A DNA stretch of 64,000 nucleotides from Candidatus Gastranaerophilales bacterium (GTDB taxonomy: Bacteria; Cyanobacteriota; Vampirovibrionia; Gastranaerophilales; CAJFVJ01), in assembly GCA_944323485.1 (NCBI GenBank), contig CALUSR010000001.1, positions 130,437 to 194,436 on the forward strand, in the 5' to 3' direction. The position numbers were made by a program, and so were the translations under genes. Shown piece by piece: positions 1 to 64,000 of the stretch. The stretch's first letter is position 1, and each line of letters opens with the position of its first letter. The notes beneath the pieces were generated by a model. That model worked only from the letters and a program-made list of their open reading frames with translations. It had not been told where the DNA came from and made no database searches.

Positions 1-386
1 AGAATTGCACAGGTGTGAGCCATTTGTTCATACAAATTTTTATCTCCGTCAACTTCTTCGCACAAACCTTTTAAAACTCTGTATGCGTTATAATAATCAT
101 CAGAGTCCTGATACACCTGTGCCAGTTTGTAACGCAAACTTAATGAGTCAACCGAATATAACAAACGCTCAAGAGCTTTCGCAGCCATATCATAGTTTTC
201 TTCAAACTCATATATTCTTGATAACAAATCATTTGCCTCAATATGATACAAACTCTTTGAAATAATCCCCAAAAGGATTGCTTTGGCTTCCGCTATTTTC
301 TCGGCATTCAAAAGCCTCTTCGCTTTATCAAGCCTCAGGGTAAACTCATCGTATTGCGAATTAAGAGATAAAATATTTTTGTCCAT
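1..386 (-). CDS. Helical-repeat (TPR-like) protein, C-terminus outside window
   Basis: The reading frame runs from an ATG at 386 to the window edge, giving 128 visible residues with no stop. AGGGAGA lies just upstream of the ATG and supports this start. The sequence is a run of amphipathic helices with TPR-like spacing of Ala, Leu and Tyr (for example AEKIAEAKAILLG, then NYDMAAKALERLL, then DDYYNAYRVLKGL). No signal peptide is visible, so it is probably cytoplasmic. It is transcribed divergently from the zinc-finger gene at 520. TPR proteins usually act as protein-binding scaffolds; a specific function cannot be read from this fragment. Confidence 0.75.
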   Translation of the reverse strand, partial: MDKNILSLNSQYDEFTLRLDKAKRLLNAEKIAEAKAILLGIISKSLYHIEANDLLSRIYEFEENYDMAAKALERLLYSVDSLSLRYKLAQVYQDSDDYYNAYRVLKGLCEEVDGDKNLYEQMAHTCAI

Positions 387-519
387 ATTATTCTCCCTTA
401 TCAAAATTTAAAAGGTAAAAACAAATTACTTGCAGAACATAAAAGAAGTGGTGTATCCTAAAAATAACGTTTTTTCAAACATCTCTGCCACAGTCAAAAG
501 AGCAATTTTAGAGAATACA

Positions 520-1056
520 ATGTCAGAAGAGAAAACCTGCTATTACCACCCCGATACAAAAACAAGACTCGGCTGCTCATCATGCGGACGCCCGATTTGT
601 CCCAAATGTGTCGTTTCTGCACCAATCGGCTATATATGTCCTGACTGCGCAGGGAAAAACAAAACTCAAGAAAAAATCAATGCTTCAAAAAGAGATTATT
701 TCTTCACCTTCACAAATGCGTTTGTCGCCGCAGTTGTCCTCGGATATCTCTGGAATTTTCTGAAACCATTCGGTCCTTTTATTATGTGGGCGTCTGCTTA
801 TGTCATCGGGTACGCCGTTGCAAAAATTATTACAACTCTCACAAAGTTCAAAACAACAAAAGCACTCACAATCGCAACAGCGCTGATTACGGTAGTTGCA
901 ATTGTCTACAACCCCATTTTGATATTCTTATCACTCAGCGATCTCAACATAATCGCAATACTTTTTCTGTTTACATTTGCCTATGTTGGTAATATTATGA
1001 ATACGATTTCTGTAGCAATTGCTGTATGGGCTGCTGTCAGACATCTCAAATTTTAG
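520..1056 (+). CDS. B-box-type zinc-finger integral membrane protein
   Basis: About 178 residues from the ATG at 520. The N-terminus has a B-box-like zinc module, CYYHPDTKTRLGCSSCGRPI followed by CPKC and CPDC, as found ahead of the membrane domain of some bacterial rhomboid-type and uncharacterised membrane proteins. Four to five hydrophobic segments follow to the C-terminus, without a visible rhomboid GxSx site, so protease activity is not supported. The frame stays open to a TTG at 430, but the zinc module begins right after 520 and a weak GAGA ribosome site precedes it, so I chose 520. Function unknown; membrane anchoring of a zinc-binding cytoplasmic head is inference. Confidence 0.8.
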   Translation: MSEEKTCYYHPDTKTRLGCSSCGRPICPKCVVSAPIGYICPDCAGKNKTQEKINASKRDYFFTFTNAFVAAVVLGYLWNFLKPFGPFIMWASAYVIGYAVAKIITTLTKFKTTKALTIATALITVVAIVYNPILIFLSLSDLNIIAILFLFTFAYVGNIMNTISVAIAVWAAVRHLKF

Positions 1057-1084
1057 AAGGGAAAATTGAGGGAGAACCTGTTTT

Positions 1085-1366
1085 ATGTCAATGCACTTTA
1101 GTATATTTGAAATTCTCATGCTTGTCTGCTTTGGCGCAAGCTGGCCGTTTGCACTGATAAAAACCTATAAAACAAAAGTCGTCAAAGGAACAAGCAGACT
1201 GTTCCTGAGCTTGATTTTTATAGGATACCTCTGCGGAATACTGCACAAGATTTTTTATCTCTATGATTGGGTAATTTATCTCTACGTGCTGAACGCATTG
1301 TTTGTAGCTGCCGATTTTGTTCTATATTTCAGATACAGAAAACGCCCGGAAAACAAAAAATCTTAG
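1085..1366 (+). CDS. Small PQ-loop/SemiSWEET-like membrane protein
   Basis: 93 residues with three hydrophobic segments. The first carries the sequence GASWPFALIKTYKTK, which resembles the PQ-loop pattern (Pro-aromatic followed by a basic loop) of SemiSWEET-type half-transporters. These families work as dimers moving small sugars or related solutes, but many such small bacterial proteins are uncharacterised. A GGGAGA site precedes the ATG, and a second in-frame ATG lies at 1091. It sits 28 nt after the zinc-finger gene, so the two may be cotranscribed. Its 3' end overlaps the stop of the convergent glycosyltransferase gene by 4 bp. Confidence 0.7.
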   Translation: MSMHFSIFEILMLVCFGASWPFALIKTYKTKVVKGTSRLFLSLIFIGYLCGILHKIFYLYDWVIYLYVLNALFVAADFVLYFRYRKRPENKKS

Positions 1367-2475
1367 GATAAATAAAGCTCTTTGAAAATCTCTTCCGCAA
1401 AATTCTTCCATGTGAAGCCTGATTTTGAGAGAGTATAGGCACTGTTTACAAGATTATCAAGATTATTATAATTCCTGATTACCTCTTTCATCTTTTCTGC
1501 AAGAGTTTTTCCGGAGTACCCGTCAGCTTCGAAGACAAAACCGTTTCCCCCATCTTTGATAATATCTTTTGCGCCGACGCTGCTGCCGACAATCACGGGA
1601 ATTTTGTGGCTCATTCCTTCGATAACAACCCTTCCGAATGCCTCAAATATGCTCGGGACAACAAGACAGTCCAATGAACGATAAAAAGAACTCATATCTT
1701 TCTGGAAACCGACTATCTCGACAATGTCTTTCAGCCCGTAAAACCATAGATACAACTTCAACCCCAAGTTTTTCCTGTGGTCAGGGTAGATTATCCTTGC
1801 TTTTATATTCGGATAATCCTTTTTCAAACGCCTGATTGCATCGAGAAACAAAAATCCCCCTTTTCTGACAAACCCGACTGCAGATAATCCGAATACAAAA
1901 GGCTTTGTTTTATCGTATTTTTTTATGTCGTATTCTTCAACAAGCTCGCTGTTTTCGCACCCGGGGAAGATTACTTTTATGCGTTCCTCGGGAATATTGC
2001 AGTTTCTAACGAGGTCATCTTTGACAATTGATGAAACCGCAAATATCTTCGGCTGTTTTTGAAAAAGATTTTTGAAATATTTTATCATCTGATAGTGTCC
2101 GAGATAAAAAATCCAGCGATACAAAAAATTCGGACATAACTTCATCCTCTCGACAATTGAATAAACATGAAAAACACAGCATCCGAAAGATAGCGGAAGA
2201 TAATCACTCAAAACATAATCATACCCCTTATCTTTTGTCATCTCATAGAATCTTTTATCAAATTCTTTGATTGATTTTGCACTCTTGAGATTCGGATGTT
2301 CTCCGGCATAAAAAACATTGTCAACTCCCGCATAAGGCGCTAAACCTTCTCTGAATGTATATAAATCAACAGATATTCCAAAACTGTGGCAGCTTTCAAC
2401 CAATGCTTCAATATACATCGGAATAAAATAATCTTCTAACACTGCAAGTTTTTTATTTTTCCCATCAAGACTCAT
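1363..2475 (-). CDS. Glycosyltransferase family 4 (GT-B fold)
   Basis: 370 residues. The C-terminal half has the GT4 donor-site signature EAFGRVVIEGMSHKIPVIV followed by a Gly-rich loop and NGFVFE, where the first Glu contacts the nucleotide-sugar. The N-terminal half matches the acceptor domain of GT-B enzymes (secretory-pathway-free, cytoplasmic or membrane-peripheral). The likely role is transfer of a sugar from a nucleotide donor to a lipid or glycan in envelope biosynthesis; donor and acceptor are not predictable. GGAG 7 nt before the ATG supports the start. It is not embedded in a visible polysaccharide cluster; its neighbour upstream is the divergent XRE regulator. Confidence 0.85.
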   Translation of the reverse strand: MSLDGKNKKLAVLEDYFIPMYIEALVESCHSFGISVDLYTFREGLAPYAGVDNVFYAGEHPNLKSAKSIKEFDKRFYEMTKDKGYDYVLSDYLPLSFGCCVFHVYSIVERMKLCPNFLYRWIFYLGHYQMIKYFKNLFQKQPKIFAVSSIVKDDLVRNCNIPEERIKVIFPGCENSELVEEYDIKKYDKTKPFVFGLSAVGFVRKGGFLFLDAIRRLKKDYPNIKARIIYPDHRKNLGLKLYLWFYGLKDIVEIVGFQKDMSSFYRSLDCLVVPSIFEAFGRVVIEGMSHKIPVIVGSSVGAKDIIKDGGNGFVFEADGYSGKTLAEKMKEVIRNYNNLDNLVNSAYTLSKSGFTWKNFAEEIFKELYLS

Positions 2476-2518
2476 ATCAAAGCTCCATACTATGTGTTTA
2501 ACATGCAGTTTATATAAA

Positions 2519-2587
2519 AACTATATTTTAAACAAGCATAACTATATTTTATTTACATATTTTTTAATAAAACTACGTTTTATTTAC
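2519..2587. promoter_or_regulatory. Three phased direct repeats between GT4 and XRE genes
   Basis: Three near-identical AT-rich direct repeats start at 2519, 2540 and 2571, with core AACTATATTTTA (third copy AACTACGTTTTA). The second and third copies extend to TTTTATTTAC. Start-to-start distances are 21 and 31 bp, close to two and three turns of B-DNA, so a protein could bind all three on one face. They lie in the divergent intergenic region just upstream of the XRE gene, which makes autoregulatory operators plausible. AT-rich composition is the main caveat. Confidence 0.4.
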
Positions 2588-2634
2588 GCTTAAAAACTGC
2601 TTCAAATTAACTTAAGATAAAATTTGAGGTAAAT

Positions 2635-2949
2635 ATGGATAACAAAAAACTCTTAGGCAAAAGAATCAAAGAAATCAGAAAACAAAAAAATCTCACGCAA
2701 GAGCAGCTTGCAGAACTAATCCAAATCGAAACAGGCTCTCTCAGTGCAATAGAAAGCGGCAGGCATTTCCCCTCTCTGCCTACTCTTGAAAAAATTTCAG
2801 CAACTCTCGATGTTGAACTAAAACAGCTCTTTGAATTCAACCATCTTGTAACAGCAGAAAAAATGAAAGACAGCATAAGACAAAATATCGACAGCCTTTC
2901 AAATGAAAAACTCGCATTTATCTATCAATTTGTCGAAAGCTTCAAATAA
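2635..2949 (+). CDS. XRE-family HTH transcriptional regulator
   Basis: 104 residues. Residues about 6-62 form a Cro/CI-type helix-turn-helix (LGKRIKEIRKQKNLTQEQLA, then IESGRHFPSLPTLEKIS). The remaining 40 residues are a short helical tail that may mediate dimerisation. GAGGT precedes the ATG. Proteins of this kind bind DNA as dimers and commonly repress their own promoter; the three phased repeats at 2519-2587 are candidate sites. No toxin partner or phage gene is adjacent. It ends 3 bp before the convergent dacB gene. Confidence 0.9.
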   Translation: MDNKKLLGKRIKEIRKQKNLTQEQLAELIQIETGSLSAIESGRHFPSLPTLEKISATLDVELKQLFEFNHLVTAEKMKDSIRQNIDSLSNEKLAFIYQFVESFK

Positions 2950-2952
2950 AAA

Positions 2953-4257
2953 CTATTTTGCAATAGCTCTGATTATCTTATCTTCGAGGTGTTTTGCGTC
3001 TGCTTTTGACTCTTTTTTGTAATTTTGAACAAAAATCGCAAACACATACTTATCCGTATACCCGACAATATTGCTATACCCTCTGTGAGTACCTGTTTTG
3101 GCATAAATATTCGGGACATCTGAAAGACGGTTTTTCAACGTTCCCTCTTTCCCGGGCTGCGCAAGCGACTGTTTGAAGGAAATAAAATCTCTCATATTCT
3201 GTATTTTGAACAAAGCCTGAGTCATAAAATCAGGGGTAACAAGATTGTACTCAGATACACCGGATGCATCAACCATTGATACCTTTGATATATCAAGCCC
3301 GAGGCTCTTATAAAAATCAAGAACAAGCTTTATACCGTTTTTTGTTGTCCCCTGTCTTGCTGTCTGAGTCATTGCAAACAGTTTGAGAACACTCTCCGAT
3401 GCAAGGTTGCTGCTATTTGAATTTATCTCTCTCAACACATCAGAAAAAACAGTCCGATGAGCAGTCTGAACAATTGCATGTCTGTGTGTTTTTTGAGTGT
3501 CTATTTTTACAGACAAGGGGAAACACTCTTTCAACCTGTTGAGGAAATATTCTCGAGGGAATAAGACAGGAATTTTTATCTCCTGTTCTTTTGCAACAGT
3601 TCCCTCCAAAAACACACTCCCCGCATTTTCCCATGGTTTATAAACCACTCTGAAGTTATCGACAGTACCTTTTTTCAAATTATTTTCTATCTTAACTGCC
3701 GCATTTGCAGGAACCTGCACCCCCATATCGGTCGGGATAATCTTTATCACAGCAAGGTTTCTGTCAAGATTGAAAGCTGAATACTTAGGAACATAAGGAG
3801 AAACTACATCATCCCACATCCACCCTTCGCCATAATCCTGACCATCAACGCTCTCTCCGTCAACATAGACATTTGACACACCTTCAAGATTCTGGGACTC
3901 AAGAGTTTTTTTCAACTCATCAAATGTAAGCAGAGGGTCACCCAATACTTTTATGTACAAATCATTTTTGAAGCGGTAAACAATTGTTTTTATGTCATAG
4001 TTCCGTCCCCATTTGTTGTAAATGGCGGCAGAGGTCAGCACTTTCTGCGTTGATGCGGGGCGCATAAATACAGACGCCTGTTTGTCTACAACAACCGCCC
4101 CTGTCTTTATATCCCGAACTGATACGACAACAACAGCCGTTTTTGACAGAGGATCAGAATTGATTATGTTATTAACCTTTGTCTGCAGAGGAGACGCCCC
4201 GAAAGACACACCGACAGACAAAAACATAATCAACAAAGTTATCAAAAATTTATACAT
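2953..4257 (-). CDS. dacB: D-alanyl-D-alanine carboxypeptidase/endopeptidase (S13, PBP4-type)
   Basis: Periplasmic penicillin-binding protein that trims or cleaves peptidoglycan cross-links. From the ATG at 4257 it is 434 residues and begins with a signal peptide (MYKFLITLLIMFLSVGVSFG). All three active-site motifs are visible: STQK (SxxK, nucleophile Ser), SSN (SxN) in the second third, and KTG near the C-terminus (AKTGTHRGYSN). The frame extends upstream to 4320, but that adds 21 residues lying inside the nitrilase gene and hides the signal peptide, so 4257 is preferred. The start overlaps the nitrilase stop by 8 bp, indicating translational coupling. Confidence 0.92.
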   Translation of the reverse strand: MYKFLITLLIMFLSVGVSFGASPLQTKVNNIINSDPLSKTAVVVVSVRDIKTGAVVVDKQASVFMRPASTQKVLTSAAIYNKWGRNYDIKTIVYRFKNDLYIKVLGDPLLTFDELKKTLESQNLEGVSNVYVDGESVDGQDYGEGWMWDDVVSPYVPKYSAFNLDRNLAVIKIIPTDMGVQVPANAAVKIENNLKKGTVDNFRVVYKPWENAGSVFLEGTVAKEQEIKIPVLFPREYFLNRLKECFPLSVKIDTQKTHRHAIVQTAHRTVFSDVLREINSNSSNLASESVLKLFAMTQTARQGTTKNGIKLVLDFYKSLGLDISKVSMVDASGVSEYNLVTPDFMTQALFKIQNMRDFISFKQSLAQPGKEGTLKNRLSDVPNIYAKTGTHRGYSNIVGYTDKYVFAIFVQNYKKESKADAKHLEDKIIRAIAK

Positions 4258-5053
4258 AAGCTTCTTCTTTTCTATCCTTAAACAACGATATTTCTTCTCT
4301 GATATTCTTGACCATATCAAGGTCTATTTCAGCTTTCACAACTCCTTCTTGAGTTCCTGCGCTTGCGATAATCTCACCCCATGGATTGATTACCATAGAC
4401 TGTCCCAAATCAAGTTTGCCAAAAACATTCTTCCCTGCCTGATTGACTGCGACCACAAAACACTGATTTTCGATAGCTCTCGCTTTATTCAAAGTAATCC
4501 AGTGATCAAGCTTCGGATAAGGCCAGGCAGCTGAACAAATCATAATCTCAGCACCATCAAGCGCCATTTTGCGGTAAATTTCGCAAAACCTTATGTCATA
4601 ACACACGCTCATCCCGACTTTAGCAAAATCAAGATCAGCTATAACACGTTTGTTTCCGGTAGCAAGATAAGTATTTTCCTTGCTGTCTTGCGATGAAAAC
4701 AGATGTATCTTGTGATACTTTGCAACAAGTGCCCCTGTTCTGTCAAACATCGGCAGAGCATTGCGAAAACTTCCGTCAGGACATTTTTCAATGAAAGACC
4801 CTGTTATATTTGTATTATATTTCTCTGCGCTCGAAGAGAGAAACATAGATGTTTCTCCGGCAGGTATCATCTCGGCATTTTGCTGAAAACTTTCACAGTC
4901 ATATCCTGCATTAAAAGTCTCGGGCAGCACGACCAAATCAGGTTTAAAATCAGCGTTCTCCCTCAATATTGATGCTACTTTCTGAAAGTTAGCGACCTTA
5001 TTATTTATCTCAGAGTGTATCTGAAGTCCGAGAATTTTAACCTTTGATGCCAT
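4250..5053 (-). CDS. Carbon-nitrogen hydrolase (Nit2/omega-amidase-like)
   Basis: 267 residues, the normal length for single-domain nitrilase-superfamily amidases. The Glu-Lys-Cys catalytic triad is visible in its usual contexts: Glu in LPETFNAGYD, Lys in KYHKIHLF and Cys in SVCYDIRF. The sequence around them resembles omega-amidase/Nit2 rather than true nitrilases, which would hydrolyse alpha-ketoglutaramate or a related amide in the cytoplasm. Substrate is inference. It lies 11 nt downstream of valS and overlaps dacB by 8 bp, so valS-nit-dacB probably form one transcript. Confidence 0.85.
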   Translation of the reverse strand: MASKVKILGLQIHSEINNKVANFQKVASILRENADFKPDLVVLPETFNAGYDCESFQQNAEMIPAGETSMFLSSSAEKYNTNITGSFIEKCPDGSFRNALPMFDRTGALVAKYHKIHLFSSQDSKENTYLATGNKRVIADLDFAKVGMSVCYDIRFCEIYRKMALDGAEIMICSAAWPYPKLDHWITLNKARAIENQCFVVAVNQAGKNVFGKLDLGQSMVINPWGEIIASAGTQEGVVKAEIDLDMVKNIREEISLFKDRKEEAYV

Positions 5054-5064
5054 TTGCTTCCTCC

Positions 5065-7743
5065 TTATTTCAAAGATGAAACAAGTTCTTCTATTGCTTT
5101 GAGCTGAACTCCGATTTCCGAAATTCTCTGTTTTGTCTGTTCAACAAGCTCGGCAGGAGCATTTGACACAAATTTTTCGTTTTTTAAACGCCCCTCAAGC
5201 TGAGTTTTTTCTTTTGTCAGCTGGTCGAGCTTCTTATTTTGTTTTGCAATTTCTTTTTCGATATCAATCAATCCGTCAAGAGGAAGAATAACCTTCGTTG
5301 TGCCGACAACAGCTGACGCTGATTTATGCTGTGGTTCAAAAGAACCGAGGTCAAATATTTCAGCCTGTCTTACTCTGGAGAGCCTGTAAACATAAGGTAA
5401 AGAGTCTTCCATCAACTTCTTATCCTCAGTGTAGAATTTTGCATCAACAAGCGCAGAAGCAGGGATATTCAAAGTCTGGCGAATATTTCTTATTGACTTA
5501 ATTGTATCAATGACTAATTCCATCTTTTCTTTTGCTTCAATATTCTGCAAAGAAGAATCAAATTGAGGGAATGATGTCTTCATAATAGAAATCTGACCTT
5601 CTTTGTAAACATCAGATGGTATAAGCTGCCATATACGTTCGGTAATATGTGGCATAATCGGATGCAGAAGACGGAGCGTTCTCTCAAGAACATAACTCAA
5701 AACTCTCTGGGTATTAAGTTTTTGCGTTTCATCCTGAAGTTGAATTTTGGCAATCTCAACATACCAATCGCAATATGTACTTCTGAAAAAGTCATATAAG
5801 AGATGAGCAATCTCGCCGATGCGGTAGTTAGCCATATGTTCGTTAACTTCTTTTGCCGTCCGGTTGAACTCATGCAAAATCCACTTATCAGCCAAAGTAA
5901 GAGCAGACATATCTATCTTATTATTATCTACGCCTTCCAAGTTCATCAAAACAAATCTCGATGCGTTCCAAATCTTATTGGCAAAGTTTCTTCCGTATTC
6001 AAAACGCTCATCAGAAACTTTAATGTCCTGTCCTCCGTAAGTTACAAGACTTGTGAGAGTAAACCTCAGTGCATCGGAACCGTATTTATCAATTATAATA
6101 ACCGGATCGATTGTGTTTCCCTTTGATTTACTCATTTTCTGACCGTTTTCATCACGAATCAAACCATGAATAAAGACAGTGCTGAACGGTGATTTACCGG
6201 TAAATTCATAACCGTCGACAACCATTCTTGCGACCCAGAAAAAGATAATATCAAACCCGGTTACAAGAGTCGAAGTCGGATAGAATTTTTTGAAATCCTC
6301 GCTGTCTGTGTTTGGCCATCCCATTGTAGAAAAAGGCCATAACCCCGAAGAAAACCATGTATCAAGAACATCACTGTCCTGAGTAAATCGTGAAGAGCCG
6401 CACTTCGGACATTTTTCAGGTTTTTCCGTTGCAACAATCATTTCGCCGCAGTCATCACAATAATATGCCGGAATCTGATGCCCCCACCACAGTTGACGAG
6501 AAATACACCAATCTCTGATATTCTCCATCCAGTCAAGATAAATCTTTGTCCATCTCTCGGGAACAAACTTCAGCTCGCCTGTTTCAATTGCCTTAATCGG
6601 TTTTTCAGCAAGCGGTTTCATCTTTACAAACCATTGCTCGGAGAGATAAGGTTCTATAGTACTTCCGCAGCGTTGGCAGTGACCGACATTATGTTCATGA
6701 GGGACAACCCTGATTAGAGCACCCTGCTGTTCGAGATATTCAACCGTTTTCTTTCTTGCTTCGTATCTGTCAAGACCTCTTATAGTATCGGGAACAAGGT
6801 CATTATTAACCATATGCCCCCTCTCATCCATAACCCAGAGAGGAGTAAGTCCGTGTCTTTTTCCGACTTCATAGTCATTCGGATCATGGGCAGGAGTAAT
6901 CTTCAGTGCACCCGTTCCAAACTCCATATCGACATATTCATCTGCAATAATCGGGATAGCACGCCCTGTCAAAGGTATACAGACCTGTTTACCTATTAAG
7001 TCCTTATATTTGTAGTCTTTCGGGTTTACAGCAATCGCAACATCACCGAACATGGTTTCAGGTCTTGTCGTTGCTATGACAATCGCACCGATTTCATCTT
7101 TGAGCGGATAACTAATCTCCCAGAGGTGCCCCTGCTCCGTTTTATATTCCGTTTCTATATCCGAGATAGCTGACTGACAACGTGGACACCAGTTGACAAT
7201 ATAAGCGCCTTTATAAATCAATCCTTTATTATATAAAGAAACAAAAACTTCTTTTACGGCTTTTGAACACCCTTCATCAAGGGTAAATCTTTCTCTTGAT
7301 CTATCAAACGACGCACCGAGTCTTTTCAGCTGATCAAGAATTCTTGATTTATGCTCATTTGCCCACTGCCATGTAAGTTCAACAAATTTTTCCCGACCCA
7401 AATCATGGCGGGTTTTGTTCTCTTTTCTCAACTGTTTTTCAACAACATTCTGTGTGGCAATTCCGGCATGGTCAGTCCCGGGGACCCATAAGGTTTCATA
7501 CCCTGCCATTCTGTGATATCTGATAAGAATATCCTGCAGAGTTTCATCAAGTGCATGCCCCATATGCAGCACTCCGGTAACGTTCGGAGGAGGGATAACA
7601 ATGCTGTATGGCGGCTTACTGCTTTTTGCATCTGCCTTGAACAGTTCATTATCTTCCCAGAATTTGTATATCTCACCTTCCGTTTCGCCGGGGTTGTAGG
7701 CTGATGGAAGATCTTTCAAATTTTGCTGTAAATTATTCATCAT
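5065..7743 (-). CDS. valS: Valyl-tRNA synthetase
   Basis: 892 residues, full length for class Ia ValS. The HIGH motif is LHMGHAL, the KMSKS motif is QKMSKSKGNTIDP, and the editing domain contains ATTRPETMFGDVAIAVNP. A zinc-knuckle pair of Cys motifs (YYCDDCGE, CPKCGS) sits in the catalytic domain. The last 70 residues form the coiled-coil arm typical of ValS that contacts the tRNA. It charges tRNA-Val and hydrolyses mischarged Thr. Two adjacent ATG codons start the frame; either is possible. No T-box leader is visible upstream. Confidence 0.98.
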   Translation of the reverse strand: MMNNLQQNLKDLPSAYNPGETEGEIYKFWEDNELFKADAKSSKPPYSIVIPPPNVTGVLHMGHALDETLQDILIRYHRMAGYETLWVPGTDHAGIATQNVVEKQLRKENKTRHDLGREKFVELTWQWANEHKSRILDQLKRLGASFDRSRERFTLDEGCSKAVKEVFVSLYNKGLIYKGAYIVNWCPRCQSAISDIETEYKTEQGHLWEISYPLKDEIGAIVIATTRPETMFGDVAIAVNPKDYKYKDLIGKQVCIPLTGRAIPIIADEYVDMEFGTGALKITPAHDPNDYEVGKRHGLTPLWVMDERGHMVNNDLVPDTIRGLDRYEARKKTVEYLEQQGALIRVVPHEHNVGHCQRCGSTIEPYLSEQWFVKMKPLAEKPIKAIETGELKFVPERWTKIYLDWMENIRDWCISRQLWWGHQIPAYYCDDCGEMIVATEKPEKCPKCGSSRFTQDSDVLDTWFSSGLWPFSTMGWPNTDSEDFKKFYPTSTLVTGFDIIFFWVARMVVDGYEFTGKSPFSTVFIHGLIRDENGQKMSKSKGNTIDPVIIIDKYGSDALRFTLTSLVTYGGQDIKVSDERFEYGRNFANKIWNASRFVLMNLEGVDNNKIDMSALTLADKWILHEFNRTAKEVNEHMANYRIGEIAHLLYDFFRSTYCDWYVEIAKIQLQDETQKLNTQRVLSYVLERTLRLLHPIMPHITERIWQLIPSDVYKEGQISIMKTSFPQFDSSLQNIEAKEKMELVIDTIKSIRNIRQTLNIPASALVDAKFYTEDKKLMEDSLPYVYRLSRVRQAEIFDLGSFEPQHKSASAVVGTTKVILPLDGLIDIEKEIAKQNKKLDQLTKEKTQLEGRLKNEKFVSNAPAELVEQTKQRISEIGVQLKAIEELVSSLK

Positions 7744-7809
7744 TACTCGCTAACTCCGCTTCATTACTTCACTACTAACTTAGCACAAAAAAATAAACTG
7801 AAAAATAAA

Positions 7810-8679
7810 TCAATAATGATTCAAGAATTTCTTATATACCTGAAAATTTATCTCTCCTCCGATGAGAATAATCAACGAAGTGTAATACAACCACAACAAC
7901 AACACTGCGAATGCTCCGAGAGTACCATAAACCTTATCATAAGACCCGAAGTTCTCAACATACAAACCGAATATCCAGGATGCAAGCAGCCAGAACACAC
8001 AGAAGAATAATGCCCCGGGGACTGTGTAAGCTATTTTTTTGCGAAAACCGAGTTTTTTGATATTCGGCATAAAATAATAGTTCAAAAATGCCATAATAAA
8101 CAGCCCGAGGAAAGCTATCGGCCATCTTATGAAAAGGATTGTAGACTCGAAAGCACTCGATATATCAATAAATTGATTGAAAAAATCAATTATGACACGT
8201 CCAAATACAATCATGTTCGTACCAAAGAACATAACTATACCGTTCAGCAGCACAATAAATACCGACAACAATCTTATATGCCAGAAATTTCTTGTTTCTT
8301 TACGGTGATACGCCTTGTTCATTCCTTTTATCGAAACAACAGCAGCATTTGACGCAAGAAACAAAGTTGTGACAAAACCGATAGTAACAAGTTCTTTTGA
8401 TGATGAATACATAACGTTCATCAGCGTTCTTTCAACAGTTCCCATAAACTGCAGAGGAGTAACCTCATTCAAAAAATCTATAACACGATATATCTGGTCT
8501 TCACTGCCGAAAATACCGAATAAAGATACAAGAAAAATCATGAACGGGAAAAATGCAAGAATAAATATATAAGCCATCTCTGCAGCCATACCCATAAAAT
8601 CATCTTTGATTATTCTCGTAATCAAATCTTTGAAAAAAGTTCTGATTCTTCTCGTTTTATTTCGAATTATGTACACCAT
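7810..8679 (-). CDS. YihY/BrkB family inner-membrane protein
   Basis: 289 residues with about six transmembrane helices and the family pattern: early MGMAAEMAYIFILAFFPFMIF, a central TM block, and GTLGAFAVLLLWLYYTSLIILIGGE-type ending (split here: GAFAVLLLWLYYTSLIIL then IGGEIN). The family was once called RNase BN, which proved wrong; its role, perhaps transport or lipid movement, is unsettled. The ATG lies inside the 3' end of the upstream nrnA gene (23-bp overlap), so the two are translationally coupled. Confidence 0.88.
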   Translation of the reverse strand: MVYIIRNKTRRIRTFFKDLITRIIKDDFMGMAAEMAYIFILAFFPFMIFLVSLFGIFGSEDQIYRVIDFLNEVTPLQFMGTVERTLMNVMYSSSKELVTIGFVTTLFLASNAAVVSIKGMNKAYHRKETRNFWHIRLLSVFIVLLNGIVMFFGTNMIVFGRVIIDFFNQFIDISSAFESTILFIRWPIAFLGLFIMAFLNYYFMPNIKKLGFRKKIAYTVPGALFFCVFWLLASWIFGLYVENFGSYDKVYGTLGAFAVLLLWLYYTSLIILIGGEINFQVYKKFLNHY

Positions 8680-9655
8680 AGTGTTTTCTTACCTGTTTTT
8701 TTACTATCGGCAAAATTTCGTTTAACGCTTCATCTAACGGTTTTGAAATAGTGCATCCTGCAGCCAGATCATGCCCGCCTCCGCCGAAAAACTGCGCAAT
8801 CTTGGCAACATTAATCTCCTTTGAACGAAAGCTTATTTTTGTTTCGCCTTTGAGATTTTCTTTCAATACCATTGCAATTTCAACGCTGTCAATTTGCTTT
8901 AGTGCCTCAACAATTCCATCGATATGATCATCTTCCGCACCAAATTTTTTCAGAACAGAACGACTAATCATTGTATAGGCTATTTTATCCATTTCTTCAA
9001 AAACAGTATTGTCAAGCGCATAATTATGCAGTTTGAACATGGCTATCGGCTTGCTTTCATAACACTTTTTGTAAACTAAAGAAGGAGATATTCCTTTATC
9101 AACAAGATATTTTGCAGTCTCAAAAGTTTTCGAAGTTGTATTTGAAAATCTGAATCCTCCTGTATCGGTCAAAATTGCCGTATAAAGACAAAGCGCAATA
9201 TCTTTTGTTATCTCAAAATCAAATTTCTTGAGTAAATCAAAAACAACTTCTCCTGATGAAGAAGCATCTGGGTCTATTATGTTCACATCAGCAAATTTCT
9301 GACCGGTAACATGATGGTCTATATTGATTGTTTTAGATGCTTTTTTGAAAACGGGAAGAGCATCTCCCATCCTGTCTAAAGCAGCACAGTCAACAGAAAT
9401 TGCCAAGTCATATTTGCCGTAGAGTGATTCATCATAAGGCATTTTCATATTTTTAATTCCGGGCAAAAATTTGTATATATCAGGCAATTTACCATTAATT
9501 ATGCAATCTATTTTCTCAATGCTTTTTACTGTTTTAAGCGCTTCACAAAGCGCAAGAGTTGACCCGAGAGTATCTCCATCAGGTCCTATATGTGATATAA
9601 TTACTACATTCTTTGATGTGTTTATATTTTGAATAAATTCAGATAAATATTGCAT
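8657..9655 (-). CDS. nrnA: DHH/DHHA1 phosphoesterase, NrnA-like nanoRNase/pAp phosphatase
   Basis: 332 residues from ATG 9655, the normal NrnA length. Motifs in order: ISHIGPDGDTLGS (DHH motif II-like DxD), DHH in NIDHHVTGQ, and the DHHA1 signature GGGGHDLAAGC near the C-terminus. Enzymes of this type degrade 2-5 nt RNAs and dephosphorylate pAp to AMP, using Mn2+, in the cytoplasm. The frame is open to 9793, but that N-terminus is hydrophobic nonsense overlapping the divergent panE promoter; GTGAGGA before 9655 decides the start. Operon with yihY. Confidence 0.92.
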   Translation of the reverse strand: MQYLSEFIQNINTSKNVVIISHIGPDGDTLGSTLALCEALKTVKSIEKIDCIINGKLPDIYKFLPGIKNMKMPYDESLYGKYDLAISVDCAALDRMGDALPVFKKASKTINIDHHVTGQKFADVNIIDPDASSSGEVVFDLLKKFDFEITKDIALCLYTAILTDTGGFRFSNTTSKTFETAKYLVDKGISPSLVYKKCYESKPIAMFKLHNYALDNTVFEEMDKIAYTMISRSVLKKFGAEDDHIDGIVEALKQIDSVEIAMVLKENLKGETKISFRSKEINVAKIAQFFGGGGHDLAAGCTISKPLDEALNEILPIVKKQVRKHYGVHNSK

Positions 9656-9732
9656 CAAATCCTCACCCGCTTTATTTTTAAAATTGTACCATAAAAATAA
9701 ATTTAGATTCAGCACAAAAAGGACAACCAAAT

Positions 9733-10659
9733 ATGAAAATAGCAGTAATAGGCATCGGAGCAGTAGGCGGATATTTCGGCGCAAAACTCGCAAAAGCGGG
9801 CTATGATGTCACATTCATCGGAACCGAGCGTTCCGTAAAAGCGCTCAAAGAAAACGGATTGTTTATCAAAAGTTACAAAGGTGACATAAAAATCAAAAAT
9901 CCTAAAGCTTACCACGCCTTCGAAGCAATCAAAGATACCGATGTTGTCCTGTTCTGCGTAAAATCTTATTACACAGAGTCCATCGCAAAAAACCTCAAAG
10001 AAAGAATCAATGATAAAGCTGTCATCATTTCTCTGCAAAACGGCATTGAAAACGAAAATGTCCTTGCTTCCGTCTTCGGTAAAGAACGAATTATCGCCTC
10101 AGCTGTCTACATCACGGCTGCATCAAAACAACCGGGAGTCATAAACCACACAGGCTACGGCAAAATTATCCTCGGAGAAATGGACAAAAAAATTACCCCG
10201 AGGGTTGAAGAATTGCAAAAAATGTTTTTGAAAGCTGATATACCGGCAGGAACAAGTGATAATGTCCTTAGGGAACTCTGGAAAAAACTTATCCTCAACA
10301 CGGCTTATAACGGATTTTCAACTCTGATAGACAATACCCTCATTGATATCCTCAAATTCCCCGAGGCAAAAATCGCATTCGCAGATGTTCTCAAAGAAAG
10401 CCAGAAAATAGCAAACGCAGAAGGTATGGAGATTTCTGATGATGATGTCAACGGGATTGTTGAAATGCTGAATCAAGAAAGTTTCATAAACTTCAAAGCA
10501 TCAACCCTTCAGGATATGGAAAAAGGGAACCCCGTCGAAATCGATACCCTTCAGGGAACAATTGTCAGAACGGCACAAAAACATGAACTGAAAGCACCTT
10601 TGAACAACCTTATCTATTCGTTGATTAAACTAAAATACCTGGGGAGAAAATCCGGTTAA
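9733..10659 (+). CDS. panE: 2-dehydropantoate 2-reductase
   Basis: 308 residues, standard PanE/ApbA length. The N-terminal Rossmann fold shows GIGAVGGYFGAKLAKAGYDV for NADPH binding. The C-terminal helical domain carries the catalytic Lys region (ELWKKLILNTAYNGFSTL) and the ending motif around NPVEIDTLQG. It reduces ketopantoate to pantoate in coenzyme A biosynthesis. AAGGAC sits 10 nt before the ATG. No other pantothenate gene is nearby. It converges on trmD with 4 bp between stops and no clear terminator. Confidence 0.93.
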   Translation: MKIAVIGIGAVGGYFGAKLAKAGYDVTFIGTERSVKALKENGLFIKSYKGDIKIKNPKAYHAFEAIKDTDVVLFCVKSYYTESIAKNLKERINDKAVIISLQNGIENENVLASVFGKERIIASAVYITAASKQPGVINHTGYGKIILGEMDKKITPRVEELQKMFLKADIPAGTSDNVLRELWKKLILNTAYNGFSTLIDNTLIDILKFPEAKIAFADVLKESQKIANAEGMEISDDDVNGIVEMLNQESFINFKASTLQDMEKGNPVEIDTLQGTIVRTAQKHELKAPLNNLIYSLIKLKYLGRKSG

Positions 10660-10663
10660 AACG

Positions 10664-11416
10664 CTAAAAAGAAATTTCCAGCTCTTTCAGAACTTCATCC
10701 AAAACTTTTTTCTCAAGTTTTGTCAAATCATCTTTCTTCAAAAAAAGCTCAAATAAATCGGGGCGTCTTTGATATGTCCTCAAAAGCTGCTGCTTCAAAC
10801 GCCATTTTTCTATCTCTCCATGATGACCTGAAAGAAGAATATCAGGCACTCTCATCCCACGGTATTCAACAGGACGTGTATACTGCGGATATTCAAGCAA
10901 TCCGTTCGAAAACGAATCATAATCAGCGGATTCAATCTTCCCTAAAGCCCCTTCTATATTCCTGCTGATAGAATCAATCAGACACAGAGAAGCCAGCTCA
11001 CCGCCCGTTAAAACAAAATCACCAATAGAAACCTCGAGAACATCAAGAGATTGCCTTATTCTCTCATCAAATCCTTCATAATGCCCGCATAGCAAAATTA
11101 GCTGACTTTTCTTCGATAACTCGACAGACATCTTATGGTTGAAAGTTTGTCCCTGAGGTGTAAGCATTATTGCCTGAGAGTTTGGCAGTTTCTCAATGCT
11201 CTCATAAGCCTTAAAAAAAGGCTCGCACATCAACACCATGCCGGCCCCTCCGCCATAAGGCGTATCATCGACATGCCTGTGTTTATCAAGAGTAAAATCT
11301 CGAGGGTTAACTGTGTTCAGCTCAATAACTTTATTCTTTAAAGCCCTTGACATAATACTGAAAGAGCAATATTGTTCAATCAACTCCGGAAATAGTGTTA
11401 TTACATCAAATCTCAT
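10664..11416 (-). CDS. trmD: tRNA (guanine-N1-)-methyltransferase (m1G37)
   Basis: 250 residues. The SPOUT trefoil-knot signatures are present: LLCGHYEGFDERI and SIGDFVLTGGELA, then the ending LLSGHHGEIEKWR that binds tRNA. TrmD methylates G37 of tRNAs reading CNN codons, preventing +1 frameshifts; it is essential. The start overlaps the rimM stop by 4 bp (ATGA), the usual rimM-trmD coupling. Confidence 0.98.
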   Translation of the reverse strand: MRFDVITLFPELIEQYCSFSIMSRALKNKVIELNTVNPRDFTLDKHRHVDDTPYGGGAGMVLMCEPFFKAYESIEKLPNSQAIMLTPQGQTFNHKMSVELSKKSQLILLCGHYEGFDERIRQSLDVLEVSIGDFVLTGGELASLCLIDSISRNIEGALGKIESADYDSFSNGLLEYPQYTRPVEYRGMRVPDILLSGHHGEIEKWRLKQQLLRTYQRRPDLFELFLKKDDLTKLEKKVLDEVLKELEISF

Positions 11417-11934
11417 TCTTCATCCACCAACCCGGGAATATTGTTTATAACAATCATCTGCTTTTGTATGTCAACAACCGGAACCAAATCTTTGACAAAC
11501 GGGACAAGATACTGCTTTTTCTGTTCGTTTTCAATCGAAATAATACTGCCGCTTCCCTGATCCGCTACAAATTTAATTGTTCCTAAGAGCTTCATTTTTT
11601 TATCATAAGCAGGAAGCCCGACCAAATCAGCTATCAAAAACTCATCTTCTTCAAGATTTTGCTCAAGAATACTCTTTTTTACCTTGAGAATAAAACCCTT
11701 TAAGTCATTCGCATCATCAACGGAGTCAACAGTCACAAATTTTATAATCATTTGTCCCTTGTGAAAGCGCAAAGCTTCAACTTTCAAAGGAAATTTATCA
11801 TTATCTTTTTCGAGAATAAATTCCTTTACCATCTCGAGCTGTTTTTCTCTGCCATGGGTATAACCCGCACGAACTTCGCCTTTTATTCCGTAAAAACCTA
11901 CTATTTTTCCTGCAGATAAGTATTCTTTGTTCAT
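11413..11934 (-). CDS. rimM: Ribosome maturation factor RimM
   Basis: 173 residues. The N-terminal RimM domain begins SAGKIVGFYGIKGEVRA, the family hallmark (GKIvgphGlkGevkv). The C-terminal PRC-barrel domain includes DLVGLPAYDKKMKLLGTI and the YLVPFVKDLVP ending. RimM binds S19 and helps mature the 30S head. It is coupled to trmD downstream and follows ylqD, matching the ylqD-rimM-trmD order of Firmicutes; rpsP and khpA are not next to it here. Confidence 0.96.
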   Translation of the reverse strand: MNKEYLSAGKIVGFYGIKGEVRAGYTHGREKQLEMVKEFILEKDNDKFPLKVEALRFHKGQMIIKFVTVDSVDDANDLKGFILKVKKSILEQNLEEDEFLIADLVGLPAYDKKMKLLGTIKFVADQGSGSIISIENEQKKQYLVPFVKDLVPVVDIQKQMIVINNIPGLVDEE

Positions 11935-11963
11935 AAAAAATTTCCTATTCGATAAACCAAAAG

Positions 11964-12344
11964 CTATAATTTTATCTTTTCAATTATACCATCTCTGACA
12001 ACAATTTCAGCATCTTTAACTTTATCATACAAATTATCGCCAATCTTCAGCTCGAAATAATTATCAAGCATGCCTGTTACCACTTCTTCTTCAAGAGGCA
12101 GCCTGTCAAAATCATTATGATGATCAACAAGCTCCTGCTTCAAAAAAACAAGCTGTTCAAGCTTGTGACTGAGCTCATTTGACAATACCGTATCCTGTCT
12201 CTGTCTTATGCGGCTCTCTGTCTGCAAAATCTGATCATCAATCAGAGCAATTTCACGCAAAAACTCTTCTTCCGTTTCTTCTTTGAATTTTTTTGTCAAA
12301 ATTGTCTTGACTGTCACAGAACGTTTTATAAAAATCTTATCCAC
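11964..12344 (-). CDS. ylqD: YlqD-family protein, GTG start
   Basis: 126 residues from a GTG at 12344. AGAAGG lies 6 nt upstream (12351-12356) and decides this start over the longer frame reaching 12443, whose extra 33 residues look non-coding. The protein starts with VKTILTKKFKEET-type sequence typical of YlqD, a central coiled coil (about residues 25-75), and a C-terminal segment rich in acidic and beta-strand residues. YlqD is uncharacterised, but conserved next to rimM-trmD in Firmicutes. That synteny here is the strongest support for the name. Confidence 0.75.
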   Translation of the reverse strand: MDKIFIKRSVTVKTILTKKFKEETEEEFLREIALIDDQILQTESRIRQRQDTVLSNELSHKLEQLVFLKQELVDHHNDFDRLPLEEEVVTGMLDNYFELKIGDNLYDKVKDAEIVVRDGIIEKIKL

Positions 12345-12467
12345 AGAATTCCTTCTCATCCATAAATATGAGCAAATAAAGCTATATTTTAAAATATAAT
12401 ATATTTCATAACCGTTTTCACTCACCGTTACTCTAATTTTCAAACAACAATATCGGATAAAATAATT

Positions 12468-13241
12468 ATGAAAAAACTAATCTTGTTTCTGCTGCTGATA
12501 TCTCTCTTCTTATCAGGTTGCTCTGATAAAACAAAAAACAGAGATGTTCTCTCAAAAGTGCAGGGAGAAAACAAAATTGTAGTGGGCGTAAAATACGACT
12601 CAAAACCCTTCGGATTTATAGACAAAGATAACAAACTCAAAGGCTTTGATATAGACATTGCAAAAGGCATCGCAAAAAGAATTCTGGGTGATGAAAATGC
12701 TGTTGAGTTCAAACAGGTAACCCCATCAAACCGCATACTCAAACTGTCATCAGGCGAAATTGATATGATAGTTGCCACCATGACCATAAGCCAGAGCCGC
12801 ATGAACTTAGTAGAGTTCACACAGCCCTATTACAAAATCGGTCAAGCAGTCATGGTCAAAAAAGACAGCGGTATATACTCAACAAAAGACCTCAACAAAA
12901 AAAGGGTCGCCATAATCTTAGGCAGTGTGTCAGAAAAACAACTTCGTCTGCTCGCTCCCGATGCAAAAATTAAAGGCTATAAAACTTACTCGGAAGCCTA
13001 CTCAGCTCTGTTAAACGGCAAAACAGACGCCATATCATCAGATGACTCAATTCTCTACGGTTTTTTGTACGACAACAAATCTCTGCGCATTCTCCCCGAG
13101 AGATACACAAAAGAAAATTATGCAATAGCTTACAGAAAAGATGAAAAATCAAAAAAATTCGGAGAAAAAGTCGAAGAAGCCCTCCTTGACATGCAAAAAA
13201 GAGGCGAAATTACACAAATAAAAAGAAAGTGGATAAAATAA
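12468..13241 (+). CDS. Amino-acid ABC transporter substrate-binding lipoprotein (SBP_bac_3)
   Basis: 257 residues. The signal peptide ends in the lipobox LSGC (Cys about residue 22), so the protein should be lipid-anchored. The mature part is a family 3 periplasmic-binding fold: VVGVKYDSKPFGFIDKDNKL, KGFDIDIAKGIAKRI, then the hinge KKRVAIILGSVSE. These bind polar amino acids such as Gln, Glu, Arg or His and deliver them to an ABC permease. No permease or ATPase gene is adjacent, so it may serve a transporter encoded elsewhere. Ligand unknown. Confidence 0.9.
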   Translation: MKKLILFLLLISLFLSGCSDKTKNRDVLSKVQGENKIVVGVKYDSKPFGFIDKDNKLKGFDIDIAKGIAKRILGDENAVEFKQVTPSNRILKLSSGEIDMIVATMTISQSRMNLVEFTQPYYKIGQAVMVKKDSGIYSTKDLNKKRVAIILGSVSEKQLRLLAPDAKIKGYKTYSEAYSALLNGKTDAISSDDSILYGFLYDNKSLRILPERYTKENYAIAYRKDEKSKKFGEKVEEALLDMQKRGEITQIKRKWIK

Positions 13242-13332
13242 CTCCCGTCATTCCGCCTCCGTTTGTCGTTGATGCAGCACCGATAAAAATCATCAAAACG
13301 ATTACGAAATCGGAGTTTTGGCTGCGTTTTTT

Positions 13333-13415
13333 CTTTCTTTTTGCTTGCAACAAAAAGAAAGACATCAACAAAACAGCTTCTTACACAAAGATATTTTGCT
13401 ACGCTCATAGTGACG
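13333..13415. repeat. Hairpin plus REP-like half-site (copy A)
   Basis: An 11-bp perfect inverted repeat, arms 13333-13343 and 13351-13361 around loop CTTGCAA, is followed at 13387-13415 by the half-site AAAGATATTTTGCTACGCTC plus ATAGTGACG. Both parts recur together at 14821-14902. The pair lies in the non-coding stretch 13242-14006 after the SBP gene. The hairpin with flanking T- and A-runs could also end transcription in either direction. Confidence 0.7.
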
Positions 13416-13654
13416 TGACGGGATGTTCTTTCGTTATCCCTAATATGACGGAAATAATACCACTCAGTCTATTTCTAAAGTTTTATTAAAGACATAATAA
13501 AACTTACGTTTAAAACAAATAAAAACGGGTATAAAAAATTTAGACGAGTTTATTAATAATATAAACCATTTTATATAGCGTAACAAAGAAGAATAACACA
13601 ACAAACTAATAATCGTACATTAACTGATAAACAATTGACTTACTTTTATATAAG

Positions 13655-13743
13655 CTCTCAAATACGAATGTATCGGGACATACCGGAGAAATTCGTACGG
13701 CATGACATGTCACCATAGACAAAGGATTGCCGACCTGAGAGTA
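13655..13743 (+). ncRNA. Candidate structured RNA, three-way junction
   Basis: Three nested or adjacent helices can be drawn: P1 GCTCTCA (13655-13661) with TGAGAGT (13737-13743); P2 TACGAAT (13664-13670) with ATTCGTA (13692-13698), extended by GTAT/ATAC; P3 CGGCA (13699-13703) with TGCCG (13729-13733) enclosing the palindrome TGACATGTCA. A TTGACT at 13636 could be a -35 box. I could not match it to a riboswitch, ribozyme, SRP, 6S or tmRNA consensus. It lies about 260 bp before the pseudopilin gene, so it may be a leader element or a free small RNA. Confidence 0.35.
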
Positions 13744-13752
13744 AAGTTTAGA

Positions 13753-13815
13753 AAAACCTCAAAAGCAATATCAAAAGCACAAAAACAGATGTGCTCATCT
13801 GACATGGAGGTTTTC
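13753..13815 (+). other. Long hairpin with alternative inner stems
   Basis: GAAAACCTC (about 13753-13761) pairs with GAGGTTTTC (13807-13815). Inside, AGCACA (13777-13782) can pair with TGTGCT (13791-13796), or AGATG (13788-13792) with CATCT (13797-13801); the two inner stems share bases and exclude each other. The outer 3' arm has a T-run but no long tail. It may be the 3' part or terminator of the RNA candidate just upstream. Confidence 0.35.
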
Positions 13816-14006
13816 TCTTATTAACATCAAGGTCTTTTTCATGCTTGCTGATTGATATTTTATTCTCATCAGCAAAAACAGCCTTGGAGTCAAGTAAATC
13901 AAACAATTCATAATAAAAATACTACGAATAAATGATTTTCATCTTTTATGTCATAGAGTATTATTAGTTTGTTATGTATATATAACAAAAGAAAGGTGAA
14001 AAAGAC

Positions 14007-14693
14007 ATGATAAAAAAAGGTTTTACGTTAGCCGAAGTTTTGATTACATTGGCAATCTTAGGTGTCGTCGCAGCATTGACTATCCCTGGTTTGCTTGCAA
14101 ACACTCAAGGTAGACAATACTCGGTAGGTTACAAAAAAGCAGTTTCTACTTTCGGACAGGCTATTAACAAAATGGTCGCTATGGAAGGCGTTGATATGTC
14201 AAACTGGTCTGATGCGGTAGACTATGCAGGCGAAAAGAAATATGATACTTTTGTCGACTTTATGGAACAAAACTTCAATGTTCAAAAAGTAAACGGTGTT
14301 GACGTTTATCTCTCTGATGGTACAGCATTCAGAGGTATAGGAAACATTCCTCAAACAAATTATGCTGATGGAAACGCAGGCGGCGGATGTACAGCAGAAA
14401 GTCCTTGTGTAGTTGTTGTTGATACAAACGGTGATGCAGGTCCGAACAGACAGACAACAATCGGTAACAACGGTGCTCCGAAAGTAAACGACCAATTCTT
14501 TATGGTTATCACTGACGTTGCAGCATTCCCTGCTTCAAACGACTTGAAAGACCCTGATACTGGGGAGCCGATTACAGTTGTAGGAACAGCAGCACTCGGA
14601 TGTCAAAAATATTGTACAGAACAATCTATAACACAAAATACAGCTAAAGCTACAACATTCGTTATGACAGGTTCTACTGCAGGTGCTAACTAA
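14007..14693 (+). CDS. Type IV pilin-like/pseudopilin protein
   Basis: 228 residues. The class III signal peptide is explicit: short leader MIKKG, cleavage after Gly, then FTLAEVLITLAILGVVAAL with the conserved Glu at +5. Prepilin peptidase (PilD) would cleave and methylate it, and the mature hydrophobic helix packs into a type IV pilus or type II secretion pseudopilus. The globular part is Gly/Asp-rich and has three Cys residues around CGG-free segments GGGCTAESPC and GCQKYC that may form disulfides. AAAGGTG lies 8 nt before the ATG. It stands alone with its own terminator; no assembly genes are in the window. Confidence 0.92.
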   Translation: MIKKGFTLAEVLITLAILGVVAALTIPGLLANTQGRQYSVGYKKAVSTFGQAINKMVAMEGVDMSNWSDAVDYAGEKKYDTFVDFMEQNFNVQKVNGVDVYLSDGTAFRGIGNIPQTNYADGNAGGGCTAESPCVVVVDTNGDAGPNRQTTIGNNGAPKVNDQFFMVITDVAAFPASNDLKDPDTGEPITVVGTAALGCQKYCTEQSITQNTAKATTFVMTGSTAGAN

Positions 14694-14710
14694 TAAATAA
14701 TTAAAATAGC

Positions 14711-14750
14711 AAAAAGAGCGGATTCTTCAAAAAGAGTTCGCTCTTTTTGT
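14711..14750 (+). terminator. Rho-independent terminator after pseudopilin gene
   Basis: AAAAAGAGCG (14711-14720) pairs with CGCTCTTTTT (14739-14748), ending in a T-run, 17 bp after the pilin stop codon. Confidence 0.85.
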
Positions 14751-14820
14751 ATTTCTCCACCCCACACCCCGCATCAATCTCTCACCCGATTACAAAATAA
14801 GAGCTTTGACTACTGCATTT

Positions 14821-15063
14821 TTTCTTTTTGCTCGCAACAAAAAGAAAGAAATAAACAAAACTGCTTCTTACACAAAGATATTTCGCTTCGCTCAATATGA
14901 CGCCTCCACGCCTCTTGTCACCCTGAGCGCAGCGAAGGTCTAAAACTCTTTTTACACAAAGATATTTCGCTTACGCTCAATATGACTCCCCTGTCACCCC
15001 GCTGGCGCACTCAGCTTGTACGCCTCTATCCTCAAAGACTCTTCGCCTCCGCTCAGAGTGACG
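14821..15063. repeat. Cluster of REP-like palindromic half-sites (copies B-E)
   Basis: The hairpin TTTCTTTTTG/CAAAAAGAAA (14821-14830, 14838-14847) repeats the one at 13333. Half-site copies follow at 14874-14902, 14917-14941 (inverted), 14958-14986 and 15034-15063. Shared pattern: AGAT or AGAC, three to five bases, TTCGC, two or three bases, CGCTCA, three bases, TGAC. Inverted neighbours 14917-14941 and 14958-14986 form a BIME-like palindrome. This fills most of the non-coding interval 14694-15092. Confidence 0.75.
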
Positions 15064-15092
15064 GGAGGAAAGCGCTTCTGTCATGCCAGCTC

Positions 15093-16049
15093 CTACTCAA
15101 ATCTGTCATTCTTTCCGATTTTCTTCAATTTCCGTTCTCTGAACAAATTCCCAAATCTGCCATAAAACCTCACATCCGTGAGCAAAACCGCCTTATTCTT
15201 ATCCCCCGTTGCCACAACTATCCCTCTTTCGTCATTGTTCAAAACAGTGCCGCCCTTTTCAACTATACCGTCATAAGTGACAACTCCAACCCTTCTTATC
15301 TCAAGAAGAGCATCTTTATACCTTGTATAACAACAACTCCATGGATAAGACGCTCTCACAAGATCGTAAATCATCTTTGCAGGCTTTTCCCAATCTATCA
15401 CCAAATCTTCATAAAAAATCATCGGATAATAACTTGCCAGAGCCTCATTTTGAGGAAGAGGAATGATAAGATGTTCATCAAGATTGTTAAGCAGCTCGCC
15501 GACCATACCTGCAGCCTGATGCGTTGTTCTTATCCTCAGAGTCTGCCCCGTATCAACATCAGATATCGGAACAACCTCCTGCATCAAAATGTCTCCTCTG
15601 TCTATTTTTTCATTCATAAGATGAAATGTCACGCCAGATGATTTTTCACCGTTTTTTATCGTATGAAAATAAGGATTGGCTCCTCGATATTTAGGCAACA
15701 GCGAAGGATGAACATTTACACAGGCAATATTCGGCGCCGCCAGAATGTCTTTCCCGAACTTTTCTCCGCATGAACCGACAAGAATAACATCAGCTTCAAG
15801 CTTTTTTATCTTTGAGATAAAACGCTTGTTATTAACGCTGTTTGTGTTTACCTCTTTGATTTTGTACTTTTTGATAATCGCATAAAAATCATCATTTGAA
15901 AAAAAATCACGGATACTTGCATCCAGAAAATTGTGTCTTAGTCTGTCAGCTCTGAACACGCCGACCAGTTCATGCCCGCTTTGCAAAACTCCCAAAGCCA
16001 GTTTTGCAGCCATTCTTCCATAACCAATCAGAAAAACCTTCATCGTCAT
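15093..16049 (-). CDS. Formyltransferase-family protein (Fmt-like)
   Basis: 318 residues, close to methionyl-tRNA formyltransferase length. The formyl-THF domain has the catalytic Asn/His region CVNVHPSLLPKYRGANPY and IDRGDIL; the C-terminal part matches an Fmt-type OB domain. It would transfer a formyl group from 10-formyl-THF to Met-tRNA, or to an amino sugar if it belongs to a surface-glycan branch. The N-terminus MTMKVFLIGYGRMAAKLAL is Rossmann-like and differs from the usual Fmt start. No def gene is adjacent, so fmt is likely but not certain. Its promoter appears to place the transcript start at the ATG. Confidence 0.75.
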   Translation of the reverse strand: MTMKVFLIGYGRMAAKLALGVLQSGHELVGVFRADRLRHNFLDASIRDFFSNDDFYAIIKKYKIKEVNTNSVNNKRFISKIKKLEADVILVGSCGEKFGKDILAAPNIACVNVHPSLLPKYRGANPYFHTIKNGEKSSGVTFHLMNEKIDRGDILMQEVVPISDVDTGQTLRIRTTHQAAGMVGELLNNLDEHLIIPLPQNEALASYYPMIFYEDLVIDWEKPAKMIYDLVRASYPWSCCYTRYKDALLEIRRVGVVTYDGIVEKGGTVLNNDERGIVVATGDKNKAVLLTDVRFYGRFGNLFRERKLKKIGKNDRFE

Positions 16050-16056
16050 GTTTTAG

Positions 16057-16084
16057 ATTATAGTCTATTTTGCAAAAATTTCAA
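16057..16084 (-). promoter_or_regulatory. Sigma70-type promoter of formyltransferase gene
   Basis: On the minus strand TTGAAA (16084-16079), 16-nt spacer, TATAAT (16062-16057). The -10 box ends 7 nt before the A of the ATG at 16049, so transcription should begin at or next to the start codon. No Shine-Dalgarno sequence is visible. Confidence 0.55.
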
Positions 16085-16110
16085 ATTTAACAAAGACTCT
16101 TTTTTCAGAC

Positions 16111-16215
16111 TCAGAAAGCTTGCCTGCCGTACAGATGAGGAACCTGTTCGCAGACCGAGCTTTGTGAGCCGGACAAGGCAGGGTCTGCAGCGTGCACTTC
16201 CCCGGCGATTATAAT
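16111..16215. other. GC-rich structured intergenic island
   Basis: About 100 bp with clearly higher GC than its flanks. GCAGACC (16150-16156) pairs with GGTCTGC (16182-16188), and CCTGCC (about 16123-16128) with GGCAGG (16177-16182). Not part of either neighbouring gene. It may be a repeat remnant or an RNA element; nothing in it identifies a family. Confidence 0.35.
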
Positions 16216-16229
16216 CCCATCAGCGGCTA

Positions 16230-17006
16230 TTATGACTCTATAAACACATTCATAAACTCCATATCATCATAATCTGTATAAGCGTGTTGAAAAAGATTAA
16301 TACCCGTTTCAATCCTTACCTCATTCAGCTCGCCGGGACGGATAAATCTCTTCGGAATACGGAGTTTTTGATTATCACCATTTATTTTAATCTCGCCGAT
16401 TTTTTTAGAATTCACAAAAATCTTCACAGGCGAACTGTAAGAATATCTGACATGACTTTGCCCGATTTTCACCGCTTCTTTAGTATCTATTCCGATAATT
16501 GAGCCTATTCGCAAAAACAACTTCTGTTTGCTCATAGCATTGCTTATTGCAAAATTTTTCCTGAAAATCGGACCACTGCTGCGAATACGAAAATCTCCCG
16601 CATTAGCGGAATTATCGGAATAATCATCATCACCAAGGTGGCACATCTGCGCATCAACAACAACCGTTTTTGCATCGCTCTTTTCTATCTGCAGCAAAAG
16701 CGGAGCAGCCAGAGCTTTCTCGGTAACCGTCATAGAAAAAGGTTTGTATCCGTCTTTCTTAACGGACATAATATACGGAGGCATCATCGACGCAGGAATA
16801 TTAAAACCTCCGGTCTGGTCAGTGACAGTATCAAAATTCTGAGCAGGCACACTAACTCTGGCATTCCCGACACCTGCTCCCGTTTCATGTTCTACTACGG
16901 TGTTTCTCTCAAGTTCACCTTGTTTCGAGACTTCGCCGGATAATTTTTCACCGAAGCCGCATAAATTAGAAAAAACTAAAATTAAAACAACTAGTATAAC
17001 TCTCAT
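16230..17006 (-). CDS. Secreted protein with carboxypeptidase-regulatory-like domain
   Basis: 258 residues. A signal peptide (MRVILVVLILVFSNLCGFG) starts it. Residues about 40-105 read as a CarboxypepD_reg-like beta sandwich: GNARVSVPAQNFDTVTDQTG, GFNIPASM, then VKKDGYKPFSM. The C-terminal half is beta-rich, with a pattern of alternating strands resembling a carbohydrate-binding or jelly-roll module (RIGSIIGIDTKEA, PVKIFVNSKKIGEI). It is probably periplasmic or exposed. Function unknown. GGAAA lies about 8 nt before the ATG. It is divergent from the large TPR gene. Confidence 0.75.
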   Translation of the reverse strand: MRVILVVLILVFSNLCGFGEKLSGEVSKQGELERNTVVEHETGAGVGNARVSVPAQNFDTVTDQTGGFNIPASMMPPYIMSVKKDGYKPFSMTVTEKALAAPLLLQIEKSDAKTVVVDAQMCHLGDDDYSDNSANAGDFRIRSSGPIFRKNFAISNAMSKQKLFLRIGSIIGIDTKEAVKIGQSHVRYSYSSPVKIFVNSKKIGEIKINGDNQKLRIPKRFIRPGELNEVRIETGINLFQHAYTDYDDMEFMNVFIES

Positions 17007-17140
17007 GACAAAATTTCCATTAATCAGGGTGTTTTTATTGTAATCATTTATTCGACTTTTTCCATTCCAAAACAGCGCTAAGTAAGAAGAGTTGTATTTA
17101 AGAAAATATTAACCCTTTGTTTAATTTATATATAAAATGC

Positions 17141-17169
17141 TTGACCTTTGCCGAGTTAACAGCCATAAT
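17141..17169 (+). promoter_or_regulatory. Sigma70-type promoter of TPR gene
   Basis: TTGACC (17141-17146), 17-nt spacer, CATAAT (17164-17169). The predicted transcript start near 17176 leaves a leader of about 29 nt containing AAGGAG at 17191-17196. Confidence 0.65.
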
Positions 17170-17204
17170 TTTTTCTATAAGAGCTTATTTAAGGAGTCAA
17201 AAAA

Positions 17205-19343
17205 ATTAATAAAAGAGTTCTTTTAACTGCCATTCTCTTAGGCGTTGGTATTACATCGAACATAGCATTCGGCATGGGAGCCGATGCTTATGAATATTAT
17301 CAAAAAGCACTGATTGCCGAAAAAAATCAGAAGATTGACGATGCAATTCTCTACACTCAAAGTGCATTAAACCTCGCCTCAAATGACGCACTCCTTCATA
17401 CAAAACTTGCCGGGCTTTACCAGCAAAAAGGTGATTGGGAAAAAGCGCTTAGAGAATACAAGTCAGCTCTTTCTTCAAATCCGAATGATGCTTTCGTCTA
17501 CATAAGCATAGGAAATATTCTGCAGCAGCATAGTGACTACAACGGTGCACTCAACGCTTACAATCAGGCAATGCGTCTATCAGAAGATTATAAATATAAT
17601 TATTTGAATATAGCTACGGTTAAAAGACTTCAGGGCAAATATGACGAAGCTGTAGACTACTACAGAAAATTTTTGATGTATTATCCTTCCCACACCGAAG
17701 CACGTGAGAGTCTTGCTATTATTTATTCTCATCAAAATAAACCTCTGCTTGCAAAAGAACAGTATGAATATATCTACAATACAGCTCCATCAAGTTTCAA
17801 GTCTTATTCAGGATACGGAAAAACTCTGCTCGATACAAACAATGTTGACCGTGCAATAGAAATTCTTAAAACAGCGATTGAATCAAACCCGAACGACGCC
17901 CAAACACATGGCAGCCTTGCAATGGCTTATGCAAGAAAGCAGGATGTCGTAAATGCGGAAAAAGAATTCCAAACAGCACTTACTCTTGCACCTGATGCTG
18001 ACAGCATCAGATACAATTATGCATCGTTCCTTGTCACTCAAAACAAGTGGGATAAAGCAAAAGAAAACTACAATATATGTCTTGCAAATAATCCAAAAAA
18101 TATAAATCTTCTCTATGATTTGGGTATGGTTTATCAAAAGCAAAACGACCATGCAAAAGCCATTGAAAACTTTGAAAAAGCTCTTCTTCAACAGCCTGAC
18201 AACGATGAAATCAAAAAGCAGCTGGCAAAAAGTTATCATCTGAACAGTCAATACCAAGAAGCGCTCAACATTTATCTGGCACTTCTTCCAAAAGACCCGA
18301 AAAATCCAAAACTTTTATACAATACAGCACTTGCATATCACTCGCTGCAAAATTATCCAGAGGCAATAAAATACTACTCTGAATCACTTGCAACAGAGCA
18401 GTCAGATCAGACAAAAAATGACCTTGTTCAGGCTTATGTATCTTATGGAAATGAATTTGCGGACAAAGAAGATTTCAAATCCGCTATAAAACAATACAAA
18501 AGTGCTGTAGCTCTGAACGAAAATGATTTTTATGCAAACTCTGGATTAGCAAATGCTTATTATAACCTCGGAATGAAAGACGAAGCTATCAGCAGTTATG
18601 AAAAAGCTATCGCCATTGAACCGACAAACAAACAGATTTATACAGAATACGGAGAAACTCTCAGCAAATTTAACATGACGGATGAAGCCGAGGGAGCTTT
18701 CAGAAAAGCTGTCGAACTTGATTCAACAAACACCGGAGGTTATATCGGTCTTGGAGATAATTTTGTATCACAAAAACTCTATGATAAAGCTCTTGTAGAA
18801 TACCAAAAAGCTCTTGATATAACTCCTGAAGACCCGATTATTTTGATAAAAATGGGGAACGTTTACAAAGATAAAGACAACAGCGAAAAAGCAATCGAAC
18901 TATACCAAAAAGCAATTGACTCTGACCCTGATAACACTGATGCGATGTTTAATATAGGTTCCGTGTTGATTGAGCAGGAAAAACTGGCAGAAGCAAAGAC
19001 GTATTACCAGAAAATAGTCGATATAAAACCTGATTTTGACTACACTTATTATGCCCTCGGAATTATTGAAGAAAAAGAGAAAAACTATCCAAAAGCCATA
19101 GAGTATTATCAAAAATTTATCTCAAGCACAAAAGATAAAGATAAACACAACAGCGTAAGCAAAAAAATAGAAGAGCTTGAAAAAACAATCAAATCACAGG
19201 AACTTTCAAAACAGCAGGAACAAACACAAACAAAACCTGAAGAACAACAAAAAGTTACGGTGCCTGATACGAAAAAAAATATTGAAGAACCGATACATGA
19301 AGAACTATCAACACCGCCGTCAACAACAGAATTTCTTGAATAA
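17205..19343 (+). CDS. Exported multi-TPR protein, apparent ATT start codon
   Basis: 712 residues if started at ATT 17205. AAGGAG (17191-17196) lies exactly 8 nt upstream. The 23 residues from ATT to the first in-frame ATG (17274) form a good signal peptide: NKRVLLTAILLGVGITSNIA then FG. No ATG, GTG or TTG occurs in frame between the stop at 17190 and 17274. The mature part holds about 16 TPR units of 34 residues (Ala at positions 8 and 20, Pro at 32, as in YNLGMKDEAISSYEKAIAIE), then a low-complexity Gln/Glu/Lys tail (about residues 660-712). It likely scaffolds protein complexes in the periplasm. The adjacent lipoprotein gene starts 2 bp after its stop. Confidence 0.85.
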   Translation: MNKRVLLTAILLGVGITSNIAFGMGADAYEYYQKALIAEKNQKIDDAILYTQSALNLASNDALLHTKLAGLYQQKGDWEKALREYKSALSSNPNDAFVYISIGNILQQHSDYNGALNAYNQAMRLSEDYKYNYLNIATVKRLQGKYDEAVDYYRKFLMYYPSHTEARESLAIIYSHQNKPLLAKEQYEYIYNTAPSSFKSYSGYGKTLLDTNNVDRAIEILKTAIESNPNDAQTHGSLAMAYARKQDVVNAEKEFQTALTLAPDADSIRYNYASFLVTQNKWDKAKENYNICLANNPKNINLLYDLGMVYQKQNDHAKAIENFEKALLQQPDNDEIKKQLAKSYHLNSQYQEALNIYLALLPKDPKNPKLLYNTALAYHSLQNYPEAIKYYSESLATEQSDQTKNDLVQAYVSYGNEFADKEDFKSAIKQYKSAVALNENDFYANSGLANAYYNLGMKDEAISSYEKAIAIEPTNKQIYTEYGETLSKFNMTDEAEGAFRKAVELDSTNTGGYIGLGDNFVSQKLYDKALVEYQKALDITPEDPIILIKMGNVYKDKDNSEKAIELYQKAIDSDPDNTDAMFNIGSVLIEQEKLAEAKTYYQKIVDIKPDFDYTYYALGIIEEKEKNYPKAIEYYQKFISSTKDKDKHNSVSKKIEELEKTIKSQELSKQQEQTQTKPEEQQKVTVPDTKKNIEEPIHEELSTPPSTTEFLE

Positions 19344-19345
19344 CC

Positions 19346-19762
19346 ATGAAAAAATTTTTGACCATTCTTATTCTTGTTTTTGCAGTATTTCTTGGAGGAT
19401 GTGACAGAGAAAAACCGGCCATTTTCTTTAGTTCGCACCCGATTGATAAAAACACCTTCAATCCTGATCAGGTTTCAAACAAAAACTTCTGGGTCGGGCA
19501 AAAAATTTATTTTCTTGTTTATTATCCGAAGGGCTTTCCGACAAACAGCATCAGACTACAGGTTATAACAAAAAAAGACGATGTAAAATTCTACGGAATA
19601 GATATCGTTCAAGTTCGGGATATCCCTGTCAAACAGGGCAGCATGATTTATAGAGGCTCATTCTGTTTGTACAAAAACAGTCTTCACTACCTCCGTGTAT
19701 TCTCGCCTGATGACTGGAATGTTCCGCTTGTTCAGGACTGGTTCTGGGTAAGAGAAAGCTGA
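19346..19762 (+). CDS. Small lipoprotein of unknown function
   Basis: 138 residues. A signal peptide ends in the lipobox LGGC (Cys about residue 19). The mature part is beta-strand-rich with several aromatic pairs (NFWVGQKIYFLVYYPKGF, DWFWVRES end), resembling small beta-sandwich lipoproteins, but I recognise no family. The ATG is 2 bp after the TPR stop and has no ribosome site of its own, so translation is probably coupled. That pairing suggests a joint envelope role with the TPR protein. Confidence 0.8.
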   Translation: MKKFLTILILVFAVFLGGCDREKPAIFFSSHPIDKNTFNPDQVSNKNFWVGQKIYFLVYYPKGFPTNSIRLQVITKKDDVKFYGIDIVQVRDIPVKQGSMIYRGSFCLYKNSLHYLRVFSPDDWNVPLVQDWFWVRES

Positions 19763-19851
19763 TTTTTATAACAAAATATTAAAACACCGACACCATCTGA
19801 CAAATTTTATAATTTTTCAACTTATAAACAAACATAACAAGAGGAAAAATT

Positions 19852-20532
19852 ATGCAAATCAGAAATGCAGCTTATTCATTCAACCAAACAAAAACAAACA
19901 TCACACCCCCCGCACAAAATACAATTCCTAATAAAGAAAATCAAATAAAGCTTACTTCATATCTTGATGTTCTTGCCTCTACCCGGAAAACACAGATAAA
20001 CTTCAGAGGACAAGAAGTACAAAGAATGTTCTCTTCATACAATGAATTTCTTCAAAAAGAAGCTACACTTCCGAACGGAGATAACTTTAACGGAATAATC
20101 GTTTTCTACAGCGATTATTATCCCGATAAAAAAACTTCAATAATCAAATATGAAAACGGGCATGCTATAGAGGACAATACCGGATGGAATAAAAACGGAG
20201 ATATATCAACATTAATAAAAAGCGGTCATGTTTTCCAGAAAAATGCAGAAACAGAAAATAATATATCTCAACAAATATTCTTCAAAGACTCTGACCCTGA
20301 AAAAACATCTTTATCAATTGAATACAACGCACAAGACGGACTCATCACAAGAATTGAAGAGAAGAATGATGTCTTTGGAGTAATGGGTATACACTCTTTC
20401 AACGATGATGGGTCTTTCTCAAAAAAAATCTATACCCCGGGCGGAATATGCTATGTAACAACAAGAGATAAAAGCGGATATATGAAAAAACATATAGAAA
20501 ACAGCCTGATGCAGGGGAAATATCCAAACTGA
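19852..20532 (+). CDS. Hypothetical protein with N-terminal INFRG motif
   Basis: 226 residues, no signal peptide or TM segment. The first 50 residues are polar and Asn/Thr/Lys-rich, ending in TQINFRGQEVQ; a short (V/I)(S/N)F(K/R)G motif after a disordered start is something I recall from many proteins of this lineage, but I cannot verify it here. The rest is rich in short beta repeats with Gly-Asp turns (PNGDNFNGIIVFYSDY, FNDDGSFSKKIYTPGG) resembling MORN- or YD-like strands. AGAGG precedes the ATG. Function unknown. Confidence 0.75.
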   Translation: MQIRNAAYSFNQTKTNITPPAQNTIPNKENQIKLTSYLDVLASTRKTQINFRGQEVQRMFSSYNEFLQKEATLPNGDNFNGIIVFYSDYYPDKKTSIIKYENGHAIEDNTGWNKNGDISTLIKSGHVFQKNAETENNISQQIFFKDSDPEKTSLSIEYNAQDGLITRIEEKNDVFGVMGIHSFNDDGSFSKKIYTPGGICYVTTRDKSGYMKKHIENSLMQGKYPN

Positions 20533-20545
20533 TAAAATGAAAAAC

Positions 20546-20578
20546 AAAAAAGGAGCGATTTAAAAATCGCTCCTTTTT
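20546..20578. terminator. Bidirectional terminator between hypothetical gene and rpmA
   Basis: AAAAAGGAGCGATT pairs with AATCGCTCCTTTTT around a 4-nt loop; A-runs and T-runs flank both sides, so it can serve the plus-strand gene at 19852 and rpmA on the minus strand. Confidence 0.85.
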
Positions 20579-20598
20579 CAAATAAACCTATAATCAGC

Positions 20599-20853
20599 TT
20601 ACACTTCATAGACACTGATTTGTCTTCTTGTTCTTCTGTAAGGTTCAAATTTTACCTGACCGTCAATTAACGCAAACAAAGTATCATCTGAGCCGATACC
20701 GACATTGTTGCCTGGGAAGAATTTTGTTCCTCTTTGACGAACCAAAATATTTCCGGCTTTAACAATTTCACCGCCGAATTTTTTGACGCCCAATCGTTGC
20801 GCTTCACTGTCACGACCGTTCTTTGATGAACCTACACCCTTCTTATGAGCCAT
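20599..20853 (-). CDS. rpmA: 50S ribosomal protein L27
   Basis: 84 residues. [20 protein letters not shown] is the L27 N-terminus, and its tail reaches the peptidyl transferase centre. There is no Firmicutes-type N-terminal extension needing Prp cleavage. It follows rplU by 34 nt, the universal rplU-rpmA pair, and ends before a bidirectional terminator. Confidence 0.97.
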
Positions 20854-20887
20854 TTCTTTATATCTCCATTTTTATTTTTAAACTTAC

Positions 20888-21199
20888 TTACGCTTTTACA
20901 GAATCAATCATCACTCTTGTAAACTGTTGTCTGTGACCTTGTTTTCTTCTGTAACCTTTTTTGGCACGTTGTTTGTATACAAGAACTTTTTTAGCTTTAT
21001 CATTTTTCAAAACAGTTCCTGAAACTTTTGCTCCTTTGACATAAGGCTGACCAACAACTGATTTTTCGCCGTCTACAACCATCAAAACTTTGTCAAATTC
21101 GACTTTTTCACCTTCTTCTTTGTGAAGGAGTTCAAAGTCAACATAACGTCCTTCTTGAACTTGATATTGCTTTCCGCAGCATTCTATAATTACTAACAT
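20888..21199 (-). CDS. rplU: 50S ribosomal protein L21
   Basis: 103 residues, full L21 length. Starts MLVIIECCGKQYQVQEGRYV and ends with the Lys/Arg-rich RRKQGHRQQFTRVMI pattern that binds 23S rRNA domain II. The two consecutive Cys residues replace the more common sequence before GKQY. The 150-nt upstream region (21200-21353) may hold a leader, but I see no defined L21-leader hairpin. Confidence 0.96.
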   Translation of the reverse strand: MLVIIECCGKQYQVQEGRYVDFELLHKEEGEKVEFDKVLMVVDGEKSVVGQPYVKGAKVSGTVLKNDKAKKVLVYKQRAKKGYRRKQGHRQQFTRVMIDSVKA

Positions 21200-21422
21200 A
21201 TTCTCTTCCTTCTTTTTTTAGGGACCGTAGTTTCAAAAAACATTTTACGAACGGTTTACCTGTCTATTACATGCTTAACAATATTAACAGCCTCAAAAAT
21301 CCATGTCAATCATATTTTAACATCTCTTCAAAGTTTTTCCGCTCAATGATAATTTACAACTCAAGCAATTTTTTCATGCAAAAAACGTTTATATAAAAAG
21401 AAGAGATTTTTGAGGATAGAAT

Positions 21423-21572
21423 ATGTATCAGAGTTCTATGATAAAACATATAGTCAAATACGATGACTCGAAAGCAAACGATGAAAATACAAAAAGCTTG
21501 TTCAACATGCTCATGAAAATGTTTGATAAAAAGAATAATGATATCATTCAAAAAAAGCTAAGCTATCAATAA
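21423..21572 (+). CDS. Small Lys/Asp-rich ORF (49 aa)
   Basis: ATG at 21423 preceded by GAGGA with a 6-nt gap; 49 codons to TAA. The product is charged, with starts MYQSSMIKHIVKYDDSKAND, and a single likely helix at residues 25-45. No family recognised. The 3' end overlaps the convergent TIM-barrel gene by 29 bp. The ribosome site and AT-rich promoter-like sequence upstream are the only support, so it may be spurious. Confidence 0.4.
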   Translation: MYQSSMIKHIVKYDDSKANDENTKSLFNMLMKMFDKKNNDIIQKKLSYQ

Positions 21573-22305
21573 CTTGGTTTTCGCTGAACATCTCAAGCAC
21601 GTAATCTTTTACGGGGCTTGCCTTTAGCTGTTTAATAATCGATACAAAATCAAGAGTTCCCTCAGAAAATCCCTGATGTAAGTCAAAAATTCCGTCGTTA
21701 TTATGCATGTGAGTATGATGCAAATATTTGCCGAAAACTTTTATCCAGTTCTCAACCTGCACGTTTGAGGCAACATTGGCATGCCCGCAGTCCAAACACA
21801 ATTTCAAATTTGAGGACCCGACATCATCAACAACTTTCAACAAAAGTTCAGGCTCTGGCTCGCTTGTGTTTTCGATGACGGCTGTTATCCCCGCGCGCTC
21901 AAAATTCGATATAAACTCTGACCAGAAACATATCTGTGATGATACAAATCTTTCTTTGTAATCAGCCATCTTATTTGTCAAATCATAACCCGAGTGGAAA
22001 ACAACAGTGTGTGCGCCAAGTTTCTCTGCTATTCTCAAAGACTGCAAAAAACGTCTTCTTGATATTTCAACAATCGCCCTGTCTTTGCATATAACGCTCA
22101 ACCCTGAAAAAAATCCATGCAGACTGATTTTATTCGGAAAATGTTTCAAAACTGACGAATAATACTCCAAATATTCATCATATTTTTCATCCATAAGAGC
22201 AATCTTGCCAAAGCGGCTTATCTCAAGATTCAGCCCCATATCAGAAGCAATTGCTGCACTGTCTTTTATATCATCTTTCAAAGAAGAAGATAAATATATA
22301 TCCAT
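21544..22305 (-). CDS. Sugar phosphate isomerase/epimerase-like TIM barrel (AP endonuclease 2 superfamily)
   Basis: 253 residues. Xylose-isomerase-like barrel features in order: HGFFSGLS at strand 2-3, HTVVFHSGYD, a Glu in VIENTSEPEPELL, LDCGHANV (metal-binding Asp/His), HTHMHNNDGIFDLH, and a closing Glu in VLEMFSE. The Glu-Asp-His-Glu set fits divalent metal coordination. Members isomerise sugars or sugar phosphates or act on abasic DNA; the length and lack of DNA-binding loops favour a sugar role. Stands alone; the gene upstream is the REC-GGDEF protein. Confidence 0.8.
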   Translation of the reverse strand: MDIYLSSSLKDDIKDSAAIASDMGLNLEISRFGKIALMDEKYDEYLEYYSSVLKHFPNKISLHGFFSGLSVICKDRAIVEISRRRFLQSLRIAEKLGAHTVVFHSGYDLTNKMADYKERFVSSQICFWSEFISNFERAGITAVIENTSEPEPELLLKVVDDVGSSNLKLCLDCGHANVASNVQVENWIKVFGKYLHHTHMHNNDGIFDLHQGFSEGTLDFVSIIKQLKASPVKDYVLEMFSENQVIDSLAFFE

Positions 22306-22363
22306 ATCAAGCCTTCATTAATTCTGCCTATGTTTAGATATTACTCCAAAATATCAAAACATG

Positions 22364-23626
22364 CTAATTCAAAATAACATCGCTTTTGACCGTTTCTGTT
22401 TTTTTCGCAGCAACAAGTTTATCAAACTCAAAAGCTAGATTATCAAGCATCTTCAAAAGATTATCAGACGTAAAGTCCTTCATATCTATCTTTGTATAAT
22501 TATGCGACGCAAGACCGTTTTTGAAATAAATTGTCTCCATCGAAATCTTTGACCTGCCGTTATAATAAATTTTCAAAACAGCTTCCTCCTCAGACTTTAT
22601 GTTCTTGATGGAAAAATAGCTCTTTGAAAATGTAATATAATTATCAATGCTTACATTTGTTTCATACTTTGACTCAAAAGACTCTTTTGCTTTCAAAAAC
22701 GACGGTTCAAGAGCACTTTTGATTTTTCGTGAATACAGCTTGGTAAAAATTTTATAATCCTTTTCATGAGCAGGCTGAGCATCTTCATCATCAAACTTAT
22801 CGGTGATTACAATGTTATTGCCGATAATCGAAGCCTCTTTCAACGCCTTGAGAGCTTTCTTGCTCAATTCTTCAAAAGACATCTTCGGCTCATACTCACA
22901 TGCCCCTGCGCTCAGTTTTGTGTTCTTATCAAGAAGATTTTTTATTTTCTTATAAACCTTATATGCCCCTCCAATCAAAGTTTCAGGAAGCAGGACATAA
23001 AAAATATTCGACGAAATTTGACCTATGATATCATTCTGGCGTGTTGAATTTTTGAGTATCGCAAAAATATCATCATCCCCTTCAAAGGATAATGCCATAA
23101 AAGCTGCAGGATAATCATACTTTTTCGAAAACTCGAGTTCGTTCTCAAATACCCTCTCAACATAATTTGGAGTAACTACATCATTCTCAAATTTTATATC
23201 AAGATTTTTCAAAAGACGCGTCTGCTTGCTTAAGTTATAAAAATCCTGACGTTTTTTCAGGTATAAATCAACATTCGCCTTTAGCTGATAGTCTTTTATC
23301 GTGAAGTTGAAACAGTTATCAGCACCGGATTCAAAATATTTTTTTATTAATTCCTCATCAGCCGTCTTTGTTATAAATACCATAGGTATATTTGAGAGAA
23401 CAGAATCTCTTTTTATCTGGCGGCACATATCGCAGGCATCATCAGCTCTGTCATCTCCAAAGATAAATACACAGCATGGAAAAAACTTTTTTATCAAATC
23501 AAAAGAACCGTCATATTCAACATCTTTAATGCTGTCAATTTCTCTAAGCAGCTTCAGCTTTGATTTGAATGCAACAATATCTCCGGAATTTTCCCCCACC
23601 AAAAGCAATGTTATATTATTCTGCAT
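22364..23626 (-). CDS. Response-regulator-like protein with degenerate GGDEF domain
   Basis: 420 residues. Residues 1-125 form a REC-like domain (TLLLVGENSGDIVAF start; CVFIFGDD in place of the phosphoacceptor strand; PMVFITKTADEE switch region). Residues about 155-290 align with a diguanylate cyclase fold, but the active-site loop reads GQISSNIFYVLLPET where GGDEF should be, so cyclase activity is very unlikely. The last 120 residues are a separate alpha/beta part with no recognised family. AAAGG lies 8 nt before the ATG. It may be a c-di-GMP-blind signalling scaffold. It lies 12 bp downstream of the GH57 gene. Confidence 0.75.
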   Translation of the reverse strand: MQNNITLLLVGENSGDIVAFKSKLKLLREIDSIKDVEYDGSFDLIKKFFPCCVFIFGDDRADDACDMCRQIKRDSVLSNIPMVFITKTADEELIKKYFESGADNCFNFTIKDYQLKANVDLYLKKRQDFYNLSKQTRLLKNLDIKFENDVVTPNYVERVFENELEFSKKYDYPAAFMALSFEGDDDIFAILKNSTRQNDIIGQISSNIFYVLLPETLIGGAYKVYKKIKNLLDKNTKLSAGACEYEPKMSFEELSKKALKALKEASIIGNNIVITDKFDDEDAQPAHEKDYKIFTKLYSRKIKSALEPSFLKAKESFESKYETNVSIDNYITFSKSYFSIKNIKSEEEAVLKIYYNGRSKISMETIYFKNGLASHNYTKIDMKDFTSDNLLKMLDNLAFEFDKLVAAKKTETVKSDVILN

Positions 23627-23638
23627 TTGAAATACCTT

Positions 23639-25867
23639 TTACTCGGGTCTTACCATAATAATAGGCTTATCAACCGATATAACCTCTTCTATCGTGTTTT
23701 CTATCCCAGTAACTACAACAATATTAACGGCAGCCTTAGGTCTGACTTTAATATCATCGAAAGGAATTGCAATTTCAAGATCACCAACGAAATCATATTT
23801 TACATTGTAGTTGAAATTTGTATACCACAAAGAATTTTCAATTGATTGCGACAAAAGAATCGGAAGCATTCTGTTGTTGCGAAACATCATCGCCAGCTCA
23901 TAAGAATATGACTGCTTCAAAAGTGCAGGTATAACATTTGAACGACTTCTGAATCTTATAGGCGAAAAAGAACTGTCTGATGTAACATTCAAAAGCTGGA
24001 AATAAACAATAACCTGTTTGCTTATATCAGAATCAGCCATAATATTTAAGGTGTTGAATTCAAATTTCAAATATAAATTTTTTGAGTCACACCCGAAAAA
24101 TACTTTTTCTATAAATTTATTATGATTATAAACAGGTCCCTCTAACGACTCAATCAGCTGGGTATTCTGCCACTGGGTTCCGCTTATACGCCCCTTTATG
24201 AAAGGACACATAGACCCTGAGTGCCTTGTCATATACATTTCAAGCGGTGTCTTCAAATAATCGGGCACAGGTATCTGCAAAATTTTGTATACATTCTGAA
24301 GATGCTCTCTGAATAAAAAGTCAAACAAATCATCTTGCCCTGAGTCATTTGGCTCACCATACCACCAGAACCAATCACTGCTCTGAACCATATAAATCTC
24401 ATTCCAGGCAGCATCCAAAACTTCTTTTGAATAATTTCCGCTTTCTAAAGCCTCTATCAAGTCCTTTCTTGTCCCGTAGAGATAGTCATAAGCCCTGTTC
24501 TTTATAGGATCACCTATCCAGAGATTAAAATTACGATTTATCCATGACCCCGGTTTAATACCATTTAAAACTTTATGTTTTTCAATCTTTTTAATATATT
24601 CAGAACCTGTTATGCACTCTACAGTGTCATCTTCAGATATAAGCCTGTATAACTCGAGCAAAAACGGACGTCCGTCTTCGTCATAATTTTCCCAACAATT
24701 CTCTCCATCCATAGCTATTGTCAGAACATGATGTTCCTCTGGAGAGCTTGCAAGTTTTTCCTGCATTATCTTAAGACGCTCATAAACATCATTTGCAGCA
24801 ATAATAGGGTCAAAATTCCCGTACTGAAAGCTGAAAAGATTTGAAGGAAGCGAATTTCTGAAAAAGATTTTCAGATTTTTTTCTCCCTTGCCCCTGAAAG
24901 TATAAGCATTGCACAGCTCATACGGATCAAGCAATATCCCTGAAAAATCTCTCAATACCTCTTTGCCTGTAGACTTTGATAAAATACCATCATCGGTAAC
25001 AGTCCACTTGAAGCCGTTTTTCTCAAACAGCTCAAAAGTTTCATTTGATACGCACTGCTCAGGCGGCCATATGCCTTTCGGACGTTTCCCAAAAAGTTTT
25101 TTTATCTTCGTTATACTTCTTTTTATTTGAATATCGGCATCTTCAACAAAATCTATTTTGTTATCAGGCAGGTCTATGTTCTCATCAGCTTCCTTCGCAA
25201 CATCAGAGTTGATTAACAACGGAAGTATCGGGTGATAGTAAGGACTTGTTATTATCTCAATCTTACCGCTCAAAAATCTTTCTCTATAAGCCGGAATTAT
25301 CTGAGATATAATATCTCTCTGAATTTGTATGAGCCTTTTTCTATCTTCAAGAGTATATCCTTCACATTTTTCCCAGAGTGTTTTCAACTCAGGAATTGTT
25401 TCTTTCCAATAAGGGTCAAACCAGACAAGATTGAACCATGCCATAATATCAGAATATTCTTGGTCCGAAAAATTATCGACATCAAAACCTTCCTCAAAAA
25501 ACCTTTTCTTATACAAACGGTCATAAGCAGGATATGGCAAAATCATCTTTTGATAGTTCGCATCAAAAAACGAATTCAAAATAAAACTTTTATCATCAAA
25601 AGTCAGGTCTTTTATATCTTTTTCGGTCAAAAAAGAATGTAAATCATGGGCATTGTTATAAGCATAATCTTCAAGCTGGTCTAACAACAGGGGAACAAGA
25701 CTGAACGTCTGCTTCATATTCGGAAACTTATCAAGTATCAAAAGCATATCAAGATAGTCTTTTATGGCATGCAGTCTTGTCCACGGCATCAAATAATATC
25801 CGGTAGACGAGCTCTTATAATTGGGCTGATGCATATGCCAGATTACTACTAATGATAACTTTTTCAT
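23639..25867 (-). CDS. Glycoside hydrolase family 57 (alpha-glucan-active)
   Basis: 742 residues from ATG 25867; the frame reaches 25909, but MKKLSLVVIWHMHQPNYKSS is the typical GH57 N-terminus, with WHMHQP binding substrate. Further GH57 signatures: GIWPPEQCVSNETFELF and MDGENCWENY. The C-terminal 200 residues are beta-rich, following the barrel, as in alpha-amylase/branching-type members. There is no signal peptide, so it should act on cytoplasmic glycogen or maltodextrins. Amylase, glucanotransferase and branching activities cannot be separated by eye. Confidence 0.9.
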   Translation of the reverse strand: MKKLSLVVIWHMHQPNYKSSSTGYYLMPWTRLHAIKDYLDMLLILDKFPNMKQTFSLVPLLLDQLEDYAYNNAHDLHSFLTEKDIKDLTFDDKSFILNSFFDANYQKMILPYPAYDRLYKKRFFEEGFDVDNFSDQEYSDIMAWFNLVWFDPYWKETIPELKTLWEKCEGYTLEDRKRLIQIQRDIISQIIPAYRERFLSGKIEIITSPYYHPILPLLINSDVAKEADENIDLPDNKIDFVEDADIQIKRSITKIKKLFGKRPKGIWPPEQCVSNETFELFEKNGFKWTVTDDGILSKSTGKEVLRDFSGILLDPYELCNAYTFRGKGEKNLKIFFRNSLPSNLFSFQYGNFDPIIAANDVYERLKIMQEKLASSPEEHHVLTIAMDGENCWENYDEDGRPFLLELYRLISEDDTVECITGSEYIKKIEKHKVLNGIKPGSWINRNFNLWIGDPIKNRAYDYLYGTRKDLIEALESGNYSKEVLDAAWNEIYMVQSSDWFWWYGEPNDSGQDDLFDFLFREHLQNVYKILQIPVPDYLKTPLEMYMTRHSGSMCPFIKGRISGTQWQNTQLIESLEGPVYNHNKFIEKVFFGCDSKNLYLKFEFNTLNIMADSDISKQVIVYFQLLNVTSDSSFSPIRFRSRSNVIPALLKQSYSYELAMMFRNNRMLPILLSQSIENSLWYTNFNYNVKYDFVGDLEIAIPFDDIKVRPKAAVNIVVVTGIENTIEEVISVDKPIIMVRPE

Positions 25868-26019
25868 ATTCCCGATTTTAAACCCTAATAATCCTCTACT
25901 ATTGTACACTCTTTTGGAAATTTAGTATAGCTCTTTATCAAAAAAGAAAAATATACCCTCAAATAATTTTGTATTATACTAATATTATTATGTATAAATA
26001 AGCGAGAGAGAGGAGAAGT

Positions 26020-28851
26020 ATGACAACAGCAGAAAAAAAGTTTGACTACAGAGATACGCTCAACTTGCCTGAAACATCACTTGCAATGAGGGCAAACGCT
26101 GCAAAAAGAGAAGTTGAAATACAAGAATTCTGGAACGAAAATAAAATCTACGAAAAAAATATAGCTCAAAGAGATAAAACAAATAAATTCATACTGCATG
26201 ACGGACCTCCGTATCTGAGTTCCGATAAAATCCATATAGGAACAGCTCTCAACAAAATTCTCAAAGATATTCTCATTAAATACAAATCTCAATCAGGATT
26301 TTATGCCCCCTATGTGCCAGGTTATGATGCCCATGGTCTGCCTATCGAAAATGCTGTTGTAAAAAACCTCAAAGGCGGACGGGACTCGGTTACCCCTGTT
26401 GAATTGAGAAGACTATGCCGTGAATTTGCAAAGAAAAACCTTATAGGACAGGAAAACAACTTTAAACGATTAGGAGTATGGGGAGATTGGGAACATCCTT
26501 ATATAACAATAGCCCCAGAATTCGAAGCGGAACAAATCAGAGTCTTTGGAGAAATGTATGAAAAAGGCTATATCTACAAAGGTCTGAAACCGGTTTATTG
26601 GTGCGCAAATTGCGAAACAGCACTCGCAGAAGCAGAAGTCGAATATGCTGATCATACCTCTGACAGCATATATGTGAGATTTAAATTTGACGATGAAGAT
26701 GCACAAAAGGTATATAAAAAAGCAAATATCAATACAGACAAAAAATTATACGCCGTAATCTGGACGACAACTCCTTGGACAATCCCATCAAACCTCGCAA
26801 TAGCACTAAACGCAAATCTTGATTATAACCTTGTTGAAAAAGACGGTGATATTTACCTCATAGGTCAGGCTCTGCTTGGGATGTTCTTAGATGGTGTAGA
26901 TTGGAAAGAAGAAGACATAAAAGTCCTCGCCACACTGAAAGGTGCCGAGTTTGAATACCTCAACACTACCCATCCTCTGTTTGACAGAAAAAGTATGATA
27001 ATCTTAGGCGACCACGTTACAACAGAAGCAGGTACCGGCTGTGTACACACAGCCCCTGGCCACGGTCTTGAAGACTACGAAGTCGGTGCAAGATACAAAA
27101 TAGGCATTCTATCTCCGCTTAATGACAAAGGAATTTACACCTCAGAAGCAGGTGAATTTGAAGGCTTGTCATATAAAGAAGGCAACAAAGTTGTTATTGA
27201 AAAACTGAAAGAAACAGGGGCTCTTCTCAAATCAAGCGAGATAACCCATAGTTATCCACACTGCTGGAGATGCAAAAAACCTGTAATCTACCGTGCAACA
27301 TCTCAGTGGTTTGTAAATGTCGGAGCTTTCAAAAAAGAAGCTCTGGAAGCTATCTCAAAAGTTGAATGGATACCCAAAAGCGGAGAACAACGAATTTCAA
27401 ACATGGTTGACTCCCGTTCCGATTGGTGTATTTCAAGACAAAGAGCATGGGGCGTTCCAATCCCCGTTTTCTATTGCAAAGACTGCGGCGAAGCAATCGT
27501 AACTCCTGAAACAATCAAATCCGTTGCAGATATCTTTGAAAAAGAATCATCTGATGCCTGGAGTAAATACAGTGCTGAAGAATTGCTTCCAAAAGGCTTT
27601 AGCTGCCCGAAATGCCACAGCAAAAATCTCACCAAAGAAACAAACATTATGGATGTATGGTTTGACTCCGGAGTAAGCCATAGAGCTGTTGTTGATAAAA
27701 GAGCCGATGAATTGGCAGGAACGCCGGTTGAAATGTACCTTGAAGGCTCTGATCAGCACAGAGGCTGGTTCCAGTCATCTCTTCTTACAAGTGTGGCAAC
27801 AAAAGGAACAGCACCCTACAAATCAGTTCTGACCCATGGTTTCGTCCTTGATGCAGAAGGAAGAAAAATGAGCAAAAGCCTCGGGAACACCGTTGCTCCG
27901 CAGGAAGTAATAAATGTCTACGGAACCGATGTTTTGAGATTATGGGCTGCCAGTGTTGACTATCGCAACGATGTCAAAATCGGAGATAATATCATCAAAC
28001 AACTTGTTGAAGTTTTCAAAAAAATCAGAAACACTGCAAGATTTTTGCTGGGAAATCTCTACGATTTTGATCCTGAAAAAGACTATGTCAAATATGAAGA
28101 CTTAAAAGACATAGACAAATATGCTCTCGATAAATTGCAGACATTGACTGTTAATGTAACAAAAGCTTTTGATGATTACGAATTCTATAAATATTATCAA
28201 TATCTTCAAAACTTTGCTGCAGTTGATTTGAGCGCATTTTATCTTGATATTGTAAAAGACAGATTATACACTGCAGGCAAAAAATCACTTTCAAGAAGAG
28301 CATGCCAGACAGTATTGTTCGAGATATTCCAGAGTTTGATAAGATTCCTTGTTCCGGTTATGCCTCATCAGGCAGAAGATATTTTCTCACACACTCCAGA
28401 AAACCAGAGAATGGGACTTGAGAGCATTTTATTATCAGACTGGCCAAAAGCAAAACCTGAATGGCAAAATCCTCAAATAAGCGAAAAACTCGATAAAATT
28501 CTGAAGGTGAGAGAAATCGTCACAAAGGCTATTGAACCGCTGAGAGCGGACAAAAAAGTCGGGAGTTCTCTTGAAACAGCTGTCTACATCGAAGCCGGCG
28601 ATAAAGCAGTTGAAGAGGCGCTTAAATCTTCAGCAGATGAGCTATCAGCTATATTCATCACTTCTCAGGTTTTTGTAAACGGAGAAAAACCTTCTGATAT
28701 CCTTAACACTTATGAAGAAGAAGGTATAAAAATCGACGTTACAAAAGCTCTCGGAGAAAAATGCGAAAGATGCTGGAAATACAGGGAACTCGGTCAAGAC
28801 CCGAATCATCCTGCTCTTTGCGAAGATTGTCTTGAAGCAATTAAAGGATAA
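26020..28851 (+). CDS. ileS: Isoleucyl-tRNA synthetase
   Basis: 943 residues. Class Ia motifs: HDGPPYLSSDKIHIGTALNK (HxGT variant of HIGH, known from cyanobacterial and clostridial IleS), KMSKS in GRKMSKSLGNTVAP, and the editing site WTTTPWTIPSNLA. The C-terminal zinc finger is CERCWKY with CEDC near the end. It charges tRNA-Ile. GAGAGGAG lies before the ATG. Single-gene transcript ending at a strong terminator. Confidence 0.98.
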   Translation: MTTAEKKFDYRDTLNLPETSLAMRANAAKREVEIQEFWNENKIYEKNIAQRDKTNKFILHDGPPYLSSDKIHIGTALNKILKDILIKYKSQSGFYAPYVPGYDAHGLPIENAVVKNLKGGRDSVTPVELRRLCREFAKKNLIGQENNFKRLGVWGDWEHPYITIAPEFEAEQIRVFGEMYEKGYIYKGLKPVYWCANCETALAEAEVEYADHTSDSIYVRFKFDDEDAQKVYKKANINTDKKLYAVIWTTTPWTIPSNLAIALNANLDYNLVEKDGDIYLIGQALLGMFLDGVDWKEEDIKVLATLKGAEFEYLNTTHPLFDRKSMIILGDHVTTEAGTGCVHTAPGHGLEDYEVGARYKIGILSPLNDKGIYTSEAGEFEGLSYKEGNKVVIEKLKETGALLKSSEITHSYPHCWRCKKPVIYRATSQWFVNVGAFKKEALEAISKVEWIPKSGEQRISNMVDSRSDWCISRQRAWGVPIPVFYCKDCGEAIVTPETIKSVADIFEKESSDAWSKYSAEELLPKGFSCPKCHSKNLTKETNIMDVWFDSGVSHRAVVDKRADELAGTPVEMYLEGSDQHRGWFQSSLLTSVATKGTAPYKSVLTHGFVLDAEGRKMSKSLGNTVAPQEVINVYGTDVLRLWAASVDYRNDVKIGDNIIKQLVEVFKKIRNTARFLLGNLYDFDPEKDYVKYEDLKDIDKYALDKLQTLTVNVTKAFDDYEFYKYYQYLQNFAAVDLSAFYLDIVKDRLYTAGKKSLSRRACQTVLFEIFQSLIRFLVPVMPHQAEDIFSHTPENQRMGLESILLSDWPKAKPEWQNPQISEKLDKILKVREIVTKAIEPLRADKKVGSSLETAVYIEAGDKAVEEALKSSADELSAIFITSQVFVNGEKPSDILNTYEEEGIKIDVTKALGEKCERCWKYRELGQDPNHPALCEDCLEAIKG

Positions 28852-28865
28852 TTTCGGAAATCAAC

Positions 28866-28897
28866 AAAAAATAGCTCCCAAAATGGGAGCTATTTTT
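28866..28897. terminator. Terminator after ileS, shared with SIS gene
   Basis: AAAAATAGCTCCCA pairs with TGGGAGCTATTTTT around AAA. The minus-strand SIS gene stop (28896-28898) abuts it, so it works for both convergent genes. Confidence 0.9.
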
Positions 28898-29972
28898 ATT
28901 TTACAACTTTTGACAAATACCTCGGGTGGTTTGTATCAAACCCCAAAGACAAAGAAATATAATACGCTAACAGCTGGCAGACAACGATAATATAAAATAC
29001 TCCGACATACTCTTCCGAGCTTGGAATATTTATAAAATACGTACGGTCTTTCTCAAACTTATTTTCAATATCTTTATTTTGAGCATTTTTTATGACAACA
29101 AGATTTGCACCGCTTTTTTCTTTCATATATAAAGTGTTTTCAACCTCCGTATCATAGAAAACACCGTCCAAAATTGCAGAAACAAGGGTCCTTGTATTAT
29201 CAAGCAGAGCAAAATGCCCGTGCAGAGCCTCACCTGATGGCAAAACTTCTGTCATGATATAACTCGTTTCCTTCAGTTTAAGAGCACCCTCTCTCAGAGC
29301 ATTCACACAACTGCCTTTTGATACAAACAGAATGCCTGATGAATTATTTATATTCTCAGCAATTTTTTGAATATCACCACAATTTTCAAGAATTGTCTCA
29401 ATACCCTCAGGAAATTTTTTCAATTCAGAAATTGTTTTTTTTATGGATAATTTATCAACACCGAGTTTTGACGCAAAGAACAAACCAAAAGCCATAAGAC
29501 ACAATAACTGTGCGGTTACTGTTTTTGTTGCAGCAATGCTTTTTTCCTTATCTGCCTCAATCATAATTTGATAAGCAGAAGCATGATGTAATCGTGACTC
29601 GGAATTATTTGTCAGGGCAAGAGTATATTTTGTTTTCCCTGATGCGGCTTCAAGGGCTTCATAAGTGTCTGTTGTTTCCCCTGATTGAGATATAGCAATA
29701 ACAAAACTGTCTTTAGAGATAAAAGAATTCTCAACACAAAATTCGCTCGAAAATTCAACTCGCACAGGAATATTCAAAAGTCTGCGAAAATAAGATGCAG
29801 CAACATCTCCGACATTTTTCGAAGACCCGCTTGCAACAACGGTAATATCAGATATTTTTCTTATCTCTTCATCAGAAAGAGGAATATCACAATTTATCGA
29901 AAAATCATCCCGAAAAAAACGACGAAGCAACCTCTCAAGAATATGAGGCTGTTCTTTTATTTCATCCAACAT
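28896..29972 (-). CDS. SIS-domain protein (GlmS isomerase-like, no glutaminase domain)
   Basis: 358 residues. Two SIS domains resembling the isomerase half of GlmS: linker MLDEIKEQPHILERLL, then the phosphosugar loop AISQSGETTDTYEALEA and AATKTVTAQLLCL, and the second SIS with EVLPSGEALHGHFALLD. The N-terminal Cys-nucleophile glutaminase domain of GlmS is absent. It may isomerise or deaminate a phosphosugar (FrlB- or AgaS-like) or bind one as a sensor. It lies just downstream of rpoZ with 20 bp between. Confidence 0.85.
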   Translation of the reverse strand: MLDEIKEQPHILERLLRRFFRDDFSINCDIPLSDEEIRKISDITVVASGSSKNVGDVAASYFRRLLNIPVRVEFSSEFCVENSFISKDSFVIAISQSGETTDTYEALEAASGKTKYTLALTNNSESRLHHASAYQIMIEADKEKSIAATKTVTAQLLCLMAFGLFFASKLGVDKLSIKKTISELKKFPEGIETILENCGDIQKIAENINNSSGILFVSKGSCVNALREGALKLKETSYIMTEVLPSGEALHGHFALLDNTRTLVSAILDGVFYDTEVENTLYMKEKSGANLVVIKNAQNKDIENKFEKDRTYFINIPSSEEYVGVFYIIVVCQLLAYYISLSLGFDTNHPRYLSKVVK

Positions 29973-29992
29973 AACTTCGTCTTGCTTAACCG

Positions 29993-30241
29993 TTAACCAA
30001 CCAAACCGTTATCATCAGATTCAGATGCTTTTACCATAATTGCATGCTGAACAGGTTTTTCTTTCTTGATTGAAGGGTCAAAAGATTGTTCATATCCGCC
30101 AATCATAACATCTTCTCTCACTTTTCTAGAAAGAGATTCATCAACCATCTTTTTGGCGAGATCAGCAATCTCATAAACAAGCTGGTATCTGTTTTCTGCT
30201 TTTTCATTTAAATCAGAAGCTGTTTTTGTTATTTGTTCCAT
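29993..30241 (-). CDS. rpoZ: RNA polymerase omega subunit
   Basis: 82 residues. Pattern ENRYQLVYEIADLAKKMVDE followed after a short insert by KPVQHAIMVKASE matches the omega core as written in cyanobacteria (NRYxxxVQVANRAK ... KPVxxAI). It binds beta-prime and aids RNA polymerase assembly. The insert between the two helices (about residues 38-58) is longer than usual. The short length and divergent sequence leave some doubt. First gene of the rpoZ-SIS pair. Confidence 0.75.
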   Translation of the reverse strand: MEQITKTASDLNEKAENRYQLVYEIADLAKKMVDESLSRKVREDVMIGGYEQSFDPSIKKEKPVQHAIMVKASESDDNGLVG

Positions 30242-30303
30242 AAAAATTATTCTCCAGAATATCCGATAACTATAATAATACTATGACAAAAAACGAATAT
30301 CAA

Positions 30304-31560
30304 CTATTCTAGCAATTCAGAAAGTTCTTTCTTCAGTTCTTCATCAATAACTTCTTTTGCCTGTTTTTTCCCTGAGAAAAGTGTTTCAAGCCTTTTATCA
30401 AGAATATCTGATATCTCCTGATAATTTCTGTTTGCAGGGGTAGGAATTCCCGTATCAATTGCCGTTACAAAATATTTTGAACTAACAGGTTTCTTTTCCG
30501 TATCAAGAAATAACTCTGAATTTGCAACACTCACTCTCGCAGGAATAATAAGCCCGCTTGAAGTCATCTTTTTGACAGACTCCTCTGATGCCATAAATTC
30601 AACAAACCGCCATGCCTGCTCTTTGTGCTTTGACTCTGACGAAACAGCCCACCCTGATGCATCAACATCAACGACAGAACCTCTTTTTGATGAAGGAAAC
30701 GGAACTATATCCCAGTCAAAATCCAAATTTTTTCGAAAAAACGGAACGCTCCATCTCCCGGATATCTGCATGGCTATATCTCCATGTTTAAATAACTGAG
30801 AATTGCTCAAACTTCCTTTCTGGGCATCACTCGGTGCAAGATGATATTTGTTTCTCAAATCGGAATAAAACTGTAACCCCTCTATCGAAGCGTCTTCATC
30901 AATAATAATCTTCTCCAAATCTTCCGATAAAATTCCTCCTCCGTTGCTCCACAAAAACGGCAGCCAGAATACAGGCTTTTTATCAAACCCGACAGCCCAC
31001 TTCAGTGAACAACTTTTTGAATTAACAAGCGCCTTTGACTTTTCCAAAAACTCTTCAAATGTCCACCTTTCATAAGGTGGTTCAACACCGCAGCGTGAAA
31101 AAATATCTTTGTTATAAAACACAACAAGATTCGATACATCCCGAGGTATAGCATACAATTTACCATTGTAGGTGAACGCTCTCAGCGAATTTTCAAAAAA
31201 ATCCTCCCTGTCTGTTTTCTCACTCGACTCAAGATAAGAGGATAAATCTTCAAACAATCCTGCATCTGCATAAATAATACCGTTTATGTTATTCACAAAA
31301 ATTACATCAGGCGCCAGATTTGAAGCAAACAAAAGATGCAGCTTCTGAAAATAATTCTTGGGAATATGAACAAATTCTATTTTTATATCGGGATTTTTCT
31401 CTTCGAACTCTGCTATCAGCGGGCGCAAAATTCTGACCTCAGACTCTGACCCCCAGCTTGAAAATTTTATAACGGCTTTATCTTCTTTTGTCGAACATCC
31501 GGTTAGCAAAAACAAGCAGAAAACAGCCAAAAAGAGGCTAAAAAAATATCTCAAACGCAT
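30304..31560 (-). CDS. Extracellular solute-binding lipoprotein, family 1 (sugar type)
   Basis: 418 residues. Lipobox LTGC about residue 22. The mature part is an SBP_bac_1 fold: KFSSWGSESEVRILRPLIAE, LAPDVIFVNNIN, and the later MQISGRWSVPFF binding-site segment. These bind oligosaccharides or glycerol-phosphate for ABC importers. No permease or ATPase gene is next to it. The ATG overlaps the stop of the acidic bitopic protein gene by one base (TAATG), so it is translationally coupled to that gene. Confidence 0.9.
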   Translation of the reverse strand: MRLRYFFSLFLAVFCLFLLTGCSTKEDKAVIKFSSWGSESEVRILRPLIAEFEEKNPDIKIEFVHIPKNYFQKLHLLFASNLAPDVIFVNNINGIIYADAGLFEDLSSYLESSEKTDREDFFENSLRAFTYNGKLYAIPRDVSNLVVFYNKDIFSRCGVEPPYERWTFEEFLEKSKALVNSKSCSLKWAVGFDKKPVFWLPFLWSNGGGILSEDLEKIIIDEDASIEGLQFYSDLRNKYHLAPSDAQKGSLSNSQLFKHGDIAMQISGRWSVPFFRKNLDFDWDIVPFPSSKRGSVVDVDASGWAVSSESKHKEQAWRFVEFMASEESVKKMTSSGLIIPARVSVANSELFLDTEKKPVSSKYFVTAIDTGIPTPANRNYQEISDILDKRLETLFSGKKQAKEVIDEELKKELSELLE

Positions 31561-33434
31561 TAGAGCTCCATAATAAAGTCAGCTTCTTTATCATTCATGG
31601 CAAACAAAATACGATGCTGTTCGCCTTTAATCATATAAACCTGTTTATCACCCTGTTTTTCATCAATTTCTTTAATTCTGTTTATTTTATCAGGTTGATT
31701 CATATCAAACAGTTTGAAAACTTCTGTATAAACTCTTGCCATAAACGAATACCTGAGACCTTCTTTTATCAAAAGTATTTCTTTATTTACATCAATTTTG
31801 CAAACATCAACAATTTCAAATTTTTCAAGAGCCTTCTCTTCTTCCGTTTTCTCGGGCTCTGTCGGTTTCTCTTCTTCAATTTCCTTTGCTGCAACAGGAA
31901 TATCAACTGTTTGAGAAGGTTCATGCTCTTGAACTTCAGGCTGAACAACTACTTCTTCAGGAGATTTATCTTCAACTTCCGATTGCTGTATATCTTCAAC
32001 AAAAGGTTGAGAAACTTCCTGCTCAAAGACAACATTCTGCACTGGAATAATATCCTCTTCATCCTGCTGAGGTTCAGAAGATGTTATTTCTTCTTCAACA
32101 GGCGGTTCAACTTCTTCCTGAATAAAAACGACTTCCTCATCAGGAAGCACTTCCGGAACTTCTTCAACTACATCTTCTTCAGGAATAATATTTTCATGAG
32201 GGTTTTCAACAACTACGGAAGGAACGTCTTCAACAAAAATATCGGATGGCAGCGGTTCTTCTTCATCAGACTGAGGAATAGAATCTTCAGGCTGCTCAAG
32301 CTGAATGGAGGACTCTGCAGAATCAACCAAAATATCCTCAAACGTATCTTCATTAACAACATCCTGAGCAGGAGAAACATCTTCTGCAACATCAGATGTA
32401 GTACCCTGATTAAATTCTTCTTGTTTCTCTGCTTCTTCAAAAGAAGGTTCATCTTTTGTCTGTAAAGAGTCATCAGAATCAGAATTATTTATAGCATCAA
32501 TAAAATCAAGATCATCATCAGATAACACATCTTCTTTGTTTTCTTCTGACTGTTTGGCATCTAAAGCTACATCTCCTTCGAGATTTTCTTCAAATACCCT
32601 GTTTGCCTCCTGCAGCTGATAAGACAACTCATCATGAACAGGCTGTTCAAATTTTTCTTCAACCGAAGCTTCCTGAGACGAAGAAACAACTTCTGCAGAA
32701 GAAGCAACAGGCTGAAGCTCTTCAGCTTGTTCTACTATTTCTTCAGATAAATTATTTTCATTATCAGATGGTGTCTGATTAGTACTTTTGACAATTTCTA
32801 TCCCGTCTGTTTTGGCATTCCTGATATCATAATCCGCAGAAAAAAATCCCTGACGAACATTCAAAGGGTCAAAGTTTTTGTGGAACAATTCACGTTGTTT
32901 GTTAAGGTCTTTCTGCGCACGTACAAAATTCACAAGCAAGAAAATAGAAGTAATCACAACAACAATAGAAACCAATCCAAGGAGAAATATATTGTTTTGA
33001 TTACCTTTCGGCAACTTTGTGGATGTAGTGTCCAAAACAAAGTTATCATAAAAATCATCAGGTTTTAGTGCCTGTTTTTTATCATTATACAAAGGTTTTG
33101 GAACCCCATCATCTCCAGATAAAGAATCTTCCTGCTCAGACCCGGTATTTGCCTGAGCTGTTTTCTCATCTCCAACAACGGGCGGCAGGCTTGTAGGATT
33201 ATTCTCAACAGAAGCGGCATCATTCGTTGTTACATCATTATTATCCTTCTCCTGACTTTCAGGCGGCATAATGTTGGACTCTGTTCCGTTTTTCAAATCA
33301 ATGGAGGTCTCAAGTTTTTTATTTTTTATAAACTCATCATCAAAAGTATCACTAAAAACAGGACAGCAGAAAATAAACATACCCGCAAATATATATAATA
33401 AAATTATAAAACGGATGTATAAAATTTTCTTCAA
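31560..33434 (-). CDS. Acidic, low-complexity bitopic membrane protein
   Basis: 624 residues. A signal peptide or TM segment (IRFIILLYIFAGMFIFCCPV) is followed by a polar stretch, a TM helix at about residues 149-171, then about 330 residues dominated by Glu, Asp, Val, Pro and Gln in short repeats (EEV, EDV, QPEV), and a conserved-looking basic-acidic C-terminal domain of about 95 residues (from KFEIVDVCKIDVNKEI). Topology would place the acidic part and the C-domain on the cytoplasmic side. No family recognised. It is coupled to a sugar-binding lipoprotein. Confidence 0.75.
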   Translation of the reverse strand: MKKILYIRFIILLYIFAGMFIFCCPVFSDTFDDEFIKNKKLETSIDLKNGTESNIMPPESQEKDNNDVTTNDAASVENNPTSLPPVVGDEKTAQANTGSEQEDSLSGDDGVPKPLYNDKKQALKPDDFYDNFVLDTTSTKLPKGNQNNIFLLGLVSIVVVITSIFLLVNFVRAQKDLNKQRELFHKNFDPLNVRQGFFSADYDIRNAKTDGIEIVKSTNQTPSDNENNLSEEIVEQAEELQPVASSAEVVSSSQEASVEEKFEQPVHDELSYQLQEANRVFEENLEGDVALDAKQSEENKEDVLSDDDLDFIDAINNSDSDDSLQTKDEPSFEEAEKQEEFNQGTTSDVAEDVSPAQDVVNEDTFEDILVDSAESSIQLEQPEDSIPQSDEEEPLPSDIFVEDVPSVVVENPHENIIPEEDVVEEVPEVLPDEEVVFIQEEVEPPVEEEITSSEPQQDEEDIIPVQNVVFEQEVSQPFVEDIQQSEVEDKSPEEVVVQPEVQEHEPSQTVDIPVAAKEIEEEKPTEPEKTEEEKALEKFEIVDVCKIDVNKEILLIKEGLRYSFMARVYTEVFKLFDMNQPDKINRIKEIDEKQGDKQVYMIKGEQHRILFAMNDKEADFIMEL

Positions 33435-33605
33435 CTTCCTATTTCCCTGTCTTAATTTTTAAGCTAAAGTAGTATATATTACTATTTCTTTACAAAACTA
33501 ACAAAACATGCGCATATTATATATAATGATACTTAAAAAGACAACTAAATACAAAATCATTAATAAGTTTCATAAATAATATTTAACGAGGAATTCATAA
33601 AATAT

Positions 33606-35405
33606 ATGTCATCAGACCTGTATACCGGTATCGAAACAGAATCATCAGAAAAACAAACAACTCAAAAAACATCTTTTGAACATAATAAAAAAGCAGTATA
33701 TAGAGCACTCGCAGCAAATTTGGGAATATCAGCAATAAAATTTATCTGCTGGTGGCTGTCCCGAAGCAGCTCGTTATTATCAGAAGCAATTCACTCTCTT
33801 GTCGACGGCTTCAACAGCGTCTGCCTTCTCATCGGACTAAAAAGAGGCAACCGGCCCGCAGACAAAATGCACCCCTTTGGCTATGGACTAGAAGCAAATA
33901 TATGGTCAGGTCTTGCAAGTATATTTATGCTCGTAGCAACATTTATCGCCATATCTCACGGGCTTGAAAGACTATTTAGCCACGGAGAAGGGACAAAAGA
34001 ACTGTTAGATAACTATCACTGGCTTGCTATTACACTCGTAGGCAGTGCATGCTTTGAAGCATGGGCCGTTGTCAGCGCATCAAAAGCAGTCCTTGAAGAA
34101 GCCGAACAAAAAATTGTTTCAAATAATCTTGTGAATTTCATCCATTCAATAAGATTCATCAGAAAAATAAAAAGTCCGACAACAAAATTTGTCTGGTACG
34201 AAGATACAGCAGCGTTCTCGGGTGTTGTCATCGCATTCATTGCGGTTTCTATATCAAAATTTGCAATGCCATACAAATATGCATATATCCCTGATGCCGT
34301 TGCTTCAATAATTATCGGTCTTATCCTGCTGTTCCTTGCCGGATATCTCATCAAAAACAACATCAACTCACTCACGGCAGCAGGTGCAGGGCCTCACACC
34401 GAAAGACTTATTACTGAAATCACAAATAATGTCTATGGCGTATCAAGGCTTGTAGACCTCAAAACAATAGACCTCGGCGCATCAGGAGTCATAATCAATA
34501 TGAAAATAGAAGTTAACCCTGAAATCCCGATGAAGGAAGCGGATGATATCGCTCAAAAGGTCGAAAACAAAATAAGAAAAGTTATCAAACGTGTTGCAGA
34601 CATTACTATCGAGATGATTGCAGATGATGTAAGCGATAACTGGAAAGATAAATTTGAAAAATTAATAAAAGAAGGATTAAAAAATGAGGTCTTAACAAAT
34701 GACGAAGCCAAGATGCTCAATAAATTCTTCGACTTCACGGTGACAGTAGCATCAGAAATCATGATTCCGAGAACAAATGTTATCTTTGCGGATACCGAAA
34801 CATCCATAGAAGAACTAACAAAATTAATCATTGAAACAGGGCATACAAGAATTCCTGTTTACAAAGACGTTGTGGACAACGTCATCGGGGTAATAAACGC
34901 AAAAGATGTCCTCAAAGCAACCAAAGACGAAAACGCCACAATAGAATCTCTCGTGAGAGAATTGCACATAATTCCTGAAACAAAACCAATAAGCGAACTG
35001 CTTACAGAATTTACATCGACAAAAACTCAATTTGCACTGGTTATCGACGAACATGGAGGGGTCGCAGGAATAGTTACCCTCGAAGATATCTTAGAGGAAA
35101 TCGTCGGCGAAATTTATGACGAATTCGATACTGTTGAATCAGCAGAATACTACAAAGTTGACAACAAAACCCTGAAAGTAAACTCTAAAATGGAAATCGA
35201 AGAACTCAACAAAAAATTCGACCTCGACCTCTCAATAGATGACTACCAGACAATCGGAGGCTACGTTTTCGGTCTCCTCGGAAGAGAACCGGAAGTAAAT
35301 CAGGAAGTCGAAGAAAACGGACTTAAATTTGTAATAAATGAAGTCGACGGTCATAAAATTACAAAACTGACAATAATCAAAGAAGACGGCTTTATCGAAA
35401 AGTGA
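33606..35405 (+). CDS. CDF cation transporter fused to CBS pair and CorC/HlyC domain
   Basis: 599 residues. Residues 30-340 are a cation diffusion facilitator of ZnT9-like type: [20 protein letters not shown] with the His63/Asp67 metal site, HPFGYG, and [14 protein letters not shown] in TM5, then a cytoplasmic ferredoxin-like domain. Residues about 384-505 form a CBS pair as in CorC ([48 protein letters not shown]), and 512-598 the CorC/HlyC domain ([11 protein letters not shown]). It should move a divalent cation with nucleotide-type regulation through CBS; this is inference. GAGGA lies 13 nt before the ATG; an ATA at 33597 is better spaced. Confidence 0.85.
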
Positions 35406-35460
35406 AATAACTCAAAAAATATGCAACAATATAATTAATAATAAAAATGGGGATAAAAAA

Positions 35461-36528
35461 ATGGCAAAAAAAGAAGAAACAATAAAAGTATCTGATGAAC
35501 GTAAAAAAGCCCTCGAAATGGCTATTGAAAAAATAGAAAAGGATTTTGGCAAAGGCTCTATTATGTGCCTCGGAGAAAAAGCAGGAGTTAACGTTGAATC
35601 AATCTCAACAGGAGCCCTCCCTCTTGATATGGCACTTGGAATAGGCGGTGTGCCAAGAGGAAGAATCATAGAAATCTATGGACCTGAAAGCAGCGGGAAA
35701 ACAACACTCGCTCAGCATATTGTTGCAGAAGCACAGAAAAAAGGCGGTCTTGCAGCTTATGTCGATGCTGAACATGCTCTGGACCCGGAATATGCAAAAA
35801 ACCTCGGAGTAAAAGTGGATGAATTATTGATATCTCAACCTGATACAGGTGAACAGGCCCTTGAAATAACCGAAGAACTCGTTCGTTCAGGAGCAATCGA
35901 TGTCATAGTAATAGACTCGGTAGCAGCTCTTGTTCCTAAAACAGAAATAGAAGGAGATATGGGCGACAGCCATATGGGACTGCAGGCAAGACTTATGAGT
36001 CAGGCATTGAGAAAGCTTACAGGTATCGTCAGCAAAACAAGAACGACTGTAATCTTTATCAACCAGCTCAGACAAAAAATCGGCGCAGCAGCTATGTACG
36101 GACCATCAGAAACAACAACAGGCGGTAATGCCCTGAAATACTATGCAAGCGTCAGACTTGAAATAAGAAAAATAGAAACACTCAAAAAGAACGATGAAGA
36201 ATTCGGAAACAAAGTCAGAGTAAAAGTTGTCAAAAATAAAGTAGCCCCTCCGTTTAGAAAAGCTGAATTTGAAATTATCTACGGAAAAGGTATATCAAAA
36301 ACCGGATGCATTTTGGATTATGCAGTGAACATGGATATCATCAAAAAATCAGGCACCTGGTTCAGCTATAATGACGAAAAAATAGGGCAGGGACGAGAAA
36401 AAGCAAAAGAATTTCTCGAACAAAATCCTGATATATATGAAGAAATCGAAAATACAATAAGAGAAACTCTGACAAACAAAAATAACCCGAAACAGCAGGA
36501 AGAAGAAAAAACACCAGTAGAAGTATAA
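35461..36528 (+). CDS. recA: Recombinase RecA
   Basis: 355 residues. Walker [14 protein letters not shown], Walker [13 protein letters not shown], and the L2 loop region [16 protein letters not shown] are all present. RecA forms filaments on ssDNA for homologous recombination and SOS signalling. GGGGAT sits 8 nt before the ATG. The acidic, Lys-rich C-terminal tail is normal. No LexA-like box is evident in the short upstream region, though I could not scan for lineage-specific boxes. Confidence 0.99.
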
Positions 36529-36646
36529 AATCTTCTTCAAATTAGGTAAAAAAATATATAAAAAAAACCTATTATGTGTTATTCTTTAAGGATAAAATCT
36601 TATTTAATTTAAGATTATGTCATATAGTTAAAAAGGAGTTAGGACA

Positions 36647-38197
36647 ATCGAAAACTTAAGTCAGATGGCTATACCTCTGATGGTAGTTGTTGTTTTACTC
36701 GTAGTCTTAATAGTCTACTTATTCTTTGCAATAAAAAATCATAAACTACGAAATCAAGAACTTTCAAAGGAACTGGCCGAAACACAAGCAGATTTTGATA
36801 AAAAATTAAAATTGCAGCAAAAAGAAGCTTTCTTGAGTGCAAAAGAACAGCTTCATTCTCAGCGCGAAGACTTCGACAGAGAAGTCAGAGAAAGACGGGC
36901 AGAATTATCAAAACTCGAAAATAAACTGCTCGTAAGAGAAGATAAACTCGAAGAAAAATATCAGGATGTTGTAGATAAAGAAGAATCACTCAGAAAAAAA
37001 CTTGATGAACTTCTCGAAAAAGAAGACATCCTCGCAGACCTCGTTGCGAAACAACGTGAAGAACTGGAAAGAATTTCAGGGCTTACGGCAGAAGAAGGAA
37101 AACAACTTCTGCTGCAACAACTTGAAGAAGACCTGAAAAAAGAAACAGCACAGCGCATAAAAGAAAATGAAAACTATATAAAAGAAATCTCAAATGAAAA
37201 GGCAAAAGAAATTCTCACAACAACGATGCAGCGTTGTGCAATGGATCAGGTTGTCGAATCGACAGTCTCTGTAGTAAACCTTCCAAATGATGAAATGAAA
37301 GGAAGAATCATCGGAAGAGAAGGAAGAAATATCAGAGCACTTGAAACTTTTACAGGTGTTGATTTGATAATCGACGATACACCTGAAGCTGTCGTTCTCT
37401 CTTGCTTTGACCCGGTTAAAAGAGAAATAGCAAGAATGGCACTCGAAAAACTTATTGCAGACGGTCGTATCCACCCTGTGAGAATAGAAGAAACCGTCGA
37501 AAAAGCAAGAAGTGAAATAGAAGAAAAAATGTTCAAAGAAGGTGAAGCTGCAGCTATAGAACTGGGTATAATAAACCTTCATCCTGAGATAATAAAAACT
37601 CTAGGACGTCTTTACTATAGAACAAGTTACGGGCAAAACGTCCTCAAACACTCTATAGAAGTCGGACACCTTGCAGGTATGCTTGCTGCAGAAATCGGCG
37701 CCGATGTAAAAAAAGCAAAAAGGGCAGGCCTGCTGCATGATATAGGAAAAGCTCTTGACCAGACTCAAGAGGGAACGCATATTGAACTTGGTGTTGCTTT
37801 TGCCAAAAAATTCAATGAACATCCGGACATAATCCACGCAATAGAAGCGCACCATGATGATATTGTTGCAAACAGCACGGAAGCGGTTCTCATCAAAATT
37901 GCTGATGCAATGAGCGCAGGACGCCCCGGAGCAAGAAGAGATACTCTTGAAATCTATATCAAGAGAATAAATAAACTCGAAGAAATAGCAACCAGCTACG
38001 AAGGAATAAAACGTTCATTTGCCGTTCAGGCAGGAAGAGAAGTCCGTGTTATCATTCAACCGGAAGTCTTTGATGATGCAGGAGCAGCAAAACTCGCAAG
38101 AGATATAGCAAAAAGAATAGAACTCGAACTCGATTACCCGGGTCAAATCAAAGTTACCGTCGTAAGAGAAATTAGAGCAACAGAAATCGCAAAATAA
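36647..38197 (+). CDS. rny: Ribonuclease Y, apparent ATC start codon
   Basis: 516 residues from ATC 36647. AAGGAG (36633-36638) lies exactly 8 nt before ATC. The first in-frame ATG (36665) is 26 nt from that site, and no ATG, GTG or TTG occurs in frame after the stop at 36629. Domains: N-terminal TM helix ([19 protein letters not shown]), a long coiled coil to about residue 190, a KH domain with [15 protein letters not shown], and an HD domain with [12 protein letters not shown]. RNase Y is the membrane-bound endoribonuclease that initiates mRNA decay. It is followed by the ymdB-like gene, as in Bacillus rny-ymdB. Confidence 0.9.
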
Positions 38198-38201
38198 TAT
38201 T

Positions 38202-39041
38202 ATGAATAATGAAATAAAAATACTGTTCATAGGAGATATTGTCGGAAAACCCGGCAGAAAAACAGCGGCAAAATACTTGGAAACACTAAAATCAGGCTTA
38301 ATAGACGTTAAGCCTGATTTTGTAATAGCTAACGGAGAAAACGCCTCCCATGGATTCGGGCTGACTCAAAAAAACTACAACGAACTGATTTCCTGCGGCA
38401 TTGACTGCCTTACCTCAGGAAACCATATCTGGGATAAAAAAGAAATTTTCAAATATATTGACACCGCACATAAACTGGTTCGACCGTCAAATTATCCTGA
38501 AAATACTCCAGGGCAAGGTTCACGGCTGTTCAAGCTGTCTGATGGAACAAAAATAGGAGTCATAAATATTCTTGGCAGAGTATTCATGAATACCCTCATA
38601 TCTCCCTGGGAGTCACTCGAAAAAGAATTTGAACTTCTCAGAAAAGAAACAAATATAATCTTTACAGATTTCCATGCCGAAGCCACTGCAGAAAAAATAG
38701 CTCTTGGAGATTACGCTGATGAACTCGGAATATCTGCCTTTGTCGGCACCCATACTCATGTTCAAACAGCAGATGAAAAAATTCTCCAAAATGGCTGTGC
38801 CTACATATCAGATGCAGGATTTTGCGGAACATCACGGAGTGTAATAGGAATGGACATCCAGAGCTCCAGAAAATACCTAAAAACAGGTATCCCGGAACGG
38901 TTTGATGTTGCAGAATCAGATACGACAGAACTCAATGGAGTGAGTATAAACATAAACAAACAAACAGGTCGTGCATCCTCTATAGAAAGAATTAAATATG
39001 TTATGAATAACAATGAGGAAAATACAACTATGGAAGGATAA
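38202..39041 (+). CDS. ymdB: YmdB-family metallophosphoesterase (TIGR00282)
   Basis: 279 residues. FIGDIVGKPGRK start, VIANGENASHGFGLT, GNHIWDK, FHAEATAEKIALG and GTHTHVQTAD are the dimetal phosphodiesterase motifs in order. The family hydrolyses 2',3'-cyclic nucleotides and in Bacillus lies next to rny. It is 4 nt after rny with no clear ribosome site, so translation is coupled. It ends just before a PHP-domain gene. Confidence 0.95.
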   Translation: MNNEIKILFIGDIVGKPGRKTAAKYLETLKSGLIDVKPDFVIANGENASHGFGLTQKNYNELISCGIDCLTSGNHIWDKKEIFKYIDTAHKLVRPSNYPENTPGQGSRLFKLSDGTKIGVINILGRVFMNTLISPWESLEKEFELLRKETNIIFTDFHAEATAEKIALGDYADELGISAFVGTHTHVQTADEKILQNGCAYISDAGFCGTSRSVIGMDIQSSRKYLKTGIPERFDVAESDTTELNGVSININKQTGRASSIERIKYVMNNNEENTTMEG

Positions 39042-39045
39042 GGAA

Positions 39046-39900
39046 GTGAAAATAGATTTACACATTCACAGCACCTACTCTGATGGAGTTCTCTCTCCTG
39101 AGGAATTGGTAAAACTTGCTGTTAGTATTAATCTGAATGCTATAGCCATCACGGATCACGACAATATTGTAGGATACAAAAAAGCCTCGGATTATATCAA
39201 AGAGAACAATATTCCGCTTGAGATAATCCCGGGGATAGAAGTTAATACACTCTTCAAAGGCGAAGAAGTGCATATCTTAGGCTACTTCATGGATATGGAA
39301 GATAAAGCCTTCAAAGAAATGCTCAAAAAACAACAAGCTGCCCGTATCGCTCAAACAAAAGAAATTATAAAACTAATCAATAAACAGGAAGGCTCTAACA
39401 TAAAATTTGAAGATGTAAAAAAACTCACAGTAGAAAACGGCAGCATGGGAAGACCTCATATAGCAAAAGCTGTCATTGCCTCAGGTTTGACCGGGAACTT
39501 ATCGGAAACTTATGCAAAATTTATCAACGATAAATCACCCACCTACACCCAGAGGAAAACTGTCTCTCCTCATGAAGCTGTGGAAACAATATATGATGCA
39601 GGCGGTATCCCCGTAATAGCACATCCATGCGACATCGAAAACCCTGAAAAACTTATACCTGACCTTATGAACTACGGCTTAAGAGGAATTGAAGCATATC
39701 ACCGTAAACACTCTCCGGCTATGGTTGAATATTTTTCATCCCTTGCAGAAAAATTGGGACTCATAGTCACGGGCGGTTCAGATTTCCACAGTCCATCTCT
39801 CGTTAACGGACAAATTCTTCTCGGCAAAAACTTTATACCCGAAAAGATTTATGACGAGCTTATGAAAGAGAAAAAAAGAATAGAAATAGCTCACAGCTAA
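39046..39900 (+). CDS. PHP-domain phosphoesterase, GTG start
   Basis: 284 residues from GTG 39046. GAAGGA with a 7-nt gap lies inside the end of ymdB; a longer frame to ATG 39013 would overlap ymdB by 29 bp. The protein opens with the PHP metal motif KIDLHIHSTYSDG, then ITDHDN, and later GSDFHSPS and HPCD. It resembles RNase AM/YciV and 3',5'-nucleoside bisphosphate phosphatases, which act on 5'-phosphorylated RNA ends or pAp. Third gene of an rny-ymdB-PHP operon, all linked to nucleotide and RNA turnover. Confidence 0.9.
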   Translation: MKIDLHIHSTYSDGVLSPEELVKLAVSINLNAIAITDHDNIVGYKKASDYIKENNIPLEIIPGIEVNTLFKGEEVHILGYFMDMEDKAFKEMLKKQQAARIAQTKEIIKLINKQEGSNIKFEDVKKLTVENGSMGRPHIAKAVIASGLTGNLSETYAKFINDKSPTYTQRKTVSPHEAVETIYDAGGIPVIAHPCDIENPEKLIPDLMNYGLRGIEAYHRKHSPAMVEYFSSLAEKLGLIVTGGSDFHSPSLVNGQILLGKNFIPEKIYDELMKEKKRIEIAHS

Positions 39901-39932
39901 ACTTGGATTATTTATCCACCATCATTAAACTG

Positions 39933-39962
39933 AAGACAGACGAAAAAATTCGTCTGTCTTTT
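39933..39962 (+). terminator. Terminator after rny-ymdB-PHP operon
   Basis: A perfect 12-bp stem, AAGACAGACGAA with TTCGTCTGTCTT, around AAAA; followed by TTCTC, so the T-tail is short. Confidence 0.8.
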
Positions 39963-40060
39963 CTCATACTTAAGTATGAATTTTATCAAACTTATGAAAG
40001 CATAGCATACAACCGGCCGATAACAAACAAGAGAGTATTTGTAAGGTTCTGAAGGCAAAA

Positions 40061-41323
40061 ATGGTAAGTAACTATTCAGTTAACATATCACCATATATGG
40101 TTCCTCCATCTGTTATGTACAAAAAACCGGACATAACAGAGACAAATACTCCCGTAAAAAATAACCAGGACCAGGATACATTCAAGCAAAATAACGAAAA
40201 TAACAGACAGCAAAATAAATACCAAGGAGCTATAGACTACTCCTCTTCAAAAATAAATATTGCCCAAATACTCACGGACTTTAAAAATACAATCAATGCC
40301 ATCTCAACTCCGGAAGATATCAAAGGAGAAATAGACGGCTATCTTCACCTGATTGAAATTCAATCAAAAAAAGAACTTCCATCTCCTGAAATAATTAAAT
40401 CAAACCTCAGAATCTCTGCAAAAATTCTCGATGAGTTTATTTCAAAAACACTCCAAAAACAATCAAAAGTTGTGGAAGAATGGATAAATGCCCTTCTTCT
40501 TCAACAGGTTGACTACAAACTTGACCCATCAAAAGCACAAAAATCAGCAGCCGAACAAATAATCAACGGTGAACAAACTTCTGCGCAACAACAGACTGAA
40601 ACAACAAAACAACCCGAAAATGAAGATAATGACAACTTCTTCATAACTCAAAGCGAACAGCAAGCAAAAGAAACCTCATCTCCTCTGCGTACAACAACAA
40701 AAGATGTTTATATTCCGGAAGATAAAACTCTAAGAAAATTGTATGCAGTGGCTATCAGCTATACAAACAAAAAAGACTACAAAAATGCACTCAAAACTTA
40801 CAAATCAGCCTTCGATAATGCAATGGAACTCGGCGACTATGAAGCACAGGCAAATATCTACCATAACACGGGAGATATATTTAATAAACAAAACTTCCTT
40901 GCAAAAGCACTCATCTGCTACAATGAAGCGGCAGAAAATACACAGAGCCTGACTCTCAAAGGGAAAGCCCACCAAAAAATGGGAAAAATATACAACGAAC
41001 TCAACAAATACGAACCATCAATGCAGCATTATTTCGAATCTCTATCACTTAAAGGAGAAACAGAAGATATACGTAATCAAACAAGAATTCTAGAAGACAT
41101 AGGAGAAATGCACTCTCTTAGATATGTTACAAAAGAAGCATTGTCTTATTTCAAACTCGGTCTTGATATGGCAAAAGAAACTAAAGACACCAAAAGAATG
41201 AGTTCCATTTTCTCAAAAACAGCCCGTATGTACAAACAAATCGGAGAAGATGAAAAAGCGGAAAAATATTATACCCGTGCAAGACAAACAAAAAATCTGT
41301 CCGACAAAAAAATGTCATACTGA
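40061..41323 (+). CDS. TPR protein with disordered N-terminus
   Basis: 420 residues. The first 190 residues are Asn/Gln/Thr-rich with helical spacers and no signal peptide. Residues about 215-410 hold five or six TPR units (AISYTNKKDYKNALKTYKSA, ANIYHNTGDIFNKQN, KMGKIYNELNKY), similar to LGN/Rapsyn-type groups. Likely a cytoplasmic adaptor. GAAGGC precedes the ATG. Stands alone and ends at a terminator shared with the rRNA operon. Confidence 0.85.
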   Translation: MVSNYSVNISPYMVPPSVMYKKPDITETNTPVKNNQDQDTFKQNNENNRQQNKYQGAIDYSSSKINIAQILTDFKNTINAISTPEDIKGEIDGYLHLIEIQSKKELPSPEIIKSNLRISAKILDEFISKTLQKQSKVVEEWINALLLQQVDYKLDPSKAQKSAAEQIINGEQTSAQQQTETTKQPENEDNDNFFITQSEQQAKETSSPLRTTTKDVYIPEDKTLRKLYAVAISYTNKKDYKNALKTYKSAFDNAMELGDYEAQANIYHNTGDIFNKQNFLAKALICYNEAAENTQSLTLKGKAHQKMGKIYNELNKYEPSMQHYFESLSLKGETEDIRNQTRILEDIGEMHSLRYVTKEALSYFKLGLDMAKETKDTKRMSSIFSKTARMYKQIGEDEKAEKYYTRARQTKNLSDKKMSY

Positions 41324-41346
41324 ATCTTTAAAATTATATAAAAACT

Positions 41347-41380
41347 AAAAAGCACCATATCAAACGATATAGTGCTTTTT
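41347..41380. terminator. Bidirectional terminator between TPR gene and 5S rRNA
   Basis: AAAAAGCAC (41347-41355) pairs with GTGCTTTTT (41372-41380), extended by ATAT/ATAT across one mismatch. It ends both the plus-strand TPR gene and the minus-strand rRNA operon. Confidence 0.85.
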
Positions 41381-41390
41381 CTAAAATAAA

Positions 41391-41507
41391 CCCCTGGCAA
41401 CGAGCTATCTTCCCGGGAGGCTACCCTCCGAGTATTGTCACCGCAAATAGTCTTTACCTTCGTGTTCGGGATGGGAACGGGTGTTTTCCTATCACTTTGT
41501 CACCAGA
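41391..41507 (-). rRNA. rrf: 5S ribosomal RNA
   Basis: 117 nt. On the minus strand the conserved core CCCGTTCCCATCCCGAACAC and the closing TCTGGTG/CGCC-like ends (TCTGGTGACA start, TTGCCAGGGG end) are present. Ends are set by pairing of the terminal stem and may be off by a few bases. Confidence 0.95.
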
Positions 41508-41571
41508 GAAACCTTTGCAATTCTATATAAAAACTGTATAAGAGATAGCCGTAAAGCGACTTCCTATGTTA

Positions 41572-44577
<3,006 letters not shown>

Positions 44578-44811
44578 TAACATTGGTTATCGCATTACAT
44601 ATACTTGTTCGTTTATGTTGCTATCTCTATTATACAGTTGTCAATGTGCAATTCAGAGCGAACTCTGAAAGTTGAATAAACCGAAAGCCCTGTTAATTTT
44701 AATACCTCCGCTATCAAGTACAATAAACCTGAGTATGTATTTTAAAACTTGATAACTTCAACGGTATCGACCTGGGATATGTAAAATTCATAGATTTTAC
44801 GTATCTCCCTA
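44578..44811 (-). other. 16S-23S spacer without tRNA genes
   Basis: About 235 bp. No tRNA-Ile or tRNA-Ala cloverleaf is present. A small hairpin TTCAGAG/CTCTGAA lies near 44651-44668 and GTAAAA/TTTTAC near 44781-44800 flanks the 16S 3' end, probably part of the RNase III processing stem. Confidence 0.7.
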
Positions 44812-46336
<1,525 letters not shown>

Positions 46337-46498
46337 AGTTCTTTTTATAATTATTTAAAATTATAATTTTCTCTTACCCTGGCTTATTGTTTTTGTTGAA
46401 TTAACAGGTTGTTATTTCATCGTTCTTTCGGTTATTCAATTTTCAAAGTTCAACTTTTAGTTCAGTTTTCAAAACCGCCTCTCTTGACGGTAAGTAGA

Positions 46499-46527
46499 AT
46501 ACTATCACCAGAAAATTTCAAAGTCAA
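46499..46527 (-). promoter_or_regulatory. rRNA operon promoter (sigma70 type)
   Basis: On the minus strand TTGACT (46527-46522), a 17-nt spacer, TAGTAT (46504-46499). A leader of about 160 nt follows before the 16S 5' end. Confidence 0.8.
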
Positions 46528-47039
46528 GCTTTTTTCAAAAATATTTTTTAGAATATTTTTTTATTGTTAATATCTACGTAATTCCTTTATTTATCGGAAT
46601 AATGCGTGATTTTCCTACCCTTGATCTCTCACTTTAATTTTTAATGTTCGTATTCTCTCTTGCTTCAGGGTTTTGCTCATTGCGTTCCCTTCAGCTTCTT
46701 TAATGTATTATAAACAAAAAAAATTAAAAACCATTTATTTACAGTAGATTTTCATAAAAGCCGTAAAAGCCACTGATATCAAGAGAAAACACAAGTATAC
46801 AAAACTTAAAATTCCGGTTATAGCCTCTTAATTTTCATGGTTACATCGCGGGTAATTCCTTGTTATTATTGAAGAAAGCATGTCAACACTTTTTTATTTT
46901 TATGTTTTCAAACTAAAAATCTATATGTTGTCAAAGTTCGGAGAGCGTAGAAAATATTATCGTTTTTTCTCTTTTACTTATAGTCCATGACGTTTTATAA
47001 TATTGAAAGAGATATTATATTCATCAGAGGAAAGTTCTT
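46528..47039. other. AT-rich intergenic region, nothing recognised
   Basis: Between the rRNA promoter and the small Cys protein gene. No open frame with a ribosome site, no tRNA and no strong hairpin is evident. Part may hold further upstream (UP-like) promoter elements of the rRNA operon, as it is rich in A- and T-tracts near 46528-46560. Confidence 0.5.
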
Positions 47040-47249
47040 ATGCTAGAATGCCCTTTCAACAGAGATATATGCGACAGCGCATGCTCCTTGTATATTAAAC
47101 CTGAAGATATAAATGAAAGCATGCTCAACAAATTAGCAAGCATCGGTGTTTTTTCGAGAACTGAAGGAACCTGTTCTTTTCGTGTAATTGCTCTAGCACA
47201 TGCCAGAGATTTATACGAAAACACAAATACAAATTCCTCCTTGAGATAG
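47040..47249 (+). CDS. Small cysteine-containing protein
   Basis: 69 residues. GAGGAAA precedes the ATG. Cysteines at positions 4, 11, 15 and 45 (MLECPFNRDICDSACSLYI, then GTCSFRVIALAH) could bind a metal; the N-terminal CPFNRxxC...C pattern recalls small phage or chromosome proteins with a zinc-ribbon-like start. A helix from about residue 46 follows. No family assigned. It lies alone, about 250 bp before the MGL-family genes. Confidence 0.6.
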   Translation: MLECPFNRDICDSACSLYIKPEDINESMLNKLASIGVFSRTEGTCSFRVIALAHARDLYENTNTNSSLR

Positions 47250-47500
47250 AACTCTGATATCAGAACTTATTTTATTGTGCCAACATAGATATAGACGAAG
47301 GCATGAGAAAAAAGTTTCATAAATAAAATTTTTCTAATGAAGAATGCTTAAATAATAAGTATAAGAAAGCATTTATAGAATATTACAAGTTTTTAACATG
47401 TTATTATTTTTGCTAAAGTTATGAGAAATGCTGCCGATAACATGTATCAGCAGTCATTTTAGGCAAGCTGTTAACTTAAAAAGAAAATTAAGGAGTAACC

Positions 47501-48139
47501 ATGGGCTTAGCCGCATCACAAGCATGTTTAGACCTATTAACATTAAGAAAAAGCGATTTGGAATATCAGATTATGCAAATTGCTGACAGACGACTTCAGC
47601 TCACAAAAGATATGGAAGTTCTTGCTGAAGAAAAAGCAAGAAAACTCGGTAACAAAGTTATTAATGTCATCAAACCGGCATCTGAAAGAGATGGAGAAGA
47701 AGAGAAACTCTCATTGTCTATAGATGCATTGAGTGAGCAAAACAGAGTTTTGATAGAAACAGCAACCGGTGAAGTTGTTACAGATAAAACTCTCAGCGAA
47801 ATGGATATTGAAAATGGTTTAAGAAACGGCACTTACAGACTGGCAGAGGGAAGCGACGGGAAAGCAACCCAAGATGAATCTACAGATAAAGAAGATAAAA
47901 ATAAATATGTTGACTGGAGAACCGATACGGTCGTAAGAGATGAATACTATACTGATGATGATGAAGAAGCAACTGCAATATATGATGCGGAAACAGCAAA
48001 AATAAAAACCAAAGATCAGGAATTTGATATGGAACAAAAAACAGCTGAAACTCAACAGAAAGCTGTTACAAACGAAATAGACGGTGTTAAAAAGAACATT
48101 GAGAAAAGTATCGAGATGGGATTCAAATTATTTGCATAA
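47501..48139 (+). CDS. MGL-family tandem paralogue 1
   Basis: 212 residues, no signal peptide or TM segment. N-terminal helix MGLAASQACLDLLTLRKSDL and a C-terminal helix ending NIEKSIEMGFKLFA flank an acidic middle with DIENGLRNGTYRL and VDWRTDT. Helix-middle-helix layout with coiled-coil ends recalls flagellin- or needle-type subunits, but this is only architecture. AAGGAG lies before the ATG. About 28 of 212 aligned residues differ from paralogue 2 by eye. Own terminator at 48177. Function unknown. Confidence 0.85.
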   Translation: MGLAASQACLDLLTLRKSDLEYQIMQIADRRLQLTKDMEVLAEEKARKLGNKVINVIKPASERDGEEEKLSLSIDALSEQNRVLIETATGEVVTDKTLSEMDIENGLRNGTYRLAEGSDGKATQDESTDKEDKNKYVDWRTDTVVRDEYYTDDDEEATAIYDAETAKIKTKDQEFDMEQKTAETQQKAVTNEIDGVKKNIEKSIEMGFKLFA

Positions 48140-48176
48140 ACATAAATAATAAAAATAAAACAAATTTATCTTATTG

Positions 48177-48212
48177 AATTAGGAACGGCTTTTTACCGTT
48201 CCTAATTTTTAT
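48177..48212 (+). terminator. Terminator after MGL paralogue 1
   Basis: AATTAGGAACGG (48177-48188) pairs with CCGTTCCTAATT (48196-48207), then a T-run. Confidence 0.9.
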
Positions 48213-48320
48213 ATATAAAAGATATATTAAGTTATGTAACAATATATACTTTTTATGAAATCGAGATATATTTTTTTACTTTATATATACATAAGCGGTA
48301 AATAAAAAGGAGAGCTAAAA

Positions 48321-48959
48321 ATGGGTTTAGCAGCATCACAGGCACATTTGGACTTATTGACATTAAGAAAAAGCGACTTGGAATTTCAAGTAATGCAAAT
48401 TTCTGACAGAAGACTCCAGCTTACAAGAGATATGGAATCACTGGCTGAAGAAAAAGCAAGAAAACTCGGTAACAAAGTTATTCATGTTATCAACCCTGCA
48501 GAAGACAGAGATGGCGAAGAACAAAAATTATCTTTATCAATAGATAACTTAAATGAACAAAACCGTGTATTAATTGAAACATCAACAGGTAAAGTCATCA
48601 CTGATAAAAACCTGACTGAAATGGATATTGAGAATGGTTTAAGAAACGGCAAATACAGACTTGCAGAAGGAAGCGACGGTAAAGCTACTCAAGATGAAAC
48701 TACAGATAAAGAAGATAAAAACAAATATGTTGACTGGAGAACTGACACAGCTGTAAGAGATGAATATTACACTGATGATGATGAACTTGCTACAGCTGAA
48801 TACGACGCAGCAACTGCTAAAATAAAAGCAAAAGACCAAGAATTTGATATGCAGCAGAAAACAGCCGAAACTCAACAGAAAGCTGTTACAAACGAAATAG
48901 ACGGTGTTAAAAAGAATATTGAAAAAACAATTGAAATGAGTTTTAAATTATTTGCTTAA
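48321..48959 (+). CDS. MGL-family tandem paralogue 2
   Basis: 212 residues, collinear with paralogue 1 without gaps. Starts MGLAASQAHLDLLTLRKSDL and ends NIEKTIEMSFKLFA. The most constant blocks are the segment around ATQDETTDKEDKNKYVDWRT and the C-terminal TAETQQKAVTNEIDGVKKN. Differences concentrate in residues 60-110 and 150-170. AAGGAG precedes the ATG. Separate terminators before and after suggest each copy has its own promoter and expression level. Confidence 0.85.
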   Translation: MGLAASQAHLDLLTLRKSDLEFQVMQISDRRLQLTRDMESLAEEKARKLGNKVIHVINPAEDRDGEEQKLSLSIDNLNEQNRVLIETSTGKVITDKNLTEMDIENGLRNGKYRLAEGSDGKATQDETTDKEDKNKYVDWRTDTAVRDEYYTDDDELATAEYDAATAKIKAKDQEFDMQQKTAETQQKAVTNEIDGVKKNIEKTIEMSFKLFA

Positions 48960-48995
48960 TGCCTAATGCTAAAATAAACCCAAAATTTTATATAT

Positions 48996-49026
48996 AAAGA
49001 GCAGACGTCCAGACTGCTCTTTTTTA
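48996..49026 (+). terminator. Terminator after MGL paralogue 2
   Basis: AAAGAGCAG (48996-49004) pairs with CTGCTCTTT (49014-49022) and runs into T's. Confidence 0.9.
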
Positions 49027-49132
49027 TTATTTATACTAATATTACAAAATGTAAAAATATCATTCAAAAGCCTAAAGTTCATGCTGAAAACATCCGATTA
49101 CATGAGTAATTAAATTAAGGAGTTAATTACAA

Positions 49133-50215
49133 ATGGGATTATCAGCATCACAAGCAAGAATGTTACAATTAACGGCAAGAAGAAGTGATATTGAATATCA
49201 AATGCAGCAGATAGCATCTGCAAGACTCGATTTGACAAACCAGATGACAGAAATTTCAGAAAATTATAACAACGCTCTGAATGATAGAATTTTGTATTAT
49301 CAGGAAAGCGGAATAAATTCATCAAAAAACAAAGTCCAGCTCACTCATATGCACCTTATCCAACAAGGGTACGAAGTTCGTGATACTACCACCGGCGAAG
49401 TTGTTAAACCTATATTGAACGTCAATTTGACTGATATAGATTTGAGCAACAGTATTCTTCAAAGTGTTCTCGGCAATGCAACAAGCCAGACAGCTCTCTA
49501 TATTCTCGGAGAAAATGATGAACAGATGAGCTTCACTCAGGAAAACCTGACCAATGCAGGCTATGGCGTAAGAATTACGGAAGCAGGCACTGCAGCAGGA
49601 AAAACCGAAATCAAAGACGAAGACCTTGAAAGCGGTATAAGAGAAGGGCTTTATACTCTTACTGATTTGGAAACAGGCGAAGATATCAACTACAAAACAG
49701 CAAGCGATATACATGAAGATACAAGAATCGTCGCACAGCTTGAAACTATCGGCGGTAAATTCTATTTCATAAACGACACAACAAAAGTTCAAGTTATGTT
49801 TGGTGCAACCGATGATGAAGGAAAATCCAAAGCGGAAGGATATGACGAAGCAGACAACATCCTTTATTTGAACTGGGACAAAATGCAAAAAACAAACCTT
49901 ATTGATGCAGATAACCTTGATACAGGACTCCGCGAAGGCAGATACGAAATTGTCATCCCAACAGGCGATGATAAATATCAGGAATATGACTGGACAACAT
50001 CAACCTTTATCCTTGATGAACTCGACACATCAAACGACGGTGCGGCTGTTGCTACATATGATGTTGAAAGTGCAGAAGCACAAGCAAAAGATAAAACTCT
50101 TGAATTGAAACTTAAAAACCTCGAAAACGAACACAAAGCAGTTGAAACAGAAATTGAGAGTGTTCAAAAGGTTATTACAAAAAATATCGAAGGCAGCTTC
50201 AAGATATTTGTTTAA
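49133..50215 (+). CDS. MGL-family tandem paralogue 3, enlarged
   Basis: 360 residues. N-terminus MGLSASQARMLQLTARRSDI and C-terminus EHKAVETEIESVQKVITKNI then EGSFKIFV match paralogues 1 and 2. The middle is about 150 residues longer and contains more than one copy of the unit seen once in the others: DEDLESGIREGLYTL, DADNLDTGLREGRYEI, and a weaker NLTDIDLSNSILQSVL. The region YDWTTSTFILDELDT aligns with VDWRTDT of the others. AAGGAG lies 9-12 nt before the ATG. No membrane or secretion signal. Function unknown. Confidence 0.85.
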   Translation: MGLSASQARMLQLTARRSDIEYQMQQIASARLDLTNQMTEISENYNNALNDRILYYQESGINSSKNKVQLTHMHLIQQGYEVRDTTTGEVVKPILNVNLTDIDLSNSILQSVLGNATSQTALYILGENDEQMSFTQENLTNAGYGVRITEAGTAAGKTEIKDEDLESGIREGLYTLTDLETGEDINYKTASDIHEDTRIVAQLETIGGKFYFINDTTKVQVMFGATDDEGKSKAEGYDEADNILYLNWDKMQKTNLIDADNLDTGLREGRYEIVIPTGDDKYQEYDWTTSTFILDELDTSNDGAAVATYDVESAEAQAKDKTLELKLKNLENEHKAVETEIESVQKVITKNIEGSFKIFV

Positions 50216-50245
50216 AAAATGTTCAAAACTTAATCCCATTTATTT

Positions 50246-50274
50246 AGGTTTTCTTCAAAGAAAACCTTTTTTTT
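50246..50274 (+). terminator. Terminator after MGL paralogue 3
   Basis: AGGTTTTC (50246-50253) pairs with GAAAACCT (50260-50267), followed by at least seven T's. Confidence 0.9.
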
Positions 50275-50282
50275 ATAAAAAA

Positions 50283-50444
50283 TTACATGCCTCTCATCAA
50301 ATCAGAAATTTTGAGATCTTTTTTGACTGCTTTCAATTCTTTTTTAGGCTCTTTCTTCACGGCAACACTCTCTTCTCGAAGCTGAGTAAGCCCGATAATT
50401 GAACCTTCATCGCCGTCAAAAAATTTTTTAATCATGTTAAACAC
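50283..50444 (-). CDS. Small Lys-rich protein
   Basis: 53 residues from GTG 50444, where AGAGG lies 8 nt upstream. The frame extends to ATG 50474, adding ten residues with no ribosome site. The product has a helix with FNMIKKFFDGDEG and a Lys/Glu-rich coil ending ISDLMRGM. The N-terminus faintly recalls SepF-type membrane-tip helices, but no SepF domain follows. Function unknown. Confidence 0.5.
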   Translation of the reverse strand: MFNMIKKFFDGDEGSIIGLTQLREESVAVKKEPKKELKAVKKDLKISDLMRGM

Positions 50445-50558
50445 TGCGTCCACCTCTTTCTTCATAAACATCATACATCATAAATATTATTATTGTAATA
50501 ATTTAATAAGACTAAAATGATAACATTTAATCCGCTGATGTGATATATTTTCTATTAT

Positions 50559-51290
50559 ATGAAAAGGTATAAATTTAACAACCTCAAAGATTTCGACACA
50601 AATTCTCAGGCGGCATGCTATCTCAGCGGTCTGAATTTGCCATATAAAACACTGATTGCTCTTTTGAAAACTAATGATTTTCATCTCAAACATTTTGCCC
50701 TCATAAACTTAAATTCAATAGACGATACAGGCATGGACCTTCTGTTTTTGAACCTTACCGGGCAGGATGGAAAAATCAGAGAATGTTCATCATCAAAAAT
50801 AAAAGACTTTATCATAGGAAATCCAAAGCTGTCTTCATATCTCGAAAAACATTCTGATATAACCGCCCAAAGCCTGAATGACATAAACCCTCAGGTATGC
50901 AGAAATATGGTTGATACACTGAGATATATAAATAATAACGATTTGTTTATAGAAAAAGTTCTAAAAAAAATTAACTCTATTATGGATGAAATTGATATCA
51001 AAAATGCGGTTAAAAGTTATAAATTTAACAAACAAATATTCAACCTTTACTGGAATCTTTATGCACTTGAAAATATTCTGCATAAACAAATGAAAAATCC
51101 TCAACAAATTTTTTCCCTCATCAATACGGCATCAAAAGCAGGCAACTATACAATCAGAGAAAGAATAGCCAAAATCGTGCTAAAAATGGATTCTTTAGGA
51201 TTTGATATGACAGAATACAAAAAAGAACTTTCTCAAGACGAAAATTTTTATGTAAGAGTCGCTATATCTTCATCTCATATCCGAGGATAA
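50559..51290 (+). CDS. Hypothetical all-helical (HEAT-like) protein
   Basis: 243 residues, soluble, no signal peptide. Regular pairs of amphipathic helices (LIALLKTNDFHLKHFALINL, QVCRNMVDTLRYINNND, ENFYVRVAISSS) suggest HEAT- or ARM-like repeats, used for protein contacts. No catalytic motif. The 3' end overlaps convergent ribF by 29 bp. No strong ribosome site precedes the ATG. Confidence 0.75.
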   Translation: MKRYKFNNLKDFDTNSQAACYLSGLNLPYKTLIALLKTNDFHLKHFALINLNSIDDTGMDLLFLNLTGQDGKIRECSSSKIKDFIIGNPKLSSYLEKHSDITAQSLNDINPQVCRNMVDTLRYINNNDLFIEKVLKKINSIMDEIDIKNAVKSYKFNKQIFNLYWNLYALENILHKQMKNPQQIFSLINTASKAGNYTIRERIAKIVLKMDSLGFDMTEYKKELSQDENFYVRVAISSSHIRG

Positions 51291-52182
51291 GACTGCAATC
51301 TTTTGATATATTTTCTTTCAACTCATCTACAGAAGAGAATTTTTTTTCATCTCTAATATGTTTTGTAAAAAAAACTTCGGCATGCTCAAAATATACATCT
51401 TTTGAAAAATCAAACAAATGAGCCTCAACAACAATTTCCTCTGAATAATTAAAAGTCGGAGCATGTCCCACATTTATTGCTGCTTTATAAACTTCTCCGC
51501 ACACTCTCACATATCCGCCATAAACCCCGTTTTTAGGAGCAATAAGCCCGTCAGCAAGCTTTAAATTAATCGTCGGGAAACCTATTGTTCTCCCTTTTTG
51601 CGCACCTGTCACAATCTTTCCTTCAACAGAAAAATCTCGCCCGAGCATCTTGTTCGCCAATGATATATTCCCTTCTGTCAAAAGCTTTCTTATCAGCGAG
51701 CTGCTGACAATATGACCTTCAAAATTTACCGGTTCTATCACCGCTGTTTCATAACCATACAAAGGTTCATGTTTTTTCAAAAACTCTCCATTCCCACGCT
51801 TGCAGGCTCCAAAACTGTGGTTAAAACCGAGAGTAATACTCGCAGGATGCAAAGATTCTGCTATCATCTTCAAATAATCATCAGCCGGCAAAGAAGCCAT
51901 GCCGGTTGTAAACTCTAGCATGACAACAGCCTCTATACCAAATTTTTCAAAAAGTTCAAGTTTTTTTTCAACAGATATTATATTCACAATTTTCTTTTCC
52001 CCGAGAACATTCTGAGGATGATTTGAAAAAGTTATAACGCATGGAGTCGAACCGTATTTTTTTGATTTTGAAATTACATCATCAAAAATTTTCTGATGGG
52101 CAATATGAACACCGTCAAAAACTCCGAGGGCAACAGATGACGTTTCGAGTAAATCTTTCTCAAATTTCGTGAAAATAATCAA
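51262..52182 (-). CDS. ribF: Bifunctional riboflavin kinase/FAD synthetase
   Basis: 306 residues. N-terminal FAD synthetase domain with GVFDGVHIAHQKIFDDV and a later GxNHSFG-like GFNHSFGACKRGN; C-terminal riboflavin kinase domain with GRTIGFPTINL and PKNGVYGGYV. It makes FMN and FAD from riboflavin and ATP. No riboflavin-riboswitch is seen upstream. It lies between the HEAT-like gene and the rpmB terminator. Confidence 0.96.
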   Translation of the reverse strand: MIIFTKFEKDLLETSSVALGVFDGVHIAHQKIFDDVISKSKKYGSTPCVITFSNHPQNVLGEKKIVNIISVEKKLELFEKFGIEAVVMLEFTTGMASLPADDYLKMIAESLHPASITLGFNHSFGACKRGNGEFLKKHEPLYGYETAVIEPVNFEGHIVSSSLIRKLLTEGNISLANKMLGRDFSVEGKIVTGAQKGRTIGFPTINLKLADGLIAPKNGVYGGYVRVCGEVYKAAINVGHAPTFNYSEEIVVEAHLFDFSKDVYFEHAEVFFTKHIRDEKKFSSVDELKENISKDCSLILGYEMKI

Positions 52183-52213
52183 AATCTAATCCCGTATTCT
52201 CTAGAAAACAAAA

Positions 52214-52241
52214 TAGAAGAACTTCAATTGAAGTTCTTCTA
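52214..52241. terminator. Terminator after rpmB
   Basis: A 14-bp perfect palindrome TAGAAGAACTTCAA/TTGAAGTTCTTCTA. On the minus strand it follows rpmB and runs into ATTTTGTTTT. Confidence 0.75.
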
Positions 52242-52272
52242 TTATACTTGAAAAATTATCGGTTTAAAACTA

Positions 52273-52464
52273 TTATAAAGCTCTTTTTACTTTATTAGCC
52301 TTAATGCATGATGTACAAACTTTCATCTTTACAACCTTGCCGTTAACATCAACTTTGATGTTTTGAAGGTTCGGAACCTGTCTGTATACATTATGTTTAT
52401 GAGAAAAAGACAATTTGCTGGCTTTTAATGGTTTTTTACCGCATATTTCACACTGTCTTGACAT
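52273..52464 (-). CDS. rpmB: 50S ribosomal protein L28
   Basis: 63 residues. MSRQCEICGKKPLKASKLS is the L28 start; CEIC and CTSC pairs (Cys 5, 8 and about 51, 54) make it a zinc-binding C+ paralogue. It sits after rplA, where rplJ would normally follow. Confidence 0.97.
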   Translation of the reverse strand: MSRQCEICGKKPLKASKLSFSHKHNVYRQVPNLQNIKVDVNGKVVKMKVCTSCIKANKVKRAL

Positions 52465-52508
52465 TTCTATAATCCTTTCATTAATTGATTGTAACTACTG
52501 CCGAAATT

Positions 52509-53237
52509 CTACTTTGAAACAAAATCTTTAACTTCAGCAGGAAGGTTTTTTGCATCAAGCTGAATACCGGGGCCCATTGTTGTAGCCAGGTAAACCGATT
52601 TCAAATAAGTTCCTTTAGCAGCGGAAGGTTTTGCTTTTATTACAGCTTCTGCCAAGTTGAAGAAGTTTTTCTCCAAATCTTCAACAGAAAAGCTCATTTT
52701 ACCGATAGGAACGTGAATCATACCCTGTTTGTCGGCTCTGAATTCTACTTTACCGGCTTTAGCATCTGTGACAGCTTTTTTAATATCAAAAGTAACAGTA
52801 CCTGTCTTCGGGTTTGGCATCAAACCTTTAGGACCGAGAACTTTACCTAATTTACCGAGCATGCCCATTGCATCCGGAGTGGCAATTAAAGTATCAAATT
52901 CTAACCAGCCGCCTTGAATTTTTTCAATAATATCTTCTGTTCCGGCAAAATCAGCACCGGCTTCCTGTGCTTCTTTGACCTTATCACCTTTAGCTATAAC
53001 AACAACTCTTACAGTCTTACCTGTTCCTGCGGGAAGAACTGTTGTGCTTCTGACTTGTTGTTCGGCATGTTTTACGTTAATACCGAGTCGCATGTGACAT
53101 TCCATTGTTTCATCAAATTTTGAAACAGCAGTTGAAACTTCTTTCAATTTTTCAATAGCCGTAACAGCTGAACAAGGTTGTTCAACAGATTCAACCATTT
53201 CTAAAATTGTTTTTTGTCTTTTTGTTAACTTAGCCAT
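52509..53237 (-). CDS. rplA: 50S ribosomal protein L1
   Basis: 242 residues, full length, [15 protein letters not shown] start and the L1 signature region [20 protein letters not shown] then [11 protein letters not shown]1 forms the mobile stalk that moves E-site tRNA and often represses its own operon by binding the rplK-rplA mRNA. Follows rplK by 53 nt. Confidence 0.98.
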
Positions 53238-53290
53238 TTAATTCTCCTTTGTGGTAATAGCGGATATTATCCTTCCACGTTGTAAAATAC

Positions 53291-53716
53291 TTAACCTTCT
53301 ACAGTAACACCCATGCTTCTGCATGTGCCTTTAATCATTTGAACAGCTGCTTCTAAAGAAGTTGCGTTCAAATCGGGCATTTTTGTTTTTGCAATGCTCT
53401 CTAATTGAGCTTGTGTGATGGTTGCTACTTTTGTTTTGTTCGGTGCAGCAGAACCTTTGTCTATTTTCAATTCTTTTTGAATCAAAACTGCTGCAGGAGG
53501 AGTTTTTGTAACGAATGTGAATGATCTGTCTTCATAAACACTGATTTCAACAGGAATAATAAAACCTGCGGAATCCTGTGTTTTTGCGTTGTACTGTTTA
53601 CAAAAATCCATAATGTTAACACCGTGTTGACCCAATGCAGGACCAATCGGCGGTGCCGGGTTCGCTTTACCCGCTTCAATTTGAAGTTTTATTTTAGCGA
53701 TAACTTTCTTTGCCAC
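53291..53716 (-). CDS. rplK: 50S ribosomal protein L11
   Basis: 141 residues. [20 protein letters not shown] then [17 protein letters not shown] and the C-terminal GTCRSMGV are the L11 signatures. L11 forms the GTPase-associated centre base and the thiostrepton site. In the secE-nusG-rplK-rplA operon. Confidence 0.98.
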
Positions 53717-53739
53717 TTTTCTTACCTTTCATATATTTT

Positions 53740-54297
53740 TTATACTTTTTGTATTTGATTGTACTCTAACTCAACAGGAGTTTCACGTCCGAATATTGAA
53801 ACAGAGGCACGGATTTTAGCCTTATCTGGATAAACCTCTGTGACATCTCCGACAAAATCAGCAAACGGTCCGCTGATAATTCTGACTTTATCAGCAACAT
53901 TGATGTCAATTTTGACTTCCTTAGGCTGAGCAGCCGTACGATGAATAATTTTCTTAATTTCAGAATCACGTGCAGCAACAGGTCTTTTGCTTGTTCCGAC
54001 AAACTTTGTAACACCTGCTGTGTGTCTTACAACATACCAGCTGTCATCATCCATTATCATCTCAACAAGTACATATCCAGGGAAAATCTTTTCATCTTTA
54101 TCCTGGCGTTTTCCGTCTTTAACTTTCGTTACGGTTTTCTTAGGCACTTCAACACGGAAAATTTTATCTCCCATGTTATGGTACTCTATACGCTTCTCAA
54201 GGTTAGCTTTCACTTTGTTCTCATGCCCTGAATAAGTATGTACGACATACCATCTTTTTCTGCCTTTTTTTACTTCGTTATTTTTTTCTTCAGCCAT
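53740..54297 (-). CDS. nusG: Transcription termination/antitermination factor NusG
   Basis: 185 residues from ATG 54297 (an in-frame TTG lies just upstream). NGN domain RKRWYVVHTYSGHENKVKAN and C-terminal KOW domain VRIISGPFADFVGDVTEV. NusG binds RNA polymerase and stimulates elongation or Rho termination. A Lys/Glu-rich N-terminal tail precedes the NGN domain. Follows secE by about 6 nt. Confidence 0.97.
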   Translation of the reverse strand: MAEEKNNEVKKGRKRWYVVHTYSGHENKVKANLEKRIEYHNMGDKIFRVEVPKKTVTKVKDGKRQDKDEKIFPGYVLVEMIMDDDSWYVVRHTAGVTKFVGTSKRPVAARDSEIKKIIHRTAAQPKEVKIDINVADKVRIISGPFADFVGDVTEVYPDKAKIRASVSIFGRETPVELEYNQIQKV

Positions 54298-54303
54298 CAA
54301 TTC

Positions 54304-54522
54304 TTACCTATTTGTAATTAAGTCAAGTGAATATTTAAATACTATATCCATTAAATAAACTATCACCGTAAAAACAAAAACAACAAAGAATACAGCAACG
54401 GTCTGAACTAAAATCTGTTGTCTATCAGGCCATGTAATCTTATTCCATTCGGTTTTTACCCCTTTGAAATAATTCTTTGTATTCTCTAATATGTTTTGCT
54501 CTTCGTTTTTTACAGTGTTCAC
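54304..54522 (-). CDS. secE: Preprotein translocase subunit SecE, GTG start
   Basis: 72 residues. GTG start with AAAGGG and an 8-nt gap. Single C-terminal TM helix after the amphipathic segment EWNKITWPDRQQILVQT, the SecE signature (W-N-K-W/I-P). It stabilises SecY in the protein-conducting channel. Confidence 0.93.
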   Translation of the reverse strand: MNTVKNEEQNILENTKNYFKGVKTEWNKITWPDRQQILVQTVAVFFVVFVFTVIVYLMDIVFKYSLDLITNR

Positions 54523-54554
54523 TATGTTTTCCCTTTATTCAATGGTATGAAGAA

Positions 54555-54627
54555 CGCGCCCTGTAGGACTTGAACCCACGACATCCGGTTTTGGAGACCG
54601 ACGTTCTACCAACTGAACTAAGGACGC
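54555..54627 (-). tRNA. trnW: tRNA-Trp (CCA anticodon)
   Basis: 73 nt. On the minus strand the acceptor GCGTCCT pairs with AGGGCGC, the anticodon loop is CTCCAAA, and the T-arm is GTGGGTTCAAGTCCTAC. The 3' CCA is not encoded. It lies between rpmG and secE, a common position for trnW. Confidence 0.97.
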
Positions 54628-54638
54628 ATCCTTAATTC

Positions 54639-54803
54639 TTACTTGGTTTCTTTGTGCAGTGTATGCTTTTTATCCCAAGGACAATACTTGTTGATTTCCA
54701 TTCTTTCTTTCAATGTCTTTTTGTTTTTTGTAGTGGTATAGTTTCTGCGTTTGCACTCTTCGCAAGCGAGAATTACCAACTTGTCTTTTTTCTTTGCGCC
54801 CAT
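54639..54803 (-). CDS. rpmG: 50S ribosomal protein L33
   Basis: 54 residues: [20 protein letters not shown] start and [10 protein letters not shown] end are the L33 signatures. Cysteines at 14, 17 and 41 are present, but the fourth zinc ligand of C+ L33 is replaced (KYCPWD instead of KYCPxC). A longer frame in another phase overlaps it and is spurious. First gene of the rpmG-trnW-secE-nusG-rplK-rplA cluster. Confidence 0.95.
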
Positions 54804-54958
54804 ATTTTCTTACCTTTTTTCTACGTTGTGGAGTCAATAATATGATTAACAATAGTCAATGTCAACTCAAAATTATAGAATGTCAAGTGGTTTTTAACAT
54901 TCTATTGAGGAGTTTTATTCATTTTGAATGATATAACAAAAAAAATATCATGACAAAT

Positions 54959-55126
54959 CATTTTTCTCGGGATTTATATAGCAAATTCAACAGATACTAT
55001 TAAAAGTCCGTCATTCTGAGGGCTTTAGCCCGAAGAATCTTTTTTGTTTAGATACTTCGCTAACGCTCAGTATGACGTTGTTTTGGAAATTTTTGGTAGA
55101 ATTTGTTATATAAATCCATTTTTCTC
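54959..55126. mobile_element. MITE-like element with TIRs and target duplication
   Basis: GGATTTATATAGCAAATTC (54970-54988) and GAATTTGTTATATAAATCC (55099-55117) are 19-bp terminal inverted repeats with one mismatch. The 10-bp sequence CATTTTTCTC flanks them directly at 54959-54968 and 55117-55126, as a target site duplication would (one base overlaps the right TIR). The interior has a palindrome of two REP-like half-sites (55009-55040 inverted, 55049-55077). No ORF is inside, so mobility would need a transposase in trans. It fills most of the 54804-55226 gap. Confidence 0.6.
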
Positions 55127-55226
55127 AAAAAACAACTTCTTTCTAAACACTATGAATATCTTGTAAAATCATTCATTTTAAATTATCTTTAAAACTATAA
55201 ATCAACCGGAGAAAAGATATCTTTAT

Positions 55227-56507
55227 ATGATAAACACTGTAAACCCGCAAACTAAAGGTCTAAATGGAATAATAGAGATTCCTGCCGATAAATCAATCAG
55301 CCATCGTTCATCAATTTTTTCAGCACTAACTCATAACAAAGCCACCATAAAAAACTACTCGCATGGAGAAGACTGCTTGAGCACCCTGAATGTTTTGAGA
55401 GCATTAGGAGTTGACGCTGAATTCAAAAATGACAAAGAACTTATTATAAACTCTCCGAAAAAATTTACGAAACCTCAAACAATCCTTGACTCCGGTAACT
55501 CAGGAACAACAATCAGGCTTATGTCAGGTGTTCTAGCATCACAGGATTTTGAAAGCACCATAACGGGCGATCAAAGCCTTCAAAAACGCCCGATGAAAAG
55601 AGTGATAACACCTCTTGAAATGATGGGGGCAAAAATCTTATCAAACAACAACAAAGCCCCGCTGACTATCTGCGGAACAAGGCTTCATCCAATTGACTAC
55701 AACTATGAAATAGCCTCTGCACAGGTAAAATCCTGTGTTCTCCTTGCGGGCATGCATGCCTGCGATGGTCCTACATCATTCACAGAACCGTTTAAATCAC
55801 GTGACCATACCGAAAAAATGCTGTCATATATGAACGCAGATATCACAACAAATGGAAATACCGTATCAATAAACCCATGCCTTCCTGAGCCAAAAACACT
55901 GATAATCCCTGGAGACATATCATCAGCGGCATTTTTTATGGCAGCAGCGGCAATCGTGCCCAACTCGGATATTATTCTAAAAAATGTAAATCTTAACCCG
56001 ACAAGAACAGGAATTGTTGATGTCATGAAACAAATGGGCGCAGATATAGAAATTCTTGATTACCGCCTCGAATGCAATGAAGAAGTCGGAGATATGAGAA
56101 TCAAATACTCTGAGCTTAAGGGCATAACAATCGAAAAAGACATTATCCCGCGTCTTATTGACGAACTTCCTATAATCGCCGTTCTTGCAACGCAGGCAGA
56201 GGGGACAACCACCGTCAAAGATGCACAGGATTTGAGAAACAAAGAATCTGACCGTATAAAAACTATTTGTAGCGAGCTTGCTAAATTTAATGCTAAAATA
56301 AAAGAAACACCTGACGGTTTCATAATTGAAGGAAAAACAAAACTCACTCCTTCAGGCATGCTCGAATGCTACCATGACCACAGACTTGCAATGTCTATGT
56401 ATGTTGCAGGTTTGATAGCAGGAAAACCGTCGCAGATAAACGAATTTCAATGGGTAAACACATCGTTCCCCGAATTTGAAGCTCTAATGGAGAGGATAAG
56501 AGTATGA
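55227..56507 (+). CDS. aroA: 3-phosphoshikimate 1-carboxyvinyltransferase (EPSP synthase)
   Basis: 426 residues. IPADKSISHRSSIFSAL, LDSGNSGTTIRLMSGVL and the second-domain LRNKESDRI with the C-terminal DHRLAMS are the EPSP synthase motifs. It joins PEP to shikimate-3-phosphate. The active-site loop GNSGTTIRLMSG is of the glyphosate-relevant type, but tolerance cannot be read. AUG start after a weak site; overlaps plsC by 4 bp. Confidence 0.97.
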   Translation: MINTVNPQTKGLNGIIEIPADKSISHRSSIFSALTHNKATIKNYSHGEDCLSTLNVLRALGVDAEFKNDKELIINSPKKFTKPQTILDSGNSGTTIRLMSGVLASQDFESTITGDQSLQKRPMKRVITPLEMMGAKILSNNNKAPLTICGTRLHPIDYNYEIASAQVKSCVLLAGMHACDGPTSFTEPFKSRDHTEKMLSYMNADITTNGNTVSINPCLPEPKTLIIPGDISSAAFFMAAAAIVPNSDIILKNVNLNPTRTGIVDVMKQMGADIEILDYRLECNEEVGDMRIKYSELKGITIEKDIIPRLIDELPIIAVLATQAEGTTTVKDAQDLRNKESDRIKTICSELAKFNAKIKETPDGFIIEGKTKLTPSGMLECYHDHRLAMSMYVAGLIAGKPSQINEFQWVNTSFPEFEALMERIRV

Positions 56508-57193
56508 AAGAAAAAAGAAATTTTTCAAAAAGAGGTACCGAAGATTACAACTGGGTTACAAGCCTTTTTCAGGCATTTGTCAGAACATTCATTCTCTACC
56601 CGTTTTTTATCTTATTCTATAAAGTGAAAGTTGAAGGATTTAAAAATATACCGCAGGACAGACCAATTCTTGTAGCGGCAAACCACCTTTCATACCTTGA
56701 TCCTCCGCTTATTGCCGCTGTAATGAAAAGAAATCTTGCCTATATGGCAAAAAAAGAGCTGTTTGAAGTACCTGTTTTAAGTTTTCTAATCTGGCACCTC
56801 GGAGCTTTTGCCGTAAACAGAGAAAAACTTGAAGTGTCGACAATAAAAACAGCCAAAGCAGTACTTTCAAATAAACACTGGACAATGGCACTCTTCCCTC
56901 AAGGCAAAAGAGTCCGCAACGGCTGCCTCGGGCATGTTTCAAAGGGTTTTGCATCTCTTGCAAAAATTTCAAAAACGGACATACTGCCTATCGGGCTTAC
57001 AGGAATTCAAAATACAGCCAAATGGCCTTTTCAGGGAAATGCAACCGTAAGAATAGGTACTCCTATTTCTTATGATTTGGAAATAGAAGAAATAGAAAAA
57101 CAATGGTCGGAACAAATCTGCAAACTTGCAGAACTCAAACCTGTTGAAAATCCAGAAGAACTCAACACCCATCCGGTACCGGCAAATGTATGA
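56504..57193 (+). CDS. plsC: 1-acyl-sn-glycerol-3-phosphate acyltransferase
   Basis: 229 residues. NHLSYLDPPL carries the NHx4D catalytic motif, LFPQGKRVRNG the EGTR-like motif, and LPIGLTG the third. A TM segment (FILYPFFILFYKVKV) precedes it. It converts lysophosphatidate to phosphatidate. ATG overlaps the aroA stop (ATGA). Confidence 0.93.
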   Translation: MKEKRNFSKRGTEDYNWVTSLFQAFVRTFILYPFFILFYKVKVEGFKNIPQDRPILVAANHLSYLDPPLIAAVMKRNLAYMAKKELFEVPVLSFLIWHLGAFAVNREKLEVSTIKTAKAVLSNKHWTMALFPQGKRVRNGCLGHVSKGFASLAKISKTDILPIGLTGIQNTAKWPFQGNATVRIGTPISYDLEIEEIEKQWSEQICKLAELKPVENPEELNTHPVPANV

Positions 57194-57761
57194 AGAGCTC
57201 GATGAAATAAGAAAAAATTGTGAAAACTGTCAAAACTGCCCTCTCGGCAAAACAAGAACCAAACTTGTATTCGGCTGCGGATTTCCTAATGATAAAATTA
57301 TGCTTATCGGAGAAGCCCCCGGTTACTGGGAAGACCAAAAAGGCATTCCATTTGTAGGCAAAGCAGGACAACTTCTTGATAAAATCCTTGAATGCCAAGG
57401 ATTTTCAAGAGATAAAAATATTTACATTACAAACACCGTAAAATGCCGCCCACCTGAAAACAGAGTGCCGGCACCGGAAGAAAAGAAGGCATGCCGGAGC
57501 TATCTTGATGCACAAATTGAACTTTTAAAACCTCGAATAATCCTTCTCTGCGGTGGGACAGCCGTACAATCTTTTTTGGATACAAATCTTGGAATAACAA
57601 AAGTCCGAGGGAAATGGTTTGATGGACCTTACAGTTCAAAGATGATGCCGATATTTCACCCGTCTTATCTTCTTAGAAACGACTCAAGAGAAAAAGGAAG
57701 TCCAAAATGGCTTATGTGGCAGGATATACAAGAAATAAAAAGGGCATATGATGCATTATAA
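57186..57761 (+). CDS. Uracil-DNA glycosylase, family 4 (Fe-S)
   Basis: 191 residues from ATG 57186; the frame reaches back to 57126, but that part overlaps plsC and lacks a ribosome site. Signatures: CENCQNCPLGKTRT (two of the 4Fe-4S ligands), GEAPGYWEDQKGIPFVGKAG, KCRPPENR and HPSYLL. It removes uracil from DNA. The start overlaps the plsC stop by 8 bp. Confidence 0.93.
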   Translation: MYEELDEIRKNCENCQNCPLGKTRTKLVFGCGFPNDKIMLIGEAPGYWEDQKGIPFVGKAGQLLDKILECQGFSRDKNIYITNTVKCRPPENRVPAPEEKKACRSYLDAQIELLKPRIILLCGGTAVQSFLDTNLGITKVRGKWFDGPYSSKMMPIFHPSYLLRNDSREKGSPKWLMWQDIQEIKRAYDAL

Positions 57762-58296
57762 CAACATTACAGAAAAAATATCATTTGAAATTCTGTCATC
57801 TGAAATTGGTCTAAAACCTGCTTCAGAAAGTGACATCGAATACATTATGGCTCAGGAACAATCCCCTGAAAATAATCAGTATGTTTCAAACTGGAGCAAA
57901 GAAGAACACCTCTGCACAATTAACTCAACAACAGGAAAAGAATTCATAATTTTTGACAGAAAAAATAATAAGGCAGCAGGCTTCGTAATTATCCTTGGGT
58001 TAAATAGCGATGATAATAATATACTTATTAAAAGATTGGTTATAACTGACAAAAATAAAGGTCTTGGCCGAAAAACTCTTGAACTGCTAAAAAAATGGGC
58101 TTTTGAAACTCTGCATGCCCACAGACTCTGGCTTGACGTAAAAGAATTCAATGAAAGGGCAAAACATCTATATCAATCAACGGGTTTTATTCTTGAAGGA
58201 AAAATGAGAGAATCAAAAAAAGAACCGGACGGTTCATATTCATCTTTTTATATATTATCCATTTTGGAAGACGAATATTATTCCTCTAAACAATAA
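57748..58296 (+). CDS. GNAT-family N-acetyltransferase
   Basis: 182 residues. GNAT core with the acetyl-CoA loop KNKGLGRKTLELLKKWAFE (Q/RxxGxG/A variant NKGLGR) and the closing HLYQSTGFILEGK. Substrate unknown; RimJ/SpeG-like members acetylate proteins or polyamines. Overlaps the udg gene by 14 bp; AAGGG precedes the ATG. Part of the aroA-plsC-udg-GNAT-mntR run. Confidence 0.85.
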   Translation: MMHYNNITEKISFEILSSEIGLKPASESDIEYIMAQEQSPENNQYVSNWSKEEHLCTINSTTGKEFIIFDRKNNKAAGFVIILGLNSDDNNILIKRLVITDKNKGLGRKTLELLKKWAFETLHAHRLWLDVKEFNERAKHLYQSTGFILEGKMRESKKEPDGSYSSFYILSILEDEYYSSKQ

Positions 58297-58305
58297 GGAG
58301 CTATG

Positions 58306-58734
58306 ATGGAAAAATTATCATCAAGTCTTGAAGACTACTTGGAAGCAATCTACAACGAAGTTGTAAAACAGGGATATGCTAAAGTTACTGATATCTCAAA
58401 TATGCTGAATGTTAAAAAAGCCTCCGTAACAGGTGCTCTCAACCAGCTTTCATCAAAAAAACTGATTAACTACATGCCCTATTCATCCATCACTCTGACC
58501 CCTGAAGGCGAAAAAATAGCAAAAGAAATTCTCAACAGACATGAAATCATGTCAAATTTTCTCATAAATATTTTATGCCTCTCAAAAGAAGAAGCTGCTG
58601 AAAATGCCTGCAAAATGGAACATATAATGAGCGAAAAAATGTTTGAAAGAATGACAAAACTATCAGAATTTATACAGAATTTATCTTCAGAACATCCAGA
58701 GATGAAAGAAAAACTGCAAAATCTATACAAATAA
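58306..58734 (+). CDS. DtxR/MntR-family metal-dependent regulator
   Basis: 142 residues from ATG 58306 (AAGGAG 5 nt upstream; ATG 58303 is only 2 nt from it). Winged-helix start SLEDYLEAIYNEVVKQ, recognition region VTDISNMLNVKKASVTGALN, then the dimerisation and metal domain with GHxxEN-like EAAENACKMEHIMSEKMFER. Length lacks the SH3-like third domain, so MntR-like. It would repress when Mn2+ or Fe2+ is bound. A DtxR-like palindrome follows at 58775. Confidence 0.88.
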   Translation: MEKLSSSLEDYLEAIYNEVVKQGYAKVTDISNMLNVKKASVTGALNQLSSKKLINYMPYSSITLTPEGEKIAKEILNRHEIMSNFLINILCLSKEEAAENACKMEHIMSEKMFERMTKLSEFIQNLSSEHPEMKEKLQNLYK

Positions 58735-58746
58735 ACTCATAGATAG

Positions 58747-58808
58747 TTGACAATGATTCTTTTTTATTTTAAAGTTAGTCATGCCTAACTAAATTAGTAA
58801 AAACTAAC
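58747..58808 (+). promoter_or_regulatory. Promoter with DtxR-like operators before His/Cys-rich gene
   Basis: TTGACA (58747-58752), 17 nt, TAAAGT (58770-58775). TTAGTCATGCCTAACTAA (58775-58792) matches the DtxR-box halves TTAG/CTAA with TTAGGC in the complement, and a second palindrome TTAGTAAAAACTAA is at 58794-58807. Repression from here of the gene at 58830 by the adjacent DtxR/MntR protein is likely. Confidence 0.6.
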
Positions 58809-58829
58809 TCTTATTTAAAGGATTATTTA

Positions 58830-60011
58830 ATGAAAATATCTTCTATCGGTAAATTTATTGACCAACCGCTGATAGTTAACTCTCTTCAGCGAAAAATGCC
58901 GGCTATTCTCATTGGCAGCGCCACAGCTTTTGGAGTTTATGATACATTTAAAAAACCAAAAGAAGAGAGAAAAACAGCCGCCACCAAAAATGCTATTACG
59001 CTCGCTGTCACTGTAGCCGCATCTCTTCTCGGGACACGCGGGCTAAAAATCAAAGGGAAACGCATTATTCCAGGGCTTATGGAAAATGTGCCAAAGTCAG
59101 ATGTAGTCAAAAAACAAACAGATGCAATCAATGACTTCATCAAAACATCAACCCCGAAAGACAATGAAATACTTACAATACTAAATAAAGCAAAAACAAA
59201 AATCCTGAACCTGAAAGAAGCAGACACCCTCATCAGCAAAATTCCAGAAGACACAAAAGGAAAACAGGAACTCTTTAATGTCATTTTCTCTCAGAACAAA
59301 GACATAACCTCAAAAGAAATTTTCTCCGAAATAGGAAGATTATCTCTAATGGGGGCAGTACCTGTTGCAGGCGGTATAACAGGAGGAATGATAGCGGACA
59401 AAGTCACAAAAACAGAAACAGAAGAATCAAAAGCAAACAAAATAAAAGAAGGCGTATATCAATATCTCGCAAATATTTTTATGTGCAATGTGGGAGCTGC
59501 AGGCGCTCTATTCGGAGCAGAACAACTCCAGAAAGCTGGCAAAATACAAAAGCTTACGCCAACAAAAAAACTCGGCGTAATATTAGGAGGCATCACCGCT
59601 ACCGGCATTATCGGCGGAAGCTATATAGCCAACTTCATAAGCAAAAAATTCCTCGACCCGATGTTTGATAAAGATAAACACCATAAAGGGCATGGAAAAA
59701 GTCTATATGCGGAAAGGAAACCGGAACCCCTTGACATTGCACTCCATGCCGATGATATCGCAACAGCAGGTGTTCTCTCGGGCTTCAAATGGATAGAACC
59801 TGCCCTGCCGATTATGTACCTGATTTCAGGATACCGGGCAGGTACCGGGTATAGAAACAACAACAAAGACCATCATCGCCATGCCTGCCATCACACAAAC
59901 TGCGCCGAAAAACAAAAAACTTGTGCGCCTCACATGAATATGACCGTTACAAGAAAGAATATATCAAAAGTCTACCGGCCGTTCTTTTCATCAAATTCAA
60001 ATAAAGCTTAA
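58830..60011 (+). CDS. Gly-rich membrane protein with His/Cys metal-binding tail
   Basis: 393 residues. Three or four hydrophobic, Gly-rich segments (ILIGSATAFGVYDTF, LMGAVPVAGGITGGMIADK, NVGAAGALFGAEQL, LGVILGGITATGIIGGSYI). Between and after them are metal-binding-like clusters: DKDKHHKGHGKS and the C-terminal KDHHRHACHHTNCAEKQKTC then APHMN. No family recognised. Its promoter carries DtxR-like boxes and it sits between a DtxR/MntR and a PerR-rubrerythrin pair. A role in metal uptake, storage or sensing is inference. Confidence 0.8.
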   Translation: MKISSIGKFIDQPLIVNSLQRKMPAILIGSATAFGVYDTFKKPKEERKTAATKNAITLAVTVAASLLGTRGLKIKGKRIIPGLMENVPKSDVVKKQTDAINDFIKTSTPKDNEILTILNKAKTKILNLKEADTLISKIPEDTKGKQELFNVIFSQNKDITSKEIFSEIGRLSLMGAVPVAGGITGGMIADKVTKTETEESKANKIKEGVYQYLANIFMCNVGAAGALFGAEQLQKAGKIQKLTPTKKLGVILGGITATGIIGGSYIANFISKKFLDPMFDKDKHHKGHGKSLYAERKPEPLDIALHADDIATAGVLSGFKWIEPALPIMYLISGYRAGTGYRNNNKDHHRHACHHTNCAEKQKTCAPHMNMTVTRKNISKVYRPFFSSNSNKA

Positions 60012-60033
60012 AAAAAATCCGACCAAAATAAAA

Positions 60034-60070
60034 AGGGAACTCTCTAAATAATGGAGTTCCCTCTGTTTTA
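60034..60070 (+). terminator. Terminator after His/Cys-rich gene
   Basis: AGGGAACTC (60034-60042) pairs with GAGTTCCCT (60054-60062), with a weak T-tail (CTGTTTTA). Confidence 0.65.
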
Positions 60071-60090
60071 TAAAAACAAAATCAAAACTC

Positions 60091-60149
60091 TTGCTTTTTT
60101 AAAATAAAATGCTATACTCTTAATAAGAATAATTCTTATTAAGAGTATA
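60091..60149 (+). promoter_or_regulatory. perR promoter with 37-bp palindromic operator
   Basis: TTGCTT (60091-60096), 16 nt, TATACT (60113-60118). A perfect inverted repeat with 18-bp arms around a central A spans 60113-60149, covering the -10 box; its core TAAGAATAATTCTTA fits a Fur/PerR 7-1-7 box (TGATAATNATTATCA) at 10 of 14 arm positions. Autorepression of perR is likely. Confidence 0.75.
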
Positions 60150-60153
60150 GGCA

Positions 60154-60606
60154 ATGAACAATAAAATGGTTGAAGAAAAAATCGAAAAGCTGAAAGAAGC
60201 CTGCAAAAAACAACATATGCGGGTGACAAATCAGCGCATCGAAATTCTCAAAGAGGTGGCTTCTTCAACTTCACACCCCGATGCTGAGGCTGTTTTTGAA
60301 GCAGTAAAATCAAAACTTCCGAACATATCAATTGATACGGTATATCGTACTCTTGCTTCGCTTGAAGATTTGAATATGATTTTCAGAGTCGATAACCAAC
60401 TACCGAAAGCAAGATTTGATGCTGATAAAACACCGCACCACCATTTTATTTGCACCAGATGCGGCGAGGTTTTTGATATTTTTGTCAACGAACGGGACAA
60501 AATCAAAATCCCTCAACAAGCATTTAAAATCGGCACGATCAAAGATGCGAACCTTCAGATAAGAGGAGTTTGCAACAAATGTAATGGAAAAAAGAAGGAG
60601 AACTAA
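60154..60606 (+). CDS. perR: Fur-family regulator, PerR-like
   Basis: 150 residues. Winged helix [38 protein letters not shown], then the metal site [15 protein letters not shown] and CNKCNGKK with CxxC pairs for structural zinc. Linkage to rubrerythrin and the operator suggest a PerR-type peroxide sensor, but Fur cannot be excluded. Ends 1 bp before the rubrerythrin ATG. Confidence 0.85.
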
Positions 60607-60607
60607 G

Positions 60608-61147
60608 ATGGAATTCAAAGGAAGCAAAACTGAAAAAAACCTGCAAACAGCTTTCGCAGGAGAATCACAGGCGAGAAATAAATACACTTACTACGCCTCA
60701 CAGGCAAAAAAAGACGGATTTGTCCAAATTTCAAAAATATTTGAAGAAACAGCAAACAACGAAAAAGAACACGCAAAACTCTGGTTCAAACTTCTCCACG
60801 GCGGAAAAATCGCAGATACCATGGCAAACCTCGAAGATGCCGCAGCCGGCGAAAACTACGAATGGACGGATATGTATGCAACATTTGCCAAAGAAGCAAA
60901 AGAAGAAGGCTTCAACGACATAGCATTCCTATTTGAAAAAGTTGCACAAATAGAAAAAGAGCATGAAGAACGCTACAGAAAACTTCTGCAAAACATCAAA
61001 GACGAAAAAGTATTCCAAAAAGAAGAAAAAGTTGTATGGGAATGCTCAAACTGCGGCTTCAGCTTTGAAGGAACATCAGCTCCCGAAAAATGTCCTGTCT
61101 GCGCACATCCGAAAGCTTACTTCTTCATCAAAGCAAAAAACTACTAA
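60608..61147 (+). CDS. rbr: Rubrerythrin
   Basis: 179 residues from ATG 60608, after GAAGGAG. A 24-nt longer frame overlaps perR. Diiron four-helix bundle with [34 protein letters not shown] and [15 protein letters not shown], then a rubredoxin domain [20 protein letters not shown]. It reduces peroxide using NADH-linked electron donors, protecting anaerobes. Operon with perR. Confidence 0.97.
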
Positions 61148-61186
61148 TATTTTCAATAAGTCCATTGAACCTGACACTCCAATGTC

Positions 61187-61213
61187 AAAAGCAGGCTAAA
61201 AAGCCTGCTTTTT
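61187..61213 (+). terminator. Terminator after perR-rbr
   Basis: AAAAGCAGGCT (61187-61197) pairs with AGCCTGCTTTT (61202-61212), followed by T's. It also faces the convergent efflux operon. Confidence 0.9.
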
Positions 61214-61219
61214 AATATT

Positions 61220-62785
61220 TTATGACTGCACCTGCTTCTCTTTCTTTTCTTTTTTTATCTTGAGGAAAAACGCAAGAGGCGTCAACAAAAATGCAATAAG
61301 AGCAAACAGCTGGAAAACATCAACAAATGCATAAACCTTCGACTGCTCCAACAGCTGATTATAAAGCATAACATTCGCCTTCTTAGCAGCTACAACGGAA
61401 GAAAAATTTGTCATCAACGAAGAAGTCATTGCCTCAAGACGATGTAAAAATATCGGATTGAAATGACTCATATTATCAACAAGATAAGTCTGATGCAGCT
61501 GGGATAACCTTGCAACAAAAGTCGATGACAACGAAGTAATAAACGCAGTCGCAACACACTTTGACAAACTATGCAAACCTGCACCGTTAGACATCTCAGA
61601 CTTTGGAAGCGTTCCGAGGGTTAAAGCTGATATAGGAATGAATGTCAGAATAACTCCGACGCCGAGCAAAACATTCGGGAAAACAATATAGCTGAACGAC
61701 GTTGATACAGAAATACCCGCATACATAAACGTCGCTATCCCCAATATTGCAAACCCTATCGAAATCAGCAATCTGTTATCAACATAGTTCACAAGCTCTC
61801 CGACAATAAATAACATGACAATGCAGGAAATTGCCCTCGGTGCCAGAGATAAACCGCTCAATGTGGCAGTATAACCCATTATACTCTGCAAATAAGCCGG
61901 CAGCTGAACTATTGTGACATAAATTATCATATTGATGAAAGAACCCAGTATGGTGCCTATAACAAAATTTTTATCCTTGAATACCCTCAAATTTACTATC
62001 GCATGCTCATACTCAAGCTCCCAAACAAAGAAAAATATCATTGAGAACACAGATATAAAAGTCAACACGCAAATCCAAGGCGTTCCAAACCAGTCATACT
62101 GCTGACCTTTATCAAGGACTATCTGCATGTTCAAAAGCCATAACACAAGGAAAGACAGCCCGACAATATCAACTCTCTTGCTTACCCGTCTTGTTCTCTC
62201 CTGTTTTATCGCCTGCTCCACAAGCATAAGCGATATAATACCGGCAGGCAAATTGATTATAAATATCCACTGCCATGACAAGTTATCAACCAGAAAACCT
62301 CCGACAGTAGGACCGAGAATAGATGTTGTCATTACGGCAAATGCAAACACCGCCATCGCACGTCCCTTCTGTTCTGAAGGAAATGCCTGCAGCAAAATGG
62401 ATTGAGATAAAGGCATCATAGGACCGCCCCCAATTCCCTGAATAACACGCCCCAGAATAAGCATATTCAAATTCTGCGCCATAAGACAAATTATAGAACC
62501 GCATATAAAAATCATTATGAAAATTTTCAGGAAGTTTTTCCTCCCCATAATATTCTCAAACCATCCCGTAAGCGGCAGCAAAATAGCATTTGCAATCATA
62601 TAACTCGTGATAACCCAGTTCACTTCTTCATGAGTCGAACCAAATGACCCTGCGATATGAGGAAGAGCAACGTTGGTAGCTGATGTTGCAAGCATTGCAA
62701 ATGATGTAGGCACCATAATAGCAAGTGCCACAAGCCATACAGGGATTTGTTTTATTTCCGGTAATTCTGAAACACTGCTGCTCAT
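61220..62785 (-). CDS. emrB: MFS multidrug efflux transporter, DHA2/EmrB type
   Basis: 521 residues, 14 TM helices. Motif C GxxxGPxxGG is seen as SILGPTVGGFL, and motif A-like GRxxGK sequences near ENIMGRKNFL. It exports drugs or toxic compounds with protons. ATG overlaps the emrA stop (ATGA), so the two are an EmrAB-type pair; an outer membrane channel gene is not in the window. Confidence 0.9.
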   Translation of the reverse strand: MSSSVSELPEIKQIPVWLVALAIMVPTSFAMLATSATNVALPHIAGSFGSTHEEVNWVITSYMIANAILLPLTGWFENIMGRKNFLKIFIMIFICGSIICLMAQNLNMLILGRVIQGIGGGPMMPLSQSILLQAFPSEQKGRAMAVFAFAVMTTSILGPTVGGFLVDNLSWQWIFIINLPAGIISLMLVEQAIKQERTRRVSKRVDIVGLSFLVLWLLNMQIVLDKGQQYDWFGTPWICVLTFISVFSMIFFFVWELEYEHAIVNLRVFKDKNFVIGTILGSFINMIIYVTIVQLPAYLQSIMGYTATLSGLSLAPRAISCIVMLFIVGELVNYVDNRLLISIGFAILGIATFMYAGISVSTSFSYIVFPNVLLGVGVILTFIPISALTLGTLPKSEMSNGAGLHSLSKCVATAFITSLSSTFVARLSQLHQTYLVDNMSHFNPIFLHRLEAMTSSLMTNFSSVVAAKKANVMLYNQLLEQSKVYAFVDVFQLFALIAFLLTPLAFFLKIKKEKKEKQVQS

Positions 62786-63969
62786 CTTACTTTTACTTCC
62801 GGAATTACTGACATACCAGGAACTATATTGTATTGAGAATAGTCTTCATCAAACACAATCTTTACAGGCACACGCTGTACTATCTTTACATAACTGCCAA
62901 CAGCATTCTCAGGAGGAAACAAACTTGCTTTTGCTCCGGTTGCCCTTTGTATACTGTCAACTTTGCCCTTGAAAACCTTATGCGGATAAGTATCAATTTT
63001 TATAGATACGGGCTGACCTGGTTTCATGCTCTCAAGCTGTGTTTCTTTGAAGTTCGCAACTACCCAAACTTTTGTCGGAACTATCGCCAAAAGGGGTTGC
63101 GCTACATTTACATAATTCCCTTTTTCTACACTTCTCGCCGTTACATTTCCTTCCTGAGGAGCATAAATCTTTGTATAAGAAAGATTAAGCTTCGCCTGCT
63201 CAACCTCAGCTTCGAGTCTTTTTATCTCAGCTTCAACAGCAGCCTTTCTGGCCTTTGATGATTGCAAAGAAGATTCACTGGCTTTTACTCTGTCATTTGC
63301 CGAATTATAATTTGCCTGTGCCACATGCAAATTTGTCATGCTGTTGTCATAATCCTGTTTTGAAACTATTCCTTCTTTATACATATCGTTGTATCTTTTG
63401 TAGTCCTCTTTTGCAAAATTCAGCTTGGACTGCGTAGAATGAATATCTTGAGAATACTGGCTTAATGTTGCTTCATTTTGTTCAACCTGCTTATCTGTCA
63501 TATTCAAAGATGCTTTTGCCTCCTGCAACTTTGCCTCTGCCTGTGCAAGTTTGACTTCATAATCCTTCGGGTCTATTTCAGCTATCAGCTGACCTTCCTC
63601 AAGATGCTGGTTATCATCAACATACAGATTGATTATCTGACCTTCAACACGTGGGGCAACGGAAATAATATGCCCCTCAACAAACGCATCATCCGTTGAC
63701 TGATAAAAATAGGAATGGATGGTAAAATATACCCCGCCCAAAAATACCAGCACAGCGGCAAGAATAGGAAGAAGAACTCTTTTTTTCTTCATCTTCTTCT
63801 TTAATTTTTTATTTTCTTTTGTTTCCTTCTGATCTTTTTGCTCTTTTTGAGATTTCTCTTCAGTTTGATTTTTTTCGTTTTTCACCGGCTGTCCCTGATG
63901 AAAAAACGGTTTATCTCCGGACTGTTCCGGTTGCTCGGGTTGTTTAGGACTATTCAAATTATCGCTCAT
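62782..63969 (-). CDS. emrA: HlyD/EmrA-family membrane fusion protein
   Basis: 395 residues. A Lys/Gln/Glu-rich cytoplasmic head of about 65 residues precedes one TM segment (VLLPILAAVLVFLGGVYFTI), then the lipoyl-like halves DDAFVEGHIISVAPRVEGQI and KIYAPQEGNVTARSVEKGNY flanking a long coiled coil. It bridges EmrB to an outer channel or envelope. The long charged head is unusual. GAGGAA precedes the ATG; upstream promoter lies at or beyond the window end. Confidence 0.9.
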   Translation of the reverse strand: MSDNLNSPKQPEQPEQSGDKPFFHQGQPVKNEKNQTEEKSQKEQKDQKETKENKKLKKKMKKKRVLLPILAAVLVFLGGVYFTIHSYFYQSTDDAFVEGHIISVAPRVEGQIINLYVDDNQHLEEGQLIAEIDPKDYEVKLAQAEAKLQEAKASLNMTDKQVEQNEATLSQYSQDIHSTQSKLNFAKEDYKRYNDMYKEGIVSKQDYDNSMTNLHVAQANYNSANDRVKASESSLQSSKARKAAVEAEIKRLEAEVEQAKLNLSYTKIYAPQEGNVTARSVEKGNYVNVAQPLLAIVPTKVWVVANFKETQLESMKPGQPVSIKIDTYPHKVFKGKVDSIQRATGAKASLFPPENAVGSYVKIVQRVPVKIVFDEDYSQYNIVPGMSVIPEVKVR

Positions 63970-64000
63970 AATTTCCTCTTCTTATATTTTATATCTGCAT

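What the first reader, a model, noticed from the sequence alone, without database searches (positions are those of the whole stretch)
17191..17276. Exported TPR gene appears to start at ATT with an ideal Shine-Dalgarno sequence
AAGGAG is 8 nt before ATT 17205. From ATT the frame encodes a complete signal peptide that ends just before the only in-frame ATG (17274). No ATG, GTG or TTG lies between the preceding stop and 17274. A normal gene caller would lose the signal peptide and predict a cytoplasmic protein. ATT starts are known for infC, where IF3 controls initiation, so translational control is possible. The signal peptide and spacing are seen; the mechanism is inference.
Basis: partly seen in the sequence, partly recalled or inferred. 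Interest (0 to 1): 0.6.

Follow-up and report, generated by a model that had tools for sequence, protein, structure and literature searches.

The report
Conserved ATT start on exported TPR gene
A gene for an exported repeat protein in a gut bacterium begins with a rare, weak start codon (ATT instead of ATG), and dozens of related species keep such a weak start in the same place, which suggests that cells deliberately hold this protein's production low at the start of translation.

Summary
AAGGAG (17191-17196) lies 8 nt before ATT 17205; that frame encodes a signal peptide ending at Met 17274, with no ATG/GTG/TTG in between. It is neither a sequencing error nor chance. The congener Candidatus Adamsella avium has the same ATT, with mostly silent changes just downstream, and a relative of another genus in the same family has ATG in the same slot. 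Of 157 orthologues, 54 start with ATT (44), ACG (5), ATA (4) or ATC (1), nearly all behind a good Shine-Dalgarno; 9 are ambiguous. One clade of 57 genomes (43 clearly non-canonical) keeps this over 12.5 amino-acid substitutions/site of tree; in one member a non-canonical start is obligatory. Such starts are rare here: a blind scan of 617 ORFs in this genome found only this gene, infC (ATC) and RNase Y (ATC, window 36647), plus one weak hit. RNase Y also keeps ATC/ATA/ATT across much of the order (28 of 53). Best reading: an initiation-limited gene whose start IF3 should discriminate against, as for infC, pcnB and Streptomyces sigR. IF3 dependence is inferred, not shown. The gene heads a conserved two-gene operon (TPR protein plus Ig-like lipoprotein).

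The parts
17141..17169 (+). sigma-70-like promoter TTGACC-17-CATAAT; would place the transcript start near 17176, so a leader of about 30 nt
   Evidence: consensus scan, 10 of 12 matches; a pattern match only (8 found, 8.9 expected in shuffles)
17191..17196 (+). Shine-Dalgarno AAGGAG
   Evidence: sequence; same kind of element in orthologues
17205..17207 (+). ATT start codon
   Evidence: sole candidate in frame; ATT in congener, ATG in G002; non-canonical in 54 of 157 orthologues
17205..17273 (+). signal peptide coding segment
   Evidence: n-region NKR, hydrophobic core, small-residue end; against the congener 5 silent and 2 conservative changes in 69 nt; aligned signal peptides in ATG-start orthologues
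17205..19343 (+). exported TPR protein, 712 aa
   Evidence: Pfam: only TPR repeats; found in all 40 genomes searched
19346..19762 (+). second gene of the operon: small lipoprotein, Ig-like beta-sandwich, ATG start
   Evidence: follows the TPR gene in most relatives inspected; alignment; AlphaFold mean pLDDT 86.9; Foldseek beta-sandwich hits
36633..36638 (+). Shine-Dalgarno AAGGAG of RNase Y
36647..38197 (+). RNase Y (rny) with an ATC start: same kind of start elsewhere in the window
   Evidence: TIGR03319 at 685 bits; ATC/ATA/ATT in 28 of 53 orthologues of the order

Best explanation
The TPR gene is translated from ATT 17205 by ordinary SD-guided 30S binding with initiator tRNA (fMet), giving an exported protein. 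The AUU-tRNA mismatch makes initiation slow and open to rejection by IF3. A strong SD plus a deliberately poor codon thus limits output of the TPR protein relative to the lipoprotein encoded behind it (ATG start), and should make output fall when IF3 is high relative to 30S subunits. Shown: the reading frame, the signal peptide, the absence of a canonical start, the conservation of a non-canonical codon, its rarity in the genome, and the same codon class at infC. Inferred: reduced expression, IF3 dependence, and the physiological purpose.
For: Slot and SD. ATT in the congener, ATG in the same slot in G002. Non-canonical slots in 54 of 157 orthologues: 44 ATT, 5 ACG, 4 ATA, 1 ATC; 41 of the 54 have no ATG/GTG/TTG between the upstream stop and the slot. 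In L082 (G128) no canonical codon exists from the upstream stop to codon 62, so a non-canonical start is obligatory. One clade of 57 genomes, tree length 12.5 substitutions/site, has 43 clearly non-canonical, and the codon drifts among ATT/ATA/ATC/ACG. infC in the same genomes reads ATT, ATA or ATC in 30 of 30. Blind scan: only TPR, rny, infC and one weak hit in 617 ORFs of G000; infC recovered blind in G003. Literature: non-canonical starts cut reporter expression to about 10% (up to 30%) of AUG in S. aureus (PMC13009471); IF3 dosage and fidelity mutants change translation of sigR from GTC (PMC5472188).
Against: No expression or protein data exist for this lineage. Some relatives use ATG, including G002 in the same family, so the weak start is not essential to the gene; the tree needs at least 9 switches between states. 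Start slots were assigned by reading and by a motif script; 9 of 157 stay ambiguous.
Confidence: 0.8

Rival explanations
1. Fixed dial, not a sensor (a variant of the best explanation): the non-canonical start only sets a low constant output, for example a low TPR:lipoprotein ratio, and IF3 level never changes enough to regulate it.
For: Conserved operon with a normal ATG-start second gene; the codon class is kept over long times while individual lineages switch to ATG. In sigR-rsrA the GTC start sets a ratio (PMC5472188).
Against: None direct; nothing here separates it from dynamic control.
Confidence: 0.5
2. The true product starts at ATG 17274 and is cytoplasmic, or both forms are made (dual localisation).
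For: A Met at or next to the mature N-terminus is common in orthologues.
Against: No SD at 17274. That Met is also common in orthologues with an ATG start before the signal peptide and is replaced by Leu or Phe in some, so it behaves as a mature-protein residue. L082 and L083 have no ATG within 61 codons after the slot.
Confidence: 0.06
3. ATT is a sequencing or assembly error, or the gene is decaying.
For: ATT is one base from ATG.
Against: Two species' assemblies agree; 54 orthologues carry non-canonical codons; the long frame is intact with a third-position substitution bias.
Confidence: 0.01
4. The lineage is simply lax about start codons, so ATT has no special meaning.
For: Three genes of this genome have such starts.
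Against: Blind scans find only infC, rny, TPR and one weak hit in 617 ORFs of G000, and only infC as a convincing case in 362 ORFs of G003; SD-backed first starts counted were 353 ATG, 73 TTG and 47 GTG.
Confidence: 0.07

Closest known systems
infC (IF3) AUU/AUC/AUA start, autoregulated
   Same: Strong SD about 7-9 nt before a codon of the ATT/ATA/ATC set that drifts among these but does not become ATG; present in the same genomes
   Different: Here the gene encodes an exported TPR protein, so any IF3 control would be regulation in trans, not feedback
E. coli pcnB AUU start (Binns and Masters 2002, cited in PMC13009471 and PMC9410913)
   Same: AUU limits translation of a gene other than infC
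   Different: Unrelated gene; here the feature spans many genera and includes ACG
Streptomyces sigR GTC start (PMC5472188)
   Same: Conserved non-canonical start with strong SD, first gene of a two-gene unit; IF3 repression shown there
   Different: Codon class (ATN/ACG versus GTC/GTT) and gene; IF3 effect untested here
S. aureus ccpN AUA and cvfC1 AUU (PMC13009471)
   Same: Conserved non-canonical starts with strong SD
   Different: There the start was mapped by Ribo-Ret and tested with reporters; extended SD motifs

Membership tests
Genes with IF3-discriminated non-canonical start codons (infC, pcnB, sigR class) | No ATG/GTG/TTG can serve as start of the conserved protein | tested here: met
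   obligatory in L082/G128
Genes with IF3-discriminated non-canonical start codons (infC, pcnB, sigR class) | Strong Shine-Dalgarno at normal spacing from the non-canonical codon | tested here: met
   AAGGAG, 8 nt; GGAG/GAGG-type in nearly all of the 54
Genes with IF3-discriminated non-canonical start codons (infC, pcnB, sigR class) | Non-canonical codon conserved in orthologues | tested here: met
   54 of 157; 43 of 57 in the main clade; not universal, G002 has ATG
Genes with IF3-discriminated non-canonical start codons (infC, pcnB, sigR class) | Changing the codon to AUG raises expression | not testable with these tools
   needs reporters
Genes with IF3-discriminated non-canonical start codons (infC, pcnB, sigR class) | Translation depends on IF3 level or fidelity alleles | not testable with these tools
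   needs IF3 dosage or mutant strains; infC is present in the genome with its own ATC start
Exported TPR proteins | N-terminal signal peptide followed by TPR repeats | tested here: met
   signal peptide judged by eye and hydropathy, no dedicated predictor was run
PilW or PrsT type TPR proteins (NCBIfam names) | Specific family rather than generic TPR similarity | tested here: inconclusive
   PilW (TIGR02521) and MamA models pass their cut-offs through several short TPR stretches; PrsT is below cut-off; many TPR models hit, so no specific assignment

The most novel reading that the evidence does not exclude
These gut bacteria have a small set of genes wired to IF3 through deliberately poor start codons: IF3 itself, the mRNA-decay enzyme RNase Y, and an envelope TPR operon. 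The cell's initiation-fidelity state would then jointly set mRNA decay and an envelope function.
Probability: 0.35. Interest if true: 0.75.

Novelty: new member of a known kind. Interest (0 to 1): 0.6.

Why it matters
Few bacterial genes with conserved non-canonical starts are known. This adds an exported TPR operon and RNase Y in one order, with a deep comparative record suggesting that the codon class, not the codon, is kept. It also shows an annotation fault: callers limited to ATG/GTG/TTG start this protein at 17274, drop its signal peptide and would make it cytoplasmic. The RNase Y case parallels E. coli pcnB (poly(A) polymerase), another RNA-turnover gene with such a start, and makes the question of whether IF3 level tunes mRNA decay directly testable.

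Tried and rejected
Leader conservation: 197 of 198 nt are identical to the congener, but many other intergenic blocks are just as conserved, so this is not used as evidence. RNA structure at the start: z = 0.11. Rfam: no hit. GTT hits in the G003 blind scan: 933376 looks like the prfB (RF2) frameshift site, 964456 overlaps an out-of-frame ATG; both set aside. A weak ATA candidate at G000:C1:515582 (5-nt SD) was not followed. Class-level search outside the order: no rny match at E 1e-50 and one distant TPR relative with ATG. The TPR protein itself was not folded, since sequence hits are generic TPR proteins.

Full report
What was claimed and what is there. In the window AAGGAG occupies 17191-17196 and ATT 17205-17207. 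The frame runs from an in-frame TAA that overlaps the SD, through INKRVLLTAILLGVGITSNIAFG, to Met 17274 and a long series of TPR repeats, ending at 19343. No ATG, GTG or TTG lies between the stop and 17274. ORF listing with the usual starts gives 17274-19343.

Is the upstream segment coding? The congener Candidatus Adamsella avium (G001 = L002/L031; Cyanobacteriota/Melainabacteria group) has the same ATT. From ATT to 17273 the two differ at seven bases: five silent, two conservative (R/K, I/V). G002, another genus of the same family, has ATG in this slot followed by KKKLVLIITVMILILNIQSSFA and then M. Families f3-f7 have ATG or GTG before comparable signal peptides. The frame and the signal peptide are therefore real and the slot is the start.

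How widely is the slot non-canonical? I collected 5' regions from 128 genomes of family f2 and from the other families and read the slot in each. Of 157 genes, 54 have a non-canonical codon in the slot: 44 ATT, 5 ACG, 4 ATA, 1 ATC. Nine are ambiguous, mostly because an ATG overlaps or abuts the SD. The rest carry ATG, GTG or TTG. In 41 of the 54 no canonical codon occurs between the upstream stop and the slot; in seven more the near one is a TTG that abuts or overlaps the SD; in six the canonical codons lie 11 or more codons upstream. In L082 (G128) there is none until codon 62, so a non-canonical start is unavoidable. In genus g3 two adjacent codons can both serve (ATT ATT or ATT ATA); L024 and L030 have ACT in the first, which points to the second.

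Evolution. On a FastTree of 156 orthologues the non-canonical state needs at least nine switches. It is found in the window's genus, in one f2 clade of 57 genomes (43 clearly non-canonical, 12.5 substitutions/site of tree length), in a second f2 clade (g31, g36, g49, g56) and in one single lineage (g27). Within the main clade the codon moves among ATT, ATA, ATC and ACG. Several members that have an ATG carry it upstream of the slot, with the slot itself still ATA, ATC or ATT (L041-L044, L074, L077-L079); in L047 and L063, and in L126 of g36, the ATG may be at the slot itself. Persistence of a class of poor codons, rather than of one codon, fits selection for weak, IF3-sensitive initiation; this is inference.

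Is it special in the genome? I scanned 744 kb of G000 for ORFs with a 5-nt or longer SD before a non-canonical codon that precedes every canonical codon. Of 617 ORFs, three are clear: this TPR gene, RNase Y (ATC, window 36647) and infC (ATC, C1:552657); one weak ATA hit remains. In 400 kb of G003 the scan recovers infC (ATA) blind; the other three hits have ordinary explanations or a supported ATG nearby.

RNase Y. The protein is an RNase Y equivalog (TIGR03319). Across the order the slot reads ATC (17), ATA (9) or ATT (2) in 28 of 53 genes, often in the conserved context AGAGGTATAGGACAATCGAA; 24 have ATG, mainly the f2 main clade and f7; one is ambiguous. infC reads ATT, ATA or ATC in all 30 examined. 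Many TPR slots share the RGACAAT context with rny and with f2 infC.

Function. The TPR protein has only TPR matches. In most relatives inspected it is followed by a lipoprotein of about 135 aa, predicted as an Ig-like beta-sandwich. An envelope-associated pair is likely; the exact role is unknown. In the class-level sample the TPR gene and RNase Y are essentially confined to this order.

Mechanism. Ordinary SD-guided initiation with fMet-tRNA on AUU, slowed by the imperfect pairing and counter-selected by IF3, as established for infC and shown for Streptomyces sigR (PMC5472188). In S. aureus, AUA/AUU starts gave about 10% (up to 30%) of AUG reporter levels (PMC13009471). For this gene, lower output and IF3 dependence are predictions. 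Whether the weak start is a fixed dial or a sensor cannot be told from sequence.

Noticed in passing
window 36647-38197: RNase Y starts at ATC with AAGGAG 8 nt upstream; ATC/ATA/ATT conserved in 28 of 53 orthologues of the order. Arguably as interesting as the finding given.
   Followed up: yes
L164-L193 (infC loci): infC start slot is ATA in family f2, ATT in most other families, ATC in the window's genus.
   Followed up: yes
rny, infC and many TPR start regions, e.g. L133, L136, L144, L234, L170: Shared context RGACAAT(T/A/C) just at the non-canonical start codon; may be a recognition feature or common drift.
   Followed up: partly
G000:C1:515582 (- strand), 560-codon ORF in L292: Weak further candidate: ATA after AAGGA (5-nt SD), no canonical codon upstream.
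   Followed up: no
G003:C11:933376 (L332): Probable prfB (RF2) programmed frameshift site AAAGGAGTGTCTTTGAC.
   Followed up: no
G002 contigs C38 and C34: Two full-length RNase Y genes in one genome (72% and 66% identity to the window's).
   Followed up: no
window 47501-48139 and 48321-48959: Two stretches of about 640 bp that each also align to a second place in the congener at about 82% identity; probably a tandem duplicated pair of genes.
   Followed up: no
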